Shown here: one piece after another, positions 1 through 64,000 of the stretch
Layout: each line of letters opens with the position of its first letter
How positions within the stretch are numbered: position 1 is the stretch's first letter
Assembly: GCF_018437275.1 (NCBI RefSeq)
Contig: NZ_JAAMFK010000003.1
Location: 62,001 to 126,000, forward strand
Source of the DNA: Fructobacillus broussonetiae
GTDB lineage: Bacteria > Bacillota > Bacilli > Lactobacillales > Lactobacillaceae
Direction of reading: 5' to 3'
Length of the DNA stretch: 64,000 nt
Made by a program: the position numbers and the translations under genes
The notes under the pieces: model-generated
What the model was told of the DNA's origin: nothing
The model's database searches: none
What the model saw: the letters and a program-made list of their open reading frames with translations, nothing else

Positions 1-10
1 CTACCATCAT
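1..10 (-). CDS. Start of a leftward gene cut by the window edge
   Basis: On the minus strand a GAAAGGAAAGAG purine tract lies directly before two consecutive ATG codons at positions 10-8 and 7-5, as expected for the start of a gene running off the left edge and divergent from the thioredoxin-like gene. Only three codons are visible, so nothing can be said about the product. Confidence 0.3.
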
Positions 11-41
11 CTCTTTCCTTTCTTAGTCAACTTTACTCAAC

Positions 42-70
42 TCGACCAATTTATTTTTCTGTGTTAAAAT
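42..70 (+). promoter_or_regulatory. Probable sigma-A promoter of the thioredoxin-like gene
   Basis: TCGACC (42-47) and TAAAAT (65-70) are 17 bases apart. A transcript would begin near 77, which excludes the upstream in-frame GTG at 61 and supports the ATG at 91 behind GGAGGT. Confidence 0.5.
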
Positions 71-90
71 TGAATGCAATTGGAGGTGCT

Positions 91-423
91 ATGATGTACA
101 AACCTGAATCAAACACAAACGAGGAACTCGCCGCATTCATTAAGCAACCGGGACGTAACCTGGTCTTCATGTCAACGGAATGGTGTGGTGATTGCAAGGT
201 CATCAAGCCTTTCGTTCAAGGTCTGAAGGATGAAATCGTCAAGACGTCAAACTGGATGGATGCCGACCGCGACGAAAACCTCGACTGGGCCGCAGAACAC
301 GGCTTGAAGGGAATTCCAACCTTTGTCTTATTCGAAGACGGTAAGAAGGTTGACCAAATCGGTCACGGTGAGCGAATCACACCAAACCAAATCAAAGAAT
401 GGTACGAAAATACCCTTTCTTAA
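91..423 (+). CDS. Thioredoxin-like thiol-disulfide protein
   Basis: A 110-residue single-domain thioredoxin-fold protein. The redox motif WCGDC lies near residue 30, and the cis-proline motif GIPTF follows about 50 residues later, as in thioredoxins; the dipeptide between the cysteines is GD rather than the GP of housekeeping TrxA. This places it with the small thioredoxin-family proteins of lactic acid bacteria that act as cytoplasmic disulfide reductases. No signal peptide is seen. The ATG at 91 is preferred over an in-frame GTG at 61 because GGAGGT at 82-87 is spaced for it. It stands alone between its own promoter and a terminator. The redox partner cannot be inferred. Confidence 0.85.
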   Translation: MMYKPESNTNEELAAFIKQPGRNLVFMSTEWCGDCKVIKPFVQGLKDEIVKTSNWMDADRDENLDWAAEHGLKGIPTFVLFEDGKKVDQIGHGERITPNQIKEWYENTLS

Positions 424-443
424 TCTCACCTATTTTAACAAAT

Positions 444-486
444 AAAAAGCAGCTCGCCTCGATATTGAAGCCAGCTGCTTTTTTAT
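444..486 (+). terminator. Intrinsic terminator of the thioredoxin-like gene
   Basis: Inverted arms AGCAGCT/AGCTGCT are followed by a run of T. The stretch 487-594 holds nothing I can recognise. Confidence 0.75.
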
Positions 487-594
487 TGACCTGTTTAGCG
501 TGAAGAAGCGTCCCAAAAGCAGTCCCACACAAGCACAGCCCCTATTAACACACCGCACTAACACAGCTGCCCACACAAGCCCTTCACTTTCCTT

Positions 595-630
595 CAAAAA
601 AGCCCGCTCTTTCGAGTGGGCTTCTTTATT
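595..630 (-). terminator. Terminator of the regulator-kinase-htrA operon
   Basis: A GC-rich hairpin (AAGCCC..CTC / GAG..GGGCTT) sits just beyond the htrA stop on the minus strand and is followed by a T-run. Confidence 0.8.
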
Positions 631-639
631 AACCGATCG

Positions 640-1518
640 TTATTTTCCAATAAATGCCAACACCTGGTTCGATGGAATGGCAAAGCCCATTCCTTCAATG
701 TTGGTATTTTGAGCAGAAGCGGTAATCTTTGAGGACGCAATGCCGATAACCTGCCCAGATTCGTTGATCAAAGCCCCACCAGAGTTCCCCTGGTTAATGG
801 CGGCATCGGTCTGGATGACGGTAACCTGGTGGTTGTTTGTTTCCGTTGACACTAAGCTACGCTTAGCAGAGGAAACGATTCCCTTGGTCATCGTGGACTG
901 GTAGGCAGCACCCAATGGTGAGCCCAAAGCCATGACGGCTTGTCCCGTTTTCACTTTATCCGAGTCAGCAAACTTCGCCGCTTTCTTGAAATGGCTAGAT
1001 GAGACGCGAATCAAGGCCAGGTCCTGACTGCTATCTGAACGGATGAGCTTTGCGTTCACCTTGTCACCGTTTGCATCAATCACCTGGATTGATGCGGAAT
1101 TCTGGATAACGTGTGCGTTCGTGACGATGTCGGCGGACTTCTTGTTAATGTCGACAACCACACCGGATCCTTCGGAAGCCGTGTCGTAACTGCTTTCTTG
1201 GGTGCTCTTGTTTTGGCTGTCGAAGGCATCGGCACCATCAGACAGGGAAGCGGATTTCTGAAGGTTTTGAACGGTAACAACGGCGTCCTTCATGTTATCA
1301 AAGGCTTGCTTAGCTTTGCTGTTCGACACGTAGGCAACCGGTGCGACCGTGGTAATTCCAGCGGCGTTTGTGTGCGTCGCTTTCGCCAGACGATTCTGGT
1401 ACCAAGAATTTGGCAATGCACTGGCCATAACAACCGCACCACCGACAACAAAGGCTAGCAGCAAGACAAGCACAATGCGAATGTGGCGCCGCAGCATTGA
1501 AATTTCATTCTTCATCAT
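640..1518 (-). CDS. htrA: HtrA/DegP-like surface serine protease lacking a PDZ domain
   Basis: A 292-residue membrane-anchored S1C serine protease. Residues 11-33 form an N-terminal transmembrane anchor after a basic stretch. The trypsin-like domain carries the catalytic triad His136 (TNAHV), Asp166 (SQDLAL) and Ser246 (GNSGGAL). Family members degrade misfolded proteins at the membrane-wall interface and process secreted proteins. The chain ends at residue 292, right after the protease domain (GMGFAIPSNQVLAFIGK); the C-terminal PDZ domain of typical HtrA is absent and no frameshifted remnant is visible before the terminator. It is the last gene of an operon with a two-component system, 23 bases after the kinase, matching the ciaRH-htrA association of streptococci. 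The second ATG (1515) is equally possible as start. Confidence 0.9.
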   Translation of the reverse strand: MMKNEISMLRRHIRIVLVLLLAFVVGGAVVMASALPNSWYQNRLAKATHTNAAGITTVAPVAYVSNSKAKQAFDNMKDAVVTVQNLQKSASLSDGADAFDSQNKSTQESSYDTASEGSGVVVDINKKSADIVTNAHVIQNSASIQVIDANGDKVNAKLIRSDSSQDLALIRVSSSHFKKAAKFADSDKVKTGQAVMALGSPLGAAYQSTMTKGIVSSAKRSLVSTETNNHQVTVIQTDAAINQGNSGGALINESGQVIGIASSKITASAQNTNIEGMGFAIPSNQVLAFIGK

Positions 1519-1541
1519 CCACTCCCTTCTTTGTATTTGAA

Positions 1542-2843
1542 TTAAATGGGAAGACTAACCTTAAAGATTGTTCCCTTTGGATGGTTATCACTCACGCTAA
1601 TTTTACCATTGTGAGCGCTCACTATCCATTCGGCGATGGACAGTCCAAGACCGGTTCCACCAGTCTTTCGGTTTCCCGTTTTGTCTTCGCGGTAGAAACG
1701 GTCAAAGATGTGCTTCTTTGCTTCATCTGAGATTCCGCGACCAGTATCAGCCACTTCAATCTGTAACCACTTCTTGTTAACGGAAGCAGAAACGTTGATT
1801 TTGTCGCCCTCTTCCGAGTACTTCAAAGCGTTATCCATCAGCAAAACCAAGAGCTGGTGAATCCGCTTTCGATCGATGGAAACCTTCTTGTCAACGTTTA
1901 CGTCGACCGTCACGTCTTTACCAGAAATTTCACCCATTTCGATGTATGGCGAAAGGGCCGAGCCCAAGAAGGACTTCACGTCGGTCTTTTCCTTTTCAAC
2001 CTTCGTCATGTTTGAACCGGTCTTGGCCAAGGTCAACATGTTGTTGGTCAAGGAATTGAGTCGCCTAATTTCTGATAGGGATAAGATGACGGCATCGGAT
2101 TCTTCTCGAATCGTGGACGTCGGTCTTGTCAGTAGGTTCTCGAGCTTTCCTTGAATAACGGTCATCGGTGTCCGAAGTTCGTGGGCAGCGTTGTTAACGA
2201 AGTCTTGTTGCTGCTGCCAAGCACGAATAACCGGCTTCATTGACTGTCTTGCGATGTAAAAGGCGAAGAACAGCGCAAAGATGAAGGCAGACAGGAAGGA
2301 CCAAATCAGCACGTCCTGGAACTTCTTCAGATTGACAACGGTGTCGGTTACATCGACGAAGACATAACCGTAAGCAGCGGATTGCAAACCGTTTTCTCCA
2401 GGAGCCAAAACGGTCCCCTTCTTAAACTTAACGGCTTGAATGCGCAGGTAAGTTTCGTTTTTTCGAATGGTCTGTGGTCCTTCTCCCAAATCACTCTGGT
2501 TGAAGGTCAGTTTGAACTTCCGAGTCAACACGTTTTTTGTTCCAGTGTTAACCTGGTTTTCAATTTGTTTTCCTGCATCATCAAAGTAGAGCACGTTCCC
2601 ACGGAACACTTCAGGATCGCGGCCAAAGCCGGCACTATCCTTTCCCATCCCGTTGTTTACCTTATCCGTTGCCTGCTGGTAGTAAGAGACGTACTGGTTG
2701 ATGACGCGGTCGGAATTATCGTAAATCGTGGATGTGTAAATCCAGAAGATAACCCCGGCGAGGAAAGTAAAGATCACCATTAATCCAAGAGCCAAAGTCG
2801 CAAAGTTATCAACTTGCTGTTTGCGATTAATCAGCTTGGTCAT
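1542..2843 (-). CDS. CiaH-like sensor histidine kinase
   Basis: A 433-residue membrane sensor kinase. Transmembrane helices at about 17-39 and 176-198 flank a roughly 135-residue extracytoplasmic sensor region. The dimerisation domain has phospho-acceptor His221 in AAHELRTPM. The ATPase domain shows the N-box (Asn338 in LLMDNALKYS), G1 box DTGRG (366-370) and G2 box GGTGLGLS (about 395-402). Its start overlaps the response-regulator gene by 17 bases, so the two are translationally coupled. The arrangement regulator-kinase-htrA points to a CiaRH-type envelope-stress system; the gene-level name is inference because the sensor region is not diagnostic. Confidence 0.9.
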   Translation of the reverse strand: MTKLINRKQQVDNFATLALGLMVIFTFLAGVIFWIYTSTIYDNSDRVINQYVSYYQQATDKVNNGMGKDSAGFGRDPEVFRGNVLYFDDAGKQIENQVNTGTKNVLTRKFKLTFNQSDLGEGPQTIRKNETYLRIQAVKFKKGTVLAPGENGLQSAAYGYVFVDVTDTVVNLKKFQDVLIWSFLSAFIFALFFAFYIARQSMKPVIRAWQQQQDFVNNAAHELRTPMTVIQGKLENLLTRPTSTIREESDAVILSLSEIRRLNSLTNNMLTLAKTGSNMTKVEKEKTDVKSFLGSALSPYIEMGEISGKDVTVDVNVDKKVSIDRKRIHQLLVLLMDNALKYSEEGDKINVSASVNKKWLQIEVADTGRGISDEAKKHIFDRFYREDKTGNRKTGGTGLGLSIAEWIVSAHNGKISVSDNHPKGTIFKVSLPI

Positions 2844-3525
2844 CTGGCACCTCTAAGATAAAGCCGATGTTACGAAGCGTCTTGATCAAGCCACCTTGAC
2901 CAACGGCCTCGAGCTTACGACGGAGGTTGTTCAAGTAGATGTTCACCACGTTAATCGTCGTATCGGAATCAACACCCCAAACGCGATCAAAGATTTGGTC
3001 ACGGGTTACGATGATGTTCTTGTTTTGACCAAGGTAAGTTAAGATGTCGAATTCTTTTCCGACCAACTTAACGGCCTGACCATGTACGGTCACGCCACGG
3101 TTTTCTAAGTTGATGCTTAATTCACCAACGGTCATGGTGTTGTCTTCGGAGTACACACCCGTTCGGCGAAGCAAGGCCTTCACGCGCACAAGCAACTCTT
3201 CGCGGTGGAAGGGCTTGGTCAAGTAGTCGTCTGCTCCAACGTTGAAGCCTTCGATTTTGTCGTCGAGGGAAGCCTTCGCCGTCAGAATCAAGACGGGCGT
3301 CACCACCTTGGCTTCACGAACCTTTTTGATGATGTCCAATCCGGATTGACCGGGTAACATCAAGTCACAAATAATCAGATCAAAGGGTGATTCCTTGGCC
3401 TCAAACTCACCGTCCAAACCGTCTTGAACGGAAGTGACGTCAGCAAAATCCTTCAGTGAATCAACCACGTTGTCCGCCAAGTTCACATCATCTTCGATTA
3501 GTAAGATTTTAATTGCCTTTGCCAT
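2827..3525 (-). CDS. OmpR-family response regulator, CiaR-like
   Basis: A 232-residue regulator with a receiver domain (1-120) and a C-terminal winged-helix DNA-binding domain (about 135-228). Receiver landmarks are the acidic pair EDD (11-13), phospho-accepting Asp54 (CDLMLPG), Thr82 and Lys104 (LTKPF). The DNA-binding domain has the OmpR/PhoB pattern ending in NIYLNNLRRKLE and a beta-hairpin LIKTLRNIGFIL. It is the first gene of the kinase-htrA operon. The intergenic region upstream contains TTAA-type repeats that may be its own binding sites. Confidence 0.93.
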   Translation of the reverse strand: MAKAIKILLIEDDVNLADNVVDSLKDFADVTSVQDGLDGEFEAKESPFDLIICDLMLPGQSGLDIIKKVREAKVVTPVLILTAKASLDDKIEGFNVGADDYLTKPFHREELLVRVKALLRRTGVYSEDNTMTVGELSINLENRGVTVHGQAVKLVGKEFDILTYLGQNKNIIVTRDQIFDRVWGVDSDTTINVVNIYLNNLRRKLEAVGQGGLIKTLRNIGFILEVPDDQAD

Positions 3526-3564
3526 GTGTACACCTCTTTTGCTAAGCTTTCGCTTTTTAATTCT

Positions 3565-3600
3565 CTTAAAATTAGCAGGATTAGATTAAGGCTAAATTAA
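3565..3600 (-). promoter_or_regulatory. Candidate response-regulator binding repeats upstream of the ciaR-like gene
   Basis: On the minus strand the segments TTAATTTAGCC and TTAATCTAATCC follow each other directly, with CTAATTTTAAG next. Direct repeats of about 11 bases are typical of OmpR-family sites. The core AATCTAAT (3580-3587) recurs in the dltX and EIIC-like promoters. Function is inferred only. Confidence 0.4.
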
Positions 3601-3610
3601 AGCAGAACTT

Positions 3611-3976
3611 TTAATTTAGCGCAAGGCTAATCTTGAGTGCTTTTTCCACTGCCTTCATAGTAGCACTATCTGGTTCAAGATGGCCAATTCGGTCTCTTAA
3701 ACGGAGCTTGTCAATCGTTCGCACCTGTTCGCCCAAGATAACGGAGTCCTTCTTAATGATCCCGAGCTCGGAAGGCAGGTTCACGTGCGTTGGTAACTTC
3801 GCCTTCATCATCTTTGACGTAATGGCGAGTACGATCGTTGTCGGTGCGTTCTGGTTTCCCCGGTTATTTTGAACAACCAGGACGGGGCGAACACCCCCCT
3901 GTTCGGAGCCAATCCCCTGTTTCAAATCTGCAAAGAAGACATCACCTCTTTGCACGTTTTCATAGTCTGCAGCCAT
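3611..3976 (-). CDS. mazF: MazF/PemK-family mRNA interferase
   Basis: A 121-residue PemK/MazF protein. The family signature RGDVFFADL opens the fold, followed by GGVRPVLVVQNN and the strand with TIVLAITSK. MazF toxins are ribosome-independent endoribonucleases cutting specific short RNA motifs and are normally held inactive by a MazE antitoxin. Its place directly after alr mirrors the alr-ndoAI-ndoA order of bacilli. Only 37 bases separate it from alr, too few for an antitoxin, and no antitoxin ORF is seen on the other side before the response-regulator gene. It may have lost its partner, be neutralised in trans, or serve another role. Confidence 0.88.
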   Translation of the reverse strand: MAADYENVQRGDVFFADLKQGIGSEQGGVRPVLVVQNNRGNQNAPTTIVLAITSKMMKAKLPTHVNLPSELGIIKKDSVILGEQVRTIDKLRLRDRIGHLEPDSATMKAVEKALKISLALN

Positions 3977-4013
3977 GTTATCCTCTTATTTATGTACGGG
4001 CCAAGGCCCTTTA

Positions 4014-5156
4014 TTAGTCGACGTCAACCCGTGGCACGCGGCTTGAAATGCCCGTGAGCAATTCGTGCGGAATCGTGTCGCCGTATTCAGCAACGTCTTC
4101 GATTTTGATCTCTTTTTCTTGGTCTTTTCCTATAAAAGTCACTTCCGAACCAACGGCAACTGGCTCTCTTAAGGAAATAATGATTTGATCCATCGTGACA
4201 CGACCGAGAATCTTTTCTTCCTGTTCGTTCACTAAGACGGTCATGCCGGAAAGCGTTCGCTTCAAACCGTCGGCGTAACCAACGGGAATCGTTCCAACCC
4301 ATTGGTCTTCATTTGCTGTATAGGTTGCCCCGTAAGACAATGATTCGCCCTTTAACAAGCGGTGCACACCCCAGATTTGACCAACCAAAGAACCAACCGG
4401 TTCGAGCTCAATTGGGCTCGGACGGTCCGGTAAGGCCGGATTATACCCGTAAAGAACGGATCCAACGCGAATCGTGTCGGTCGGCACCTCATCGTGGTGG
4501 TAAAGAGCCGAACCGGAGTTTGCCACGTGGCAGTACTTTTCGGGAATATCGAGTCCCTTCACCATGGCCATGAAGTCGGCCAACTGTTGATCGTAGTATG
4601 GCTGGTTGTCTTCATCCGCCGTAGCAAAATGGGTCATCACGCCAGCTAATTCGAAACAGTCCTCTGCACAAACAAAGTTGTACATGGAAGCGAGCTCTGC
4701 TCGCGTTTTCGCACCTAAACGACCCATACCCGTATCCACCGCCAAGTGAATCTTCAGAGCCGGGAGTTTCTTATCTTTTTCATCAATCGCTTTCTTTGCA
4801 GCAAGCAACCAATCAAAAGAGCCTGCCACTGGCGACAGATTCTTTTCAGCCATCTCGTCGGCCAAGAAGGCGGGCTGAACCCCGAGCAAAATCACATCGC
4901 AGTCGTCTGGCAGAGCCGAACGGACACGGACCCCTTCATCAAGTGTCGCAACGGCGAAGTCCTTCACGCCAAGTTCTTGGTTCAGCGTCTTTGCTGCCCA
5001 GGTATCGCCATAGCCGTAGGCGTTTGCCTTCACAACGGCGATTAAGCGCTTTGCATTGGCGACTTCCATGACGGCCTTGGCGTTATGCACCAAGGCTTTT
5101 TTTGAGCGAAAAAATGCCAGCCCACGGCGCTTTAAGGCTGCACTTGTTCTTGTCAT
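4014..5156 (-). CDS. alr: Alanine racemase
   Basis: A 380-residue fold-type III PLP enzyme interconverting L- and D-alanine, supplying D-Ala for peptidoglycan and for the DltA reaction encoded next door. The PLP lysine is Lys43 in AVVKANAYGYG; the opposing catalytic tyrosine lies in SYGATY and is followed by VGYADG. The ATG at 5156 overlaps the acpS stop as ATGA and gives a normal length; a 14-residue longer reading from 5198 lies inside acpS and has no better ribosome site. The acpS-alr-mazF order is common in Firmicutes. Confidence 0.95.
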   Translation of the reverse strand: MTRTSAALKRRGLAFFRSKKALVHNAKAVMEVANAKRLIAVVKANAYGYGDTWAAKTLNQELGVKDFAVATLDEGVRVRSALPDDCDVILLGVQPAFLADEMAEKNLSPVAGSFDWLLAAKKAIDEKDKKLPALKIHLAVDTGMGRLGAKTRAELASMYNFVCAEDCFELAGVMTHFATADEDNQPYYDQQLADFMAMVKGLDIPEKYCHVANSGSALYHHDEVPTDTIRVGSVLYGYNPALPDRPSPIELEPVGSLVGQIWGVHRLLKGESLSYGATYTANEDQWVGTIPVGYADGLKRTLSGMTVLVNEQEEKILGRVTMDQIIISLREPVAVGSEVTFIGKDQEKEIKIEDVAEYGDTIPHELLTGISSRVPRVDVD

Positions 5157-5557
5157 TTCTCTCTTCTCTCCCAGCGTTTCTTTGAAATCTTTTGCCACAA
5201 GGACAACTTCTCAATGGTGACAATCGTTGAGACATAGTCACCGGAATGGGTAATGGCAACGGACAATTCGTTCTTCTGGCCTAAAACTTCGATGACTGGT
5301 CGGCCCTTGTCATCGTTTAAGATGCAGATATCCTGCCAGGATACAGCCTTTCCAATGCCAGTCCCCAATGCCTTTGAATAAGCCTCCTTTGCTGAAAAGC
5401 GTCCGGCCACGAATTCAAGGTAGTGCTTGCCTGAGCGTTTGTTTGCCACTTCAAGCTCTTTTGGGGTTAAAATTGTCGACAAGAAGTTCGGGCGTCGATT
5501 CAAAACTGCTTCGATTCGACTAATCGACTCCATGTCGTTTCCAATGCCTATAATCAT
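5153..5557 (-). CDS. acpS: Holo-acyl-carrier-protein synthase
   Basis: A 134-residue 4'-phosphopantetheinyl transferase that converts apo-ACP to holo-ACP for fatty-acid synthesis, and possibly also the D-alanyl carrier DltC. The N-terminus IGIGNDMESI carries the metal-binding Asp and the motif FSAKEAYSKALGTGIG the second acidic ligand. Translation is coupled to alr by an ATGA overlap. The start codon has no recognisable Shine-Dalgarno sequence and lies 15 bases after the dlt terminator, with a TAAAAT hexamer just upstream, so the mRNA may be nearly leaderless or made by read-through of that terminator. Confidence 0.93.
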   Translation of the reverse strand: MIIGIGNDMESISRIEAVLNRRPNFLSTILTPKELEVANKRSGKHYLEFVAGRFSAKEAYSKALGTGIGKAVSWQDICILNDDKGRPVIEVLGQKNELSVAITHSGDYVSTIVTIEKLSLWQKISKKRWERREK

Positions 5558-5572
5558 ATTCTTATTTTAACA

Positions 5573-5617
5573 AAAAAGCACCGACAAGGCATTTATTTCG
5601 CCAGTCGGTGCTTTTTT
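5573..5617 (-). terminator. Terminator of the dlt operon
   Basis: Arms AAAGCACCGAC and GTCGGTGCTTT are followed by T-runs in both directions. It separates dltD from acpS. Confidence 0.85.
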
Positions 5618-5624
5618 ACTTTAT

Positions 5625-6920
5625 TTATTGAAAGTCAGAAACGTTTTGTTCTGAAGGCTTCAAGTTCTGCCAGTCAGTTGACAAGAAGCGATCATTCATT
5701 TGGTAGTTAGGTGCTTGGTAGCTACCGGACAAGAATGGGTTCAAGAACTGATCCAAGGCCAACCAACCACGCCATCCAATGTGGATCGTGTCTTGCATGA
5801 AGAAGTCTTCTCCTCCACGGCGAGACAAATCGGCGATGTTGTTAAATCCTTGGCTACGCAACTGGTGCTTGATCTTAGAAACAGACTGCTGATACATGTC
5901 GTTGTCCAAGCCAGTGTATTCCGTCCAACGCTTGTTAACAGGCGTAATGACGAATTCCACTTCCGTGTCGTTCTTGGCAAAGGTTTCCAATACGGATTGG
6001 AAGTAAGCGTACTCAACGGATTGCGTGTAGTCATAAGACTTCTGAACACCCTTCAACGCACCCTTTTCAGGCATGATTCGTGTGCGGTAGAAGGAATTCT
6101 TAATATGGAATTCGTTGTTTGTCGTACCCTTTTCACCTTCGTCGTAACCAATTCGGTCCAAAGCATTCTTTGAGTAAACCTTTGGCAACGGACGGTCATC
6201 CTTTTGAACTTGGTTCTTGTAGTTTGATGATGAAGAATCAAGTCGTGAGAACAAGGCGTCTTGGCGTGACAAGACTTGGTGCTTTACCTTCAAAGCAGAA
6301 CGGTCAGTGTTAGATAGTGACTGTCCGTCTGCCACCTTGGTCAACAAGCGGTTGTAGAAGGAGCTGTTTTTAACAATCGATTCCTTCTTCACTTGTTTGG
6401 CCATGAACTGGTCGGTTTCAGATGGCGTGTTGCCTTCCAAGTTCAACAACCAGTCCACCACTTGAAGTGGTGAGTAGAAGATATCAAAGGCAGCGTCCGT
6501 ACCAGTCTTTGTGAACCACTGTGGTGAGATCACGAAGACGGCCTTCTTTTTCTTCAAACCGTTGGGCATTTCTTGCATGTTCAAGAAGTGCACCATTGAT
6601 TCTGACCCAGCCTTCCCCAACATGAATGGGCGGTAGTTACGGTTGTACTTTTCCGCCAAAACAGATGGGTGGAGAGAGTCAAAGCGAGAAAGTTCTGAAG
6701 AACCAAAGAATGGTACGTAGTTGACTTTTTTATCACTGAAGGCTGCGTTTTTAACCGCTTCACCCTTCACAATTTTTGCTGAGAAAGAAACCGAAGCTTC
6801 TTTTAAGTCTTTTTGACTGTAATTCGTCAAAGAGAATGGTAGAAAGAAGACCAATGCTAACAAAACAAAGGCTGCAAGCACTGGACCAAAAATCTGCCAG
6901 AGTTTTTTCTTGTCAGACAT
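5625..6920 (-). CDS. dltD: Lipoteichoic acid D-alanylation protein DltD
   Basis: A 431-residue protein with one N-terminal transmembrane helix (about 12-30) and an extracellular SGNH-like hydrolase domain. Ser75 (in GSSELS) and the C-terminal Asp377/His380 (MQDTIHIGWRGW) form the expected triad. DltD acts outside the membrane in the last steps of D-alanine transfer to lipoteichoic acid. It begins 6 bases after dltC and is the last gene of the operon, followed by a strong hairpin terminator. Confidence 0.95.
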   Translation of the reverse strand: MSDKKKLWQIFGPVLAAFVLLALVFFLPFSLTNYSQKDLKEASVSFSAKIVKGEAVKNAAFSDKKVNYVPFFGSSELSRFDSLHPSVLAEKYNRNYRPFMLGKAGSESMVHFLNMQEMPNGLKKKKAVFVISPQWFTKTGTDAAFDIFYSPLQVVDWLLNLEGNTPSETDQFMAKQVKKESIVKNSSFYNRLLTKVADGQSLSNTDRSALKVKHQVLSRQDALFSRLDSSSSNYKNQVQKDDRPLPKVYSKNALDRIGYDEGEKGTTNNEFHIKNSFYRTRIMPEKGALKGVQKSYDYTQSVEYAYFQSVLETFAKNDTEVEFVITPVNKRWTEYTGLDNDMYQQSVSKIKHQLRSQGFNNIADLSRRGGEDFFMQDTIHIGWRGWLALDQFLNPFLSGSYQAPNYQMNDRFLSTDWQNLKPSEQNVSDFQ

Positions 6921-6926
6921 TTTGTC

Positions 6927-7163
6927 TTATCCCATCAATGATTCTACTTTAGCGATGATCTTGTTTGCAGTGTCCCAGTCTTCACGGTTGAATTCTGAAA
7001 CTGGAGCTTGGATACCAAAACGGCCTTCCAATTCCAAGAGCAATTCAACAGTGGCCATTGAGTCCAACAAACCTGAGTCAAAAAGGTTTTCGTCCATTTG
7101 ATCAGCCATGTCTTCGCCGATGATGTTGTTCAATACTTCTAATACGCCTGCTTTTACGTCCAT
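6927..7163 (-). CDS. dltC: D-alanyl carrier protein DltC
   Basis: A 78-residue acyl-carrier-like protein. Ser35 in the motif DSM carries the 4'-phosphopantetheine arm, to which DltA attaches D-alanine as a thioester. It hands D-Ala to the DltB channel. The ribosome site AGGAGA precedes the ATG. It lies between dltB and dltD in the canonical order. Confidence 0.96.
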
Positions 7164-7206
7164 GAGTGTTTCTCCTCTTAAATAGTGTGTTTATACAATC
7201 TCGATT

Positions 7207-8424
7207 TTAACGGTGGAACCAGAATGTGTCCAGGAAGCCACAGAAGACCAAAAAGGTCAAAATGACAAAGTGGAAAGTCAAGACCACAGCAAAAGCTTCC
7301 GTGAACTTGTTGTGTGGAATCTTATCCTTGTGCTTTCGCTTGAAGCGAATCCATGCGTCGTTTACCGCCATTCCAGTGGCGTGCATCAAACCGTAAACGA
7401 TGTAGAACCAAGTCAAGCCGTGCCAGAGTCCCATGGTCAACATGTTAACAAAGTAGGCAATCGTTGAAACGGTGTTACGGTTCTTAATCCACTTGTTCTT
7501 CAAGAACAAGAAGACAAAACGCATGAAGACGAAGTCACGGAACCAGAAGGAAAGTGACATGTGCCAGCGATTCCAGAATTCCTTGATGTTCTTTGAGCCG
7601 TAAGGCTTGTTGAAGTTGATTGGTGACTCGATTCCCATGACGTATGAAATCGCCAAGGCAAAGAGTGAGTAACCAGCAAAGTCAAAGAACAAGTACATTC
7701 CATATGAATAAGCAACCGGAATCAACCACCATGACAAGAGCATGCCGTGGTGGGCGTCAGACATTGCTTGGTTTTGGAAGTATGGGTAAATGATTTCGCC
7801 GAAGTAGTAAGACAAGATGAACTTGTATACAAATCCTAAGAACAACTTCTTCGTTGCTTCACCCAAAAGCTCAATGTAACGTGAACGCTCTGGGGCGACG
7901 GCCGCATCCTTTGCAAAGCGTGAGTAGCGGTCGATTGGTCCAGAAGACAACGTTGGCATGAAGAGCATGAAGCGCAAGAACATGATTGGGTTGAAGTCGT
8001 GGGTCACACCGTCACGTGTTTCGATGATCATTCCAACTGAACGGAAGGTCAAGTAAGAAATTCCGAGGAATCCAAAGAGTGACAACTGTGGCTTAAACAA
8101 GCCCGTTCCTGAAATTCGAACCAAAATAATTGGCAGAATGGAAAGGAAGGCTGCCAGGTAAAAGACCCAGGCCTTGTTGGCTTTCTTCCGGTAGGTGATG
8201 TATCCCCAAACCAAGAAGAACTGCCAGATGGAATAGCCGATTAAGGCGATTCCTTGATTAATGTAGTGCCCTTCGTCAAAGATTAAGAAGATAAAGGCCA
8301 GTGAGACCAGAATTTCATAAGTGACAAAGCGCTTTCCAAAGTACAACCCGATAGCAAGTGGCACGAGAGCGGCCAAGAGGTACAAGAAGTAGGTCGGATC
8401 TGCGTAAGGTTGTAAATTAAGCAT
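7207..8424 (-). CDS. dltB: DltB, MBOAT-family D-alanyl transferase
   Basis: A polytopic membrane O-acyltransferase of 405 residues. The MBOAT core includes the catalytic His in the motif WHGLTWFYIVYGLMHATG near the C-terminus, after NRWHMSLSFWFRDF. It accepts D-alanine from DltC on the inner face and passes it across the membrane. The ATG at 8424 is preferred over 8430 because GAGGTG is correctly spaced for it; it overlaps the dltA stop by 8 bases, implying translational coupling. Confidence 0.95.
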   Translation of the reverse strand: MLNLQPYADPTYFLYLLAALVPLAIGLYFGKRFVTYEILVSLAFIFLIFDEGHYINQGIALIGYSIWQFFLVWGYITYRKKANKAWVFYLAAFLSILPIILVRISGTGLFKPQLSLFGFLGISYLTFRSVGMIIETRDGVTHDFNPIMFLRFMLFMPTLSSGPIDRYSRFAKDAAVAPERSRYIELLGEATKKLFLGFVYKFILSYYFGEIIYPYFQNQAMSDAHHGMLLSWWLIPVAYSYGMYLFFDFAGYSLFALAISYVMGIESPINFNKPYGSKNIKEFWNRWHMSLSFWFRDFVFMRFVFLFLKNKWIKNRNTVSTIAYFVNMLTMGLWHGLTWFYIVYGLMHATGMAVNDAWIRFKRKHKDKIPHNKFTEAFAVVLTFHFVILTFLVFCGFLDTFWFHR

Positions 8425-9946
8425 TGCCATTCACCTCGGCAATCAATCCCTTAAGATCAATCTTACCGTTTTGAGTCAACGGCATTTGTTCACGGTAGAT
8501 GAAGCGGGATGGCATCATGTAAGGCATGATGATGTCCTTCAAGTCTTCCTTGATGGCATTCGTTAAGTCCATTGGCTTTTCAAAGTCGTTGTCCTTAGGA
8601 ACAACGATGGCCAAAAGTTGCTTAACATCCCCGTTTTGATCGTAACGTGGAACAGCGGCTGCTTGTTCAACCCATGATGATTGGGTCAAGTGCTGAGCAA
8701 CTTCTTCCAATTCGATTCGGAAGCCGTGCAACTTGATTTGGAAGTCCATACGTCCCTTGTAGTGCAAGAGTCCGTCTTCATCTTCGAAACACAAGTCACC
8801 AGTGCGGTAACCAGGCTCACCGTTTACTTCCAAGAAAGCAGCCTTTGTCTTTTCAGGGTTGTTCAAGTAACCCTTTGAAACAGCTGGTCCAGAAAGAACC
8901 AACTCACCGGATTCACCAGTTGGCAAGGTGTTTCCTTCCTTGTCCATGATGGTTGCCTTCATGTCTTCTTTCATGTAACCGATAGGCAACTTGTCGTACT
9001 TAGCAAGTACGTCATCCGTAATTTCCAAGGCTGAAACGGCAACGGTTGCTTCCGTTGGACCGTACGTGTTGTAAATCTTTGCTTGTGGGAAGCGTTCACG
9101 CAACTTCTTTGAAGTAGCAGAAGTCAACACTTCTCCACAGAACAAGAAGGTCTTCAAATTTGGATAGTTATCCGCGTTGAAGTCTGGTGAAAGCAAAGCC
9201 ACGTTTGCAAATGATGGTGTTGAAACCCAACGGTCCAATTCCATCTTTGGCAAAGCTTCAAAGAGTTGCTTAAAGTCGTCAGCCACTTCCTTTGGCAAGG
9301 CCTTCATAACCCCACCAGCCAATAAAGCGCCGGCCCATGACATAACGGATACGTCAAATGAGAACGGTGTTTGGGCCAAGATGTTTTGACCATCCCCCAA
9401 ATCGAAGTCGTCAGACAACATCCAATTAATGTAAGAAAGTGCATTCTTGTGTGAAATCTGAACACCCTTTGGCTTACCGGTTGTACCGGAGGTAAAGATG
9501 ATGTAGTAGTTATCATCTCCCAATACAGGGTGTGTGAGTTCGTAATCCTTACCAGCAGTAAAGGCTTGCTTCAATTCGTCGCCCTGGAAGACAGGAACGG
9601 AATCGATGGCCATTGGCAATTCGTCCAATGCAATCACTGCGGCTGGTTGACCGATTTCCAAAATGTTTTCGATTCGGTCATTTGTTGAGTCCTTGTCGAC
9701 TGGCGCATAGGCGTGACCAGACTTAACAGCTGCCAAGAAGGCGGCAACCATTTCAAATTGGTGACCACCAAAGACCATGATTGGCGCCTTAGGAGCTAAG
9801 TTTTGTTCATCTAAGTACGCAGCAAGTGAATCTGAGTAAGCCTTCAATTCACCGTAAGTGTGCGTGTTACCCATTTCGTCATAGGCAATTTTGTCGGGGT
9901 TTTCGAGCGCGAAAGCGTCGATATGCTTGTAAATATTTTCAATCAT
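8417..9946 (-). CDS. dltA: D-alanine:DltC ligase DltA
   Basis: A 509-residue adenylate-forming enzyme that activates D-alanine with ATP and loads it onto DltC. It shows the P-loop-like motif FTSGTTGKPKG, the core motif YNTYGPTEATV, the motif YRTGD and the C-terminal lysine region NGKIDLKGL. It follows dltX by 12 bases. Confidence 0.96.
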   Translation of the reverse strand: MIENIYKHIDAFALENPDKIAYDEMGNTHTYGELKAYSDSLAAYLDEQNLAPKAPIMVFGGHQFEMVAAFLAAVKSGHAYAPVDKDSTNDRIENILEIGQPAAVIALDELPMAIDSVPVFQGDELKQAFTAGKDYELTHPVLGDDNYYIIFTSGTTGKPKGVQISHKNALSYINWMLSDDFDLGDGQNILAQTPFSFDVSVMSWAGALLAGGVMKALPKEVADDFKQLFEALPKMELDRWVSTPSFANVALLSPDFNADNYPNLKTFLFCGEVLTSATSKKLRERFPQAKIYNTYGPTEATVAVSALEITDDVLAKYDKLPIGYMKEDMKATIMDKEGNTLPTGESGELVLSGPAVSKGYLNNPEKTKAAFLEVNGEPGYRTGDLCFEDEDGLLHYKGRMDFQIKLHGFRIELEEVAQHLTQSSWVEQAAAVPRYDQNGDVKQLLAIVVPKDNDFEKPMDLTNAIKEDLKDIIMPYMMPSRFIYREQMPLTQNGKIDLKGLIAEVNGNA

Positions 9947-9958
9947 TATTTAAACCTC

Positions 9959-10099
9959 TTAGAACTCGTTATAAATAAAGTGTCCACCGGTTACACCAGA
10001 GTAGCCGTATAAGTATATCAAAAACAACATGATCAAAAAGTAGACCAGGGTTTTCGTGACAAAGGCAACCCAAGGCCTTTTTATGAAGCGTTGAAACAT
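9959..10099 (-). CDS. dltX: DltX, small membrane component of D-alanylation
   Basis: A 46-residue ORF immediately upstream of dltA. A single transmembrane helix (about 11-31) is followed by the family-specific C-terminal motif, here GYSGVTGGHFIYNEF. DltX is required for D-alanylation and its extracytoplasmic C-terminal motif, including the Tyr at position 43, has been implicated in carrying or shuttling D-Ala between DltB and DltD. A purine-rich GGGGG tract lies upstream of the ATG. It is the first gene of the dlt operon. Confidence 0.93.
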   Translation of the reverse strand: MFQRFIKRPWVAFVTKTLVYFLIMLFLIYLYGYSGVTGGHFIYNEF

Positions 10100-10118
10100 C
10101 GCGTCATGCCCCCAAATT

Positions 10119-10138
10119 CAATCTAATTAGTGTATAAT
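10119..10138 (+). promoter_or_regulatory. Rightward promoter of the EIIC-like operon, half of a mirrored pair
   Basis: CAATCTAATT is followed by AGTG and the -10 element TATAAT (10133-10138). No -35 consensus is seen. The same 10-base element precedes the -10 of the dlt promoter on the other strand, so both probably bind one activator. Confidence 0.6.
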
Positions 10139-10181
10139 TAGCGGCATAAGCACCACTAAGTTACAGTAAAATACTCCGCCT

Positions 10182-10202
10182 ATTATAGCACAAATTAGAT
10201 TG
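10182..10202 (-). promoter_or_regulatory. Leftward promoter of dltXABCD, half of a mirrored pair
   Basis: On the minus strand CAATCTAATT is followed by TGTGC and TATAAT (10187-10182), giving an extended -10 without a -35 consensus. Predicted start points (about 10175 here, about 10145 for the opposite promoter) face each other, so the two 5' leaders would be complementary over about 30 bases. Confidence 0.6.
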
Positions 10203-10245
10203 CTGTATAGGCGGTCTGATTAGCTCAAGGACAAAGAAGGTACCG

Positions 10246-11469
10246 ATGTTTCAAAGAAGTTTCAAAAAATTGGCCGAGTTGGATTTGACTTTTTCAAAAC
10301 TACTGCCTGTAAACACTTTATTTGCAGCTTTTAAAAAAATGGTCCCGCTCGTTATTATTAACGTTTACTTACATCTTTTCTTAAAGCTGTTTTTGGATCG
10401 AAGCGCGTTGATTCCCGCTGTCTTCCACATTAAGTTACGGCCAATGCCCTTCTACCAAGGAATGCTCTTTTTGACCGCTGCCTTCGACTACTTGGTCATC
10501 GCCTTCGTCATGGCTTTGTGGACAAAGAGCTACTTAAATCGGAAGTTACAAGTTTACGGTTATCAAAAAGACGAGCTGCTGCCCGTCTTAATCAACTTCG
10601 CTCTGGCGCTATCATACGGCTTTGCAACTTATAGTTACGCCAGCCAGTCAGCCATTCACATCATTATCGTCATCGCGCTCACTTATTTGGCTAACCTCTC
10701 TTTTGTTGGACTGACTCGTTTGACTAAGGGAAAGCTCGCCGACTTCGGCTTTGCCTATCTCTTGTGGGGCGCCATCGTTCTTGGCCTCGTTTCCCTCTTA
10801 TATAGCCACTTGCCAAAGTTGCTGATTTCAAACAGTTATGCGGACTTCTTCTCGCAGACCTTCTTTGCGCACTGGTACGGCCTGTTACTCGCTGCCATTG
10901 TCGCCCCAATCCTCTTTGTGCTCGGCTTTGCCGTTCCGATGGATTTAACGGCTGCTTCCATGGATCTTTCCCAAGTAAACAGCAACATGAACGCCGTTTA
11001 CCAGGCAGTGATGGCCCAGTTACCATACCCAGCAAACCCCTACTCCGTTTTGACAACGGCCGCCATGCTCGGCGGAACGGGAGCGGCTTTGGGATTGGTC
11101 ATCGTCTTGGTTCTGCAACAAAATAAGAAGACAAGGCGACTCGGTCTCTTTGCTTTCTTACCTGCCATCTTTGATTCATCAAAAATCTTGGCATACGGTT
11201 ACCCGCTATTTCTACGGCCACTCATGCTCGTTCCAATGATTTTGGCCTCCGTCTTCGGCACGGTGTTCACCACCTGGTTCATTCTAGCCGGATGGGTTCG
11301 CCCAACCGTTTTTGCCGTGCCGAACAGCACGCCACACATTCTTCTGTCCTTCTTCGCATCACAGACGCCCTACCGCTCACTAGCGGTGACGCTCATTGTT
11401 TTACTCGTGTCGGTACTCATTTACTGGCCATTTGTAAAAGCGGACAAGTTAGGAGGCCAGTATGAATAA
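10246..11469 (+). CDS. Degenerate PTS EIIC-like membrane protein
   Basis: A 407-residue polytopic membrane protein with about ten hydrophobic segments. The C-terminal half (residues 255-330) resembles EIIC of the lactose/cellobiose PTS family: YPANPYSVL..GGTGAALGLVIVL and FLPAIFDSSKILAYGYPLFLRP. In working EIICs the latter segment reads N-I-x-E-P with a conserved Glu in the sugar site; here it is D-S-S-K (310-313). No EIIA or EIIB gene is near. It probably does not phosphorylate sugar and may have been recruited for another envelope role. It is the first gene of a rightward operon divergent from dlt, overlapping the next gene by 8 bases. Confidence 0.7.
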   Translation: MFQRSFKKLAELDLTFSKLLPVNTLFAAFKKMVPLVIINVYLHLFLKLFLDRSALIPAVFHIKLRPMPFYQGMLFLTAAFDYLVIAFVMALWTKSYLNRKLQVYGYQKDELLPVLINFALALSYGFATYSYASQSAIHIIIVIALTYLANLSFVGLTRLTKGKLADFGFAYLLWGAIVLGLVSLLYSHLPKLLISNSYADFFSQTFFAHWYGLLLAAIVAPILFVLGFAVPMDLTAASMDLSQVNSNMNAVYQAVMAQLPYPANPYSVLTTAAMLGGTGAALGLVIVLVLQQNKKTRRLGLFAFLPAIFDSSKILAYGYPLFLRPLMLVPMILASVFGTVFTTWFILAGWVRPTVFAVPNSTPHILLSFFASQTPYRSLAVTLIVLLVSVLIYWPFVKADKLGGQYE

Positions 11470-12406
11470 GTTGAAAGCTTTAATGAAGAAAACCGTTACT
11501 TCTATTCATCGCCTGCCAAAATCCGGCAAAGTCGCCTTAATTTTGGCCATCGCATTCGTGGCCGTTCTTGGTATTCTTGGCCGCATGTGGATGTTAACGG
11601 AGCACCAAAACGACCGGGCCATCCAGAAGGCGCGAATGGAACCGGTTATTTTCATCCCGGGTTCTTCAGCAACCATCCGTCGTTTCGACGATTTAATTGA
11701 TACGTTGAACTCACAGGATAAATCAAACGACAACCACTCGGTTTTGAAGGTTCAGGTCGAAAAAGATGGTTCGCTCACCTATTCCGGTCACTTGACCAAG
11801 TCCAACCGACAGCCCTTCATCGTCGTTGGTTTCGTTAATAACGATGATAACTACCCAACCATTCAGGCCGATTCTCAGGCCTTGGGCCGCGTGATGTCTG
11901 ACCTGCAAAGCAAGTACCACTTCCGTAACTTCTCTTCCATCGGTCACTCAAACGGTGGCTTGATTTGGACGGACTACCTGGAAAACTACTACTCAAGCCA
12001 AAGCTTCCACATCCGTACGTTGATGACCTTGGGAACACCATTTAACTTCAACGAATCATCAACAACCAAGAAGACGACGATGTTAAACGACTTCATCGAA
12101 GGATCAGATAACCTACCAAAGGATTTGAACGTATACTCCGTTGCCGGATCCGATGACTACACAGACGATGGTACAGTCAATGTCCAGTCGGTCTTGACCG
12201 GTAAGTACATCTTCCAAAAGAAGGTGGCCAAGTACACGCAAACCACGGTTTCCGGGGACAACGCTTCCCACTACTGGTTGCCAGAAAACCCCGAGGTCGT
12301 GAACTTAATCCGTGAGCTCATTCTTCAAAACAAGGGAAAGAACCCACGAAATAACACCAACAAGTTGAAGGATGAATCCAACAAAAACGATCGTCCAGAG
12401 AACTAA
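11462..12406 (+). CDS. Membrane-anchored alpha/beta hydrolase of the DUF915 family
   Basis: A 314-residue protein. An N-terminal transmembrane segment (about 24-45) leaves an extracellular alpha/beta-hydrolase domain with the oxyanion region FIPGSSAT, the nucleophile elbow GHSNGG (Ser163), an acidic region SVAGSDDYTDDG and a C-terminal His in ASHYWL. DUF915 hydrolases of lactic acid bacteria are extracytoplasmic esterase-like proteins with poorly known substrates. AGGAGG precedes the ATG, inside the end of the EIIC-like gene. The C-terminal tail is rich in Asn and Lys. Confidence 0.85.
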   Translation: MNKLKALMKKTVTSIHRLPKSGKVALILAIAFVAVLGILGRMWMLTEHQNDRAIQKARMEPVIFIPGSSATIRRFDDLIDTLNSQDKSNDNHSVLKVQVEKDGSLTYSGHLTKSNRQPFIVVGFVNNDDNYPTIQADSQALGRVMSDLQSKYHFRNFSSIGHSNGGLIWTDYLENYYSSQSFHIRTLMTLGTPFNFNESSTTKKTTMLNDFIEGSDNLPKDLNVYSVAGSDDYTDDGTVNVQSVLTGKYIFQKKVAKYTQTTVSGDNASHYWLPENPEVVNLIRELILQNKGKNPRNNTNKLKDESNKNDRPEN

Positions 12407-12431
12407 TCAAGCTCGAAGGGAGGGTTTGACT

Positions 12432-13301
12432 TTGACAGTAAAAAACAGCGGATGGAAGAAAACCCTTCTTGGTATGGTGCTTTCATTGTTCGTTCTACTG
12501 GCGTTCGGGCCATTCGCCTCGGCCGACGACCCGAGTCAGATTAAGCCAGATGGTGAAAACCCGTTCATCACGGACCGAGCCAAAGTACTGACAGCGGATA
12601 CAAGCCAACTTATTAACCAGCAAAACCAACGGGCGGAAAGTGACGAAAAGCAACCGCAAATCGCCATCTTGACCGTTGATTCGACTGATGGCATGTCGAT
12701 TGCGGACTTCACCAACGAACTGACGCTTGGGAAAAATTGGAAGGTCGGATCGAAAAAAGAAAACAACGGTATCCTGATTGTCTTTGCCAAAAACGGCGGC
12801 CAGAACAAGATTCGCGTGGCCACCGGGACAGGTGCTGAAGCTTACCTGCCCGACGGAAAGATTCACCAGCTCTTCGTCAAGAATCAGGACAATTTGAAGT
12901 CCCAGGACATGGCCAAAGTCGACCAAGGGATTCGCCAGCTGATTCAAGACATCGAAGCTTCGTACAACCAAGCCCTTGGTGGTGAAACGGAGAAGAAAAA
13001 TCCCTTCCAATCAGCGCCCTCAGGATTGATTGCCTTCATTCTCGTCATACTTGCCATTCTGCTCGTGATTGTGATTGTCTTGGTCTTGAAATCATTAGGC
13101 CGCTATCAGGGCCAATCTCAGCGCCCCGGTTCTGCAAGACACTCGAGCGGAGCCAGCGGTTTCTTCTGGGGCTGGTTGATTGGTGATTTACTTTCATCCG
13201 GAAGCCGGCACAGCTACTATGACGATGACGACGACCACTTCGGTGGTGGCGGTGGCTTCGGCGGAGGCGGCGACTTTGGCGGTGGCGGGTCTGACTTTTG
13301 A
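12432..13301 (+). CDS. TPM-domain (YgcG-like) membrane protein with glycine-rich tail
   Basis: A 289-residue protein. The first 31 residues form a signal peptide ending near FASA. The TPM domain spans about 35-190 (NPFITDRAKVL, then GILIVFAKNGG and RVATGTGAEAYLPDG). A hydrophobic helix follows at about 205-232, and the tail is a glycine-rich FGGGGGFGGGGDFGGGG stretch after an Asp cluster. TPM proteins frequently pair with LemA, as here. The TTG at 12432 is chosen because AGGGAGG ends 8 bases upstream; the longer ATG reading at 12372 lies inside the preceding gene. The biochemical role is unknown; links to envelope stress are inference. Confidence 0.82.
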   Translation: MTVKNSGWKKTLLGMVLSLFVLLAFGPFASADDPSQIKPDGENPFITDRAKVLTADTSQLINQQNQRAESDEKQPQIAILTVDSTDGMSIADFTNELTLGKNWKVGSKKENNGILIVFAKNGGQNKIRVATGTGAEAYLPDGKIHQLFVKNQDNLKSQDMAKVDQGIRQLIQDIEASYNQALGGETEKKNPFQSAPSGLIAFILVILAILLVIVIVLVLKSLGRYQGQSQRPGSARHSSGASGFFWGWLIGDLLSSGSRHSYYDDDDDHFGGGGGFGGGGDFGGGGSDF

Positions 13302-13302
13302 C

Positions 13303-13332
13303 TTGCTTAACGTAAAAGACTTCCAATAGAAT
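13303..13332 (+). promoter_or_regulatory. Possible promoter of the lemA gene
   Basis: TTGCTT (13303-13308) and TAGAAT (13327-13332) are 18 bases apart. No terminator separates the two genes, so this would be an internal promoter. Confidence 0.45.
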
Positions 13333-13370
13333 AAACGCGTATCATCATTCAAAAAGAAAAGGAAAATACT

Positions 13371-13997
13371 ATGACTGTGATTAACGAAAACACACCCTTC
13401 TACAAGAAGCGCGGTGTTCAGGTAACGGCCGGAATCGTGGCCGTCTTCTTGATCCTCATCATGATGTTCGTTTCATCATCAAACGGATTGAACAAACAAG
13501 AACAAAACGTCGATGCGGCAACCGGTGAGATTCAAACCGCCTTGCAAAACCGTGCGGACTTGATTCCAAACCTGGTAAACGCCGTTAAGGGTGCCCAGGG
13601 ACAAGAATCGGCCATCTACGGTAAGATTGCCGATGCACGTACCCAGTACAACCAGGCTAAGCAGTCATACGACAACGCTTCGAGTCAAGATAAGAAGACC
13701 TCTGCCATGCAGGGACAGGACCGTGCCTTTAACTTGATGGTTTCAACCATTCAAGAAAACTACCCGGATTTGAAGTCTTCTGACCAGATGGGGACGTTGA
13801 TGGCTCAAATTGAAGGGGCAAACAACCGCGTCACTTACGAACGTAAGAAGTACAACCAAGCGGTTCAAGATTACAACAACAAGGTTGTGTCCTTCCCATC
13901 ATCATTGGTTGCTGGTATGACCGGTCATTCTAAAATGGCTTACTACCAAGCGGACGAAAGTGCACAGAAAAATCCAACGGTTGACTTCAGTAAGTAA
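13371..13997 (+). CDS. lemA: LemA family protein
   Basis: A 208-residue LemA protein. An N-terminal transmembrane helix (about 17-35) precedes an alpha-helical domain with the family signature LQNRADLIPNLVNAVKG near residue 57. LemA proteins are membrane-bound four-helix proteins found beside TPM-domain partners; their function is not settled. AAAAGGAAAA precedes the ATG. It closes the rightward gene set and is followed by two hairpin terminators. Confidence 0.92.
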   Translation: MTVINENTPFYKKRGVQVTAGIVAVFLILIMMFVSSSNGLNKQEQNVDAATGEIQTALQNRADLIPNLVNAVKGAQGQESAIYGKIADARTQYNQAKQSYDNASSQDKKTSAMQGQDRAFNLMVSTIQENYPDLKSSDQMGTLMAQIEGANNRVTYERKKYNQAVQDYNNKVVSFPSSLVAGMTGHSKMAYYQADESAQKNPTVDFSK

Positions 13998-14014
13998 GTC
14001 AGTACAATTCTAAG

Positions 14015-14039
14015 AAACCCGCTTTATAGCGGGTTTTTC
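14015..14039 (+). terminator. Terminator after lemA
   Basis: AACCCGC/GCGGGTT hairpin with a T-run. Confidence 0.85.
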
Positions 14040-14064
14040 TAATGCAGTTGAATTAAAAATGAGA

Positions 14065-14096
14065 AAAAAAGCCCGGACCATCTGGCCCGGGCTTTT
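14065..14096. terminator. Second hairpin terminator after lemA
   Basis: AAAAGCCCGG pairs with CCGGGCTTTT; A- and T-runs on either side make it bidirectional. It backs up the hairpin 27 bases upstream. Confidence 0.75.
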
Positions 14097-14408
14097 CCCA
14101 TTCTCTCATAAAGAATAATTCTACTTTACTAAAGAAAGCTTAAAAAGGCAAGGAAATTTTAAACGAAAATTAAATAATGCAGGATTAGGAAATTCAACAC
14201 AATGAGTAAACTCTGCCACTATCAGTTTCTTTTGATTGTAAGTCCCCCATCTGTGCTTAAGTAAACCTAATTTATCTTGCTTATTTTAAAAATTTTAACT
14301 TATTCCGAATAGTAATACAAAAAGTGGATTTTTATATAGTAAAATGCTATAATTATTTGTCTAATATTTGACTAATTCATAACAATAAGAACGCTATTGG
14401 AGGCTTTT
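14097..14408. other. AT-rich intergenic region with the promoter of the AEC/dehydrogenase operon
   Basis: About 310 bases without a credible ORF. TATAAT at 14348-14353 with a weak TGGATT at 14325-14330 is the probable promoter. A short palindrome AGAATAATTCT lies at 14112-14122. Nothing else is recognised; an unannotated small RNA cannot be excluded. Confidence 0.4.
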
Positions 14409-15482
14409 ATGAATATTGTAGATTCAATTCAAAAAGTCGTAACCAACGCCTCAATCATCGGTGCCATTGTTGCAACAATCGGTACGATTTTGTTGGGTTA
14501 CTGGTTGCGCAAGACGGACCGTTTGAAGGAAGGTGCCGTTAAGACGTTGACTGCTGTCACAATGACAGTTGCATTGCCACTCTTGGCTTTCAACTCATTC
14601 ATGACGCCCTTGAACCAAAAGACTTTGGAACAAGGAATGTCAGTTTTGATCTGGGGATTGTTGATTTACATCATCTTGATCATTACGATGCCTTGGTTGT
14701 ACGCCAAGTACGGTAAGGACGAAAAGGATGTCTTGGGTGTCTTGACGTCATTTGGTTCAACGACCTTCTTCGGAATGCCAATTGTTGGTGCCGTTTACGG
14801 TGCTAAGGGTGTCATGTACGCCTCAATCTTTAACATTGGTTACCGTGTCTTCTTGTACTCATACGCTTACATCAAGATGTCAGGTCAACAATTGAAGGGT
14901 GAACACATCAAGAAGATGTTGTTGAACCCAATTGTTATTGCAACCTTCCTCGGACTCTTCTTGTGGTTGGTTCAAAACGCCGCACCACAAGTTGCTGTAT
15001 CCGTAACGAACGCTACAACTGGAAAGACGGCAATTCAACACGTTGCCTTCTTCCGTTTGGACGCGACGATGCCATACCTCTACTCATGGTTTAAGATTTT
15101 GGCTTCATTGGCCTCACCACTTGCCTGGTTGGCCATCGGTGCAAACTTGGCACAAATGTCATTCGGTGAAGCATTGAAGAACAAGACGGCTTGGTACTAC
15201 TCATTTAACAAGGTCATCATCGTTCCTGTTATCATGATTGTTCTCTTGGTTGTGACGTCATCAATGGGCATCTTGCCAGTTGACCACATCGCTTTGGCAA
15301 CAATGGTTATTATGATGGCAACGCCAGTTGCGACCGTTGCGGTTAACTACGCAATGGCCTTCAACCGCCAATCATTGATGGCATCAAACACGTCACTTAT
15401 TTCAACCATCTTCGCGACGGTTGCTATCCCAGTTTGGATCATCATTGTTCAACTCTTGGGTGACATGCCACTCTTCAAATAA
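14409..15482 (+). CDS. AEC-family (auxin efflux carrier/malate permease) transporter
   Basis: A 357-residue polytopic membrane protein with about ten helices, of the AEC family whose bacterial members include malate and lactate permeases. Features are an early MTVALPLLAFNSF segment, FFGMPIVGAVYG in the middle and TPVATVAVNYAMAF near the end. The ATG at 14409 follows GGAGG by 5 bases. It is followed at 43 bases by a D-2-hydroxyacid dehydrogenase, suggesting transport of a 2-hydroxy- or 2-oxo-acid used or made by that enzyme; the substrate is inference. Confidence 0.85.
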   Translation: MNIVDSIQKVVTNASIIGAIVATIGTILLGYWLRKTDRLKEGAVKTLTAVTMTVALPLLAFNSFMTPLNQKTLEQGMSVLIWGLLIYIILIITMPWLYAKYGKDEKDVLGVLTSFGSTTFFGMPIVGAVYGAKGVMYASIFNIGYRVFLYSYAYIKMSGQQLKGEHIKKMLLNPIVIATFLGLFLWLVQNAAPQVAVSVTNATTGKTAIQHVAFFRLDATMPYLYSWFKILASLASPLAWLAIGANLAQMSFGEALKNKTAWYYSFNKVIIVPVIMIVLLVVTSSMGILPVDHIALATMVIMMATPVATVAVNYAMAFNRQSLMASNTSLISTIFATVAIPVWIIIVQLLGDMPLFK

Positions 15483-15525
15483 TCAAATAAACTCTCTCAT
15501 TTAAGAACTTTCATAGGAGGCCAAA

Positions 15526-16539
15526 ATGGCTTTTAAGATTATCTCTTTTGGAACTCGTGATAACGAAATTTCACACTTTGACGCTTTGAACAAAGAAGGC
15601 TTCGAGCTTACTTACAAGGCTGAAAACTTGACCCACGAAAACATCGAACTCGTTAAGGGCTTTGATGGTGTCTTGCTCCGTGCAAACAACGTGGCAGACA
15701 AGCAAAACTTGGACCAAATGGCTGAATGGGGCATCAAGTATGTCTTCACTCGTACCGTTGGTTACAACCACATTGATTTGGATGCGGCAAAGGCAAACGG
15801 GCAAATCGTTGCTTACGTGCCTGCATACTCACCATACGCCGTTGCTGACTTGGCATTCGGTTTGGGAATCATGCAAAACCGTAACTTGTCTGGGGCCGTT
15901 GCGAACTCACAAGAAGGTGACTTCCGTCCAAACCCAGCGTCATTCGTTCCTGAATTCCAAAACTTGACGGTTGGAATCGTTGGTACGGGTAAGATTGGTT
16001 TGGCCGAAGCAAAGCTTTGGAAGGGTGTTGGTTCAAAGGTACTCGGTTACGATCCATTCCCTAAGGACGGTATCGAAGATATCTTGACTTACGCTTCTTT
16101 GGAAGACTTGCTCAAGGAATCAGACATCGTTTCTTTGCACGTGCCTTACTTCAAGGGTACAAACGACCAGTTCTTTGCTGAAAAGGAACTCAAGATGATG
16201 AAGTCATCAGCTGTGTTGGTTAACACTGCCCGTGCTGAAATCACGGACGAAGAAGCCATCATTGAAGCTGTTAAGAACGGCGAAATCAAGGGATTTGCAA
16301 CGGACGTTATCTCAAACGAACGTGCCTACTTCGGTCAAGTACAACCGGAAGCGGCAAAGGATTCTGCCTCAATCATGGCGCAGTTCCACGCCCTTTATCC
16401 TAAGATCGTGTTGACGCCACACATTGGTTCATACACGGAAAACGCTTTGGATGACATGATTTCAATCTCATACCAAAACTTCAAGAACGCCATTGATGGT
16501 AACTTTGAACAAAACTTCTTGGTTTCACGAGAAGCTTAA
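15526..16539 (+). CDS. D-2-hydroxyacid dehydrogenase (D-lactate dehydrogenase-like)
   Basis: A 337-residue NAD-dependent D-2-hydroxyacid dehydrogenase. The nucleotide-binding glycine motif GTGKIG lies at 153-158, and the catalytic set is Arg236 (NTARAE), Glu265 (DVISNE) and His299 (TPHIGSYT). Such enzymes reduce pyruvate or other 2-oxoacids to the D-hydroxyacid. The residues around the active His (HIGSYT rather than HTAFYT) differ from housekeeping D-LDH, so a wider substrate range such as phenylpyruvate or branched oxoacids is possible. AGGAGG precedes the start. It forms an operon with the AEC transporter. Confidence 0.88.
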   Translation: MAFKIISFGTRDNEISHFDALNKEGFELTYKAENLTHENIELVKGFDGVLLRANNVADKQNLDQMAEWGIKYVFTRTVGYNHIDLDAAKANGQIVAYVPAYSPYAVADLAFGLGIMQNRNLSGAVANSQEGDFRPNPASFVPEFQNLTVGIVGTGKIGLAEAKLWKGVGSKVLGYDPFPKDGIEDILTYASLEDLLKESDIVSLHVPYFKGTNDQFFAEKELKMMKSSAVLVNTARAEITDEEAIIEAVKNGEIKGFATDVISNERAYFGQVQPEAAKDSASIMAQFHALYPKIVLTPHIGSYTENALDDMISISYQNFKNAIDGNFEQNFLVSREA

Positions 16540-16551
16540 GTTCATCATTTT

Positions 16552-16585
16552 AAAAGTCGGACCCGAACCGGGTCCGGCTTTTTTA
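16552..16585 (+). terminator. Terminator after the dehydrogenase gene
   Basis: A hairpin of GTCGGACCCG and CGGGTCCGGC arms followed by a T-run. Confidence 0.85.
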
Positions 16586-16711
16586 TTTTGGCTTTCGCCC
16601 TTCCTAAAAAGAAGGCCAAAGATAACGCAAATTTTGTTTGAAAGTACCCCTTTTTGTACGTTACCATGGCTCTACAAGAAACGAACATGCAAGAAAAAAG
16701 GAGGATGACAC

Positions 16712-17545
16712 ATGGCAAAGACATGGTTTATCACGGGAACATCATCTGGATTCGGTAAGGATTTGGCCATCCGTTTGGCAAAGCAAGGAGACGTGAACGT
16801 GGTGGCAACGGCCCGCCGCCCCGAAACACTGTCATACTTGGACGAATTCGACAACGGTCAAATTTTGAAGGCGCAATTGGACGTGACAAAGCCAGAGGAA
16901 ATCAAGACGGCGGTCGAAGCAGCGATAGACAAGTTCGGTGCCATCGACGTTTTGGATAACAACGCTGGATTGGGCTACTTCTCCACGTTCGAAGAAGGAA
17001 CGGACGCTGACATCAAGAAGATGTTTGACGTGAACGTCTTTGGTTTGATCAACGTGACGAAGGAAGTGTTGCCAATTATGCGCAAGCAAGACTCAGGAAT
17101 TATCATGGGCTTGTCATCGGTGCTTGGACAGGTTGGGTTGCCTTCCCTCTCCTACTACGCCGGAACGAAGTTTGCGGTTGAAGGAATGTATGAAGCGCTC
17201 CAAAAGGAACTTTCAAAGACCAACATTAAGGTGATGTTGATTGAGCCGTCAGGATTCCGAACGGACTGGGCAGGACGTTCTTCAAATAAGACGTCAACGA
17301 AGCTCCCAGAAGTGTACGGCGACGTGCAGGCAGGAATTGATGCGGTGGGTAACGGTGACGAACCAGGTGACCCAAAGAAGGCCGCAGAAATCATCGTGAA
17401 GACGGTGGAAAAGGACGAGGAATTGCCATTCCGTTTGCCACTGGGTCAAGCGTCAGTGGAAGGAACGGAAGCGAAGTTGAAGGCTGACTTGGCAGAAATC
17501 GAAAAGATGCACGACCAGGCGGTATCAGCGGATTTCCAAGACTAA
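16712..17545 (+). CDS. Short-chain dehydrogenase/reductase
   Basis: A 277-residue classical SDR. The cofactor motif TGTSSGFG is at 8-15, NNAG at 83-86, catalytic Ser at 135-136, and the Tyr149-xxx-Lys153 pair in YYAGTK. An Arg-rich turn TARRPE after the second strand suggests NADP preference. The substrate is not apparent. GGAGG lies 8 bases before the ATG. It is monocistronic. Upstream, GTAC-N8-GTAC within a TTTTTGTACG context could be a regulator site, but this is weak. Confidence 0.88.
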   Translation: MAKTWFITGTSSGFGKDLAIRLAKQGDVNVVATARRPETLSYLDEFDNGQILKAQLDVTKPEEIKTAVEAAIDKFGAIDVLDNNAGLGYFSTFEEGTDADIKKMFDVNVFGLINVTKEVLPIMRKQDSGIIMGLSSVLGQVGLPSLSYYAGTKFAVEGMYEALQKELSKTNIKVMLIEPSGFRTDWAGRSSNKTSTKLPEVYGDVQAGIDAVGNGDEPGDPKKAAEIIVKTVEKDEELPFRLPLGQASVEGTEAKLKADLAEIEKMHDQAVSADFQD

Positions 17546-17557
17546 GATACTGGAAAA

Positions 17558-17577
17558 ACGGCGCCCCACGGGGTCGC
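17558..17577 (+). repeat. Small hairpin after the SDR gene
   Basis: GGCG..CC and GGGGTCGCC can pair. A second hairpin (17592-17619; AAAGGG.GGGC with GCCC.CCCTTT) and a third, T-flanked one follow, giving three successive stems. Confidence 0.5.
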
Positions 17578-17621
17578 CTTCAAAACACCATAAAGGGCGG
17601 GCATCACAGCCCACCCTTTCA

Positions 17622-17657
17622 AAACAAAAAGCACCCCAACCTGGGGTGCTTTTTTTA
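17622..17657. terminator. Bidirectional terminator between the SDR and LysR genes
   Basis: Arms AAAGCACCCC and GGGGTGCTTT are flanked by A- and T-runs, serving both converging genes. Confidence 0.85.
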
Positions 17658-17666
17658 ATCCTTCTT

Positions 17667-18536
17667 CTATTGTAATTCCTTTTGGTGCTTCACCAAGAAA
17701 TCGATGAAGTACTGACTGGCAATGGGGAGCGTTTCCTTCTCACGGTAAACGACGGCGACCGGACGTTTCACAGCTGGAACCACCGATTTGGCGACCACGT
17801 CAAAATCGGTACGGGAATCCACCAGCTCAGATAGAATGCCAATGCCAAGGTCGGCTTCCACCATGGCCATGATGGTGTAGTCATCTTGAATGCGGTAACG
17901 CACATCAGCGTGGGCACCTGCCTTCTCAAAGGCGGCTAAGGGCTCGGAGTAGCCTCCTCCTTCAACAAGGATGAACGGATCGTCTTGGAGCTTTTCGATG
18001 GGCACTTCGTCCAACTCGGCAAGAGGGTGATGACTTGGTAAGAAGACTTTCATCTCGGTTTCGTGGAGGACCACTTTGTTGAAGCCATCCCCGTACTCCG
18101 AGGTCATCAAACCGAAATCGATTTCACCGCGTTTCAACCAGTCCAAGATCATGCCGAAGTCCCCCTGCTGGAGAACAAACTCAATGTTTGGATACTTCTC
18201 TTGGAAAGCTTTAAAAAGTGGTGGGAGCCAGTAACAAGAAACCGACGTGATGGCTCCGATTCGAACGGTTCCCTTGTCGAGTCCCTTCAATGAAGCGGCT
18301 CGTTCTTCTAAGGCTTGGTACTGGCGCAGGGCTTGAACGATGTAGGGGTAGAGCTCTTCTCCTTCGGGCGTTAGGCTGACCCCGTTTCTTGAGCGCTTCA
18401 AGATTTGAATGCCGAACTCCTTTTCGAGGGCGGCCATCATCTGAGAAACGGATGATTGCGTGTACCCCAAGGTTTCGGCCGCCTTCGTAAAGGACTTAAG
18501 CTGTATGATGGTTTCTAAGACAAGTAGACGATTCAT
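17667..18536 (-). CDS. LysR-family transcriptional regulator
   Basis: A 289-residue LysR-type regulator. The N-terminal winged helix (1-60) has the signature SFTKAAETLGYTQSSVSQMMAALE; the effector-binding domain runs from about residue 90 with a typical GTVRIGAITSVS start. It is divergent from an amino-acid permease and the 105-base gap contains a strong palindrome, so it most likely controls that permease and itself in response to an amino acid or related metabolite; the ligand is unknown. Confidence 0.92.
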   Translation of the reverse strand: MNRLLVLETIIQLKSFTKAAETLGYTQSSVSQMMAALEKEFGIQILKRSRNGVSLTPEGEELYPYIVQALRQYQALEERAASLKGLDKGTVRIGAITSVSCYWLPPLFKAFQEKYPNIEFVLQQGDFGMILDWLKRGEIDFGLMTSEYGDGFNKVVLHETEMKVFLPSHHPLAELDEVPIEKLQDDPFILVEGGGYSEPLAAFEKAGAHADVRYRIQDDYTIMAMVEADLGIGILSELVDSRTDFDVVAKSVVPAVKRPVAVVYREKETLPIASQYFIDFLVKHQKELQ

Positions 18537-18577
18537 CTTATATCACTTTTCCTTATGCATGTATGGTATTTATTAAT

Positions 18578-18608
18578 TTTACTTATCATATCATAGGACT
18601 TATGATAA
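18578..18608 (+). promoter_or_regulatory. LysR operator overlapping the permease promoter
   Basis: TTATCATA (18583-18590) and TATGATAA (18601-18608) are perfect 8-base inverted arms 10 bases apart. They overlap a TTTACT (18578-18583)/TATGAT (18601-18606) promoter with 17-base spacing. Confidence 0.65.
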
Positions 18609-18641
18609 ATGTAATCAATAAAGAAGTTTGGAGAAGCTCCT

Positions 18642-20042
18642 ATGGATATATTTAAGAAAGAATCCGTTGCATCATTTATGCAATCCGATTCAAAACTGAA
18701 AAAAACACTCCGCACAAAGGACCTGATTGGTTTGGGTATCGGTGCCGTTATCGGTACTGGAATCTTCATCTTGCCAGGTCACGAAGCCGCAACCCACGCT
18801 GGACCAGCCGTGGCCATCGCCTTCTTGTTAGCAGCCTTGGTATCTGGTTTGGTTGGAATGGCCTACGCTGAATTCTCATCAGCCATGCCCGTTGCCGGTT
18901 CGGCCTACTCATTTGGATCCGTTGTCTTCGGTGAAATTATCGGTTGGATCTTGGGTTGGGCCTTAATCCTGGAATACTTCCTGGCCGTCTCAGCCGAAGC
19001 AACCGGATTTGCCGCCTACTTCAACGACAACTTGTTAACGGCAGTTGGTATTCACTTACCAAAGGCATTGCAAGCTGGTCCGATGGAAGGAGGTGTCGTG
19101 AACATCACGGCCGTCCTCGTCGTCCTGGTTATCGCCGCCATCATCATGAAGGGTTCCGCCCTCTCAACGAAGGTTGAAAACTTTGCCGTTGTGGTCAAGG
19201 TTGCCATCATCATCTTATTTATTGCTGTTGGTGTCTTCTACATTAAGTCCGATAACTACGTACCGTTCTACCCATCACAGTTCCACGGTACACCGTTCGG
19301 CATGGGTGGTATCTTAACCGCCGCCGCAACTGTGTTCTTCGCTTTCATCGGATTCGATGCCTTGGCAGCCAACTCAGCTGAAACAATCAACCCAGGTAAG
19401 ACGGTTGTCCGTGGTGTCTTGGGAACGGTTGCCATCGCCGTTGTGCTTTACGTGGCCTTCTCATTTGTTTTGACTGGAATTGTTCACTACTCAAAGCTTG
19501 GTGTTGATGACCCAGCAGCCTTCGCGCTTCAAGTTATCCACTTGAACATGTTCAACAAGCTCATCACGGTCGGTGCCCTCTTTGGTATCTTCACAGCCAT
19601 GATGACAATGTTTATCGGTGGTTCACGACTTGTCTACGCATTAGGACGTGACGGTCTTCTTCCAAAGGCAATGGGTACGGTTTCAGAAAAGTACCACGTG
19701 CCAGAAAAGGCCATTATCGTGGCAACAATTGTTCAGGCCTTCTTCGCTGGAATGGTTCCTCTTTCACAACTGGCATCACTGATTAACGCCGGAACGTTGA
19801 TTGCCTTCGCCTTCATCTCATTCGGTGTCATCAAGCTCCGCCGTCGAAAGGATATCAAAAACGACGGCTTCAAGATGCCTTGGTACCCATTCCTCCCAAT
19901 CGTGGCTGGACTTTGCTCCGTTGGATTCATCTTCATGCTTCCAGCCGTGACAAAGATCTCAGTTACGATTTGGTTGGCCATCGGTTTGCTGTTCTACTTC
20001 ACCTACGGTGTCCACCACTCAAAGCTTCAACAAAAGAAGTAA
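18642..20042 (+). CDS. APC-family amino acid permease
   Basis: A 466-residue permease with 12 predicted helices. The conserved APC motif GIGAVIGTGIFILPG starts near residue 32, followed by YAEFSSAMPVAGSAYS and, in helix 6 onward, FFAFIGFDALAANSAETINPGKT, typical of the cationic amino acid transporter/YfnA branch. It is proton-coupled by family precedent; the exact amino acid is unknown. Start ATG follows TTTGGAGAAGCTCC. It is controlled by the divergent LysR gene by inference. Confidence 0.9.
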   Translation: MDIFKKESVASFMQSDSKLKKTLRTKDLIGLGIGAVIGTGIFILPGHEAATHAGPAVAIAFLLAALVSGLVGMAYAEFSSAMPVAGSAYSFGSVVFGEIIGWILGWALILEYFLAVSAEATGFAAYFNDNLLTAVGIHLPKALQAGPMEGGVVNITAVLVVLVIAAIIMKGSALSTKVENFAVVVKVAIIILFIAVGVFYIKSDNYVPFYPSQFHGTPFGMGGILTAAATVFFAFIGFDALAANSAETINPGKTVVRGVLGTVAIAVVLYVAFSFVLTGIVHYSKLGVDDPAAFALQVIHLNMFNKLITVGALFGIFTAMMTMFIGGSRLVYALGRDGLLPKAMGTVSEKYHVPEKAIIVATIVQAFFAGMVPLSQLASLINAGTLIAFAFISFGVIKLRRRKDIKNDGFKMPWYPFLPIVAGLCSVGFIFMLPAVTKISVTIWLAIGLLFYFTYGVHHSKLQQKK

Positions 20043-20063
20043 TTTTAATAAATATTCCCCCTG

Positions 20064-20105
20064 TAAAAGTCGCCCCCGGACCAGTCCGGAGGCGGCTTTT
20101 TATAT
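20064..20105 (+). terminator. Terminator after the permease
   Basis: GTCGCC.CCGGA and TCCGG.GGCGGC arms with a T-run. Confidence 0.85.
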
Positions 20106-20117
20106 TTTAATCTTCAC

Positions 20118-20160
20118 TTGATTCTCATTTAATTTTAATATAGACATACCAATCTACAAT
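20118..20160 (+). promoter_or_regulatory. Promoter region of the GT39/GT2 pair
   Basis: TACAAT at 20155-20160 is the likely -10 element with a weak -35. The blocks TTGATTCT, AATATAGA and TCTACAATAA recur in the same order before the small basic protein gene near 25.65 kb. Confidence 0.45.
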
Positions 20161-20191
20161 AAGTCTCAATCAAATAAAGGAGGCTTATCTT

Positions 20192-22381
20192 TTGAAAAAA
20201 TTATCTTTCAAAAAGCCTGACTGGTATCTAACCAGTATTCTCCTTCTCGCCGCCTTCTTGTACGGCTGGGGAATCTGGGATGCCGGTTCTGCTAACTCAT
20301 ATTACACCGCTGCCATCACCTCGATGACTCAGTCATGGCATAACTTCTGGTACGGAGCATTCGATCCTGCTGGATTCATCACCGTTGATAAGCCACCCAT
20401 CGCTCTCTGGTTCATGGCCATTTCGGCTAAGATTTTCGGTATCCAAGGTTGGTCAATCGTCCTCCCTTCCGTTCTAGCTGGAATTGGTTCCGTCTACTTA
20501 CTCTACCGTCTTATCAAACCACGCTTTGGACTATGGGCAGGCCGAACGGCGGCCTTGGTCATGACCATCACTCCGACGGTCGTCGCAAACTCAAGAACCA
20601 ACAACATGGATGCCATCTTGGTCTTCTTCCTTCTCTTGGCGGTTTTTACGTTAACGCGAGCGGTCAAAAAAAGAAGCTTGTGGCTCGTCTTTCTCGCGTT
20701 TGCCACTATTGGAATTGCTTTTAACATTAAGATGCTGCAGGCCTTCATGGTTCTGCCAGCAATGCTCTTCTACTACTGGATTGCGAGCCGGAAAACGTTC
20801 AAGAAGAAAACGGTTGGTCTTCTAACCGCCATCGTTTCCTTAACCCTCTTCACGGTGGCTTACCCAGTGGCGGTTGATTCCGTTTCATCAAATAACCGAC
20901 CTTACATCGGCTCTTCACAGAGCAACTCGCTCTTGGAATTAGCCTTCGGTTATAACGGAACGGAGCGCTTACTTGGTCAAACTTCTGGAACTGGTGGTAC
21001 TTTCGGAGGCATGGGAAAGAATAACCAAAAAACGAAGCAAAACCAAGCGCCAACTGGTGGCCAACCAGGCAACCAAAGTAAGAACGCCACAAAGCAAGTA
21101 ACGACAAATAACCAAAACACAACAAATAACAACGGCGCACCAACGCCGAAAACGAAAAACTCGACTAAGCAATCATCTGGAAACGGCGCACAAACGCCGC
21201 CATCCGGATCAGGAAAGAATAACCAAACGCCACCTTCTGGCTCAAAGAACGGGCAACCAACACCGCCTTCTGGCTCTGGAAAAAAGAAGAGTATGAAACA
21301 GCCGGGTGGTCGAGGTAAGAATGGCCCAACCGGTGGCGGAAATTCCGCCTTTGCCATTGGAAGTGCCGGTCCGTTCCGACTCTTCCAGTCAGACCTTGGT
21401 TCTCAAATTGGATGGTTCTTACCATTCGCCTTCCTAGGTATGGGAACGGGTCTTTGGGCCTTCCGAAAGAAAGGTAACAAGTGGTACCAGCTTTCAGAAA
21501 AGCAAAAGGACGTCATCCTCTGGTCCGGTTGGTTCGTACCAGTTTATGGCTTCTTCTCGGTGGCTTCCTTCTTCCACCCTTACTACACCATCATGTTAGC
21601 GCCAGCCATTGCTGCATTGACTGCTATTTCAGTCGCTGCAACGGCTAAGGTTGTTAAGGAAGGTTCTGATAAGGAAAAGATCGTTGCCAAGGTTCTTCTA
21701 GCCCTCACCATCATTGGTACGGGCGCCCTTCAAGCTTACTACGCATGGTCAACAACACCGGTCGTTGCCATTCTCGTGTTGGTATTGAGTATCGTATCGG
21801 CTTTGCTATTCTTCCTCAAAATAAGCTTTGGTAAGCAAGCAGCCATCATGACCACGGTGACGAGTCTCGCCATTCTTTCAGGATTCTGGGCACTCACACC
21901 AACCCTTTCACACAACTCGGCAGCCATTCCCGCTGCTAGTCCAAGCCTCCTCAGTCAGAAGGGTTCTTCTGACATGGGCGGTCAGGTCGACTCAGCCCTT
22001 CTTTCTTACACAAAAAAGAACCAGGGATCTGCGAAGTACCTCTTTGCAACAACGGATTCCAACTCCGCTTCCGGATACATCATCAAATCAAAGAAGGCCG
22101 TGATGGCCATCGGTGGTTACAACGGAACGGATCCAACGATGACACTTTCCCAATTTAAGAAACTCGTAAAAAGTGGTCAATTGCGTTACTTCGTTGTTGG
22201 AAATACGAAGTCTTCAACGGGTAACGTGGCTAAGATTCTCTCCTGGGTTCAAGAAAACGGAACGAAGGTGAGCTACTCAACAAAGAACAACACATCGACT
22301 AATAGCAAGCAACAAGGGCCTGAATTTGGTGGCCAAAGCGGCAACCAAACCCTCTACGACCTTTCGTCTCTTGCAAACTAA
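20192..22381 (+). CDS. GT39-type membrane glycosyltransferase (YkcB-like) with a low-complexity loop
   Basis: A 729-residue polytopic glycosyltransferase of the PMT/ArnT superfamily. The N-terminal half has about eight helices and the acidic loop around ITVDKPPIALW near residue 64; more helices and a C-terminal extracellular domain follow. It pairs with a polyprenyl-phosphate GT2, like ykcB-ykcC, so the two probably make and use a lipid-linked sugar to decorate a wall polymer or protein on the outer face. Residues about 264-388 are a Gly/Gln/Asn/Pro/Lys insertion with repeated TPPSGSGK-like units. The start is TTG at 20192, set by AAAGGAGG 7 bases upstream. Confidence 0.82.
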   Translation: MKKLSFKKPDWYLTSILLLAAFLYGWGIWDAGSANSYYTAAITSMTQSWHNFWYGAFDPAGFITVDKPPIALWFMAISAKIFGIQGWSIVLPSVLAGIGSVYLLYRLIKPRFGLWAGRTAALVMTITPTVVANSRTNNMDAILVFFLLLAVFTLTRAVKKRSLWLVFLAFATIGIAFNIKMLQAFMVLPAMLFYYWIASRKTFKKKTVGLLTAIVSLTLFTVAYPVAVDSVSSNNRPYIGSSQSNSLLELAFGYNGTERLLGQTSGTGGTFGGMGKNNQKTKQNQAPTGGQPGNQSKNATKQVTTNNQNTTNNNGAPTPKTKNSTKQSSGNGAQTPPSGSGKNNQTPPSGSKNGQPTPPSGSGKKKSMKQPGGRGKNGPTGGGNSAFAIGSAGPFRLFQSDLGSQIGWFLPFAFLGMGTGLWAFRKKGNKWYQLSEKQKDVILWSGWFVPVYGFFSVASFFHPYYTIMLAPAIAALTAISVAATAKVVKEGSDKEKIVAKVLLALTIIGTGALQAYYAWSTTPVVAILVLVLSIVSALLFFLKISFGKQAAIMTTVTSLAILSGFWALTPTLSHNSAAIPAASPSLLSQKGSSDMGGQVDSALLSYTKKNQGSAKYLFATTDSNSASGYIIKSKKAVMAIGGYNGTDPTMTLSQFKKLVKSGQLRYFVVGNTKSSTGNVAKILSWVQENGTKVSYSTKNNTSTNSKQQGPEFGGQSGNQTLYDLSSLAN

Positions 22382-22402
22382 GAACAATGAAAGGAGCACT
22401 TT

Positions 22403-23398
22403 ATGAACTCTAAAAAACCTGTCTTAGCGCTAATTCTTCCTGCTTTCAATGAAGATGAAGCACTCTTAAAAACCGTTACAAAGCTCCGCCAAATCAAAAT
22501 GGATTTAATTGAAAGACAAAAAGTAAACGCTGCTTCTTTCATATTAATTGTCGACGACGGATCAAAGGATGACACTTATGAAATCATGACCCGTCTCTAT
22601 GAATCCAGCCAGGACATTCGAACGGTTAAGTTGTCCAGGAATTTCGGACACCAAAACGCCTTGATGGCTGGCCTAAAAGAGGCGATTAAGGTATCGGATT
22701 TAACGATTACTTTAGACGCTGACCTGCAGGACAACCCGGATGTTATTAGTCAAATGGTGGAGTGCTACCTGGAAGGAAAAGACATTGTCTATGCGGTTCG
22801 CTCAAACCGAGAAAGTGACTCTTGGTTCAAAAAGAATTCAGCCAATGCTTTCTACCGTGTTGCTTCATGGCTCGGTGTTGAGCTCATACCAAACCACGCC
22901 GATTTCCGCTTGATGTCAAAAAGAGCCGTCGAAGCGCTCCTTAAGTTGCCCGAACGAAATCTCTTCTTGAGGGCAATGGTGCCACGCGTCGGTTTCCCGT
23001 CGGATACCGTTTCCTACGTTCGGTCCAAACGCCAAGCTGGTGAATCAAAGTATCCACTCAAAAAAATGCTTTCATTTGCGGTCGACGGCATCACGTCGTT
23101 TTCGGTAAAACCACTTCAACTCCTCTTCTACCTAGGTATCCTCATTTCTTCCGTTGCCGGAATTGAAATCACCTACACGCTCCTCGAAAAAGCCTTTGGT
23201 GATCCAACGGCTGGTTGGTCCTCACTCATGATTTCCATCTGGTTGCTCGGCGGTCTCAACTTAACGGCTTTTGGAATTATCGGGACCTACATCGGAAAAA
23301 TCTTTACAGAAACCAAGAGGCGTCCCCTCTTCTTCATCGAAGAAGAACACATCGAAACAAAAAGCACGCAGCGTTTCCAAGTGAAACAAGCACAATAG
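22403..23398 (+). CDS. GT2 polyprenyl-phosphate glycosyltransferase (YkcC/GtrB-like)
   Basis: A 331-residue family 2 glycosyltransferase. The GT-A domain shows LPAFNED, VDDGSKDDT (50-58) and the metal-binding DADLQD (105-110). Two C-terminal transmembrane helices (about 235-256 and 271-295) anchor it. Enzymes of this type transfer a sugar from a nucleotide donor to undecaprenyl phosphate. It lies 21 bases after the GT39 gene with a shared transcript. The sugar is unknown. Confidence 0.9.
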   Translation: MNSKKPVLALILPAFNEDEALLKTVTKLRQIKMDLIERQKVNAASFILIVDDGSKDDTYEIMTRLYESSQDIRTVKLSRNFGHQNALMAGLKEAIKVSDLTITLDADLQDNPDVISQMVECYLEGKDIVYAVRSNRESDSWFKKNSANAFYRVASWLGVELIPNHADFRLMSKRAVEALLKLPERNLFLRAMVPRVGFPSDTVSYVRSKRQAGESKYPLKKMLSFAVDGITSFSVKPLQLLFYLGILISSVAGIEITYTLLEKAFGDPTAGWSSLMISIWLLGGLNLTAFGIIGTYIGKIFTETKRRPLFFIEEEHIETKSTQRFQVKQAQ

Positions 23399-23405
23399 TG
23401 CTTTT

Positions 23406-23434
23406 GCCACATTCCACGGAATGTGGTTTTTTTA
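23406..23434 (+). terminator. Terminator after the GT2 gene
   Basis: CCACATTCC/GGAATGTGG hairpin followed by seven T. Confidence 0.9.
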
Positions 23435-23450
23435 TTATCTTTCATGGCAC

Positions 23451-23477
23451 AAAAAAAAGCTTCTCATTCGAGAAGCT
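23451..23477 (-). terminator. Terminator of the quinone-reductase gene
   Basis: AGCTTCTC/GAGAAGCT arms with a T-run on the minus strand. Confidence 0.85.
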
Positions 23478-23485
23478 CTGAACCA

Positions 23486-24094
23486 TTAGGGCTTTAGTTC
23501 GACTAAGGCCTCTTTTGAATCTTTGATGGCGCTACGGTAAATCGCTTGAGCACATTCTTCCATGTACGCGAGCTTTTTACGATCGTCCTTCATCTCACAC
23601 ATTCCGGTTAAAATGCGTGTTTTTTGTAACTTGATGCCGACGCGACCTAAAATGTCACGTCTCCAATGCGTCACGATGGAACCAAAGCGACGTTGGAAGT
23701 AAGCAGGACGGTCTGACGTCAAAAATAAGTCAGCACTCCGTCCCTGCAATAACCCTTCAAGGTTTCGGAAGTTGGGTTGACGGTAGGCAAAGCCCGGCGT
23801 CAACACACGGTCCAGCATTCCCTTCAGGACAGACGGTTCTGCTCCCCACCAAATGGGGAAGAAGAAGCAGAGCTTATCAGCCCATGCAATCTTTTGCTGC
23901 AGCTTGGTGATGTAATCCATTTCGGGCATCCGAACACGATGTCCATAACGCAAAACGGGGTCAAAATCGGCGATAGCCAAGTCAATGAATTGAACTTGCA
24001 TGCCTTCTTCAACTAAATGTTCATAGGAATGCATGGCATTCGCATGCGTAAATGACTGATCGTCTGGATGACCTTGAATGATTAAAATGTTCAT
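23486..24094 (-). CDS. NAD(P)H:quinone oxidoreductase-like flavodoxin-fold protein
   Basis: A 202-residue protein of the flavodoxin-2 / NAD(P)H dehydrogenase (quinone) family. The FMN/FAD phosphate region is IIQGHPDDQSFTHA, and the family motif FFFPIWWGAEPSVLKGMLDRVL..GFAY is present. It would reduce quinones or azo compounds with NAD(P)H in the cytoplasm. The ATG at 24094 is chosen because GAGGAG lies 7 bases upstream. A consensus promoter lies about 80 bases before the start, and the leader can form an imperfect hairpin (24118-24153). Confidence 0.85.
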   Translation of the reverse strand: MNILIIQGHPDDQSFTHANAMHSYEHLVEEGMQVQFIDLAIADFDPVLRYGHRVRMPEMDYITKLQQKIAWADKLCFFFPIWWGAEPSVLKGMLDRVLTPGFAYRQPNFRNLEGLLQGRSADLFLTSDRPAYFQRRFGSIVTHWRRDILGRVGIKLQKTRILTGMCEMKDDRKKLAYMEECAQAIYRSAIKDSKEALVELKP

Positions 24095-24171
24095 TGTACG
24101 GCTCCTCAATTTTTTTAGGAGCTGCTTGTGTTAATGAAGCTTTAAGCAACTCATCTCAAACAAACCATTTA

Positions 24172-24200
24172 AATATAGCGTATTGTTACAAATATGTCAA
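24172..24200 (-). promoter_or_regulatory. Sigma-A promoter of the quinone-reductase gene
   Basis: Minus-strand TTGACA (24200-24195) and TATATT (24177-24172) with 17-base spacing. Confidence 0.75.
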
Positions 24201-24237
24201 GAGTCAGATTCTCAAAAAGACTGTCATAATAACCTTT

Positions 24238-24266
24238 TAGACAATTTTCTAATCTTTGTGTATACT
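24238..24266 (+). promoter_or_regulatory. Promoter of the Pr6Pr-like gene
   Basis: TAGACA (24238-24243) and TATACT (24261-24266) with 17-base spacing, back to back with the quinone-reductase promoter. Confidence 0.6.
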
Positions 24267-24304
24267 TTTGTTATCATTCTAAAACACAAAGGAAGTCTCG
24301 CATT

Positions 24305-24910
24305 ATGAGTCAACATTTAAAGATCAAAAATGCATACCGCCTCTTTTTGGTTATCATTGGAACCATCGGGTTGATGGTTAACACGCAGTTTCAAGCATCG
24401 TCTCTGCTCTACTACACGACGCTGTCAAACCTCCTTTGCCTGCTGTACTTCGCCTACCTGCTAATTGTTAAGAAGGGTGAAAAGGCTAACTTCAAAGGAG
24501 CGGTCACGCTAGCCATCACCGTCACCATGTTGATTTACTGGTGCATTTTGGCTCCCTACAGCTTTAACGTACACGGCTTTACAGAATACTTTGGCGCTTT
24601 AATGGTGCACCTCTTCGTTCCACTCATGGTCATCTTGGACTGGGTCTTCTTCGATGAAAAAGGTCGCTTCAGCAAGAAGGCCCCCATCTTCTGGTTAGCC
24701 ATTCCTTTGACCTACTACGCCTTCACGGTTATCGCCGCGACTTTCAAGGTTGTCTACCCGCTCACCAACACGCACTACCCCTACTACTTCATCGACTCTA
24801 ACATGTACGGTTGGCCAACGGTCTTCCGAAACGTCATTGTATTAACACTCTTCTTCCTCATTTTAGGTTACGGTTTCTACCGATTGGATAAGAAGCTTGG
24901 AAAGAAGTAA
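24305..24910 (+). CDS. Pr6Pr-like six-helix membrane protein
   Basis: A 201-residue integral membrane protein with six predicted helices and little outside the membrane. The pattern YYTTLSNLLCLLYFAYLL, WCILAPYSF, LMVHLFVPLMVILDWVFFDE and TYYAFTVIAA matches the Pr6Pr/FAR-17a-related family widespread in Firmicutes, for which no function is established. It is monocistronic with its own promoter and terminator. Confidence 0.8.
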   Translation: MSQHLKIKNAYRLFLVIIGTIGLMVNTQFQASSLLYYTTLSNLLCLLYFAYLLIVKKGEKANFKGAVTLAITVTMLIYWCILAPYSFNVHGFTEYFGALMVHLFVPLMVILDWVFFDEKGRFSKKAPIFWLAIPLTYYAFTVIAATFKVVYPLTNTHYPYYFIDSNMYGWPTVFRNVIVLTLFFLILGYGFYRLDKKLGKK

Positions 24911-24911
24911 A

Positions 24912-24943
24912 GAAAAAGACGACTCCTTGAAGTCGTCTTTTTT
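24912..24943. terminator. Bidirectional terminator between converging genes
   Basis: AAAGACGACT/AGTCGTCTTT arms with A- and T-runs. Confidence 0.85.
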
Positions 24944-24947
24944 GTGT

Positions 24948-25577
24948 TTATTTTTCTTGTCCAAAGCGTTGGAGCAACTCCGTCATGTAAGCTGCTGGGC
25001 TTTGTCCGAGCAGATCATTCTCCTGCTTTGAGAGCGTGACATTAACATAGTCGTACTCGTCCATCTTTTCGAGGTGGACGGCAAAGGTGCGACTGTACTC
25101 ACTGTCCTGCTTAATTTTATAGCTCTTAATACTGTCAAAGTCGGATTCGAGGTAGGCGTCTTTTTCGCTTTCATCTAAGATGAAGAGCAAGCGCTGACGT
25201 GCCTGATCCACCCAGAGTCCGTCACCCAGGTTAACCGCCTGGTTCTCCTTGAAGTCTGCCAAAACACGGTCCAAGAAGAGTTTCTTGAAAGGCTTCTTCT
25301 TTTCGCTTGCTTGCGTATCATCGACATCTTCGTCAACCGAACGTGGTCCTTCGTCTTCAAAGGCCTTCTTCAGCTTTTCCTCACGCTTTTTACGACCGAT
25401 TCGAGCAAATACCCAGCAGATTAGGATGAAGCCCAGAATCCAGAAAATATGCGTTAAAAGGAATGCCAGAATTAAAATGCCGAGCAAAACTAAAATGATT
25501 ACTGGCGCCCAAGCGATGAATTCAAAGCAGAGCCAGAAAAATAAGATCATTAGAACAATTAACGATAATAGCAACAT
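24948..25577 (-). CDS. Hypothetical membrane protein
   Basis: A 209-residue protein I do not recognise. Residues 1-58 form two or three closely spaced hydrophobic helices, followed by a basic stretch (RIGRKKREEKLKK), an acidic, probably disordered linker (EDEGPRSVDEDVDD) and a soluble, charged cytoplasmic domain of about 110 residues with alternating strands and helices. The soluble part contains the phrase LGDGLWVDQARQRLLFILD. It is monocistronic. A role cannot be proposed. Confidence 0.75.
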   Translation of the reverse strand: MLLLSLIVLMILFFWLCFEFIAWAPVIILVLLGILILAFLLTHIFWILGFILICWVFARIGRKKREEKLKKAFEDEGPRSVDEDVDDTQASEKKKPFKKLFLDRVLADFKENQAVNLGDGLWVDQARQRLLFILDESEKDAYLESDFDSIKSYKIKQDSEYSRTFAVHLEKMDEYDYVNVTLSKQENDLLGQSPAAYMTELLQRFGQEK

Positions 25578-25642
25578 TTTCCTTACCTCGTTTCTTAAGG
25601 GTAGAGTTTAACACTATCTCTTTTAAAATACTAGCTCCTAAA

Positions 25643-25671
25643 TTGATTCTAATATAGAAGAGGTCTACAAT
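25643..25671 (+). promoter_or_regulatory. Sigma-A promoter of the small basic protein gene
   Basis: TTGATT (25643-25648) and TACAAT (25666-25671) with 17-base spacing. It shares three sequence blocks with the GT39 promoter region. Confidence 0.7.
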
Positions 25672-25691
25672 AAAATCGATTGGAGGATTTT

Positions 25692-25892
25692 ATGAAATTT
25701 GGAATGCGAACACCATCATTGAAAAAATCTTTTAGTGCCAAAACGACCGGTCGTGCCAATCGAGCCTTGAAGTCTGCCCTTATTCCCGGCTATGGAAAAA
25801 AGGGGACGGGGATTTACAAGAACCCGAAGAAGGCCCTGTACAACAAGGTGTACAACAAGACCTCATTTAGCGTAACCGATTTATTTAAATAG
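25692..25892 (+). CDS. Small basic conserved protein of unknown function
   Basis: A 66-residue protein with about a quarter Lys/Arg. It begins MKFGMRTPSLKKSFSAKTTG and contains IPGYGKKGTGIYKNPKKALY; short proteins with this MRTPS..K.S.SA.TTGR pattern occur in streptococci and lactobacilli without assigned function. The charge suggests nucleic-acid or ribosome binding, which is inference. The ATG at 25692 follows GGAGGA. It has its own promoter, and its terminator is shared with the converging tmRNA gene. Confidence 0.75.
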   Translation: MKFGMRTPSLKKSFSAKTTGRANRALKSALIPGYGKKGTGIYKNPKKALYNKVYNKTSFSVTDLFK

Positions 25893-25898
25893 AAGATT

Positions 25899-25930
25899 AA
25901 AAAAGCACAACCACTGGTTGTGCTTTTTTT
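25899..25930. terminator. Bidirectional terminator shared by the small protein gene and ssrA
   Basis: AAAAAGCACAACC/GGTTGTGCTTTTT arms with A- and T-runs on both sides. Confidence 0.9.
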
Positions 25931-25931
25931 A

Positions 25932-26286
25932 TGGACCTGAGGGGAGTCGAACCCCTGTCCAAACCATCCGCCACATAAGCGTCTACATTCATAGGGCAAT
26001 CATTGTTACCGCAACCAAAGCAGCCATTGTCCAGAACTTGACTTTGGCCGGGACCTAATTCGATTTAAATCCAATCGCGCAGGCATCGTCATTGAATCGA
26101 GCTAACCATTTATAAAAGCAAACTCACCATGTTAGCCTAGCAAGCATGCCCACGAGTCACTGGTTTTTAGGCAGCGACAGCGTAAGAGTTATTGTTTTTT
26201 GCAGTTAAATTTCTGCCCGCTTAACGCCCGGACGGCGGAATGCAGCTAATGCTCGTAATAGCCTGTCGAATTCCGGAAACAAGCCC
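25932..26286 (-). ncRNA. ssrA: Transfer-messenger RNA (tmRNA)
   Basis: A tmRNA of about 355 nt. The 3' end has a T-arm (AGGGG-TTCGACT-CCCCT) followed by the acceptor strand CAGGTCC; the 5' end GGGCTTG pairs with it using two G-U pairs, and TTCGACAGG follows as in the conserved tRNA-like domain. The tag reading frame decodes to AKNNNSYAVAA followed by TAA, placing it in the Lactobacillales range of tags. The 3' CCA is not encoded. It rescues stalled ribosomes with SmpB (not in the window). A TATAAT lies 38 bases before the mature 5' end, next to the acc operon terminator. Confidence 0.95.
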
Positions 26287-26323
26287 AAAACAAAAAGTGC
26301 TGAAGAATGACTCTTCAGCACTA
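26286..26323 (-). terminator. Terminator of the fab/acc operon, overlapping the ssrA promoter
   Basis: AGTGCTGAAGA/TCTTCAGCACT arms and TTTTTGTTTT on the minus strand. A TATAAT (26329-26324) just upstream would start transcripts inside the stem, which would spare ssrA transcripts from termination. Confidence 0.75.
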
Positions 26324-26369
26324 ATTATAGCAGATATAAATTAGGCTTTAAACGCCCTTTTATGCCATT

Positions 26370-27167
26370 TTAGAATGCTCGGTAACGCGCGCGACGGTTG
26401 GCGACCAATTCGTCTGGTGCAAGAGCTTGCATCTCACGGATTTCTTCATCCAACTTTGTTTGCATACCAGCAAAAATCTTTTCATGACGGTGGTTTTCAG
26501 GAATCACCTGATCAATGACCTTCTTTTCCAAGAGATCAGCAGGCGTAATGCCCATGATACCAGCAGCTTCGTCGGCGCGCTTGGCATCCTTCCACAAGAT
26601 GGAAGCAAAACCTTCCGGTGACAAGATTGAGTAAGTGGCGTTTTCAAACATCCAAACTTGATCAGATGTTGCCAGAGCCAAAGCACCACCAGAACCACCT
26701 TCACCGTAGATAATGGCAATCATTGGGACCGTCAGCTTCATGGATTCAAGGATGGATTGCGCAATGGCATCCCCCTGACCATTTGCTTCCGCATCCTTAC
26801 CAGGAAAGGCTCCTGGCGTGTTAATAAAGGTGATGATTGGGCGGTTGAACTTTGAAGCTTGTTCCATCAAGCGTTGAGCCTTACGGTATCCCCAGGGCTG
26901 TGGTGAACCGTTTCGCTTTGACAATTTGTCATTAATGTCCGTTCCCTTATCGATGGCAATAACCGTTACCGGTTGTCCCTTCAAACGGGCGATTCCACCA
27001 ATGACTGATTTGTCATCGGCACACAGACGGTCCCCGTGAAATTCGATGAAATCAGTAAAGATACCATTGATTAATTCACGGGCCATGAAGCGGTCTTCAC
27101 GAGACTTCTTAACAACTTCGGCCGGGTTAACGTCTTTTTTAAACATCGTTTTTACAAACTGAAACAT
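26370..27167 (-). CDS. accA: Acetyl-CoA carboxylase carboxyltransferase subunit alpha
   Basis: A 265-residue crotonase-fold subunit. With AccD it transfers carboxyl from carboxybiotin to acetyl-CoA to form malonyl-CoA. Landmarks are FIEFHGDRL, the GTDINDKLSKRNGSPQPWGYRKAQRLM segment, and the oxyanion loop IYGEGGSGGALALA. The ATG at 27167 follows GGAGGG and overlaps the accD stop region closely. It is the last gene of the fab/acc operon. Confidence 0.96.
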   Translation of the reverse strand: MFQFVKTMFKKDVNPAEVVKKSREDRFMARELINGIFTDFIEFHGDRLCADDKSVIGGIARLKGQPVTVIAIDKGTDINDKLSKRNGSPQPWGYRKAQRLMEQASKFNRPIITFINTPGAFPGKDAEANGQGDAIAQSILESMKLTVPMIAIIYGEGGSGGALALATSDQVWMFENATYSILSPEGFASILWKDAKRADEAAGIMGITPADLLEKKVIDQVIPENHRHEKIFAGMQTKLDEEIREMQALAPDELVANRRARYRAF

Positions 27168-27168
27168 C

Positions 27169-28008
27169 TTAACCCTCCTGTTGGTGCATGGCAACGATTT
27201 TTCCAATCATTTCTGCCATGTCTTGTCGCTTTACAATCTTGTCCACGAATCCGTTTTCAAGCAATGTTTCAACGCGCTGGAAGTCCTTTGGCAACTTTTC
27301 ATGAATCGTTGATTCAATGACACGGGCACCGGCAAAGCCAACCAAAGCGTGTGGTTCTGCCAAAGTGACATCCCCCTGCATGGCAAAAGAAGCCGTGACA
27401 CCACCGGTTGTTGGATCGGTCAAAACAACCAAGTACAACAAACCAGCTTCTTGGTGAGCGGCAACCGCGGCTGAAACCTTAGCCATTTGCATCAAGGAAT
27501 TGATACCTTCTTGCATCCGTGCCCCACCAGAAGCGGTAAAAAGCACGACTGGCAACTTGTTTTCTGTCGCGTGTTCGAAGAGTCGAGTAATCTTTTCACC
27601 CGTCTTTGAACCAAGTGATCCCATCATGAAGTAAGAATCCATGATTCCAAGGTCGACTTGTTCTCCGGCAATGCGACCAGATCCAGTCAAAACAGACTCT
27701 TTCATATCGGTTTGCTTCTTGGCGCGGTCAAGCTTTGCTTGGTAGCCTGGGAAGTCCGTTTGATCGATGGTCAATTCAGAATCGAATTCAACAAAGTCCG
27801 TTGCAAAAAGGGCAACGCGTTCACGGGCCTGCAAACGGAAACCGTAATCACAGTTTGGGCAGACACGGTAGTCACCCAATTCCTTGTTGTAAATTTGCTT
27901 ACCACAGTATGGGCAAGCTAAGAAGAGACCGTCGGGGATTCGGTCACGAACGGCGTCCGTAACTTTAATTTTGGTATTATCCTTTTTCTTAGAAGAAAAC
28001 AAATCCAT
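27169..28008 (-). CDS. accD: Acetyl-CoA carboxylase carboxyltransferase subunit beta
   Basis: The beta partner of AccA, about 279 residues from the ATG at 28008. The N-terminal zinc ribbon has CPYC and CPNC pairs about 15 residues apart; the crotonase core includes FTASGGARMQEG and DPTTGGVTASFA. The start is uncertain: a TTG at 28050 would add 14 residues, but neither start has a well-spaced Shine-Dalgarno; the AAGGGAGAGG tract lies 17 bases before the ATG next to a small GGGC/GCCC stem. Confidence 0.94.
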   Translation of the reverse strand: MDLFSSKKKDNTKIKVTDAVRDRIPDGLFLACPYCGKQIYNKELGDYRVCPNCDYGFRLQARERVALFATDFVEFDSELTIDQTDFPGYQAKLDRAKKQTDMKESVLTGSGRIAGEQVDLGIMDSYFMMGSLGSKTGEKITRLFEHATENKLPVVLFTASGGARMQEGINSLMQMAKVSAAVAAHQEAGLLYLVVLTDPTTGGVTASFAMQGDVTLAEPHALVGFAGARVIESTIHEKLPKDFQRVETLLENGFVDKIVKRQDMAEMIGKIVAMHQQEG

Positions 28009-28068
28009 ATTGTTTTGGGCTAGGCCCTCTCCCTTCGTTGGTTGGTCCAATGATTTAAAAGAAACGTC

Positions 28069-29451
28069 TTATTCCGCTTCGTCTGCTGAAAGTGAGGCTT
28101 CCCACTTTGGCAAGAACTTGTTTTCCAAGTACTTCGTCGTGAAGACGTCGTTTTTGATTCCTTCGTCTTGCAACAGAGCTAATTGGAAATCCTTTGACGT
28201 TGAAACACCGACAACGGTCGTTTCTTCAATAACGCGTTCCAACTTTGCCAAGGCTTCTTCACGAGTATCGTCGTGGGCGATCAATTTGGCAATCATGGAA
28301 TCGTAGAATGGTTGAATCATATCCCCGTTGTAAAGGGCTGAATCAATACGAACGCCAGGTCCACCGGTGGGCAAGAAGACGAAGTCAATCTTACCAGCAG
28401 ATGGCGCGAAGTTTGCTTCTGGCTTTTCGGCCGTCAAACGCATTTCAACGGCGTGTCCCTTAATCTTCACGTCTTCTTGCTTAACTGGCAATTCCTCACC
28501 AGCGGCAACCAAGACCTGCAAACGAACAAGGTCCAAACCAGTAACCATTTCTGAAACAGGGTGTTCAACCTGAATTCGTGTGTTCATTTCCATGAAGTAG
28601 AAGTTACCTTCTTGGTCCTGCAAGAATTCGATTGTTCCTGTGTTTTCGTAATCGATGGCGTTAACGGCCTTCGTCACAACTTCCATCATGTCAGCACGCA
28701 AAGCTGGCGTCATGGATGCGGCTGGTGATTCTTCCATCACCTTCTGGTTACGACGTTGCAAGGAACAGTTACGTTCTGGCAAACATACGACGTTTCCAAA
28801 GTGGTCACGAACCACTTGCATTTCAATGTGGCGGCAGTCCAACATCACCTTTTCAAGGTACATGTGTTCGTCACCGTAGTTCAACTTTGCTTCGGCCTGG
28901 GCGTTTGTAAAGTTTTCTTCTAGCTCTTCATCCTTGAAGATGAATCGCATTCCCTTACCACCACCACCGGCAGCGGCCTTCAACAAAACCGGGTATCCGA
29001 TTTCATTGGCCACTTCCCGGGCTTCATCAACGTTGTGGATATCGCCGATTGAACCAGGAATAACCGGAACGTTAGCCTTGCGCATCTCAGCGCGAGCGTG
29101 TTCCTTGTTTCCCATCAGGTCAATGGTTTCTGGACGGGGTCCGATCCACTTGATGTTGACGTCACCGACCATTTCGGCGAACATGGCGTTTTCTGACAAG
29201 AAACCATAACCGGGATGAATGGCTTCAGAACCAGTCAAAACGGCGGCTGAAATCACATTCTTCATGTTGATGTAGGAATCAGCTGGCTTAGGTCCTCCAA
29301 CACAGATGGCTTCATCAGCAATCTGCACGTGGAGGGAATTCTTATCTGCTGTTGAGTAGATGGCCACCGTCTTGATGCCCATTTCCTTCAACGTCCGGAT
29401 GATTCGCACTGCGACTTCACCACGGTTTGCTACCAATACTTTTTTGAACAT
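28069..29451 (-). CDS. accC: Acetyl-CoA carboxylase biotin carboxylase subunit
   Basis: A 460-residue ATP-grasp enzyme that carboxylates biotin on AccB. It shows MFKKVLVANRGEVAVRI at the start, the glycine loop KAAAGGGGKGMR, the catalytic region FLQDQEGNFYFMEMNTRIQVEHPV and the C-terminal biotin-carboxylase domain. The ATG at 29451 lies one base after the preceding fabZ stop, so translation is coupled, with GGAG inside the fabZ end. Confidence 0.96.
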   Translation of the reverse strand: MFKKVLVANRGEVAVRIIRTLKEMGIKTVAIYSTADKNSLHVQIADEAICVGGPKPADSYINMKNVISAAVLTGSEAIHPGYGFLSENAMFAEMVGDVNIKWIGPRPETIDLMGNKEHARAEMRKANVPVIPGSIGDIHNVDEAREVANEIGYPVLLKAAAGGGGKGMRFIFKDEELEENFTNAQAEAKLNYGDEHMYLEKVMLDCRHIEMQVVRDHFGNVVCLPERNCSLQRRNQKVMEESPAASMTPALRADMMEVVTKAVNAIDYENTGTIEFLQDQEGNFYFMEMNTRIQVEHPVSEMVTGLDLVRLQVLVAAGEELPVKQEDVKIKGHAVEMRLTAEKPEANFAPSAGKIDFVFLPTGGPGVRIDSALYNGDMIQPFYDSMIAKLIAHDDTREEALAKLERVIEETTVVGVSTSKDFQLALLQDEGIKNDVFTTKYLENKFLPKWEASLSADEAE

Positions 29452-29452
29452 T

Positions 29453-29884
29453 TTAGTCTCCAACAATAAAGGTGAGTTCTGCGGTTGTTGCCTTCTTACC
29501 ATTTACCCAGGCGATTCCCTTACCGGATCCAACAGGGCCACGCAAGCGGTCCAAGACCACTTCAAGCTTCACTTGGTCACCAGGGCGAACCATCTTACGG
29601 TAACGGGCCTTCTTGATTCCACCGAAGTAAGCGGTCTTTCCCTTGAATTCTGGCATTGAAAGCAGGGCAACGGCGCCGGCTTGGGCGAGTGCTTCAACAG
29701 TCAAAGCACCTGGGAAAGTTGGGTTTCCAGGGAAGTGTCCTTGGAAGATTTCCTCGTTGATTGAGATGTTCTTCAAAGCAACACACTTTTCACCAGGAAC
29801 TAATTCTTCAACCGTGTCCAACATCAACATTGGGTAACGGTGTGGCAAAATTTCTTGAATTTCTTGGGCGTTCATTAAAGACAT
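29453..29884 (-). CDS. fabZ: 3-hydroxyacyl-ACP dehydratase FabZ
   Basis: A 143-residue hotdog-fold dehydratase. The motif LPHRYPMLMLD and the catalytic His of GHFPGNPTFPG with the Glu 14 residues on (LTVEALAQ) identify FabZ. It removes water from 3-hydroxyacyl-ACP in elongation. It is the second FabZ-type gene in the operon and keeps the canonical PHRYP motif, unlike the first. AGGAGAG precedes the ATG at 29884. Confidence 0.94.
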   Translation of the reverse strand: MSLMNAQEIQEILPHRYPMLMLDTVEELVPGEKCVALKNISINEEIFQGHFPGNPTFPGALTVEALAQAGAVALLSMPEFKGKTAYFGGIKKARYRKMVRPGDQVKLEVVLDRLRGPVGSGKGIAWVNGKKATTAELTFIVGD

Positions 29885-29977
29885 GTTTTCTCTCCTTTTA
29901 ATGCCTATGTATGCAAAGTAGGCCTTTGACAACCCACTTTGCGTAACAGCAGGTCATTTCATCCTACTGTTGGACAA

Positions 29978-30463
29978 TTAGTCCGTTGTTACTCGGTAAA
30001 GTGGCTTATCGAAGTCAACCACTTCTTCGTTTTCAACCAAGATTTCGGCGATCGTTCCAGTAACGTCCGCCTTGATTTCAGTCATCAACTTCATCGCTTC
30101 GATGATGGCGACCGTTTCACCCTTTTCGACGTGGTCCCCCACTGCCTTAAAGTCTGGTTGATCTGGCTTTGGCTTCAAGTAAACCGTACCGACCATTGGT
30201 GCCTTGATTTCCTTACCAGCTGCGGGTGCGGCTGGTGCTTCAGATGCAGCAGAAGCTGAAGAATCAGCAGGTGCTGCCGTGTTTGAAGCTGCCGGAGCGG
30301 CTTGAGTAGCTGGAGCAGTGGCTGCAGGAGCAACGGGTGCCTGCACGGCTTCGTTCTTAGACAAGTGCAATGAGAAATCACCGTCTGAAATAGCAATATC
30401 GCGGAGGGATGACTTTTCCAAGTCCGCCATAAGTTCACGAATTTCTTTTACATTCAAGTTCAT
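29978..30463 (-). CDS. accB: Biotin carboxyl carrier protein
   Basis: A 161-residue carrier. The N-terminal 38 residues are the family helix-strand region, residues 40-83 an Ala/Pro-rich flexible linker, and the C-terminal biotinyl domain carries Lys125 in EAMKLM. The thumb insertion KPKPDQPDFK is present. It sits between fabF and fabZ as usual in Firmicutes. Confidence 0.96.
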   Translation of the reverse strand: MNLNVKEIRELMADLEKSSLRDIAISDGDFSLHLSKNEAVQAPVAPAATAPATQAAPAASNTAAPADSSASAASEAPAAPAAGKEIKAPMVGTVYLKPKPDQPDFKAVGDHVEKGETVAIIEAMKLMTEIKADVTGTIAEILVENEEVVDFDKPLYRVTTD

Positions 30464-30475
30464 CGATTATTCACC

Positions 30476-31726
30476 TTAAAACTTCTTGAAGATAACGGCA
30501 GCGTTGTGACCACCGAAACCGTAGTTTGCTGACATAACGTATTCAGGGGCAACGTTTTGGTTGTCCTTGTTAACCAATTGAATCTTAGCCGTGTGTTCGT
30601 CTGGTTCGTCGAATCCAACGTTTTCTGGCAAGATTCCACGGTCGATAGCACCAACAGAAGCAACGGCTTCAACGGCCCCAGCGGCACCGAGCAAGTGACC
30701 CGTCATACCCTTGGTTGAAGATACCAAGACCTTCTTTTCACCAAAGACAGAGGCGATGGCTTCCGCTTCACCTGAGTCGTTTGCACCAGTTGCCGTACCG
30801 TGGGCATTGATGTATGACATTTGTTCTGGCTTCATGTTGGCGTCTTCCATGGCCAACTTAAAGGCACGGATAGCACCTTCACCATCAGGAGCTGGTGACG
30901 TCATGTGGTATGAATCGGCCGTTGCACCGTAACCGACGATTTCGGCCAAGATGTTAGCACCACGAGCTTTTGCGTGTTCCAATGATTCGATAACCAAGAT
31001 TCCGGCACCTTCACCCATGACGAAACCGTGACGGTTCTTGTCGAATGGCTTTGAAGCTTGCTTAGGGTCTTCTTCCTTTGACAAGGCAGTCAATGAAGCG
31101 AAACCGGCGATTCCGATTTCGTTGATCGTGGCTTCGGCACCACCGGTCAACATCACGTCTTCACGTCCGGCCTTGATACGCCAGTAAGCTTCACCAATGG
31201 CGTTCGTCGCTGAGGCACAGGCCGTTACGATGGTAAGGTTTGAACCCTTAGCACCGAAGCGAAGGGAAACGTTTCCAGAAACCATGTTAGCAATTGATTC
31301 AGGAACGAAAAGTGGTGACACACGTTGTGGTCCCTTTTCGTGCATCTTAATGATTTGTTCTTGGATGGTCGTCAAACCACCAATACCGTTACCCAAGATA
31401 ACGCCGAAACGGTTTTCGTTTTCGACCTTTGACTTCTTACCTTCATCTTCGTCAGCAAGCAAGCCAGCTTGTTCCATGGCTTGCGTTGCAGCGTCAATGG
31501 CGTACTGTGAGAAGAGGTCCAACTTACGTGCGTCTCGCTTTCCAACGCGGGCAGCGGGGTCGAAACCATCAACTTGTCCGGCAACGGAAATACCAGTTTC
31601 CGTTGCGTCGAACTTCGTGATTGGCTTAATTCCTGATACTCCTGCAAAAGTGGCATCCAAGAAGCTCTTGGTGTCAATTCCGTTTGGGGCGATTGCACCC
31701 ATTCCTGTAATTACAACTCGTGTCAT
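30476..31726 (-). CDS. fabF: 3-oxoacyl-ACP synthase II
   Basis: A 416-residue condensing enzyme elongating acyl-ACP with malonyl-ACP. The thiolase fold shows the nucleophile region TIVTACASATNAIGEA, the first active His in NAHGTATGANDS and the second in STKGMTGHLLGAAGAVE. Of two adjacent ATGs the second (31726) has the better spacing from AAAGGA. It lies 37 bases after fabG. Confidence 0.96.
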   Translation of the reverse strand: MTRVVITGMGAIAPNGIDTKSFLDATFAGVSGIKPITKFDATETGISVAGQVDGFDPAARVGKRDARKLDLFSQYAIDAATQAMEQAGLLADEDEGKKSKVENENRFGVILGNGIGGLTTIQEQIIKMHEKGPQRVSPLFVPESIANMVSGNVSLRFGAKGSNLTIVTACASATNAIGEAYWRIKAGREDVMLTGGAEATINEIGIAGFASLTALSKEEDPKQASKPFDKNRHGFVMGEGAGILVIESLEHAKARGANILAEIVGYGATADSYHMTSPAPDGEGAIRAFKLAMEDANMKPEQMSYINAHGTATGANDSGEAEAIASVFGEKKVLVSSTKGMTGHLLGAAGAVEAVASVGAIDRGILPENVGFDEPDEHTAKIQLVNKDNQNVAPEYVMSANYGFGGHNAAVIFKKF

Positions 31727-31763
31727 CATGTTTCCTTTCGCAAATGCTATTGCATCAATTCTG

Positions 31764-32492
31764 TTAGATGTACAAACCACCATCAACCGTAATTGTTTGT
31801 CCCGTCATGTAGTCGTTTCCGGCTAAGAACAAAGCAACATCGGCGACGTTTTCCACCGTACCGAAACGGGACAATGGGATTTCGTTCAAAATCATTTCCT
31901 TGGCCTTGTCTGACAAAGCGTCGGTCATGTCTGAAACGATCATACCAGGGGCGATGGCGTTAACACGGATGTTACGCTTGGCACCTTCCTTGGCGAGGGA
32001 CTTGGTCATTCCAATAACACCGGCCTTTGAGGCTGAGTAGTTGACTTGACCCGCGTTTCCCATTTGTCCAACAACGGAAGCCATGTTGATAATGACACCG
32101 TGCTTTTGACGAATCATCTTCTTAAAGATGGGTTGCGTCACATTGAACGTTCCGTTCAAGTTGGTGTTCACAACGGCGGCGAAGTCTTCCAACTTCATTC
32201 CCATTGCTAATTGATCCTTCGTGATTCCGGCGTTGTTGACCAGAATGTCGATTCCTTCAAAGGCTTCTTCTTTGTAGAGGGCCTTCAAGGCTTCTTCGGC
32301 AGCTTCACCGTCAGCAATGTCGAATTGCAACGTCTTTGGCGTCTTGTTGAAAGAAGAGATCACTTCTTCTTTCAATGGTGAACGACCGTGCAAGATAATG
32401 TTGGCACCGGCGTTATCAAAGGCGTGGGCAATGGCCAAACCGATTCCTCGTGAAGAACCGGTTACGAGAACTGTCTTTCCTGAAAAATCCAT
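31764..32492 (-). CDS. fabG: 3-oxoacyl-ACP reductase
   Basis: A 242-residue SDR that reduces 3-oxoacyl-ACP with NADPH. It has TGSSRGIG near the start, NNAGIT, catalytic Ser in NMASVVGQ and the Tyr-x3-Lys pair in VNYSASKAG, and ends with the usual DGGLYI. It follows fabD by 5 bases. Confidence 0.96.
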   Translation of the reverse strand: MDFSGKTVLVTGSSRGIGLAIAHAFDNAGANIILHGRSPLKEEVISSFNKTPKTLQFDIADGEAAEEALKALYKEEAFEGIDILVNNAGITKDQLAMGMKLEDFAAVVNTNLNGTFNVTQPIFKKMIRQKHGVIINMASVVGQMGNAGQVNYSASKAGVIGMTKSLAKEGAKRNIRVNAIAPGMIVSDMTDALSDKAKEMILNEIPLSRFGTVENVADVALFLAGNDYMTGQTITVDGGLYI

Positions 32493-32497
32493 GTGTC

Positions 32498-33433
32498 TTA
32501 TCCTTCCTTAATTAAAGCAGCGACTTTTTCAAATGATTCGAAGTCTGTAGCAGAGTATCGAGCCACTTCCTTTGGAGCTACCTTGCGGGCAAACTTTGAC
32601 AAAGTAACGCCGGGTCCGATTTCGATGAGCGTATCGACACCGAGGTCAACCATGTTTTGCAGGCAGTGAGCAAAGTAGGTTGGGGAGACGATTTGCTTTT
32701 CGAGCGTGTCGGCCAAGGCGTCTTTAGAAAAGACGTCCTTGGTGGTGTTTGAGAAAACGGGGAACTTTGCTTCCGCAAAGGATTCCCCTTCAAAACGTGA
32801 AGCCATCTTTGTGGCTGCTTCTGTAAGCAATGGGGTGTGGAACGCACCTGAAACCGGCAAGGGAACCTGTTTCTTTACGCCCGCTTTTGTCAAAGCTTCG
32901 ACAGCTGCATCAACGTCTGCTTCTTTTCCACCAATCACCAATTGAGCGAAGGTATTAAAGTTTGCTGGGTAGACTTCCAAGCCCTTGGCCTGCAAGTCCG
33001 TGATTGTTTCAACAATCATGTCTTGGTTATCGTCTAAGACGGCGACCATTTTACCGGGGTTTTTGTCCCCTACTTTTTGCATGTATTGCCCACGATCCTT
33101 GACCAAGGCAATTGCTTGGTCAAAAGTGAGCATGCCGTTGGCGACTAAGGCCGGGTATTCCCCAAGCGATAGTCCCAAAGCAGCAACTACATTCGTCAAT
33201 CCTGCTTCAACTAAGCAGGCCGCCAAAGCCGCATCAAAGGCGACGATGGCTGGTTGTGCCCACTTTGTTTGGCTAATCTTTTCTTCATCGTTGAAGACTG
33301 CAACAAGGTCGTAGCCTAAAATGTCTGAAGCTTTGTCGATATAAGCCTTAAAAGTTGGCAAATTGTCGTACAGGTCCTGGCCCATTCCGGCCTTTTGTGA
33401 ACCTTGTCCGTTGAATAGAAGTCCGACTTTCAT
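32498..33433 (-). CDS. fabD: Malonyl-CoA:ACP transacylase
   Basis: A 311-residue acyltransferase. FNGQGSQKAGMG opens the fold; the nucleophilic serine lies in LGLSLGEYPALV and the catalytic His in SGAFHTPLL. It loads malonyl groups onto ACP. The ATG at 33433 has AAGGAAGG upstream; a longer reading from 33517 overlaps the fabK gene and is not supported. Confidence 0.96.
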   Translation of the reverse strand: MKVGLLFNGQGSQKAGMGQDLYDNLPTFKAYIDKASDILGYDLVAVFNDEEKISQTKWAQPAIVAFDAALAACLVEAGLTNVVAALGLSLGEYPALVANGMLTFDQAIALVKDRGQYMQKVGDKNPGKMVAVLDDNQDMIVETITDLQAKGLEVYPANFNTFAQLVIGGKEADVDAAVEALTKAGVKKQVPLPVSGAFHTPLLTEAATKMASRFEGESFAEAKFPVFSNTTKDVFSKDALADTLEKQIVSPTYFAHCLQNMVDLGVDTLIEIGPGVTLSKFARKVAPKEVARYSATDFESFEKVAALIKEG

Positions 33434-33446
33434 AGAACCTTCCTTA

Positions 33447-34412
33447 TTACTTTGTTGTGTTTGGAATTCCAAGGATGTCTGTTGCTTGTGCCCAGATGTC
33501 TTCAAGGATTTCGGCAACTGGCTTTTCGTCGTTGATCATTCCAGAGATTTGACCGGCCATGAAGGCTCCGCCGTCCTTGTCTCCTTGTTGAACAGCGGCA
33601 CGAAGTGTACCAGATTCCAACTTTTCAACCGTTTCGTAATCAGGTGCTGGCTTTTGAAGTTCTTCAACTTCGCGCTTCACGTATTCCTTAGCCATCTTGT
33701 TCTTCAAGACACGGGCACGTGAACCAGAGATGTTACCAGTGATAATCGTATCGATATCGCGGGCCTTCAAGATCTTCTTCTTGAAGTTTTCGTGGATTTC
33801 AGATTCTTTAGCAGTCAAGAAACGAGTTCCCATCTGAATTCCTGAAGCACCAAGCGCCAAGGCTGCGGCAGCTCCACGTCCGTCGGCGATTCCACCGGCG
33901 GCGATAACAGGAATGTTAACGGCGTCCACAACTTGTGGAACCAAGGCCATCGTCGTCATTTGACCGATGTGACCACCAGATTCCATTCCTTCTGCGATAA
34001 CGGCGTCGACACCCTTACGTTCCATCATCTTTGCGAGTGAAGTTGAAGGAACGACTGGCATAACCACGATGCCGGCGGCGTGCAATTCTTCCAAGAATGG
34101 TGATGGATCACCGGCTCCCGTGGCAACGACTTTGACACCTTCTTCAAGAATAACGTCGAAGACTTCGCGGATGTGGCGTGACATCAACATCACGTTCACA
34201 CCGAAAGGCTTGTCCGTTAATTCCTTGGCACGACGTACTTCGCGACGTACGTCTTCTCCGTGCCAGTAACCAGTACCGATGAATCCGAGTCCACCAGCTT
34301 CAGAAACGGCGGCTGCCAACACACCGGTTCCTGCCCAAGTCATTCCACCTTCGACGATTGGGTACTTCATCCCCAACTTATCAAAAATAGGATTTTCCAA
34401 TTTAATTGTCAT
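33447..34412 (-). CDS. fabK: FMN-dependent enoyl-ACP reductase II
   Basis: A 321-residue TIM-barrel flavoprotein of the nitronate monooxygenase/FabK family. It shows YPIVEGGMTWAGTG, AGGLGFIG, EGMESGGHIG and AAGGIADGRG, matching FabK used by streptococci and lactic acid bacteria instead of FabI. It performs the last reduction of each elongation cycle. It lies between acpP and fabD. No fabI is in the window. Confidence 0.93.
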   Translation of the reverse strand: MTIKLENPIFDKLGMKYPIVEGGMTWAGTGVLAAAVSEAGGLGFIGTGYWHGEDVRREVRRAKELTDKPFGVNVMLMSRHIREVFDVILEEGVKVVATGAGDPSPFLEELHAAGIVVMPVVPSTSLAKMMERKGVDAVIAEGMESGGHIGQMTTMALVPQVVDAVNIPVIAAGGIADGRGAAAALALGASGIQMGTRFLTAKESEIHENFKKKILKARDIDTIITGNISGSRARVLKNKMAKEYVKREVEELQKPAPDYETVEKLESGTLRAAVQQGDKDGGAFMAGQISGMINDEKPVAEILEDIWAQATDILGIPNTTK

Positions 34413-34474
34413 AATACTACTGCCTTTTCCCTTTATTTTTATGTACGCGGCGACATAGCCGCCTTGAAAGAAGA

Positions 34475-34717
34475 TTACTTCTTGTCAGTTTGTTCCTTGA
34501 TCTTGTTTACCAAGTCAGCAACAGTTGAAACTTCTTCCGTGTCTTCCAACTTGATGTCAAAGTCGTCTTCCACACGGTTCAAAACTTCGAACAAGTCCAA
34601 TGAATCGGCATCGATGTCATCCGTCATGTTCGTCGTCATTGAAACTTCTGAGTCTTCCAAATCGAATTGGTCAACCAAAATTTCCTTTACCTTGTCAAAA
34701 ATTTCTTCTTGTGTCAT
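34475..34717 (-). CDS. acpP: Acyl carrier protein
   Basis: An 80-residue acidic carrier. Ser39 in DADSLDLFE takes the phosphopantetheine from AcpS. The ATG at 34717 is chosen over a GTG six bases upstream because AGGAG is better spaced for it. It lies between fabH and fabK in the operon. Confidence 0.95.
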   Translation of the reverse strand: MTQEEIFDKVKEILVDQFDLEDSEVSMTTNMTDDIDADSLDLFEVLNRVEDDFDIKLEDTEEVSTVADLVNKIKEQTDKK

Positions 34718-34849
34718 GAGCACGTTCTCCTATAGGTGATTTCGTATTGCAATACGTTAGATTTTTACGGTGCAGTCTACTACACCGCAATTTAATAATG
34801 TTATTCATGTCGAGCAATGCGCATTTGCTCTTTTTAAGTCAAATCTGGA

Positions 34850-35824
34850 TTAGACCTTCCAGATTTGTGCCCCGATGACGAGTCCGCCACCAAAACCAAC
34901 AAAGGCAACCGTCATACCCGGCTTAACCTTACCATCTCGAACCAATTCATCCAAGAGAATAGCCGGTGAGGCGGCGGAAGTATTTCCGTATTCTTCCATG
35001 TTGGTTGGGAACTTTTCCATTGGCTGCCCGAAGTTCTTAGCCATGGATTCAATGATGCGGTGGTTGGCTTGGTGTGCGATGTACAAATCAACATCGTCAG
35101 CAGCCACGCCCGCCTTTGCCAAAGCCTTGTCCAAGACCTTTGGCACTTCCCGGGTCGCAAAGGAGTAAACCCCGCGCCCGTCCTGGTGGAAGTAAGGGTC
35201 AAGTGGCGAAATTTCACCAGCAAAGGCGTTCTTGTTAGCGAAGCGACCAGTTAAGATGGCTTCACCGCGGTCACCGAAGGCTTGAAGTTCTTCGCCAAGA
35301 AGGCCTTTGTCTTCGTCCGTTGACTGAAGCAAGACACCACCAGCCCCGTCTCCGAAGAGAACAGAAACCGTTCGGTCCTTCCAATCGACAAGCTTTGACA
35401 AAACTTCGGCTCCGATGAACATCCCCTTCTGGTAGCGGCCAGAAGTAATGAAGGATGAGGCAACGGACATGCCGTAAACAAATCCGGAACATGCCGCGTT
35501 CAAATCGAAGGCAAAGGCATTTTCTGCGCCGATGTTTCCTTGAACAATTGCTGAAGTATGTGGTGACAAAGCATCCGGTGACATCGTGGAAACAATGATG
35601 AAGTCGAGGTCGTTGGCATCCCAACCGGCTTCTTTTAACAACTTCTTTGCAACGCCGGTTGCCAAGTCAGAAGTGTTTTCGTTGTCGACAACGTGGCGGT
35701 TGTGGATTCCCGTTCGGGGGTAGATCCATTCGTCAGAGGTCTCCATCAATTCTGCTAAGTCATCGTTTGAAACAACACGCTCTGGAATTTCGCGAGCGGT
35801 CGCTGCAATTTTCATCTTTTCCAT
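34850..35824 (-). CDS. fabH: 3-oxoacyl-ACP synthase III (operon copy)
   Basis: A 324-residue KAS III initiating fatty-acid synthesis from acetyl-CoA and malonyl-ACP. The triad is Cys112 (AACSGF), His251 (IAHQANHR) and Asn281 (YGNTSAAS). A start 9 bases downstream (M4) is possible. A second, independently transcribed KAS III lies at 59.7 kb, so priming in this organism is duplicated. Confidence 0.95.
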   Translation of the reverse strand: MEKMKIAATAREIPERVVSNDDLAELMETSDEWIYPRTGIHNRHVVDNENTSDLATGVAKKLLKEAGWDANDLDFIIVSTMSPDALSPHTSAIVQGNIGAENAFAFDLNAACSGFVYGMSVASSFITSGRYQKGMFIGAEVLSKLVDWKDRTVSVLFGDGAGGVLLQSTDEDKGLLGEELQAFGDRGEAILTGRFANKNAFAGEISPLDPYFHQDGRGVYSFATREVPKVLDKALAKAGVAADDVDLYIAHQANHRIIESMAKNFGQPMEKFPTNMEEYGNTSAASPAILLDELVRDGKVKPGMTVAFVGFGGGLVIGAQIWKV

Positions 35825-35837
35825 AATCTCGTCTTCT

Positions 35838-36308
35838 TTAATCCGCGAGTAAGTCCTGCAAGTACTTCCGCAAATTCTGTAATGCCTTCTCTAAAATATC
35901 AGCTGCTTCATCTGAAAAGCCAGTAAACATTGCTTTTGTCAGTTTCAGGTGAAAGGCTCGGTGCGCACGGAACAATACTCGTCCATGGTGCGTTAAGCCA
36001 AGATACACAACGCGTCGATCAGCTTCGGAACGCCTTCTCACAACGTAACCCTTCTCAACCAAGCGATCAATTGCCGTGGTCATTGCTGACGGTGACAAAT
36101 GAACGGCTTTAGCAACCTGGGAAGCTGTCTTCTTCTCATACATCGAAATCGCGTAGATGGTATGAACATCTTTAACTGTCAAAGCCGAGAAAGGCCCGCT
36201 TTTGAGCTGACTCTCCTCGACCCATACAATGTTTGCCAAAAGCTCGATTAAAGCTTGGTTGGCATCTTTCAGATTTACTTTTTCAACTGTCTGATCAGTC
36301 TTGTTCAT
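35838..36308 (-). CDS. fabT: FabT-like MarR-family repressor of fatty-acid synthesis
   Basis: A 156-residue MarR regulator. The winged helix has TASQVAKAVHLSPSAMTTAIDRLVEKGYVVRRRSEADRRVVYLGLT. FabT of streptococci and lactococci binds acyl-ACP and represses the fab operon. It overlaps the preceding fabZ/fabN-like gene by 14 bases. Two palindromes before the operon, one close to the known FabT consensus, support the assignment. Confidence 0.88.
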   Translation of the reverse strand: MNKTDQTVEKVNLKDANQALIELLANIVWVEESQLKSGPFSALTVKDVHTIYAISMYEKKTASQVAKAVHLSPSAMTTAIDRLVEKGYVVRRRSEADRRVVYLGLTHHGRVLFRAHRAFHLKLTKAMFTGFSDEAADILEKALQNLRKYLQDLLAD

Positions 36309-36738
36309 CAGGAGCCACCACAAACATTAGCTCCGCACTCGTTGCGACCTTGCCATCAACTTTGGCCGTTACATTCACAGATCCCATGTTTTCGCGAACC
36401 TTACCGAAGGTTACGTGCAACTTCAAAACGTCACCAGGGACAACCATCTTCTTGAACTTGGCATCGTTGATACCAGTCATGTATGCCGTCTTGCCACGGA
36501 ACTGTGGGGAAGACAAAATCAAGATTGAGGCGGCTTGAGCCAATGATTCGATAATCAAGACACCAGGCATCACAGGGTTACCAGGGAAGTGTCCTTGGAA
36601 GAACTGTTCGTTAATCGTCACGTTCTTAACGGCTACGATTGATTCGTCCGGTACCATCTCTTCTACATAATCCATGTAGATGATTGGGTAACGGTTTGGA
36701 ATCAAATCCATGATTTCAGTGGTTGTTAAAACTGGCAT
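36295..36738 (-). CDS. FabZ/FabN-like 3-hydroxyacyl-ACP dehydratase, possibly dehydratase/isomerase
   Basis: A 147-residue hotdog dehydratase, first gene of the fab operon. It has the catalytic His in GHFPGNPVMPG and the Glu in LIIESLAQ, but IPNRYPIIYMD where the second copy has LPHRYP. The Asn-for-His form resembles FabN of enterococci, which also isomerises trans-2- to cis-3-decenoyl-ACP for unsaturated fatty acids. The function split between the two copies is inference. AAAGGA precedes the ATG at 36738. Confidence 0.85.
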   Translation of the reverse strand: MPVLTTTEIMDLIPNRYPIIYMDYVEEMVPDESIVAVKNVTINEQFFQGHFPGNPVMPGVLIIESLAQAASILILSSPQFRGKTAYMTGINDAKFKKMVVPGDVLKLHVTFGKVRENMGSVNVTAKVDGKVATSAELMFVVAPDEQD

Positions 36739-36754
36739 TGCTTGTCCTTTCACT

Positions 36755-36771
36755 AATCGATACTATCGATT
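36755..36771 (-). promoter_or_regulatory. Proximal palindromic operator of the fab operon
   Basis: A perfect 17-base palindrome, AATCGATA and TATCGATT around a central base, lies between the promoter and the first start codon. Probably bound by FabT. Confidence 0.6.
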
Positions 36772-36812
36772 GCTTAAAGTTATATTAGGATAAAAACAGT
36801 TTAACAATAAAT

Positions 36813-36829
36813 ACTTCGATAGTCAAACT
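36813..36829 (-). promoter_or_regulatory. FabT-box-like operator overlapping the fab promoter
   Basis: Minus-strand AGTTTGACTATCGAAGT resembles the streptococcal/lactococcal FabT site (AGTTTGAnTATCAAAnT) and contains the -35 hexamer TTGACT of a candidate promoter (TTGACT-17-TAAACT). Confidence 0.65.
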
Positions 36830-36845
36830 ATCTCGCCTTGGAAAT

Positions 36846-36873
36846 AAAAAAAGCCTGTTATATTAGGCTTTCC
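36846..36873 (-). terminator. Terminator of the metallophosphoesterase gene
   Basis: AAAGCCT/AGGCTTT arms followed by seven T on the minus strand. Confidence 0.75.
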
Positions 36874-36880
36874 TTTGCTT

Positions 36881-37693
36881 TTATAGGTCTAAAATAAGCA
36901 TTCGTTTCGTCACTTCTTGGTAAAAGTCAGAACCGGACCATTCCATGATTCGTCTGCGATTATAGCCAAGCGCCACGTTGTAAAAGCTTGTTTGTGCAAC
37001 TTGTTGTTTTTCTGGGTGTAGATGCAAATGACCAGAAATCGAACTTTCCACACCCCATTTAACAAAGTCTCGTCCCAAAAAAGCGGAACCCAAGAAGGCT
37101 TTTAAAATCGTCATTTTACTTTTACGGAAAGGAATCTGGTCAACAAATGCCTGAAGTGGGGAAAAGTGATTGACCATCACAACCTTTTGCCCAGCTTTCT
37201 TCGCCTCTTCCACCATTGTTTCCATTTCGGCGATAGCTAGCGCCATTCTTTCTTGGTCCGTCATCGGCTGTTTGATCCGCCGGTCATACCAATTTCTCTT
37301 CTTAAAAGAAGCAATTTCTTCTATTGTATGTTGGTTTTTATCCATTGAATAATCGTACCAACCATTATGACCAATCAAGCGGTGGGAACCGATGTCCAAA
37401 TACTTCTTATGCAAGTAGTGTGGATCATCAAAGTCTTCAATCGTTTCAAAGCTTTCACCACTCCCCATCTCATGGTTACCGGCGAGATAAAAAAGGCGTG
37501 GTCCGGGTCCGACTTTTACAGCCAGCGTCTGAACAAAATCAGACGTTTTCTCAAGTGAATTAAAGGTGTCACCCGCCAAAATGAGGACGTCGATGGCTTG
37601 TCTTTTAATCTCAGCTTCAAAAAGGCCCAGCGCTTTTTCTGGGTCGATTCGGTTCACATCCAAATGTAAGTCTGAGATAAAAGCGACTCGCAT
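36881..37693 (-). CDS. Calcineurin-like metallophosphoesterase
   Basis: A 270-residue protein with the binuclear-metal signatures in order: SDLHLD near residue 7, AGDTFN near 40, GNHE near 72, VNHFSP near 170 and GHLHLH near 221. It is therefore an active phosphoesterase by motif; substrate (nucleotide, protein or polymer phosphate) is not evident. Relatives in lactobacilli are annotated as metallophosphoesterase family proteins. It is monocistronic. Its -10 element TATACT (37725-37720) abuts the terminator of the upstream wall-protein gene. Confidence 0.88.
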   Translation of the reverse strand: MRVAFISDLHLDVNRIDPEKALGLFEAEIKRQAIDVLILAGDTFNSLEKTSDFVQTLAVKVGPGPRLFYLAGNHEMGSGESFETIEDFDDPHYLHKKYLDIGSHRLIGHNGWYDYSMDKNQHTIEEIASFKKRNWYDRRIKQPMTDQERMALAIAEMETMVEEAKKAGQKVVMVNHFSPLQAFVDQIPFRKSKMTILKAFLGSAFLGRDFVKWGVESSISGHLHLHPEKQQVAQTSFYNVALGYNRRRIMEWSGSDFYQEVTKRMLILDL

Positions 37694-37732
37694 AGCATCC
37701 CCTTTTCTTTCTATGGGTCAGTATAGCACAGA

Positions 37733-37761
37733 AAAAAAGAGCAGCCGAAGCTGCTCTTTTT
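37733..37761 (-). terminator. Terminator of the first wall-anchored protein gene
   Basis: GAGCAGC/GCTGCTC hairpin with T-runs; the same sequence follows the next two genes upstream. Confidence 0.85.
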
Positions 37762-37768
37762 GCATCAA

Positions 37769-39025
37769 TTAGTGATGCTTCTCTGTGAAGAAGTAGGTGA
37801 TACCAACCAACACCAAAACGATGAATGTGCTGAGTAATCCAGTCTTCACGAAGCGCTTCCTTCCCGTGTTTGGTAAGGTAAGTGGCTTTTGCATGGTCAT
37901 GTAATCGTTTTTCCGTGTCGATTGGTTCTTACTTGGTGCTACAGATGGCGTGTTATTTTGATTATTGCTTGGTTGTGCTGGCGTGCCAGGATTGACAGGC
38001 TTTGCGGGATTAAACGGCTGAGGCTTAGGGGGATTAACCGGTTTGGGCTTAGGAGGATTAACGGGATTTACTGGAACGACTGGCTTATCTGGCTTATCGT
38101 GGTGGTAAACAACAGTAATCGTTTCATTCTTGGAGTCAGCCGTTACAGATTGTTCAGGAACCTGGGCGTTTTCCGGATCTTTCTTGAATCCATCGGCCGT
38201 CTTATCAGGCGCTGTGAAGGCTGGCCAGTCTTTTGCATCCGATGTCGTCTTCCAACTACCGTAGACGATTTGATTAGTGTATGCATCAAAGTCAGTAGCA
38301 TCGCGTTCAAACTGAACACTTTGTGTCACACTACCAAGCGGACTGTTATTCTTATCACCGTCAACGAAGTTAATCGTACGAGTAACTGTCCGCTTCGTAT
38401 CCGCATTATCAGCTGGTGTAACAGGGCGGGTCTGGTGTTGGTAAGTAACGTTAACCGTTTCCCCTGGATCGTTGAACTGCACATCTTTCGTAACAACCGC
38501 TTGTTTTTCAACCTTTTGCATACTTGGGTTAATCAATTTTTTACTGCTCAAGTCAGGAACGGCCACTTCGTCAAAGGCACTCGTTCCGCCCACGGGATTT
38601 CCGTTCTCTTCAAGCGCGTAAACACCCCAATTATCAACTTTATGAGCCGTTTCATCGTAGGTCGCCCAACGAACTAGATTAATCGACTGAGTAATTGCTG
38701 TGGCAACATCAGCACCGTTTGGATTATCAGCATCCTTAAAGTGAATGGTTCGCGTGTAAGTCTTATAAAAGTCACTTTTCTGCAAACCCTGCGGAATGCC
38801 CTTCGATGGATCGATGGTTACAACTTGATTTTTAACAACCGGACTCGTTCCCGCGTTAACCATCATCTTTGTGTGGCTAACCACTTTCCCTTTCATCGTG
38901 GCGTGAACGGCAATACCGCCGGCCAGAACCAATAAAACGAAAGCTAAAACGGCCCATGTCGCCTTCAGCCCTTCGAAAATTTTCTTTTTAGTAACATCCT
39001 TAAGGAAACGATTGTTTTGACGCAT
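37769..39025 (-). CDS. LPNTG wall-anchored protein with MucBP-like repeats
   Basis: A 418-residue surface protein. After a basic N-terminus, a hydrophobic segment (about 24-42) serves as signal or anchor. Two related domains begin with RTIHFKDADNPNG and RTINFVDGDKNN and resemble the MucBP/Mub-type repeats of lactobacilli. A Pro/Lys/Asn-rich wall-spanning region (about 305-365) precedes the sorting signal LPNTG (384-388), a hydrophobic helix and the tail EKHH. It is probably linked to peptidoglycan by sortase A and may act in adhesion. It is a tandem paralogue of the next gene. Confidence 0.85.
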   Translation of the reverse strand: MRQNNRFLKDVTKKKIFEGLKATWAVLAFVLLVLAGGIAVHATMKGKVVSHTKMMVNAGTSPVVKNQVVTIDPSKGIPQGLQKSDFYKTYTRTIHFKDADNPNGADVATAITQSINLVRWATYDETAHKVDNWGVYALEENGNPVGGTSAFDEVAVPDLSSKKLINPSMQKVEKQAVVTKDVQFNDPGETVNVTYQHQTRPVTPADNADTKRTVTRTINFVDGDKNNSPLGSVTQSVQFERDATDFDAYTNQIVYGSWKTTSDAKDWPAFTAPDKTADGFKKDPENAQVPEQSVTADSKNETITVVYHHDKPDKPVVPVNPVNPPKPKPVNPPKPQPFNPAKPVNPGTPAQPSNNQNNTPSVAPSKNQSTRKNDYMTMQKPLTLPNTGRKRFVKTGLLSTFIVLVLVGITYFFTEKHH

Positions 39026-39058
39026 CCGTTGCCCCCCCTTTCATCTCTACTCGTTTTT

Positions 39059-39087
39059 ATTATAGCTCTTTCAATTTAAAATGTTTC
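39059..39087 (-). promoter_or_regulatory. Promoter of the first wall-protein gene
   Basis: Minus-strand TATAAT (39064-39059) with GAAACA 17 bases upstream inside ATTAGAAACATT. The same non-consensus -35 block precedes the paralogue. Confidence 0.6.
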
Positions 39088-39150
39088 TAATAAAATGGGG
39101 AAGAGCCTTTTTTCTTTTGATTTTTTCAACAAGAATCGATGCGAAAAAGA

Positions 39151-39178
39151 AAAAAAGAGCAGCCGAAGCTGCTCTTTT
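39151..39178 (-). terminator. Terminator of the second wall-protein gene
   Basis: GAGCAGC/GCTGCTC hairpin identical to the one after the neighbouring paralogue. Confidence 0.85.
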
Positions 39179-39186
39179 ATTTAAAA

Positions 39187-40431
39187 TTAGTGGTTCTTCT
39201 TAGTAAGAATTGCCAGTGCAAAAGCGCTCACCAAACCTGCAGCAGCGAGAACGAATGGCAACGAAGTCTTAACGTTCTTTGACGTGTTTGGCAAAGTCAA
39301 TTGACTACCAGCACGCTTTGATTCGTTTGCCTGTGCAGTTGATGTGCCAGCCTGCTGTTCACCATTAAAAGCGGTACTTGGAAGAACGTCATGACCCTTA
39401 GGATCAACAGGATTGACCGGGTTTACAGGATTAACTGGATTTACAGGATTGACTGGGTTTACAGGGTTTACAGGGTTAACGGGGTTAACGGGGTTAACGG
39501 GGTTTACCGGTCCTGCATGGTGGTAGATAACCGTTTGACTATCATTCTTGGTATCAACGTTAACTGCCTGCTCTGCAATTTGTCCGTTATCAGGATTTGC
39601 CTTAAATCCTTCAGCGGTCTTATCAGGCGCCGTGAAGGCAGCCCAATCCGCGTTACCAGACTTCACTGTCCAGTCTCCATAAACCACTTGATTCGTCTTT
39701 TCATCAAAGTACTTTGCTTCGCGTTGGAAGGTAACCGTTTGTGTCACATCCCCGAGTGAAGCGTTATTCTTGTCACCGTCTACCAGGTGAATCGTACGCG
39801 TCACGTCGCGTGTCGTCTCTGCCTTGTCAGCAGGAGTTACGGCACGATTCTTGTGCTGGTACATGACGTTAACTTGCTCGTCAGGTGCATCAAAGGCGAT
39901 GTCAGAAGTTTTAATGTCTTCTTCATTTACTTTCGTAACGCTTGGATTAACCAAATTTTCGTTGGTTAAGTCCGGAACAGTCACTTCGTCAAAGGAGCCG
40001 GTATCAGCAACAGGCTCACCTTGGTCTTCACGAGACAACGTACCCCAATTAATAACTTTCTGTGTTGTCTTATCGTAAGTTGCCCAACGAACCAAATTCA
40101 TCTTTTGTACAACTGGTTGTGCGACATCGGGGCCATTTGGATTTTCGGCATCCTTAAAGTGGATCACACGTTGGTATGTTTTGTAGAAATCACTCCTTGA
40201 GTAGCCACTTGGAATACCCTGTGCTGGATTAAGTGATTCATTGTCATCTTGAACAGTAGTCGTTTGTCCAGCAACGCTTTGAGTATCAGCGTGAACCGTG
40301 CTAGGAGCAATTCCAAATCCAGAACCGCCAAGAATCATCAAACTAGCTAAGGAGGCAACCGCCCACTTCTTACCAATAAGCTGCACTTTCTCACTATTTA
40401 AATTATTCTGTAAACGATTGTTGTATAGCAT
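39187..40431 (-). CDS. Wall-anchored MucBP-like protein with (PVN)n stalk and LPNTS signal
   Basis: A 414-residue paralogue of the neighbouring surface protein. A signal peptide (about 21-48, [21 protein letters not shown]) is followed by two domains starting [13 protein letters not shown] and [13 protein letters not shown] stalk of eleven Pro-Val-Asn units plus one Pro-Val-Asp follows. The sorting signal is LPNTS (380-384) rather than LPxTG, then a hydrophobic helix and the tail KKNH. The Gly-to-Ser change at the cleavage position may alter sortase recognition. AAAGGAGG precedes the ATG. Confidence 0.87.
39403..39510 (-). repeat. Nine-base tandem repeat coding for the (PVN)n stalk
   Basis: Twelve consecutive 9-base units of the form RTTNACNGG (plus strand) encode Pro-Val-Asn eleven times and Pro-Val-Asp once. 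Three central units are identical, so copy number may vary by slippage. Confidence 0.9.
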
Positions 40432-40461
40432 TCGTTGCCTCCTTTCTTTTCTTCAACACTT

Positions 40462-40489
40462 ATTATAACACTTTTGTTTCGAATGTTTC
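40462..40489 (-). promoter_or_regulatory. Promoter of the second wall-protein gene
   Basis: Minus-strand TATAAT (40467-40462) with GAAACA 16 bases upstream inside ATTAGAAACATT, as before the paralogue. Confidence 0.6.
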
Positions 40490-40546
40490 TAATTTATTTA
40501 AAAATAAATCGCTTTATTTCGAGTGTATTGGAAATGAAAAAGACAC

Positions 40547-40576
40547 AAAAAAAAGAGCAGCCGAAGCTACTCTTTT
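40547..40576 (-). terminator. Terminator of gap
   Basis: GAGCAGC/GCTACTC hairpin, one base different from the two wall-protein terminators. Confidence 0.8.
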
Positions 40577-40585
40577 GATTAATGA

Positions 40586-41596
40586 TTATACGTTTGCGAA
40601 GTGCAACAACGTACGGATCATGTTTGAAGTAAATCCGTATTCGTTATCGTACCATGAAACCGTCTTAACCAATTGCTTGTCGCCAGCTTGGACGATTTGC
40701 GTTTGGGTTGCATCGAAAGTAGCACCGTGAGTGTCACCGATAACATCTGATGAAACGATTTCATCTTCGTTGTAACCGAATGAGTCTGATGATGCAGCCT
40801 TCATAGCAGCGTTGATTTCTTCAGCAGTAACGTTCTTGTCCAATACTGAAGTCAATTCAGTAACAGATCCGTCAACAACACCAACACGTTGTGCGTGTCC
40901 GTCAATCTTACCGCTCAATTCTGGGACAACAAGACCGATGGCCTTAGCAGCACCAGTTGAGTGAGGAATCGTGTTAACTGAAGCCGTACGGTTTGAACGG
41001 AACTTCTTTGACTTTGGTCCATCCAAGATCATTTGCGTTGAAGTAAATGCGTGGATAGTCGTCATCGTTGCAACTTGAACACCGAATTGGTCTTGCAATA
41101 CACGAGCCATTGGGGCCAATGACTGTGTCGTACATGAACCAGCAGAAACGATCTTGTCGTCTGCCTTCAAGATGTCTTGGTTAACACCGTAAACAACAGT
41201 AGGAACATCACCGGCTGGGGCTGAGATCAAAACCTTCTTAGCACCTGCATCCAAGTGGGCTTGTGACTTTTCGGCTGAAGTATAGAAACCAGTAGCTTCC
41301 AATACGTATTCAACACCGTCGTTCTTAACCCAAGGAATGTTCTTTGCATCGCGTTCTGCGTAAACAGTGTAGTGCTTACCGTTAACGATGATTCCAGTTT
41401 CATCAGCAGAAACTTCGGCGTTCAAAGTTCCGTGCGTTGAGTCATACTTCAACAAGTATGCCAACATTGATGGAGACGTCAAATCGTTGATGGCTGCGAC
41501 TTCAACATCAGCTGCTGAGTCACCCAATTCCAAAATACGACGGAATGCCAAACGACCAATACGACCGAATCCGTTAATACCAATCTTCACAGTCAT
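40586..41596 (-). CDS. gap: Glyceraldehyde-3-phosphate dehydrogenase
   Basis: A 336-residue NAD-dependent glycolytic [14 protein letters not shown] opens the Rossmann fold, the catalytic Cys155 lies in [10 protein letters not shown] and the catalytic His in TIHAFTST. The usual CTTNCLAP reads CTTQSLAP here, so the second, non-catalytic Cys is Ser and the Asn is Gln. The ATG at 41596 follows GGAGGTC. A TATAAT lies about 45 bases upstream. It stands alone rather than in a gap-pgk-tpi operon. Confidence 0.95.
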
Positions 41597-41805
41597 GTGT
41601 GTAGACCTCCAATTAATTTTTTGACCTAAGTCAACACAAACATTATAACACAAATGCGCTCCTATCAGTGTAGCCTGACTGTCATTTTTTATCACAAAGA
41701 AAACCGTACCATTTTTATTGATACAGTCCCATTTAGTCGTAATCATGGTAAACTGATAAACAATTAGAAGAAAAAATATTTTTTATATTCTTATTTGGAG
41801 GGAAA

Positions 41806-42288
41806 ATGACGGATCAATCGAGCAGAAGAATTACGACTATCGCCGTTCTCGTTGCCCTAAACGTGGCCATCTCTTATTTCATTCACATCCCCGTCCCCGC
41901 CACGTCCGGTTTCATCAACCTCGTGGAAGCCGGTGTTCTTTTTGCCGGTCTCTCTTACGGTCGAAAGTCCGGTTTTATTGTCGGTGCTTTATCCGGCGCC
42001 CTCTTGGATTTGTTAGCCGGCTATCCGCAGTGGCTTCTCTTCTCCTTTTTAATTCACGGACTTGAAGGTTACATTGCTGGAATCGCTGTTAAAGGAAAGA
42101 CAAGTAAAAAAATCCTTTTCGCCGTTCTTTCCATTATGATCATGCTGTTGGGTTACACATTAGCCGGTTCCTTCCTATATAATTGGCCGGCCGGGATTGC
42201 TTCGATTCCAACAAACACCATTCAAGGGATTGCCGGTGCCTTGGTGGCTTTCTTCTTATTAAAAGCAATCAATCAGTACCAAAAGTGA
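41806..42288 (+). CDS. ECF transporter S component
   Basis: A 160-residue membrane protein with five or six helices, of the PF07155-like group of energy-coupling-factor substrate-binding subunits. The N-terminus TTIAVLVALNVAISYFIHIPVP and the central LVEAGVLFAGLSYGRKSGFIVGALSGALLDLLAGYPQW are characteristic. It would capture a vitamin or precursor and share an ECF module encoded elsewhere. The upstream region shows no TPP, FMN or cobalamin riboswitch, so the vitamin cannot be named. TTTGGAGGG precedes the ATG. Confidence 0.82.
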   Translation: MTDQSSRRITTIAVLVALNVAISYFIHIPVPATSGFINLVEAGVLFAGLSYGRKSGFIVGALSGALLDLLAGYPQWLLFSFLIHGLEGYIAGIAVKGKTSKKILFAVLSIMIMLLGYTLAGSFLYNWPAGIASIPTNTIQGIAGALVAFFLLKAINQYQK

Positions 42289-42294
42289 GTATGG

Positions 42295-42320
42295 AAAAAG
42301 CGACGAAGACGTCGCTTTTT
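42295..42320 (+). terminator. Terminator after the ECF S-component gene
   Basis: AAAGCGACG/CGTCGCTTT arms with a T-run. Confidence 0.8.
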
Positions 42321-42397
42321 ATTTTTAATTTTTTAACGTTTTTGGTTTTCTTACAATTGTGTGTGATAATTGAACTGAATAAACAAGGAGGAAGAAC

Positions 42398-43735
42398 ATG
42401 TCAACACAATACGATTACGATGTCATTTTCATCGGTGCCGGTCACGGTGCCTTTGATGGGGCGCCTGCTTTAACTGCCGCTGGTAAGTCCGTTGCTTTCA
42501 TCGAAGAAGACAAAGTTGGTGGAACCTGTCCAAACTGGGGCTGCAACGCCAAGGTTATTTTGGAAGCACCGGCCAAGCTCACGCAGACAGTCAAGCAATC
42601 CGACGGTGTCATCGCCGGTGACGCCTACATTGACTGGGAAAAGGCCATGGCACGGAAACAAGAAATCGTGAACATGTTCCCCGGTGCCATTCAGTCCGGC
42701 ATGGAAGAAGCGGGAATCCACTTCATCTTCGGACACGCTTCATTTAAAGATGAGCACACAGTAACGGTCGATGGTAAGACGGTCACAGCCGATCAATTCG
42801 TCATCGCAACTGGTCAACATTCTCACCGATTGGATATTCCCGGAAAAGAGTACCTCCACGACTCAAAGGATTTCTTATCCATTAACCACGTACCTGACAG
42901 AATGGTCATCATCGGTGCTGGTTACATCGCTTTAGAAGCCGCTTCCATCATGCAGGCGGCTGGTTCGAAGGTCACGGTTATCATGAAGGGCGACCAAGCT
43001 TTGAAAGGCTTTGACCGAGATTATACCAATGAGTTGGTCAAGGCACTGGCTGATCAAGGCGTGCTCTTCATTAAGAATGCCGATGTTCAGGGTGTCGAAC
43101 AAAACGGCGCCGGTTATACGGTAAGCGCAAGCACCGGTTCATACCCCGCTAATTACATCTTGGATGCGACCGGCCGCGTTCCAAACACGAAAAATCTTGG
43201 ATTAGAAGGCCTCGGCATTGACTTTGACGAACAGGGAATCGTCGTGAACGGTTATCTCCAAACAACAAAGCCAAACATCTATGCAACGGGTGACGTGGTT
43301 AAGAAGGACCAGCCAAAGTTGACGCCAACGGCCACCTTCGAGTCTCAGTATGTGGCTGACCACATTTTGGGTAACGATAACGCTGAAATCAACTACCCTG
43401 CTATCGCAACGACTGTCTTTACCACGCCTCGTTTAGCCCAGGCTGGTATCACTTTGGAAGAAGCGAAGGCTAACGAAGATAAGTACACCATCGTTGAACA
43501 AAACGTCATGGACGACTGGTACCGTTTGGTTGACTTCGAAAAGACTGGTAAGCGTTCGTTGATTTATAATAAGGACGGTCAACTGGTCGGTGTTATCGAA
43601 TTATCCGATAAGGCAGAAGACGTTGTAAACGCCTTGTTGCCAGCCATTGAATTTGGTTATACACAAAAGCAGATTAAGCGTTTGGTCACCATCTTCCCAT
43701 CAATTGGTTACTCAGCTTTGGATAACTTGCAGTAA
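42398..43735 (+). CDS. Pyridine-nucleotide disulfide oxidoreductase family FAD protein lacking the C-terminal His-Pro
   Basis: A 445-residue flavoprotein of the glutathione-reductase/dihydrolipoamide-dehydrogenase family. FAD-binding GAGHGAFDGA is at 13-22, the redox pair Cys44/Cys49 in GGTCPNWGCNAK, NAD(P)-binding GAGYIALEAA near 172 and the second FAD motif ATGDV near 300. Family enzymes end with a His-Pro-T-x-x-E motif donating the catalytic base to the partner subunit; here the position reads TIFPSIGYSALDNL (Phe433-Pro434), without His. It may reduce a small oxidant or metal instead of a disulfide. AGGAGG precedes the ATG. Confidence 0.85.
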   Translation: MSTQYDYDVIFIGAGHGAFDGAPALTAAGKSVAFIEEDKVGGTCPNWGCNAKVILEAPAKLTQTVKQSDGVIAGDAYIDWEKAMARKQEIVNMFPGAIQSGMEEAGIHFIFGHASFKDEHTVTVDGKTVTADQFVIATGQHSHRLDIPGKEYLHDSKDFLSINHVPDRMVIIGAGYIALEAASIMQAAGSKVTVIMKGDQALKGFDRDYTNELVKALADQGVLFIKNADVQGVEQNGAGYTVSASTGSYPANYILDATGRVPNTKNLGLEGLGIDFDEQGIVVNGYLQTTKPNIYATGDVVKKDQPKLTPTATFESQYVADHILGNDNAEINYPAIATTVFTTPRLAQAGITLEEAKANEDKYTIVEQNVMDDWYRLVDFEKTGKRSLIYNKDGQLVGVIELSDKAEDVVNALLPAIEFGYTQKQIKRLVTIFPSIGYSALDNLQ

Positions 43736-43754
43736 AACGAAGTTTTATCGACAT

Positions 43755-43788
43755 AAAAAAGGCTAGCGCCGAAAGCGCTAGCCTTTTT
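43755..43788. terminator. Bidirectional terminator between the FAD oxidoreductase and metG
   Basis: AAAGGCTAGCGC/GCGCTAGCCTTT arms with A- and T-runs. Confidence 0.9.
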
Positions 43789-43799
43789 ATTTAACTCAA

Positions 43800-45848
43800 T
43801 TATTCGATTCCTGAACCAGGTTCAACAGCTTCTGGCAAAACCGTCACCGTGACGATGCCGTTCTTTTCAGCTGACAAAACCATTCCTTCAGAGAGTTCTC
43901 CGGCCATCTTACGTGGGGCCATGTTGGCAACGATAGCAACCGTCTTTCCAACAAGAACTTCTGGTTCTGGATACCACTTTCGAATTCCAGAAAGAATTTG
44001 GCGTGGCTTTTCTGAGCCATCATCCAACGTAAACTTCACGAGCTTCTTTGACTTAGGAAGCAATTCAGCCGCCGTAATCTTAGCTGCCAAAATTTCAACC
44101 TTGTCGAAGTCGTCGTATTCGATCAACGCCTTGTGTGTTGCTTCTTCTGTCATCTCGTTATCCTTCTTCTGGGCTTCGTTCTTCTTTGCTTCCTTTGCGG
44201 CGCGTCCCTTACCCTTCGTATCCTTTGATACCAATGAGGCGATGAAGGCGACTTCTTCTTCCACATCCAAGCGTGGGAAGATTGGCGTTCCCTTCTTAAC
44301 GACGGTTCCGCCGGCTGGCAAAGCAGCCATTGAAAGATCATTCAAATCAACACCGGATTCTGGTTCTTCCAAACCGAGTTGTTCGAAGATTTGCTTTGGC
44401 GTTTCAACCATGACAGGCTGAAGCAAAGCCCCAACGACGCGCAAAGTTGCGGCCAAGTGGGCCATTACAGATGCCAAAGCTTCTTTGGCGTCGGCGTTTT
44501 CGCCCGCAGACTTTGCCAAAACCCAAGGTTCTGTTTCGTCGATGTACTTGTTAGCACGGCGAACGATTGACCAAACGGCTTCAAGTGCGTCAGCGGTATG
44601 AACCCCCTGCATGTTTTCTTCGTAAACAGCGATTTGTTCGGCAACCAACTCTTCCAATGAAGAATCGAATTCAGTCACGTCTGAAGTAAAGGCTGGGACA
44701 GTTCCGCCTTCGTACTTGTTAATCATGGCAACCGTTCGGTTCAACAAGTTACCAAGGTCGTTTGCCAAGTCATAGTTCACACGGGAAACGAAGTCTTCTG
44801 GTGAGAAGACACCGTCGTTTCCAAATGGCATGGCACGGAGCAAGTAGTAACGGACCGCATCCAAACCATAGCGTGACGTCAAGTCTTCAGGGTAAATCAC
44901 ATTTCCCTTTGACTTGGACATCTTACCGTCCTTCATGACGAGCCAGCCGTGTCCGATGATTTCTTTTGGCATGTCCAAACCAAGGGCGTGGAGCATGATT
45001 GGCCAATAGATGATGTGGAAACGAACGATTTCCTTACCAACCAATTGAACGGAGGCTGGCCAGAACTTCTGGAGCAAATCGTCGTTGTCTGAACCGTAAC
45101 CCAAGGCCGTAATATAGTTGGCCAAGGCATCGATCCAAACGTAGATGACGTGCTTTGGATCACCCGGTACAGGAACACCCCAGTCAAATGACGTACGGGT
45201 CACGGCCAAGTCTTCCAAACCAGGCAAGATGAAGTTTTGAAGCATTTCGTTCATTCGTGATTCAGGTTGAACGAAATCAGGGTGTGACTTGTAGTAGTCG
45301 ACCAACCAGTCCGCGTACTTAGACATCTTGAAGAAGTATGTCTCTTCTTGAATCTTCTCCACTTCGTGACCAGATGGCGCCTTACCACCCGTCATGTTAC
45401 CGTCAGCGTCGCGGTAAACTTCGGCCAACTGTGATTCCGTGAAGTATTCTTCGTCGGAAACCGAGTACCAACCTTCGTACTGCCCCTTGTAGATATCGCC
45501 TTGGTCCAAGAGCTTTTGGAAAATCTTTTGAACGGCTTCTTCGTGCTGCTTATCCGTCGTCCGAATAAACTTGTCGTAAGAAATATCCATCAAAGACCAG
45601 AGGTCCTTGATATCCTTGGCCATCTTGTCCAAGTATTCCTTTTCGCTCTGCCCAGTGGCAGCAGCTTTCTTTTGAATCTTTTCACCGTGTTCGTCCGTTC
45701 CCGTGAGGAAAAAGACGTCTTCACCTAACAAACGGTGGTAACGCGCAGCGGCGTCAGCCAAAACCGTCGTGAAAGTGTTTCCCAATTGCAACTTCCCAGA
45801 TGGGTAGTAGATGGGGGTCGTAATGTAAAAGTTCTTGTTTTCTGACAT
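43800..45848 (-). CDS. metG: Methionyl-tRNA synthetase
   Basis: A 682-residue class I synthetase. The HIGH motif is the variant Gln21-Leu-Gly-Asn24 in YPSGKLQLGNTFT, a form close to the KLTIGN of lactobacilli; the KMSKS loop is in DGKMSKSKGN. A C-terminal EMAPII-like tRNA-binding domain follows a Lys/Glu-rich linker from about residue 560. The zinc-knuckle cysteines are not present. The ATG at 45848 follows AAAGGGA. A TATAAT lies about 40 bases upstream; no T-box is visible. Confidence 0.96.
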   Translation of the reverse strand: MSENKNFYITTPIYYPSGKLQLGNTFTTVLADAAARYHRLLGEDVFFLTGTDEHGEKIQKKAAATGQSEKEYLDKMAKDIKDLWSLMDISYDKFIRTTDKQHEEAVQKIFQKLLDQGDIYKGQYEGWYSVSDEEYFTESQLAEVYRDADGNMTGGKAPSGHEVEKIQEETYFFKMSKYADWLVDYYKSHPDFVQPESRMNEMLQNFILPGLEDLAVTRTSFDWGVPVPGDPKHVIYVWIDALANYITALGYGSDNDDLLQKFWPASVQLVGKEIVRFHIIYWPIMLHALGLDMPKEIIGHGWLVMKDGKMSKSKGNVIYPEDLTSRYGLDAVRYYLLRAMPFGNDGVFSPEDFVSRVNYDLANDLGNLLNRTVAMINKYEGGTVPAFTSDVTEFDSSLEELVAEQIAVYEENMQGVHTADALEAVWSIVRRANKYIDETEPWVLAKSAGENADAKEALASVMAHLAATLRVVGALLQPVMVETPKQIFEQLGLEEPESGVDLNDLSMAALPAGGTVVKKGTPIFPRLDVEEEVAFIASLVSKDTKGKGRAAKEAKKNEAQKKDNEMTEEATHKALIEYDDFDKVEILAAKITAAELLPKSKKLVKFTLDDGSEKPRQILSGIRKWYPEPEVLVGKTVAIVANMAPRKMAGELSEGMVLSAEKNGIVTVTVLPEAVEPGSGIE

Positions 45849-46059
45849 ATGAGTCCCTTTCTGGCAAATGTGCCGATACCGCCTTTCATTATAGCAAAAT
45901 GCCGTCCTCCTAACCACTTGCCTTCATATGTAAAAGTCTGACCCGTACCAGCCAACAATTTTTCGCCTTTTGTTCAATAAAGCAACAATACCGGTTTTAT
46001 TTAATAAACAGAATGTAAAGCCATTATCGCCCATGCCATCGAATTTTTAAGGGATTTTA

Positions 46060-46088
46060 TTGACAAAAAAATACCCCACCGGTACACT
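46060..46088 (+). promoter_or_regulatory. Sigma-A promoter of the cystine-transport attenuator operon
   Basis: TTGACA (46060-46065) and TACACT (46083-46088) with the ideal 17-base spacer. Transcription should begin near 46095, just before the leader-peptide ribosome site. Confidence 0.85.
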
Positions 46089-46113
46089 TGAGAAAGAATA
46101 TAAGGAGGCAACT

Positions 46114-46188
46114 ATGAACGCAAACACTAACTTTCACAACCAAATCGCTTTGACTTTCACGGTTTGCTGTTGCCCACCGCTTTTTTAG
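46114..46188 (+). CDS. Cysteine leader peptide of an attenuator
   Basis: A 24-residue ORF with a strong AAGGAGG five bases before the ATG. It ends TVCCCPPLF, with Cys codons TGC-TGT-TGC at 46165-46173 followed by two Pro codons, then Leu, Phe and TAG. It has no transmembrane or secretion pattern and makes sense as a sensor of charged tRNA-Cys: the Cys codons immediately precede the first arm of a hairpin array, and the operon downstream encodes a cystine transporter. Ribosome stalling at the Cys codons would cover the first arm and free the second. This is read directly from the sequence; the regulatory behaviour is inferred by analogy with trp and his leaders. Confidence 0.85.
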   Translation: MNANTNFHNQIALTFTVCCCPPLF

Positions 46189-46216
46189 GGTGGCGTTCAT
46201 AGGTTAAAAGCCACCC
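46173..46216 (+). promoter_or_regulatory. Anti-terminator segments of the cysteine attenuator
   Basis: Segment 1 CCCACC (46173-46178) can pair with segment 2 GGGTGG (46188-46193). Segment 2, extended to GGGTGGC (46188-46194), can instead pair with segment 3 GCCACCC (46210-46216). Segment 2 begins at the last base of the leader stop codon, so a ribosome finishing the peptide would hide it. Confidence 0.8.
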
Positions 46217-46255
46217 TCGGTCTCTGTCTTTTTCGAGACCATGGGTGGCTTTTTC
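46207..46255 (+). terminator. Attenuator terminator (segments 3:4)
   Basis: AAAAGCCACCC pairs with GGGTGGCTTTT; an inner helix GGTCTC (46219-46224)/GAGACC (46235-46240) extends the stem, and a T-run follows. It uses the same segment 3 as the anti-terminator. Confidence 0.88.
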
Positions 46256-46323
46256 TATAGGCTCAAACAGTTGAACAGTTAATCAATAGTAGAAAATAAT
46301 TAAATTGCATTAGGAGCAAAAAA

Positions 46324-47118
46324 ATGAATAAGAAGATCATCATTATCTTGGCCGGCTTGGCCGTTATCATCGCAGGAATCGTCGGTTTCAATAAGTTTGC
46401 CGGATCAAAGGATAACGGCATGACCATCAAGAAGAATACGCTGACGGTTGGTGTTGAAGGAACATACGCTCCCTTCTCCTTCCACGATGACAAAGGAAAG
46501 TTAACCGGATTCGAAGTTGAAATCGCCGAAGCGCTCGGTAAGAAGATGAACATGAAAACGGAATTCGTCCAAACCAAGTGGGATTCATTGATCGCAGGTT
46601 TGAACTCAAAGCGTTACGATGCCGTGATTAACAACATCGGTATTTCAAAGGAACGTGAAGCAAACTACCGCATGTCAACGGCTTACCTTTACCCACGCGC
46701 CGCTTTGATCAAGCGTACGGGCGACACGTCATTGAACAATTTGTCAGACATCAAGGGCAAGACGATGGCCCAGTCCGTTACGTCAAACTATGGAAAGCGC
46801 GCCAAGGCCGAGGGTGCTAACATCAAGGCCGTTGCTGGAATCATCGAATCAATGAACTTGATTACAACAAACCGTGCCGATGGAACGTTGAACGATCTTG
46901 GTTCATTTGAAAACTGGAAGCAATCAAACCCTGACGCCAACGTCGAAGCCGTTGACGTCTCAAAGGAAATGGGTTCAACGCCTGATGGTGTTTTGATGAA
47001 CAAGGATAACGCTGAACTTCAAAAGAAGATCAATAAGGCAATGAAGGAACTCCGTGAAGATGGCACGCTTTCAAAGCTTTCAAAGAAGTACTTCAACAAG
47101 GATTTGACGAAGGAATAA
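46324..47118 (+). CDS. Cystine-type ABC transporter substrate-binding protein
   Basis: A 264-residue amino-acid-binding protein (SBP family 3). The N-terminal hydrophobic segment (5-22) has no lipobox cysteine, so the protein is probably held by an uncleaved helix rather than lipid. The ligand region VGVEGTYAPFSFHDDKGKLTGFEVEIAEALG closely resembles cystine-binding proteins (TcyA/FliY type), as does DGTLND. AGGAG precedes the ATG. It is the first structural gene after the cysteine-codon attenuator, which supports the substrate. The protein contains no cysteine. Confidence 0.88.
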   Translation: MNKKIIIILAGLAVIIAGIVGFNKFAGSKDNGMTIKKNTLTVGVEGTYAPFSFHDDKGKLTGFEVEIAEALGKKMNMKTEFVQTKWDSLIAGLNSKRYDAVINNIGISKEREANYRMSTAYLYPRAALIKRTGDTSLNNLSDIKGKTMAQSVTSNYGKRAKAEGANIKAVAGIIESMNLITTNRADGTLNDLGSFENWKQSNPDANVEAVDVSKEMGSTPDGVLMNKDNAELQKKINKAMKELREDGTLSKLSKKYFNKDLTKE

Positions 47119-47158
47119 TCAGCCCGGTCTTCTTCTGACTTTTATATAGGAAAACAAC

Positions 47159-47857
47159 ATGACAGAATTTTTCGACCTGGCAGTTAAGTACCTGCCGGAA
47201 CTATTCATCACCGCAATCAAATACACGCTGCCACTCGCAGCCATCTCATTCTTCTTCGGATTGATTTTTGCTTCGATGACAGCCCTCATTCGCGTGGCCA
47301 AGTTGCCACAAAACGAGTGGGCGGCCGCCTTCTTGCAAATCATGAAGTGGATTGCAAACGTCTACGTCTGGTTCTTCCGTTCAACACCGTTGTTGGTCCA
47401 ACTCTTCATCGTGTTCTACGGATTGCCAAACGCACACATCGCCTTTTTCCAATCTGCTTGGGTATCAGCCATCACCGTGTTCTCATTGAACACCGGAGCC
47501 TATGCCTCCGAAACGATTCGCGCTTCCATCAACTCCGTTCCAGAAGTGCAAAAGCAAGCCGCTGAATCACTCGGAATGACCCGCGCACAAGTATACTGGA
47601 ACGTGGTCTTGCCACAGGCAGCCCGCATCTCCATCCCGCCGTTGTCCAACTCATTGATTGGTTTGTTGAAGGACACGTCATTGGCATCCGTCATCACGAT
47701 TGTTGAGATTTTCTACCTCTCACAGCAGATTGCCGCTGCCAACTACAAGGTTTTGTCCATGTACGTCTTAGTCGCCATGGTCTACGCCTTCTTCACGACT
47801 ATCCTATCAATCGGACAACACTACCTAGAAAAGTACACATCGAGGTTCGCCCAATGA
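47159..47857 (+). CDS. Cystine-type ABC transporter permease
   Basis: A 232-residue HisM/GlnP-type permease with five or six helices. The N-terminal polar motif FFRSTPLLVQ (72-81) and the cytoplasmic EAA loop (about 128-150, ending GMTRAQVYWNVVLPQA) are characteristic of polar amino-acid uptake systems. It overlaps the ATPase gene as ATGA. No cysteine residues. Confidence 0.92.
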   Translation: MTEFFDLAVKYLPELFITAIKYTLPLAAISFFFGLIFASMTALIRVAKLPQNEWAAAFLQIMKWIANVYVWFFRSTPLLVQLFIVFYGLPNAHIAFFQSAWVSAITVFSLNTGAYASETIRASINSVPEVQKQAAESLGMTRAQVYWNVVLPQAARISIPPLSNSLIGLLKDTSLASVITIVEIFYLSQQIAAANYKVLSMYVLVAMVYAFFTTILSIGQHYLEKYTSRFAQ

Positions 47858-48588
47858 TCTCAGTTAAAAACTTAGTGAAGCAATATCCTGATAAAAAGGC
47901 CTTGGACGACGTAAGCGTGACTTTCAAGGCGGAAGAAACGACGGCGATCGTCGGTCCTTCTGGTTCTGGTAAATCCACGTTACTCTGGGCCCTTAACCTC
48001 TTGGAGCACCCCACATCCGGACAACTTCAAATCGATGATTTGACGGTGGATTTTGAAAAGTCCCTGTCGAACCAGGAAGTTTTGGAACTGCGCCAAAAGA
48101 CGGCAACGGTCTTCCAGGAAAAAGCCTTGTTTACGCATCTAAACGTTTTGCATAACTTAACTGAAGGACCGGTGAAGGTTCAAAAGAAGTCAAAGCAGGA
48201 CGCTGAGCAGCAAGCCTTTGACCTCTTGAAGCAGTTCGACATGGAAGAGCTTGCTGATCGTTATCCATACCAATTGTCTGGTGGGCAACAACAGCGTGTG
48301 GCCATCCTCCGTGCCTTGGCAATGCAACCAAAGTACTTACTCTTGGATGAACCAACTTCAGCCTTAGATCCTGAATTGGAGGCACAAGTCCTCCGCGTCT
48401 TGAAGGACTTGGCTAAGAAGGATACGTCCATGGTTGTGGTCACGCACAACATGGCCTTCGCCGAGCAAGTCGCTGACCAAGTTGTCTTTATCGACGGCGG
48501 TAAGGTCGGATACGCAGGTGAAACAGAAGGTTTCTTCCACTCTGACAACGAACGCATCAAGAAATTCTTAGGAGCAATGTCTTTCTAA
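47854..48588 (+). CDS. Cystine-type ABC transporter ATP-binding protein
   Basis: A 244-residue ABC ATPase: Walker [10 protein letters not shown] (34-42), signature LSGGQ (141-145), Walker B LLLDE (162-166) and switch His198. It resembles GlnQ/TcyC-type ATPases. It powers uptake with the preceding permease. Its stop overlaps the start of the nuclease gene by one base (TAATG). No cysteine residues. Confidence 0.93.
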
Positions 48589-49499
48589 TGGCTAGAAATT
48601 ATAGTAAGAAAGCCCGGCAACGTAGTTTTAGCGCAACCGTCACCGTACTCATCGTCATGGTGGCGGTTTTGTCGTTTCAACACTTTACGTCACCTGACAA
48701 CGGCCAAAAAGGAAATAACCAAGCAAACCAAGAAAAGGTTTGGAAGCAAAACCAAAAGGCAGATAAGAAACGGACCAACGTGCAAACCGTTTCTTCTTCC
48801 GACCAAGAACTCCTAAACATCAATTGGGACGGAACACTCGATGGTGACATCGTTCACCTGAACGACAACAAGGCCACTTTCTCAGATGCTGAACTGCACC
48901 AGACTTTCCCCGGTAACGGAAGCAAGTTAAACCCTACAGACGGCCTCGCCCTATCGCCCTTAGACGAACTTGGCCGTTCGCAACAAGGAAACTTCCTTGC
49001 CTCTAAGAAAGCCATGGACAAGGTCACAAAGCGTCCGAGCCAAATCGGTAAGAACGTCCGACCATCCGGCTGGAATCAAGGCGACCACTTCAACGGAACA
49101 GCCTGGGTCGGCGGAACGCACTCAAACCCACGCGTGAAACTAGGTGGAAGCGAACAAGCGTTGTGGAATAAGTCCCACATTGTTGGTTACCAGTTCTTCG
49201 GTATGCCGACGATGGTGACGGAAAACATGACGACTGGGACGCGTGTCGAAAATGCCTACCCTGGTCAACTTGTTCCGGAAGACGACATTCGCTATGCGCT
49301 AAAGGAACACCCAAACATCACCATTCGCGGCCAAGTAACGCCCGTTTATAACGGCAACGAACTCGTACCTCGCGGCGTGCACTACATGGCGAAATCAGTT
49401 GAAGACAACGGTCAAACGCTTGATTTGAACTACTGGATTTTCAACGTTCAACCCGGTGTTCAAATTGACTACAACACAGGTGCTTCAAAGATCAATTAA
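48588..49499 (+). CDS. Membrane-anchored DNA/RNA non-specific endonuclease
   Basis: A 303-residue protein with an N-terminal transmembrane segment (about 15-31), a Gln/Asn/Lys-rich linker, and a C-terminal non-specific nuclease domain of the EndA/NucA-like beta-beta-alpha-metal type. The DRGH-equivalent is NKSH with catalytic His197, followed by the conserved Asn-containing TENMTTGTRVEN. Such surface nucleases degrade extracellular DNA for nutrient use or during DNA uptake. It overlaps the ATPase gene by one base, so it is translationally coupled to the cystine transporter and falls under the cysteine attenuator. No cysteine residues. Confidence 0.85.
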   Translation: MARNYSKKARQRSFSATVTVLIVMVAVLSFQHFTSPDNGQKGNNQANQEKVWKQNQKADKKRTNVQTVSSSDQELLNINWDGTLDGDIVHLNDNKATFSDAELHQTFPGNGSKLNPTDGLALSPLDELGRSQQGNFLASKKAMDKVTKRPSQIGKNVRPSGWNQGDHFNGTAWVGGTHSNPRVKLGGSEQALWNKSHIVGYQFFGMPTMVTENMTTGTRVENAYPGQLVPEDDIRYALKEHPNITIRGQVTPVYNGNELVPRGVHYMAKSVEDNGQTLDLNYWIFNVQPGVQIDYNTGASKIN

Positions 49500-49510
49500 C
49501 ATATAAAAAG

Positions 49511-49549
49511 AAAAGAGGACTTCGAAATCAATCGAAGTCCTCTTTTTTT
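49511..49549 (+). terminator. Terminator of the cystine operon
   Basis: AAGAGGACTTCGA/TCGAAGTCCTCTT arms with a T-run. Confidence 0.9.
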
Positions 49550-49552
49550 GCA

Positions 49553-49579
49553 ATAAAAAAAACGACTACCAGAGTCGTT
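49553..49579 (-). terminator. Terminator of the tRNA-Leu gene
   Basis: AACGACT/AGTCGTT arms followed by a T-run on the minus strand. Confidence 0.8.
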
Positions 49580-49589
49580 CTCTCATGAA

Positions 49590-49673
49590 TGCCCTCGGTG
49601 GGAGTCGAACCCACACGGTGTTGCCACCACTGGATTTTGAGTCCAGCGCGTCTGCCAATTCCGCCACAAGGGC
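49590..49673 (-). tRNA. tRNA-Leu (anticodon CAA)
   Basis: A class II tRNA of 84 nt with a variable arm (TGGTGGCAACACCG region). Acceptor GCCCTTG pairs with CGAGGGC, the T-arm contains GGTTCGACTCC, and the anticodon stem-loop CTGGA-CTCAAAA-TCCAG gives CAA, reading UUG. CCA is not encoded. It is a solitary gene with its own promoter and terminator. Confidence 0.95.
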
Positions 49674-49700
49674 AGGCATGTTGTTTTTTTCAACTATATA

Positions 49701-49729
49701 AATATACCAAGGACGACCGTCCCTGTCAA
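49701..49729 (-). promoter_or_regulatory. Strong promoter of tRNA-Leu
   Basis: Minus-strand TTGACA (49729-49724) and TATATT (49706-49701) with 17-base spacing. Confidence 0.85.
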
Positions 49730-49777
49730 CAACATACCGAGAAATTGTTTAATTAATTTGCGGTGGCAAAAATAACC

Positions 49778-50077
49778 CTAGATTGGTTGCCTGGTCACGT
49801 GCTTCCCGTGGTCCATGGCACTGTCTAACAAGTCTGAAAGATGTTCATCCTTTAACATGTAATGCACTTGGCGCCCCGTTTTTTCAATCTGAACCACCTG
49901 TTCATCACGCAAACGACGCAATTGGTGCGACAAAACAGACTGCTCAATCTGCAGTTCTTCCCCAAGCTCATTCACTGTGTAGGCCCTATTTGACAACTTA
50001 TCTAAGATTGCGAGCCGTTTCTCTGATGCCAAAATCTTAAACAATTGTACTAATTCTGCTCTTGTAACTTTATCCAT
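49778..50077 (-). CDS. ArsR-family repressor with a CzrA-type metal site
   Basis: A 99-residue winged-helix regulator. The recognition region is VNELGEELQIEQSVLSHQLRRLRDE. The last helix shows D77-x-H79-x10-H90-x2-H93, the exact spacing of the zinc/cobalt-sensing alpha-5 site of CzrA. It lacks the cysteine site of ArsR/CadC. It probably derepresses a zinc efflux gene when zinc is high; the CDF exporter at 52.5-53.5 kb is a plausible target, but the two genes are not adjacent. Confidence 0.9.
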   Translation of the reverse strand: MDKVTRAELVQLFKILASEKRLAILDKLSNRAYTVNELGEELQIEQSVLSHQLRRLRDEQVVQIEKTGRQVHYMLKDEHLSDLLDSAMDHGKHVTRQPI

Positions 50078-50146
50078 ATTTTTATTATAGCAAAATATTC
50101 ACAAAGTTGTATAGTTGCATTCTAAATTTCGTTAGTTTTTTTAAAT

Positions 50147-50176
50147 AAAAAAAATACCGGACAATGTCCGGTACTT
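50147..50176 (-). terminator. Terminator of the mntH-uspA operon
   Basis: TACCGGACA/TGTCCGGTA arms with a T-run on the minus strand. Confidence 0.85.
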
Positions 50177-50189
50177 TCTTAAATCTAAA

Positions 50190-50651
50190 TTAGTCTTGAA
50201 CAACCAATACAGAAATCTTTGCGTTACGTGCAATGTAAGCAGCTTGTGATCCGATTGAACCCCAGAAGCCTTCACGTGAGTGAGCACCAACAACGATAAG
50301 GTCAGCGTTCACTTCAGGCGCAATGTTTTCAACCAATGCTTCTCCAGCCTTAACGCTGTCGTCAAACACAGTTTCAACTTGCTTAACGCCTTGTTCTTCA
50401 GCGTAAGCCTTGTACTTGTTCAAGTTCTTTTCGATTTCAACACGCTTTTCCTTGATGACATCAAGGTGCAATGCTGAGATAGCTGACAAGTCACCCATTT
50501 CCAAGATAGAAGCGATAATCAACTTTGAGTCGTCTTCGCGAGCTTGGTGAATGGCGTTTGCCAAGGCGTTGTAACCTTGTTCAGATTCATCAACACCGAC
50601 CAAAATAGTCTTAAACTGCTTTGGTGTTACGTTTAATTTCAATTCAGCCAT
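50190..50651 (-). CDS. Universal stress protein (UspA family)
   Basis: A 153-residue UspA-fold protein. The start strand ILVGVDESEQGYNAL and the C-terminal ATP-loop region VVGAHSREGFWGSIGSQAAYIARNAKISVLVV (G-x2-x-G-x9-G(S/Q)-like) suggest nucleotide binding. Its role is stress related by family. AGGAGG precedes the ATG. It lies 21 bases after mntH with no terminator between, so it is co-transcribed with the manganese transporter. Confidence 0.92.
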   Translation of the reverse strand: MAELKLNVTPKQFKTILVGVDESEQGYNALANAIHQAREDDSKLIIASILEMGDLSAISALHLDVIKEKRVEIEKNLNKYKAYAEEQGVKQVETVFDDSVKAGEALVENIAPEVNADLIVVGAHSREGFWGSIGSQAAYIARNAKISVLVVQD

Positions 50652-50672
50652 GATAGCCTCCTAATTACTTTC

Positions 50673-52055
50673 TTATCCTGCGAAGGTGTTCCAAATAAGG
50701 AATACGTTGATCAAAGTCAATGCAACGAATGACAACCATCCAGCCCACTTAACCCATGCTGAGTTAGCGTAAGGACCCATAATCTCCTTAGATGAAGTAA
50801 AGTAAATCAATGGTGCCATTGAGAATGGCAAGGCAATTGACAAGAATACCTGAGTTGATTCAATCAAGTCATCCATTTGTGCTTCGTTACCACCATAGAT
50901 AATCGCGATGATCAAAACTGGCGTGATAGCGATACCACGAGTAATCACACGACGAAGCCACATTGGGATACGGAAGTGCAAGAAACCTTCCATGATGATT
51001 TCACCGGTAAGCGTACCAGTGATCGTTGAGTTCTGACCAGAAGCTAACAAAGCAACGGCGAACAACGTTGACAATACAGGTGAAGCGATTGCTCCAGCAA
51101 TGTTCTTGTCGTTCAATGCGTCGTACAATTGGTGGAATCCTGACAATTCTTGGGCGTGACCGAAGAACAAAGCAGCACCAACAATCAACAACATTGAGTT
51201 GATGAAGAAGGCCAAAGTCAATTGGATGTTTGAATCCCAAGTCATCAACTTAACGGCTTCCTTCACTTCTGCAGGATTGTCATGGTTAACCTTACGAGTT
51301 TGTGCAATTGATGAGTGCAAGTAAAGGTTGTGAGGCATAACCGTGGCACCAATGATACCAGCAGTCAAGAACAATGGGTTGTCCAAACCTTCTGCAGCCT
51401 TCAATGACATCGTTTGTGGACGAGGTACGTAGTTACCCATCACAGCTGCCCAGTCAGGCTTTGACAAAATTGTCAAGTAAACAAAGACAACCAAGATGGT
51501 GATGATAAAGGTCATAACGATTGCTTCGATCTTACGGAATCCGAACTTCATCAAAAGAAGAAGGATGATAACGTCGAAGGCAGTCAAGAAGACCGTGACC
51601 AACAATGGCCAACCGAAAAGCAATGACAAGGCAATGGCACCACCGACAACTTCCGCGATATCCGTTGCAATCAAAGCTAATTCAGTCATGATCCAGAGTG
51701 CGTAACGTCCGAACTTGTTCGTACGGTTACCCGTTGCTTGGGCCAAATCTTCTTGCTTAACAATACCAAGCTTTCCAGCCATGTACTGCAAAAGCATGGC
51801 GATCAATGATGAGATCAAGATGATTGAAAGCAACAAGTAGTGGTATCCAGCACCACCGGCAATTGATGTAACCCAGTTACCTGGATCCATGTAACCAACG
51901 GCAACCAAGGCCCCTGGTCCTGAGAAGGCAAAGAGACGACGCCAGAATGACGCGTTCTTTGGCACTTCGATACTTCCGTTCACTTCTTCAAGTGACTTAC
52001 CACCCGTGTGCTCAATCAATGAGCGGTGGCTCTTTTCGTTCATGGAATTGTCCAT
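50673..52055 (-). CDS. mntH: Nramp-family manganese transporter
   Basis: A 460-residue proton-coupled divalent metal transporter with 11 helices. Metal-binding motifs are DPGN in helix 1 (GYMDPGNWVTS) and MPH in helix 6 (ATVMPHNLYLHS). Lactic acid bacteria rely on MntH for high manganese. The ATG at 52055 follows AGGAGA by 8 bases; longer readings are not supported. The transcript has an unusually long leader with nested hairpins. Confidence 0.95.
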   Translation of the reverse strand: MDNSMNEKSHRSLIEHTGGKSLEEVNGSIEVPKNASFWRRLFAFSGPGALVAVGYMDPGNWVTSIAGGAGYHYLLLSIILISSLIAMLLQYMAGKLGIVKQEDLAQATGNRTNKFGRYALWIMTELALIATDIAEVVGGAIALSLLFGWPLLVTVFLTAFDVIILLLLMKFGFRKIEAIVMTFIITILVVFVYLTILSKPDWAAVMGNYVPRPQTMSLKAAEGLDNPLFLTAGIIGATVMPHNLYLHSSIAQTRKVNHDNPAEVKEAVKLMTWDSNIQLTLAFFINSMLLIVGAALFFGHAQELSGFHQLYDALNDKNIAGAIASPVLSTLFAVALLASGQNSTITGTLTGEIIMEGFLHFRIPMWLRRVITRGIAITPVLIIAIIYGGNEAQMDDLIESTQVFLSIALPFSMAPLIYFTSSKEIMGPYANSAWVKWAGWLSFVALTLINVFLIWNTFAG

Positions 52056-52289
52056 AACTATGTCTCCTTTGGGATTTCTCCTCAGGAGGCCGATTGAAAA
52101 AATACGCATAAAAAAGTTCTCAAGCAAAAAAGGCCGGACGAATCCCTAACCAATTGCTCGATTATTCTAATCTAGAAAAGTACACTCTTTACAACGCTAA
52201 ATAATTTTCATAAAGGATTTCATTCAACTTGGTTGTTGAAAGCTTATGAAAGCTACTTAACTCAATGGCTCTTCCTAAGTCTATTCTCA
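52056..52289 (-). promoter_or_regulatory. Long structured 5' leader of mntH
   Basis: About 230 bases separate the predicted start point from the mntH ATG. Nested inverted repeats TTTCATAA/TTATGAAA (52206-52213/52244-52251) and TTCAAC/GTTGAA (52223-52228/52235-52240) form one element. Nearer the gene there is a GGCC-T6 tract at 52129-52138 and a CCTCCTGAGGAG stem. The yybP-ykoY manganese-riboswitch core is not recognisable. Confidence 0.45.
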
Positions 52290-52317
52290 ATATTACACGA
52301 GGATTTTCGGAGGTCAA
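52290..52317 (-). promoter_or_regulatory. Promoter of mntH-uspA
   Basis: Minus-strand TTGACC (52317-52312) and TAATAT (52295-52290) with 16-base spacing. Confidence 0.7.
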
Positions 52318-52363
52318 GCGTTATTTTTGTAACAAATTACATGTTTTGTCTAACTTTTAAAGC

Positions 52364-52397
52364 AAAAAGGCTTGGTAGCAACGACCAAGCCTTTTTT
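52364..52397 (-). terminator. Terminator of the CDF efflux gene
   Basis: AAGGCTTGGT/ACCAAGCCTT arms with T-runs, about 95 bases after the stop. Confidence 0.8.
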
Positions 52398-52489
52398 ATG
52401 ATTTAATCTTAATTTAATTTATTTTTTAAATATTTGAACTAAAACCAGAACCATTCTAAACAAATGATATTTATTCGTATTTATTATGG

Positions 52490-53485
52490 TTAAATAGCAT
52501 TACAATTTTCATTGTTTTTTTCTGCTTCAACTTGAATGGTGACGTGGTTAATCTCAAAATCATTCTTCAGCGTGTTTTCGATTTCGTCTAATAACTTTTG
52601 TCCGTGAGCTTGATTCAAGACATCCTTTTCAAAAGTCAGGTGAACGGTCAGCGCCGTTTCAGTTGTGGACAACGGCCAGATATGCAAATCGTGAAGGGCG
52701 ATGACACCGGTCTTTGTTGCCAAATAGTTATAAATGGCATCCGCATCGATGGCATCAGGCACGCCGTTGATGGCAAGCGTGACCGTTTCCTTCATGACGG
52801 GCCATGCTGATAAGATAATGACCACACCAATAATCAAGGATACGATTGGATCAATGATTTGAATGCCCGTCATCTTGATCAACCAACCAGCGATAATCAC
52901 ACCGATTGAAACGGCAGCATCTGACAGCAAGTGCAAGTATGCCGTCTTCGCGTTTAAGTCCTGATCATGGTGGTGCCCGTGTTCGTCTGGAACACCGGAC
53001 GCCTTAAACAAAGCGGCCGTGGATAGGTTAACAAAGATACCAATCGTAGCAACGATGGTAATCATCATACCGTTCGTCTGGACGTCTCCCGGGTTAAACA
53101 GGTTGTGGAAACCTTCGACAAAGATTGTTCCAACTGCAAAAATCAGTAAAACCGTATTGAAAATGGATGCCAAGATTGAGACATTATGCCAACCATACGT
53201 CTTGTTTTTTGTGGCTTGAATCCCGAAAACTAAAACGGCTAACCAAGCGATGACGAGTGACAAAACGTCTGATAAGTTGTGGAAGGCATCGGCGAACAAT
53301 GCGGTTGAATTCGCCAACTTCGAAAAGACCAGCTCGGACAAAACGAAGATGAGGTTCAAGGAAATCCCCACCAAGTATGGCCGTTGTGCCATTTGTCCGG
53401 TTTGATGCACGTGTTCGTGCCCTTCTTCAGCTCTACTTCTTGTTGAGGAGTCTTGTGAATGAGACTTCTCTTCTTGTTTCGACAT
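52490..53485 (-). CDS. Cation diffusion facilitator (CzcD/ZitB-like)
   Basis: A 331-residue zinc/cobalt exporter with six helices. Transport-site motifs are FADAFHNLSD in helix 2 and LHLLSDAAVS in helix 5 (HxxxD twice). His-rich segments at the N-terminus (HEHVHQ) and in the loop between helices 4 and 5 (DEHGHHHDQD) probably bind metal, and a cytoplasmic ferredoxin-like domain follows from about residue 230. It exports Zn in exchange for protons by family precedent. AGGAGG precedes the ATG. Confidence 0.92.
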   Translation of the reverse strand: MSKQEEKSHSQDSSTRSRAEEGHEHVHQTGQMAQRPYLVGISLNLIFVLSELVFSKLANSTALFADAFHNLSDVLSLVIAWLAVLVFGIQATKNKTYGWHNVSILASIFNTVLLIFAVGTIFVEGFHNLFNPGDVQTNGMMITIVATIGIFVNLSTAALFKASGVPDEHGHHHDQDLNAKTAYLHLLSDAAVSIGVIIAGWLIKMTGIQIIDPIVSLIIGVVIILSAWPVMKETVTLAINGVPDAIDADAIYNYLATKTGVIALHDLHIWPLSTTETALTVHLTFEKDVLNQAHGQKLLDEIENTLKNDFEINHVTIQVEAEKNNENCNAI

Positions 53486-53523
53486 GTTTTCTTCCTCCTT
53501 TTTGTATCATACCTTTTTTCTAA

Positions 53524-53546
53524 ATAAAAAAAAGCCTTTCGGCTTA
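53524..53546 (-). terminator. Terminator of the sirtuin gene
   Basis: AAGCC-GAAA-GGCTT on the minus strand with eight T; the stem begins at the stop codon. Confidence 0.7.
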
Positions 53547-54251
53547 ATTTTTTAATTCACTGAAGAAGTCACCGGCGTCCGTGACGATTTGTTCGACTCC
53601 TGAAAGCGAATCCAATTCGACTTTGTTAACGGAGAAAACGGGCACGGATGGATTGGCGTATTCAAGCAAACCAGCAAACGGGTAAACCTTGAAAGAGGTC
53701 CCGACGACACAAACTAAATCAGACTGTCGCATCCATTGAATGGCCTCATCCACACGGAATGGCATTTCCCCGTAGAAGGTAATGGCGGGACGGATTTTAG
53801 CACCGTCAGCATCGCGGTATAAGGAGTGTTGATACTCAGCTAACGTCTCTTTTTTGCCATCCTTTGGCGTGTAGAGATTGTATAAGGAACCGTGAAAACG
53901 AATCAACTGATCATCATTTAAACCAGCTTGGACGTCTAAGTCATCGATGTTTTGTGTGATAACTTTGGCCCGTCCAGACTTGGCAAACGCGGCCATTTTT
54001 TTGTGGACAACATTTGCCTTTGCTTCAGGGAAATACAGGTTTTTTTGCATAAAATCGTACTGAATCTCAGGAATCTGATCAAAAGCTTGATCTGACAACA
54101 AGTATTCTGGCGCGTAGTCCAGGCCTTGATAGACCCCAGTTTTCGAACGATAGTCCGGGATACCGGAAAGCGTTGAAACCCCCGCTCCAGTCAAAAAGAC
54201 AATGTTTTTCGCCTTGTCAAAGGCTTCTTGTACGCTTTGCTCGACAACCAT
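53544..54251 (-). CDS. Sir2-family NAD-dependent deacylase without zinc cysteines
   Basis: A 235-residue sirtuin. The NAD-binding motif GAGVSTLSGIPDYRS starts at 22, TQNIDDL at 99-105 contains Asn101 and Asp103, and the catalytic base is His120 in RFHGSL. The zinc ribbon, normally two CxxC pairs after this His, is replaced by YTPKDGKKETLAEYQHSLYRDADGAK with no cysteine. Zinc-less sirtuins include ADP-ribosylating SirTM types and a group in Lactobacillales; substrate is unknown. GGAGGG precedes the ATG at 54251. It ends an operon with mvaA. Confidence 0.85.
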   Translation of the reverse strand: MVVEQSVQEAFDKAKNIVFLTGAGVSTLSGIPDYRSKTGVYQGLDYAPEYLLSDQAFDQIPEIQYDFMQKNLYFPEAKANVVHKKMAAFAKSGRAKVITQNIDDLDVQAGLNDDQLIRFHGSLYNLYTPKDGKKETLAEYQHSLYRDADGAKIRPAITFYGEMPFRVDEAIQWMRQSDLVCVVGTSFKVYPFAGLLEYANPSVPVFSVNKVELDSLSGVEQIVTDAGDFFSELKN

Positions 54252-54269
54252 TAATTCCCTCCTCATTCC

Positions 54270-55241
54270 TTACTTCCGCAAAATGTATGGCAACGCCAAC
54301 TTTTCAAGTAATTCTCGGACAGGAAGTTCGTAGAGTTCCTTGAAGAACTGTGGACGGTCGTCCGGGTTCTTCGGTGGCGCGATAACGAAGGTGTTTTGCT
54401 GATCTTGCTTTCCCAACCCAACGTAGGCCTTTTCCTTAGAGGCAAAATCATTCATTTCAGAGTGGAAGACCTCAAAGAGATTCTTCACGGGACCGTTCAA
54501 CTGACGTTCTGATAATACAGGAGTCAACGTGACATACTGCTTTGCGTTAACAACTGGCAATTCTGCCTTCACGAGGATTTCATCGAGTCCAGCAAACACT
54601 CGAACAACAGCCTTTCGAATGGAACGTGAATCCTTCAGGTCTGCGGATACGATGGGATCAGCCAAGGCTTTTGCAGCTGCAAAAGCTTTTGGATAAGTCT
54701 TTTGATTCTGGCTATCCATTTTCTTAGCTAGATCCTTTAAGCCATGCTTCTTCATGGTCGTCGTAAAGACGGCAGCGTCAAGCATCGTTAGGATACGGAA
54801 GAGGTGTTGCTTATCAACATCGTCTTCTTCTGGATCCAATTCGTCATCGATACCCGCTTGGTAAGCATTGGCGGCACTTTCAGTCATCAGTCCCTGCTTT
54901 GCCAATTCATTAAATGAGATGGCGTGAAGAACCGAACGGTGCAAACGCGTCGCGATGTTAACCAACTGCGCGTCCAACCCTTCGTCTTCAAAAGTTAAAC
55001 CGAAGAAAATTTGTGGCACGATACCGTTCAATGACAAAAGCAAACGAACAAGTTCGTCCCCGATAACGAAGTCTGCTTCGGTCTTATCCGGCACTTCAAC
55101 TAGCAAACGATCAGCCAAACTTGACTGCTTTGCCCGGTCCAAACGCATCGTTTTGTCTTCTTCATTTCCAACTCGAACCATAACAGTTCCAGGGAAAGTT
55201 TGATTCACTTGCTCTAATAAAGTTTCAATTTTGGGTGTCAT
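54270..55241 (-). CDS. IpaB/EvcA-like protein of unknown function
   Basis: A 323-residue soluble protein without signal peptide or helices for membrane insertion, mostly alpha-helical. Proteins next to mvaA in lactic acid bacteria with this profile are commonly named IpaB/EvcA family, a name that does not indicate a secretion effector role here. Features: an N-terminal alpha/beta region with repeated DEG/LDAQLV, an acidic DDELDPEEDDVDK stretch (about 132-144) and a Lys/Ala-rich helix. The ATG at 55241 overlaps the mvaA stop by 17 bases. The position within a mvaA operon suggests a linked but unknown function. Confidence 0.7.
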   Translation of the reverse strand: MTPKIETLLEQVNQTFPGTVMVRVGNEEDKTMRLDRAKQSSLADRLLVEVPDKTEADFVIGDELVRLLLSLNGIVPQIFFGLTFEDEGLDAQLVNIATRLHRSVLHAISFNELAKQGLMTESAANAYQAGIDDELDPEEDDVDKQHLFRILTMLDAAVFTTTMKKHGLKDLAKKMDSQNQKTYPKAFAAAKALADPIVSADLKDSRSIRKAVVRVFAGLDEILVKAELPVVNAKQYVTLTPVLSERQLNGPVKNLFEVFHSEMNDFASKEKAYVGLGKQDQQNTFVIAPPKNPDDRPQFFKELYELPVRELLEKLALPYILRK

Positions 55242-56457
55242 TTTCAATCGCTCCTAAAATGTCTTCTGCCGTTTTTTGATCAATACGCGGGCTCTTAATT
55301 AAGCGATTCGCAACGGTTTGTATATCAGCCCCTGAAGCCCCTGCTTGAACCGCTAGTGTTCTTGCTTGCATCTTCATGTGTCCGGCTTGAATGCCTCGAC
55401 CTGAGACGGCCTTCAAAGCGGCCAAATTGTTTGCTAATCCCGTGGCGAGCATGACGCTTTTCAGTTCTTCCACCGTCGGATTCCCCAACAGTTCAAGGTT
55501 CTTTTTGGCCGTTGGCAGAGCAGCAATCGCCCCACCAAGAACACCGATGTTTAAAGGCATTTCAATTTTTCCAACCAACGTTTCGGCCGTTTCGTCAACC
55601 ATCCACTTTGAAAGTGAACGGTACTTCCCGTCGCGTGAAGCGTAAGCATGGCCGGCTGCTTCGACGGCGCGGTAATCGTTTCCGGTCGCAAGGACAACGG
55701 CCGCTAAACCGTTAAAGATTCCTTTGTTCTCCGTCACGGCACGATCAGGGCTTACTTGGCCAAAAGTCGAAAGCGCGCTTATCTTTTTTGCTGCTTCTAA
55801 ACCACCAACAGCGGCCACGGGAAGTTTGGTTTCGACCGATACAACGGCGTCGTGTCCGGCGTTTGTGAGAATGGCGCCGACGATGTTTTTCTCATAGGAA
55901 GAAAAGAGCATCTTTACAGCCTCTAAAATCGTGTTCATGGCGTTTGCGCCCATCGCCTTACCAGTCTTTACCGTTAGGTTTAAAACAGCACGATGGTCCG
56001 TCAAATCTTCCAATTGAACAGCCTCTAATCCATCACCGCGCGAAACCATCGAAGGTTTAGCCTCTTTAGCAGCTTGGAAAATATCGTCGACATGATCAAC
56101 CACAAAACGATTCAACTCTTCATAATCTACATGATCAAATAGAATTTGCCCACCCAAAACAGGCTCGCCAACTTGGGTAGTTATAAAAGCACTTCCTAGG
56201 TTAGTGATGGAAGCACCATTATTTGCAGCCGCAATCACAGAAGGTTCTTCTGTCACCATTGGCACTTGGTATACTTGGCCATCCACTTGAAGATTTCGAA
56301 GGATTCCTTCAGGAAGACGGTAATCCGTCACGTAGTTTTCAATTAACTGTTCGGAATCTTTACTCTGATTACAAGCATAAAAAGCCTTGATTGATTCATC
56401 TAATCCAAGAGCTTCAAGGCGTTCTTCTGCTGTTAATTGGTAAAACTTCTTGTTCAT
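55225..56457 (-). CDS. mvaA: Hydroxymethylglutaryl-CoA reductase, class II
   Basis: A 410-residue mevalonate-pathway enzyme. The catalytic residues are Glu70/71 (TEEPSVIA), Lys245 (TENKGIF), Asp261 (ATGND) and His360 (QAGHMKM). It produces mevalonate from HMG-CoA for isoprenoid and undecaprenyl-phosphate synthesis. It overlaps ppx by 4 bases (ATGA) and is followed by the IpaB/EvcA-like and sirtuin genes in the same operon. Confidence 0.95.
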   Translation of the reverse strand: MNKKFYQLTAEERLEALGLDESIKAFYACNQSKDSEQLIENYVTDYRLPEGILRNLQVDGQVYQVPMVTEEPSVIAAANNGASITNLGSAFITTQVGEPVLGGQILFDHVDYEELNRFVVDHVDDIFQAAKEAKPSMVSRGDGLEAVQLEDLTDHRAVLNLTVKTGKAMGANAMNTILEAVKMLFSSYEKNIVGAILTNAGHDAVVSVETKLPVAAVGGLEAAKKISALSTFGQVSPDRAVTENKGIFNGLAAVVLATGNDYRAVEAAGHAYASRDGKYRSLSKWMVDETAETLVGKIEMPLNIGVLGGAIAALPTAKKNLELLGNPTVEELKSVMLATGLANNLAALKAVSGRGIQAGHMKMQARTLAVQAGASGADIQTVANRLIKSPRIDQKTAEDILGAIENDTQN

Positions 56458-57398
56458 TCTTCCTTCATTTCTTTTGCAATCAATTCAAAAATGAGACCTT
56501 CTCGGACACCTGACTCTGAAAAAATAACGGATGGTGATCTCAAAACACGGGTCAAATTAAGTACTGGAAGAAGCCCCGAGATGATGATGTCCGCACGGTT
56601 CTTTTCTAAACCAGCCAAGTGTTCACGCTCTTCACGCGTCATGTGTGAAATCGTATGGAAGATTTCTTTTACGTGTTCTTGGGTAATGGATAGTCCGTGG
56701 AGCTGGTCCACTCCACAGCTTGTCCATGCGTTCTTTTCAGCCATTTTTGCGAGTGAACGATTGGCGCCTCCAAGAAGAATAACTGGCCATCCCTCGTACT
56801 GTTTTTCAAAGGCTAATTCTTGAAAGCTCTTTTGAATCTTCTCACACGCACGGTGAATGTTTTCTTCCTTGACCTTATCAGCCAATTCGAACTTTTCTGA
56901 AAGGTTAACGGCTCCAAAGGGTAGGGAAACCTCAAGTTCTGCCTTTTTATTTTGATAAGGAACAACTTCAACGGATGCCCCGCCAGTGTCCAAAATCACC
57001 GCACGTTTCACATCAGGAAGACAATCTAACACACCTAAGAAATCATAGTGCGCTTCTTCTTCACCCGTCAAAATCCTGAGTTCAATCCCAACCTCTTCTC
57101 GAACACGGTCTAAGAACTCTTTTTGATTCTTCGCCGTTCGAACAGCAGCAGTCGTGATGCCGTGGATTTCAGTGATGCCATTTTTATCAATCACTGCTTT
57201 GTATTTTTTCAACACTTCAATGGTCTTATCCATCTGTGAGACTTGCAAAAGCAGAGTTTCGCCCATCCCTTTAGATAGACGGGTATCCTCTTTTTCGCGG
57301 AGCAACTCTCGGTAAGTTCCATCACTATTAAATTGTTCAAGAACTAACCGAGCGGAGTTGCTGCCCAGGTCAATGATTGCAATTTTCTTTTTCTGCAT
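56454..57398 (-). CDS. Ppx/GppA exopolyphosphatase-family protein
   Basis: A 314-residue ASKHA-fold phosphatase. N-terminal phosphate-1 motif AIIDLGSNSARLV, adenosine-type motif ILDTGGASVEV and catalytic Glu region GEEEAHYDFLGV are present. It would hydrolyse polyphosphate or pppGpp. It is short, lacking the C-terminal HD-like domain of longer Ppx. It is the first gene of the mvaA operon, coupled by an ATGA overlap. Confidence 0.9.
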   Translation of the reverse strand: MQKKKIAIIDLGSNSARLVLEQFNSDGTYRELLREKEDTRLSKGMGETLLLQVSQMDKTIEVLKKYKAVIDKNGITEIHGITTAAVRTAKNQKEFLDRVREEVGIELRILTGEEEAHYDFLGVLDCLPDVKRAVILDTGGASVEVVPYQNKKAELEVSLPFGAVNLSEKFELADKVKEENIHRACEKIQKSFQELAFEKQYEGWPVILLGGANRSLAKMAEKNAWTSCGVDQLHGLSITQEHVKEIFHTISHMTREEREHLAGLEKNRADIIISGLLPVLNLTRVLRSPSVIFSESGVREGLIFELIAKEMKEE

Positions 57399-57449
57399 AG
57401 TAGCCTCGATGAACGATTATTTTCCAGTATAACATGGAAACAGAGGAAT

Positions 57450-57485
57450 GAAAAAAGCGCCAGAATGGGATTCTGGCACTTTTTC
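57450..57485 (-). terminator. Terminator of the LCP gene
   Basis: GCCAGAAT/ATTCTGGC arms with T-run. Confidence 0.85.
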
Positions 57486-57488
57486 AAT

Positions 57489-58649
57489 TTAGTATTCTAA
57501 TGTTTCACCGATTTGAGAAAGTGCGCGTTGTGCAATAGCAGTATCCTTTGATGGAACATCACCTGCAAATTGCAAACCTGTCTCACGTTCCTTCAAATCA
57601 AGTTGCTTTCGAAGCATGTCGGTGACCCGTTGCTTTTCGCTCTTCTTAACCATTTGGTAAGAAGCATCGTAAGAAATACCAGTACCTTGAAGATGATCAG
57701 AAACCAAGTTCTTGGAAGCTGCGCGGTACTTTTGTGCAACCTTAACAATGTCGTTGAATGACAAATCAGTCTGGGCGTTCTTTGAAACCGACTTAATGAA
57801 TGAAGAATCAAGAAGTGTTTGTGCGCTAACTGCCTTCTTCACCAGAGCCTCAAGAACCAATCGTTGACGTTGTTGTCGTCCATAATCTCCCTGTGGATCG
57901 TCATAACGCATCCGTGAGAAGGCCAAAGCTGCCTTACCAGTCAACTTTGTCTTCGAAGCTGACCAAGTAACCCCATTATCGTCGGAGTGTTCCCACTTGG
58001 TTGAACCCTTGTGGAAGCGGTAAAGGTCTGGACCATATGCGTGGGCAGTGTCTTGACTGTAAACGAAGTCAAACGGTGCCTTAACAGAAACTCCATCAAC
58101 CTTGTCTACCAAGGTTTCAAGACCTTCCATGTTAACCAATGCATATGAATCAACTGGAACGTTCAAATAATTTTGAACGGCTTCCATGGTTGCACCAGCT
58201 CCTCCGTAAGCAAAAGCGGCGTTCATCTTTTGTGGGAAAGTTTCAGAGTAACCCGGAATAACCGTCATGATATCACGAGGAATGGATACCATCGTTGTTT
58301 TCTTTGTCTGAGGGTTAATCGTAACGAGCATCATGGAGTCGGTGAGCCCATTACGGTCACGTCCCAAGTCACCAACGTCCGTTCCCATAAGCAAAATGGA
58401 AAATGGCTTTCCACGCGCAATCAAGTTGCTGACATTTCGGGTTTTGTTAAACTTCGCCGTTTTCTGAATGTCATCAATTGAGCTCTTGTACTGGGCGTAA
58501 AGGTAAGTTCCCCATCCAGCTACACCCAAAATGATGATCAAAAGAATGGATAGAATCCAGCGCTTTACGCGACTTTTCTTTTTACGGTTTGAACGAACAC
58601 CATCATAACGTTCTTTTCGTGAAAATTGATTTGGTTCTTGTTCAGACAT
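57489..58649 (-). CDS. LytR-CpsA-Psr family wall-polymer ligase
   Basis: A 386-residue LCP protein. A basic cytoplasmic head (about 1-30) is followed by one transmembrane helix (31-53) and the extracellular LCP domain from about residue 80, with LLMGTDVGDLGRDRNGLTDSMMLVTINP, conserved Arg in SIPRDIMTVIPG and FSRMRYDDPQGDYGRQQRQR. These enzymes transfer teichoic acids or capsular glycopolymers from lipid carriers to peptidoglycan. It is monocistronic. The tail (about 320-386) is poorly conserved. Confidence 0.93.
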   Translation of the reverse strand: MSEQEPNQFSRKERYDGVRSNRKKKSRVKRWILSILLIIILGVAGWGTYLYAQYKSSIDDIQKTAKFNKTRNVSNLIARGKPFSILLMGTDVGDLGRDRNGLTDSMMLVTINPQTKKTTMVSIPRDIMTVIPGYSETFPQKMNAAFAYGGAGATMEAVQNYLNVPVDSYALVNMEGLETLVDKVDGVSVKAPFDFVYSQDTAHAYGPDLYRFHKGSTKWEHSDDNGVTWSASKTKLTGKAALAFSRMRYDDPQGDYGRQQRQRLVLEALVKKAVSAQTLLDSSFIKSVSKNAQTDLSFNDIVKVAQKYRAASKNLVSDHLQGTGISYDASYQMVKKSEKQRVTDMLRKQLDLKERETGLQFAGDVPSKDTAIAQRALSQIGETLEY

Positions 58650-58791
58650 GAATTACTGCTCTGCTTTCTAACGTATTGTGTTTTACCACTCTCATGTTCT
58701 TTATTCTATCATAGGACTTATTAAACAGAAGTTAAAAGCGGACGAAAACGCGTCAACTTAGCAAAAGCTTTACTTTCTTAGGAAAAATGTA

Positions 58792-58823
58792 TAAAAAAAA
58801 CGACTGCAGAAGCAGTCGCTTTT
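58792..58823 (-). terminator. Terminator of the LysM-CAP gene
   Basis: CGACTGC/GCAGTCG arms with a T-run on the minus strand. Confidence 0.8.
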
Positions 58824-58841
58824 AAATTTAATTAATTAGAA

Positions 58842-59552
58842 TTAACCAGCGATTCCAACGATCGTACCGTCAACGATTCCGAATCCAACCTTCGTGAATG
58901 AACCGTTTATCAACCAGTTGTGGTGTGCAGGTGCTGCAACCATGTTCGTTTCGTTGAACCATGCATCAACAACGGCTGATGGTGAAAAGTCGATAGCAAC
59001 AACTTCAGGACCAGCAACTTGTTCGAAGTGACCAGTTGGCAAACCACCGTTTGCAACGGCGTTAGCTGCACGACCTTGTGCGACTGAAGCCAATGATGCA
59101 TCGTATGATACAGGTGCCAAACCGTATGCGGCACGCTTAGCGTTCATCGCATTAATGATCGTTTGAACTGCACCGTTTGAACCAGCTGAGTATGCTGAGT
59201 AGTCAACGTTTTGGTTAACTGCGTCATCAGCTTGCGTGTTGTTGTTTGTAACAGCTTCAGTGTTAACGTTGTCTGATGATGCAGCAACATCTTCTTGAGC
59301 AGAAGCAGTAGCAGAAGCAGAAGCAACACCGTCAGTTGAAATAACATCACCGATGTAGATCATGTCGGCATCAGCAATGTTGTTGTGTGATACCAATTCT
59401 TCAACAGTCGTGTTGTTATCAGCAGCGATTTGTGACAACGTGTCGCCGGCCTTAACCGTTACATCGTTAGCAGAAGCTGAAACGCCAGCACCTGCAAGTG
59501 CAGTTGCACCAGCAAGAGTAGCCAAAATTGTCTTAGTCAAGTTATTCTTCAT
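58842..59552 (-). CDS. Secreted LysM-CAP domain protein
   Basis: A 236-residue secreted protein. A signal peptide (1-28, cleaved near SASA) precedes a LysM peptidoglycan-binding domain (about 31-74, VKAGDTLSQIAADNNTTVEELVSHNNI), a low-complexity Ala/Ser/Asn/Asp linker (75-125) and a CAP domain with NAKRAAYGLAPVSYDASLASVAQGRA and GHFEQ. CAP proteins of lactic acid bacteria are secreted, wall-associated and of uncertain activity. A WalR-type box upstream suggests control by the WalRK wall-homeostasis system. Confidence 0.9.
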   Translation of the reverse strand: MKNNLTKTILATLAGATALAGAGVSASANDVTVKAGDTLSQIAADNNTTVEELVSHNNIADADMIYIGDVISTDGVASASATASAQEDVAASSDNVNTEAVTNNNTQADDAVNQNVDYSAYSAGSNGAVQTIINAMNAKRAAYGLAPVSYDASLASVAQGRAANAVANGGLPTGHFEQVAGPEVVAIDFSPSAVVDAWFNETNMVAAPAHHNWLINGSFTKVGFGIVDGTIVGIAG

Positions 59553-59662
59553 GAGAGACTCTCCGTATTTTTGTTTTATATTGGATATTAGTAGGTTACG
59601 CGCCTACGCTCAATCTATATTCCTATTGTAGGATACTGTGTTTACCACAAGATTTCCCGTAG

Positions 59663-59679
59663 GTTACACTCATATTACA
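59663..59679 (-). promoter_or_regulatory. WalR-type box upstream of the LysM-CAP gene
   Basis: Minus-strand TGTAAT-ATGAG-TGTAAC fits the WalR consensus TGTNAN-N5-TGTNAN exactly. It lies about 45 bases before a TACAAT -10 element. Confidence 0.7.
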
Positions 59680-59701
59680 ATAAAAGGAAATTTATTGCAA
59701 C

Positions 59702-60670
59702 TCAGAAGGTCAATAAAATCGAACCATATGTGAAACCAGCGCCAAATCCGGTCAATAAGACCTTCTTTCCACTCAAATCAACTGAGGAATTTAGTTGGTC
59801 AAACGCCATTGCAATACCGGCTGATGATGAATTTCCATATTCCTCAACGTTTGTGATGAACTTAGTCATTGGCTGCTTTAGTGATTCCGAAATTTTTTCA
59901 ATCATCCGTAAATTCGCCTGATGCAAGATGATGTAATCAACGGAATCCAGCGTCACGTCCTGTTCTTTTAAGAAGTCTTGAATGTGGGTTGGGATGTTAC
60001 TCGTTACCTCTTCGTAGACCATGCGTCCCTCTTGGACAAACGCATCAATCTGAGGGTAATTATCAGCCGAAAGGCTTGTCAGAGGTGCAATGCGACCGGA
60101 GTGCACGACTTTTTCGTCACCCTTTGTGTGCATTTCTTCACCAGCGATAACACCCTCTTCACTCGTTGAAAGTAAGACGGCACCAGCACCATCCCCAAAG
60201 AATACCGTAGACGTTCGGTCAGAGAAGTCCATCATCTTTGAGTTAACTTCAGCCGATATAACAAGCCCGTACTTGTAATCACCTGACTTCATGAACTTAT
60301 CAGCGGTCGCTAATCCGAACACAAAACCCGCGCAGGCGGTTGAAAGGTCAAAGCCCCAAGCCTTTGTTGCACCAATGTTCTTTTGAACAAGGGCAGCTGT
60401 TGATGGGGCCAAACCATCTGGTGTAAAGGTGGTCACGATGATGAACCCAACTTCATCCGCTGAAACCCCCGCTCTATCCAAGGCAATCTGAGCTGCTTTT
60501 GTCGCCAGGTCAGAGGTGTTTTCCCCCTTCAAGGAAACGCGCCTTGTTTTGATACCGGTGTGGGCGACAATCCATTCATCAGTTGTATCGACAACCTTTG
60601 CGAGGTCATCGTTTGTGACAATGTCTTCTGGCACGTAATGGCCAGAGGAAAGAATCTTCGATCCAATCAT
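59702..60670 (-). CDS. Second 3-oxoacyl-ACP synthase III (FabH paralogue)
   Basis: A 322-residue KAS III-type enzyme outside the fab operon. The triad is intact: Cys113 (TACAGF), His250 (ILHQANLR) and Asn280 (YGNSSSAG). It differs clearly from the operon copy (TVFFGDGAGAVLLS versus SVLFGDGAGGVLLQ; VAHTGIKTRR versus YPRTGIHNRH). It may prime with a different acyl-CoA or be used under other conditions. AGGT precedes the ATG. No terminator is obvious between it and the LysM-CAP gene. Confidence 0.9.
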   Translation of the reverse strand: MIGSKILSSGHYVPEDIVTNDDLAKVVDTTDEWIVAHTGIKTRRVSLKGENTSDLATKAAQIALDRAGVSADEVGFIIVTTFTPDGLAPSTAALVQKNIGATKAWGFDLSTACAGFVFGLATADKFMKSGDYKYGLVISAEVNSKMMDFSDRTSTVFFGDGAGAVLLSTSEEGVIAGEEMHTKGDEKVVHSGRIAPLTSLSADNYPQIDAFVQEGRMVYEEVTSNIPTHIQDFLKEQDVTLDSVDYIILHQANLRMIEKISESLKQPMTKFITNVEEYGNSSSAGIAMAFDQLNSSVDLSGKKVLLTGFGAGFTYGSILLTF

Positions 60671-60758
60671 ATTTTTACCTATTTGTTTTATTTATTAATA
60701 GAAGACAAACGCTTCCTTTGGCTTGCAAAAAGCGTAACCAGTCTATATAAAACTAACA

Positions 60759-60788
60759 TAAAAACCTCACTCTTTGGTGAGGTTTTTT
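60759..60788. terminator. Terminator of valS
   Basis: AAACCTCAC/GTGAGGTTT arms with A- and T-runs. Confidence 0.8.
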
Positions 60789-60830
60789 GAAATCAGATAG
60801 AAAAGTCGCTTCCTATCATTAAAGATTTAA

Positions 60831-63509
60831 TTAAGCTTTTTTAAGGTCAGCCAAACGTTTCTTCGTCGCTTCGGCCTTTTCTTGCCAATCAGCTAACTTT
60901 TCCTTCTCCTTAGCCACAACAGCTTCGGGAGCAGATGAAACAAACTTTTCGTTTGAAAGCTTTCCGTTTCCACGGGCAACTTCCTTTTCAAACTTAGCCA
61001 ATTCGCCTTCCAAACGTTCGATTTCAGCATCGATGTCAATCAAACCAGCAAGTGGTACGTAAACTTCTGCACCAGTAATCACTTGTGACATAGCCAAATC
61101 AGGCACTTCAACGTTTTCATCAATCGTGAGTGACTTAGGCTTAACGAAGCGGTTAATGTAGTCCGCGTTATCGTTGAAGATGGATACCAAGTTAGCATCC
61201 TTGACCTTGATCATCACGTCAATTTCCTTAGACATTGGCGCCTTTGCTTCGGCACGAATGGTACGAACGGCGACAATCAAATCTTGCAAAGACTTAAATG
61301 AAGCCGCCGCTTCTTCGTTTGAAAGTTCATCCTTATAAACTGGATAAGCTTGGATACCCAAGTGAGCATCCTTACCAGCTTGTTCTGGCATTTCTTGCCA
61401 GATGGCTTCAGCCATGAACGGCATGATTGGTTGGAGCAAACGCAATGTTTGATCCAAGACGTAGGCAAGTGTTTCTTGCACGGCTGTCTTGTCGCCATCC
61501 CCGTTCAATGATTCCTTGGTCATTTCAATGTACCAGTCGGCAAAGTCAGACCAGATGAAGTTGTACAAGTCACGTCCGGCTTCACCGAATTCGAACTTGT
61601 CAAACATCGCGGTAACATTCTTCACCGTCTTGTTCAAACGGTCCAAGATCCACTTATCAGCAAGGGACAACTTTGATGCATCTGGGATACGGGCGACCGT
61701 ATCTTCTTCCAAGTTCATGATAACGTAACGGGAAGCGTTCCAAATCTTGTTAATAAAGTTCCAGGCAGCGTCCATCTTTTCGTAAGTAAAGCGGACATCT
61801 TGACCTGGCGTTGAACCCGTAGCCAAGAACCAACGCAAGGCATCGGCACCGTACTTTTCGATGACATCCATTGGATCAACACCGTTTCCAAGTGACTTAG
61901 ACATCTTGCGGCCTTCACCGTCACGAATCAAACCGTGAATCAACACGTTCTTAAATGGACGTTTTCCAGTGAATTCCTTTCCTTGGAACATCATACGAGC
62001 AACCCAGAAGAAGATGATGTCATATCCCGTAACCAACGTGTTGGTTGGGTAGTACTTCTTGTAGTCTTCCGCGTTTTCGTTTGGCCAACCCATGGTTGAG
62101 AATGGCCAGAGGGCAGATGAGAACCAAGTGTCCAATACGTCTTCGTCACGAACCCAGTCGTCACCAGGCGCTTTCGTCCCAACATAGATTTCTTCTTGGT
62201 CCGTTCCCTTGTTCTTGTACCAAGCAGGAATCTGGTGACCCCACCAAAGTTGACGAGAGATAACCCAGTCGCGGATGTTGTCCATCCAGCGGGTGAACGT
62301 GTCTTCAAAACGGCCTGGTACGAAGTTGACTTTTTCGTCTTCGTTTTGTTGCATGGCCAAAATTTGCTTAGCCAATGGCTCCATCTTAACGAACCACTGC
62401 GTTGAAAGACGTGATTCGATGGCAACACCCGTACGTTCTGAGTGACCAACGGAGTGGACGTATGGCTCGATGCGGAGCATGTCGCCCGCCTCTTCCATGT
62501 CCGCTACCATGGCCTTGCGCGCTTCAAAACGGTCCAAGCCTTCGTACTTGCCAGCGTTAGCGTTCATGTGCGCGTCTTCAGTCATCGTGTTGATGCGTTC
62601 CAAATCGTGACGGTTACCAACTTGGAAGTCGTTTGGGTCGTGGGCCGGTGTAATCTTCACCATTCCAGTTCCGAAGTCCTTTTCCACGTATTCGTCGGCG
62701 ATGATTGGAATTTCGCGACCAACGAGCGGCACCTTAACCGTCTTACCAACGATGTCCTTGTAACGTTCGTCAGATGGGTTTACAGCAACAGCAACGTCAC
62801 CAAAAATCGTTTCTGGACGAGTCGTTGCAATTTCGATGTAGTCCTTACCGTCCAAGGTCGTACCATCCGTGAATGGGTACTTGACGTGGTAGAAGGCCCC
62901 TTCATCGTCTTGGTAGATAACTTCGATGTCAGACAAAGCAGTACGAGCCTGTGGATCCCAGTTGATGATGTATTCACCACGGTAGATCAAGCCCTTGTTG
63001 TAGAGGTCAACGAAAACCTTGTTAACGGCTTCGTTCAAACCAGAATCCAAGGTGAAACGTTCACGGTCGTAGTCCAATGAAAGTCCCATCTTACCCCATT
63101 GTTGCTTGATGGTTGAGGCGTATTCGTTCTTCCAGTCCCAAACTTGTTCCACGAACTTTTCGCGACCCAAGTCGTAACGGGAGATCCCTTCGTCGCGCAA
63201 ACGTTGTTCAACCTTCGCCTGCGTTGCGATTCCGGCGTGATCCATTCCTGGCAACCAGAGCGTGTCGAATCCCTGCATGCGCTTTTGACGGATAATCATG
63301 TCTTGGAGCGTCGTGTCCCAAGCGTGACCCAAGTGCAACTTTCCAGTGACGTTTGGCGGTGGGATAACGATTGAATATGGTTCTGGTTCGTTTCCTTGGA
63401 TGGCCTTGTTTGCTTCAGGCGCAAAGAGCTTTTCATCCAACCAGTCTTGGTAGCGACCGGCTTCGACCGCTGTTGGGTCGTATTTCGTTGACATGTTTAC
63501 ATCACGCAT
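60831..63509 (-). CDS. valS: Valyl-tRNA synthetase
   Basis: An 892-residue class I synthetase. The HIGH motif is HLGH in [17 protein letters not shown] in [11 protein letters not shown], with the editing CP1 domain between. A C-terminal coiled coil rich in Glu/Lys/Ala (about 825-892) is present. The ATG at 63509 follows GGAGAA by 6 bases; another ATG lies 15 bases downstream. It is preceded by a T-box leader that senses uncharged tRNA-Val. Confidence 0.96.
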
Positions 63510-63546
63510 GCGCTTCTCCTTCTTGTTCCCGGCGGTTTTTATACAT

Positions 63547-63732
63547 AAAAAAACGCGCCCTAATCTTTCGATTAGGACGCTTAACACGTGGTACCACCTA
63601 AATTGCGCTCGAGAGACCCGAGCACCACTTCATTATTAACAGTTTTAAACGCTAGCAACCTTCGGCATTAACTCTCCCGCTTTTCACCAAACAGCGGGTC
63701 TCTAAAAGTAGCGCTTGCCTACTCCTCTAGTT
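63547..63732 (-). promoter_or_regulatory. T-box riboswitch of valS
   Basis: The T-box sequence AGGTGGTACCACG (63599-63587) is followed by an intrinsic terminator (63581-63550, arms GCG.CCTAAT/ATTAGG.CGC with T-run), whose 5' arm overlaps the anti-terminator region. Stem I with GAGTAG and a GGGTCTC-type apical region lies upstream. The likely specifier codon is GTT (63659-63657), Val. Binding of uncharged tRNA-Val should stabilise the anti-terminator. Confidence 0.85.
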
Positions 63733-63738
63733 CACTTA

Positions 63739-63767
63739 AGTTTACAAAGCTTTTAAAGGTTAGTCAA
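63739..63767 (-). promoter_or_regulatory. Promoter of the valS T-box transcript
   Basis: Minus-strand TTGACT (63767-63762) and TAAACT (63744-63739) with 17-base spacing. Confidence 0.7.
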
Positions 63768-63795
63768 GCTTTTGTTACTCTGTTAAAAATGCATC

Positions 63796-63827
63796 GAAAA
63801 AAGACTCCTGAAAGCAGGAGTCTTTTA
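63796..63827 (-). terminator. Terminator of the gene at the right edge
   Basis: AAGACTCCTG/CAGGAGTCTT arms with T-run. Confidence 0.85.
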
Positions 63828-63835
63828 TCTACCAA

Positions 63836-64000
63836 TTAACCCAAAGCTGCCTTTGCAGCATCAAATGCCTTTTGCGCAGCATCAACACGTGACTGGGCGG
63901 CATCGATTGCTTTTTGCTTATCCGCGTCATTATCGTAGTGAGCCCCTTGTGCTTGTTGCAAACCTGCCTTAGCATTTGACAAAGCACTTTCAGCATTATT
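63836..64000 (-). CDS. C-terminal end of an Ala-rich coiled-coil protein (partial)
   Basis: The last 54 codons of a leftward gene entering from the right edge. The sequence is Ala/Lys/Gln/Asp-rich with heptad spacing (KQKAIDAAQSRVDAAQKAF), typical of a long coiled coil as in surface or secreted wall-associated proteins. It stops at TAA (63838-63836) and is followed by a strong terminator. Its N-terminal part and function lie outside the window. Confidence 0.75.
   Translation of the reverse strand, partial: NNAESALSNAKAGLQQAQGAHYDNDADKQKAIDAAQSRVDAAQKAFDAAKAALG

Follow-up and report, generated by a model that had tools for sequence, protein, structure and literature searches.

How is the predicted cystine importer that begins at position 46324 controlled, and what part is played by the Cys-codon leader upstream of it? 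These points were explored in the window (the whole 64,000-nucleotide stretch of DNA analysed) and in related genomes. The comparisons and folds, all of them drawn from sequence, argue that a Cys-responsive, ribosome-mediated transcription attenuator very probably controls the importer.

The operon and its leader

The leader elements and the three transporter genes lie on the + strand. The importer genes encode a substrate-binding protein (SBP, 46324–47118), a permease (47159–47857) and an ATPase (47854–48588). The best NCBIfam match of the SBP was the cystine ABC transporter SBP, and the best families of the permease and the ATPase were the cystine ABC transporter permease and the L-cystine ABC transporter ATPase TcyN, each below its curated cut-off. 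The three genes agreed in this respect with the cystine-type transporter proposed in the first-pass annotation, and the regulatory codon (Cys) matched the transport function predicted from these below-cut-off families. Among solved structures, the SBP was closest to 2yln/3zsf, labelled an amino-acid binding protein and nothing more specific. In the source genome, which is 91.8% complete, no match to cysK was found and cysE gave a partial match alone, below the cut-off; the organism is possibly a cysteine auxotroph. A DNA/RNA non-specific endonuclease-like gene (Endonuclea_NS_2, 48588–49499), an odd operon partner, shares its first base with the end of the ATPase gene and is therefore probably part of the cystine operon.

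A promoter scan located a sigma-70 type promoter at 46060–46088 (TTGACA-17-TACACT, 10 of 12 consensus letters), with the −35 TTGACA beginning at 46060 and the −10 TACACT ending at 46088. Downstream, the sequence read-out gave the leader ribosome-binding site (RBS) AAGGAGG (46102–46108) and a leader ORF of 24 codons (46114–46188, MNANTNFHNQIALTFTVCCCPPLF), also recovered from relatives, which runs from the ATG at 46114 to the TAG at 46186–46188. Its peptide ends in VCCCPPLF, and the putative regulatory Cys codons TGC TGT TGC occupy 46165–46173. Segment 2 (GGGTGGC, 46188–46194) is the candidate 5′ strand of the antiterminator on the basis of the sequence, the pairing test and the state folds. 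Segment 3 (GCCACCC, 46210–46216) may pair with segment 2 or with segment 4 (GGGTGGC, 46243–46249, followed by T5). The promoter, the strong RBS, the ORF, the three Cys codons and segments 2, 3 and 4 with their trailing T-run all lie where the first-pass annotation had placed them.

Segment 3 is also the 5′ arm, and segment 4 the 3′ arm core, of T2, an intrinsic terminator hairpin with a T-run (46208–46254). The 10-nt loop of T2 and its internal loop explain why a simple terminator scan of 45800–46500 returned no sites; a search based on folding recovered the hairpin at −26.6 kcal/mol. Two further elements had been missed by the first-pass annotation. The hairpin P1 (46160–46179, CGGT..ACCG) has the Cys codons inside it and is followed by a C and T6 (46181–46186). 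The long-range helix LR, first seen in minimum-energy folds, joins the leader start region to a strand past the leader stop; in the window, its 5′ strand CTATGAACGC (46112–46121), which overlaps the leader start codon, pairs at 10 of 10 positions with its 3′ strand GCGTTCATAG (46193–46202), supported by folds and a clade-swap test. The 164-nt region 46094–46257 folded at −56.7 kcal/mol (z −5.28), which none of 200 shuffles equalled. Among the 93 RBS-led short ORFs of 7–45 aa in the 64 kb window, this leader was the single one bearing CCC.

Other assignments of these elements were considered and rejected. The metG gene runs the opposite way and T2 therefore cannot belong to it; the nearest real-looking + strand gene upstream, an oxidoreductase gene, ends at 43735. 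Neither a T-box nor another known riboswitch was matched in Rfam at gathering thresholds in the window or in 19 loci, and no T-box match was obtained up to E 5 in 45950–46330. A weak promoter-like site at 46271–46300, between T2 and the SBP gene, could bypass the attenuator.

Cys leaders and conserved pairings among relatives

A family search gave matches at E 1e-50 or better in 229 of 397 genomes. Upstream DNA was read at all 30 places of at least 50% identity among the matches listed and at 39 places of 39–48% identity chosen from the same matches; a fortieth region, L062, duplicates G373. A short Cys-containing ORF was present upstream at all 30 listed places, 13 in Fructobacillus and 17 elsewhere in Lactobacillaceae. 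The analysed set comprised 29 of these leaders, namely 13 Fructobacillus-type and 16 L-type (groups g39, g6, g16 and g18); the thirtieth (L061, g29), read by hand, encodes MVFNYDKCQTC-stop behind a poor RBS. Among the 39 more distant places, a Cys leader was recognised by eye at 10 (L063, L066, L068, L069, L070, L073, L079, L080, L098 and L100), possible ones at L086, L092 and L096, and none in the rest. A comparable leader was not found at Streptococcus ratti L044 (32% identity). The further leaders at L063, L098 and L100 are Cys-rich (..GCCC-stop, MTKYCCSMSMCQMQNNEQDQTICRS) and precede more distant transporter relatives, and in L066 the g29 Cys leader is MFLINHKNRYCETRAL, with an 11-bp run pairing to a region at the terminator 5′ arm.

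The first ORF filters required Cys, and the leader was therefore re-chosen from promoter distance with Cys ignored. A promoter-like site was present in 27 of the 29 leaders (window counted in) and absent from two. In 22 of these 27, taking the earliest ATG that lay 12 nt or more past the −10 gave the same leader ORF; in the remaining five, an ATG at, or no more than 2 nt from, the SD precedes it. Cys accounted for 47 of 596 residues in the leaders, first found with the Cys-requiring filter, vs. 2 of 2175 in six neighbouring long ORFs, a control from the window alone. In 17 of the 29 leaders, a distance of exactly 21 nt separated the first Cys codon used from the stop that follows.

The terminator was found between the leader and the first gene in 29 of 29 leaders by the fold-based search, which was run without a shuffle control. 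The T2 5′ arm is truncated in g16.G252 (L052; −4.3 kcal/mol) compared with its near relative L054, and the switch may be decaying there. The Fructobacillus alignment contained 12 leaders, 11 of them distinct; ESL0958 was left out because its layout differs. The P1 and T2 arms were paired in 91.5% of its cells (P1 84.1%, T2 100%), and two-sided changes occurred in 13 cells vs. 4.0 in shuffles, with 0 of 500 shuffles as high; three P1 pairs carried such changes. In the L-type alignment (12 of the 16 leaders, from g39, g6, g16 and g18), LR, P1 and T2 were 84.6% paired, with 32 two-sided cells vs. 11.7 in shuffles (0 of 500), all of them in nine pairs of T2 and a single pair of P1. Neither the count of pairs showing two-sided change (10 vs. 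7.8; 53 of 500 shuffles) nor that of the pair types (469 of 500) was exceptional. Comparison across relatives, put forward with the first-pass annotation as the way to judge it, found the Cys codons kept and compensatory changes in P1 and T2.

An RNA model, R1, built from the 12 L-type leaders and run on the 397 genomes, matched in 36. Among these were the 12 genomes used for training, G050, which is nearly identical, and the untrained leaders of G348 (E 3.2e-5) and G318 (E 0.0024); the other matches lay at E of at least 1.7e-6. R1 gave no match in G095 or in any of the 13 genomes of Fructobacillus. The pattern CACCGGTATTTTG with one mismatch occurred in 385 of 397 genomes, which was chance-like and uninformative.

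The general idea of Cys-codon attenuation in the first-pass annotation was well supported by these comparisons, whereas its four-segment anatomy with a conserved 1:2 pairing was not. Segment 1, CCCACC, had been taken as the partner of GGGTGG, the true complement of which is CCACCC. In the claimed register, 54.5% of cells were paired and two central pairs failed in all 11 distinct Fructobacillus sequences. The best actual pairing joins CCACC (46174–46178) to GGTGG (46189–46193), 5 bp in the window; its fifth pair failed in 6 of 11 sequences, and this shifted register of 4–5 bp had 87.3% of cells paired and covariation not above shuffles, 156 of 500 being as good. In Fructobacillus, the 2:3 pairing was 97% paired and mostly invariant, and 174 of the 500 shuffles scored at least as well; across clades 913 of 59,999 permutations were as good, a weaker result than for LR. 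The L-type 2′:3 pairing was 73.8% paired, with a covariation score above 500 of 500 shuffles and below a control slid two columns. In the other genera, segment 2 is part of the P1 5′ arm, immediately in front of any ribosome held up at Cys.

For LR, native partners out-paired clade-swapped ones across the 29 leaders in 8 clade groups, with 6 of 60,000 permutations as low; for these swaps, g18 was split in two by eye. With one leader per group, the swap sum was −121.2 for native vs. −82.7 (sd 9.4) for swapped partners. Leader by leader, the fractions against a shuffled 3′ strand ranged from 0.000 to 0.765, and LR was weak in the tropaeoli clade, where 10 of 24 (G001) and 7 of 24 (ficulneus) swaps were as good. 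The L-type LR columns contained one-sided changes alone, and two-sided change was not found in them. LR persists across clades despite sequence turnover. At the level of sequence, the comparisons established that the elements are present and that the Cys codon, LR, P1 and T2 are conserved.

Ribosome states and competing explanations

For 28 leaders, transcripts ending just past segment 3 were folded with the ribosome at Cys, at the stop or absent; g16.G252 was omitted because of its truncated T2. When the RNA 3′ of the ribosome alone was folded, the median antiterminator probability was 0.86 for the ribosome stalled at Cys, 0.00 at the stop and 0.26 without a ribosome, and the stalled value exceeded the ribosome-free one in 21 of 28 leaders and the stop value in 27 of 28. 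When enclosing pairs were allowed, the stalled median was 0.84, and the stalled value exceeded the ribosome-free one in only 14 of 28 leaders and the stop value in 22 of 28. Under this treatment, 6 of 7 main-clade Fructobacillus leaders were locked by LR, with an antiterminator probability of 0.16 or less; the window gave 0.00 for the antiterminator and 1.00 for LR. LR thus won around the stalled ribosome in the window fold, and the "on" state would therefore need LR to be hindered. The ribosome-free antiterminator already reached at least 0.5 in 11 of 28 leaders, and the stop state of ESL0958 was not off in the model.

A stall-codon scan covered 18 of the 29 leaders (13 of the 16 L-type and 5 Fructobacillus). 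In all 13 scanned L-type leaders, the antiterminator was lost within two codons past Cys (medians 0.86 at Cys and then 0.61, 0.21 and 0.05), with a steep fall at the second codon in the five g18 leaders; in the 5 Fructobacillus leaders, it dropped four to five codons past the first Cys. Stalls upstream of Cys also freed the antiterminator in nearly all scanned leaders in this model, and the exact edge of the fall was set by the assumed footprint of 9–10 nt past the first base of the A-site codon.

From these states, we infer the following course. Transcription would start past 46088, and P1 with its U-run would cause a pause or an early stop during leader synthesis. LR crosses 2:3, and hence the two are mutually exclusive in nested folds. 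On the ribosome-free leader, LR would join the leader start region to the strand 3′ of segment 2, and T2 is therefore proposed to form (off); LR probably makes "off" the untranslated default, a role that fits LR and the Cys-enclosing P1 better than 1:2. With plentiful Cys-tRNA, a ribosome at the stop would mask segment 2 and T2 would form again (off). With Cys-tRNA in short supply, the ribosome would stall on the Cys codons, disrupt P1, occupy the LR loop and hinder LR sterically; segment 2 could then pair with segment 3, and T2 would be blocked (on).

A related arrangement may exist in g18. Six g18 leaders (MNFRMRC, MSLGMRC or MALGMRC before the stop) end in Cys-stop and have no evident terminator (L068:480–589, L069:212–340, L070:481–589, L073:215–342, L079:212–339 and L080:480–589). 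There, TTAAC.GGTG just past the Cys-stop pairs with CACC.GTTGA adjoining the transporter RBS in 98.1% of cells across the six; two sequences carried a two-sided change, at a single pair, which is not above shuffles (106 of 500 as good). A ribosome at Cys might then uncover the transporter RBS, in a possible translational version of the Cys switch.

Could the leader work in another way? A classical hungry-codon leader usually has more regulatory codons than one, and the single Cys codon of most non-Fructobacillus leaders speaks for a nascent-chain arrest peptide, with cysteine, cystine or a drug as the ligand sensed in the exit tunnel; this reading was judged improbable, as the tunnel-lining residues upstream of Cys differ widely between clades. 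Nor did the Cys-bearing short ORF look accidental: its presence at 30 of 30 listed close orthologue places, the position of Cys with respect to the antiterminator and the retention of LR through sequence turnover argue against a constitutive 5′-UTR terminator with a chance ORF, whose conserved pairings would set basal expression alone. That 2:3 covariation was not above shuffles in Fructobacillus favours the constitutive terminator, which nevertheless appears very improbable. Least credible is a functional small Cys-rich peptide (metal-binding or secreted), for which the CCC motif in seven Fructobacillus leaders, window included, could be cited; the peptides have 11 to 28 residues with little kept between clades except Cys, and the leader start region is also used in RNA pairing.

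P1 is a candidate pause hairpin that may also terminate, and it might even be the main terminator T1, with T2 as a back-up and a stalled ribosome preventing termination at P1 and T6. This reading, compatible with the main explanation, is rather unlikely. P1 covaries and is followed, directly or past one C, by T6–T7 in 12 of 13 Fructobacillus-type leaders (TTATTT in papyrifericola), and in ESL0958 it stands apart as a hairpin of its own, with CTTTTTT just past Cys-Cys-stop. However, in the 13 Fructobacillus-type leaders P1 is weaker than T2 (−6.1 to −8.8 vs. −15.8 to −32.9 kcal/mol), and in the 16 L-type leaders, where P1 reaches −9.3 to −13.4, it is followed by ATTTTG (14) or TTTTTG (2) alone. 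A tentative elaboration of the Cys-responsive attenuator, less firmly held than the attenuator itself, is a two-checkpoint device for an RNA polymerase that may outrun the ribosome: P1 and U6 might hold or end transcription, and LR might lock the leader start onto the strand of the antiterminator. The transporter would then possibly be made only with a ribosome on the leader and stuck at Cys, and the Cys sensor might be coupled to termination in most genera and to RBS hiding in the g18 MxxxMRC-stop group.

Relation to known systems and significance

Leader codons, mutually exclusive hairpins and a pause hairpin characterise the enterobacterial trp and his attenuators, and comparable features are predicted here, with P1 as a candidate for the pause hairpin. 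Unlike in those systems, the default block on the antiterminator would come from LR with the leader start and not from 1:2. In older trp work, a distal leader segment reportedly pairs with the trpL ribosome site. Mycobacterial polycysteine leaders are reportedly cysteine-responsive, leaderless ORFs, to go by the title of Canestrari 2020.

The motif uORFC-8-2, upstream of cysS in Rhodobacterales, is a predicted case of ribosome-mediated attenuation (PMC8632094). Like the present leader, that uORF carries its tandem Cys codons within a first stem, and a terminator follows; in contrast, it belongs to Alphaproteobacteria and its target is cysteinyl-tRNA synthetase, whereas Fructobacillus and a transporter are concerned here, and the excerpted text does not mention a helix between the leader start and the post-stop region such as is present here (PMC8632094). 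The actinobacterial polycysteine leaders likewise have Cys runs near the leader stop and cysteine genes downstream; however, no conserved terminator hairpin was found for them in 2005, whereas T2 is present here, and the actinobacterial and mycobacterial leaders precede biosynthesis genes rather than transporter genes (PMC1262725). The M. smegmatis polycysteine leader is presented as a case of translation attenuation (PMC13236596). Within Firmicutes, leader-peptide attenuators with a terminator and an antiterminator have been predicted for histidine, in the B. cereus group, Peptostreptococcaceae, Lutispora and Erysipelotrichales (PMC2965389, PMC9413887), and his genes of Lactobacillales are there placed under T-box control (PMC9413887). 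No description of a Cys leader-peptide attenuator in Lactobacillaceae was recognised among the papers listed by searches of the openly licensed PMC literature. Firmicutes leader-peptide attenuation and Cys-codon leaders elsewhere are known, and hence the variant is novel and the kind of mechanism is not.

Runaway transcription is ascribed to Bacillota as a phylum (PMC13323073), and ribosome-timed termination should therefore be hard in these bacteria. A Cys attenuator in several genera of one family, together with a possible lock set by the absence of a ribosome, would make leader function without tight coupling directly testable in food bacteria that are harmless, and a natural cysteine-responsive expression element would result.
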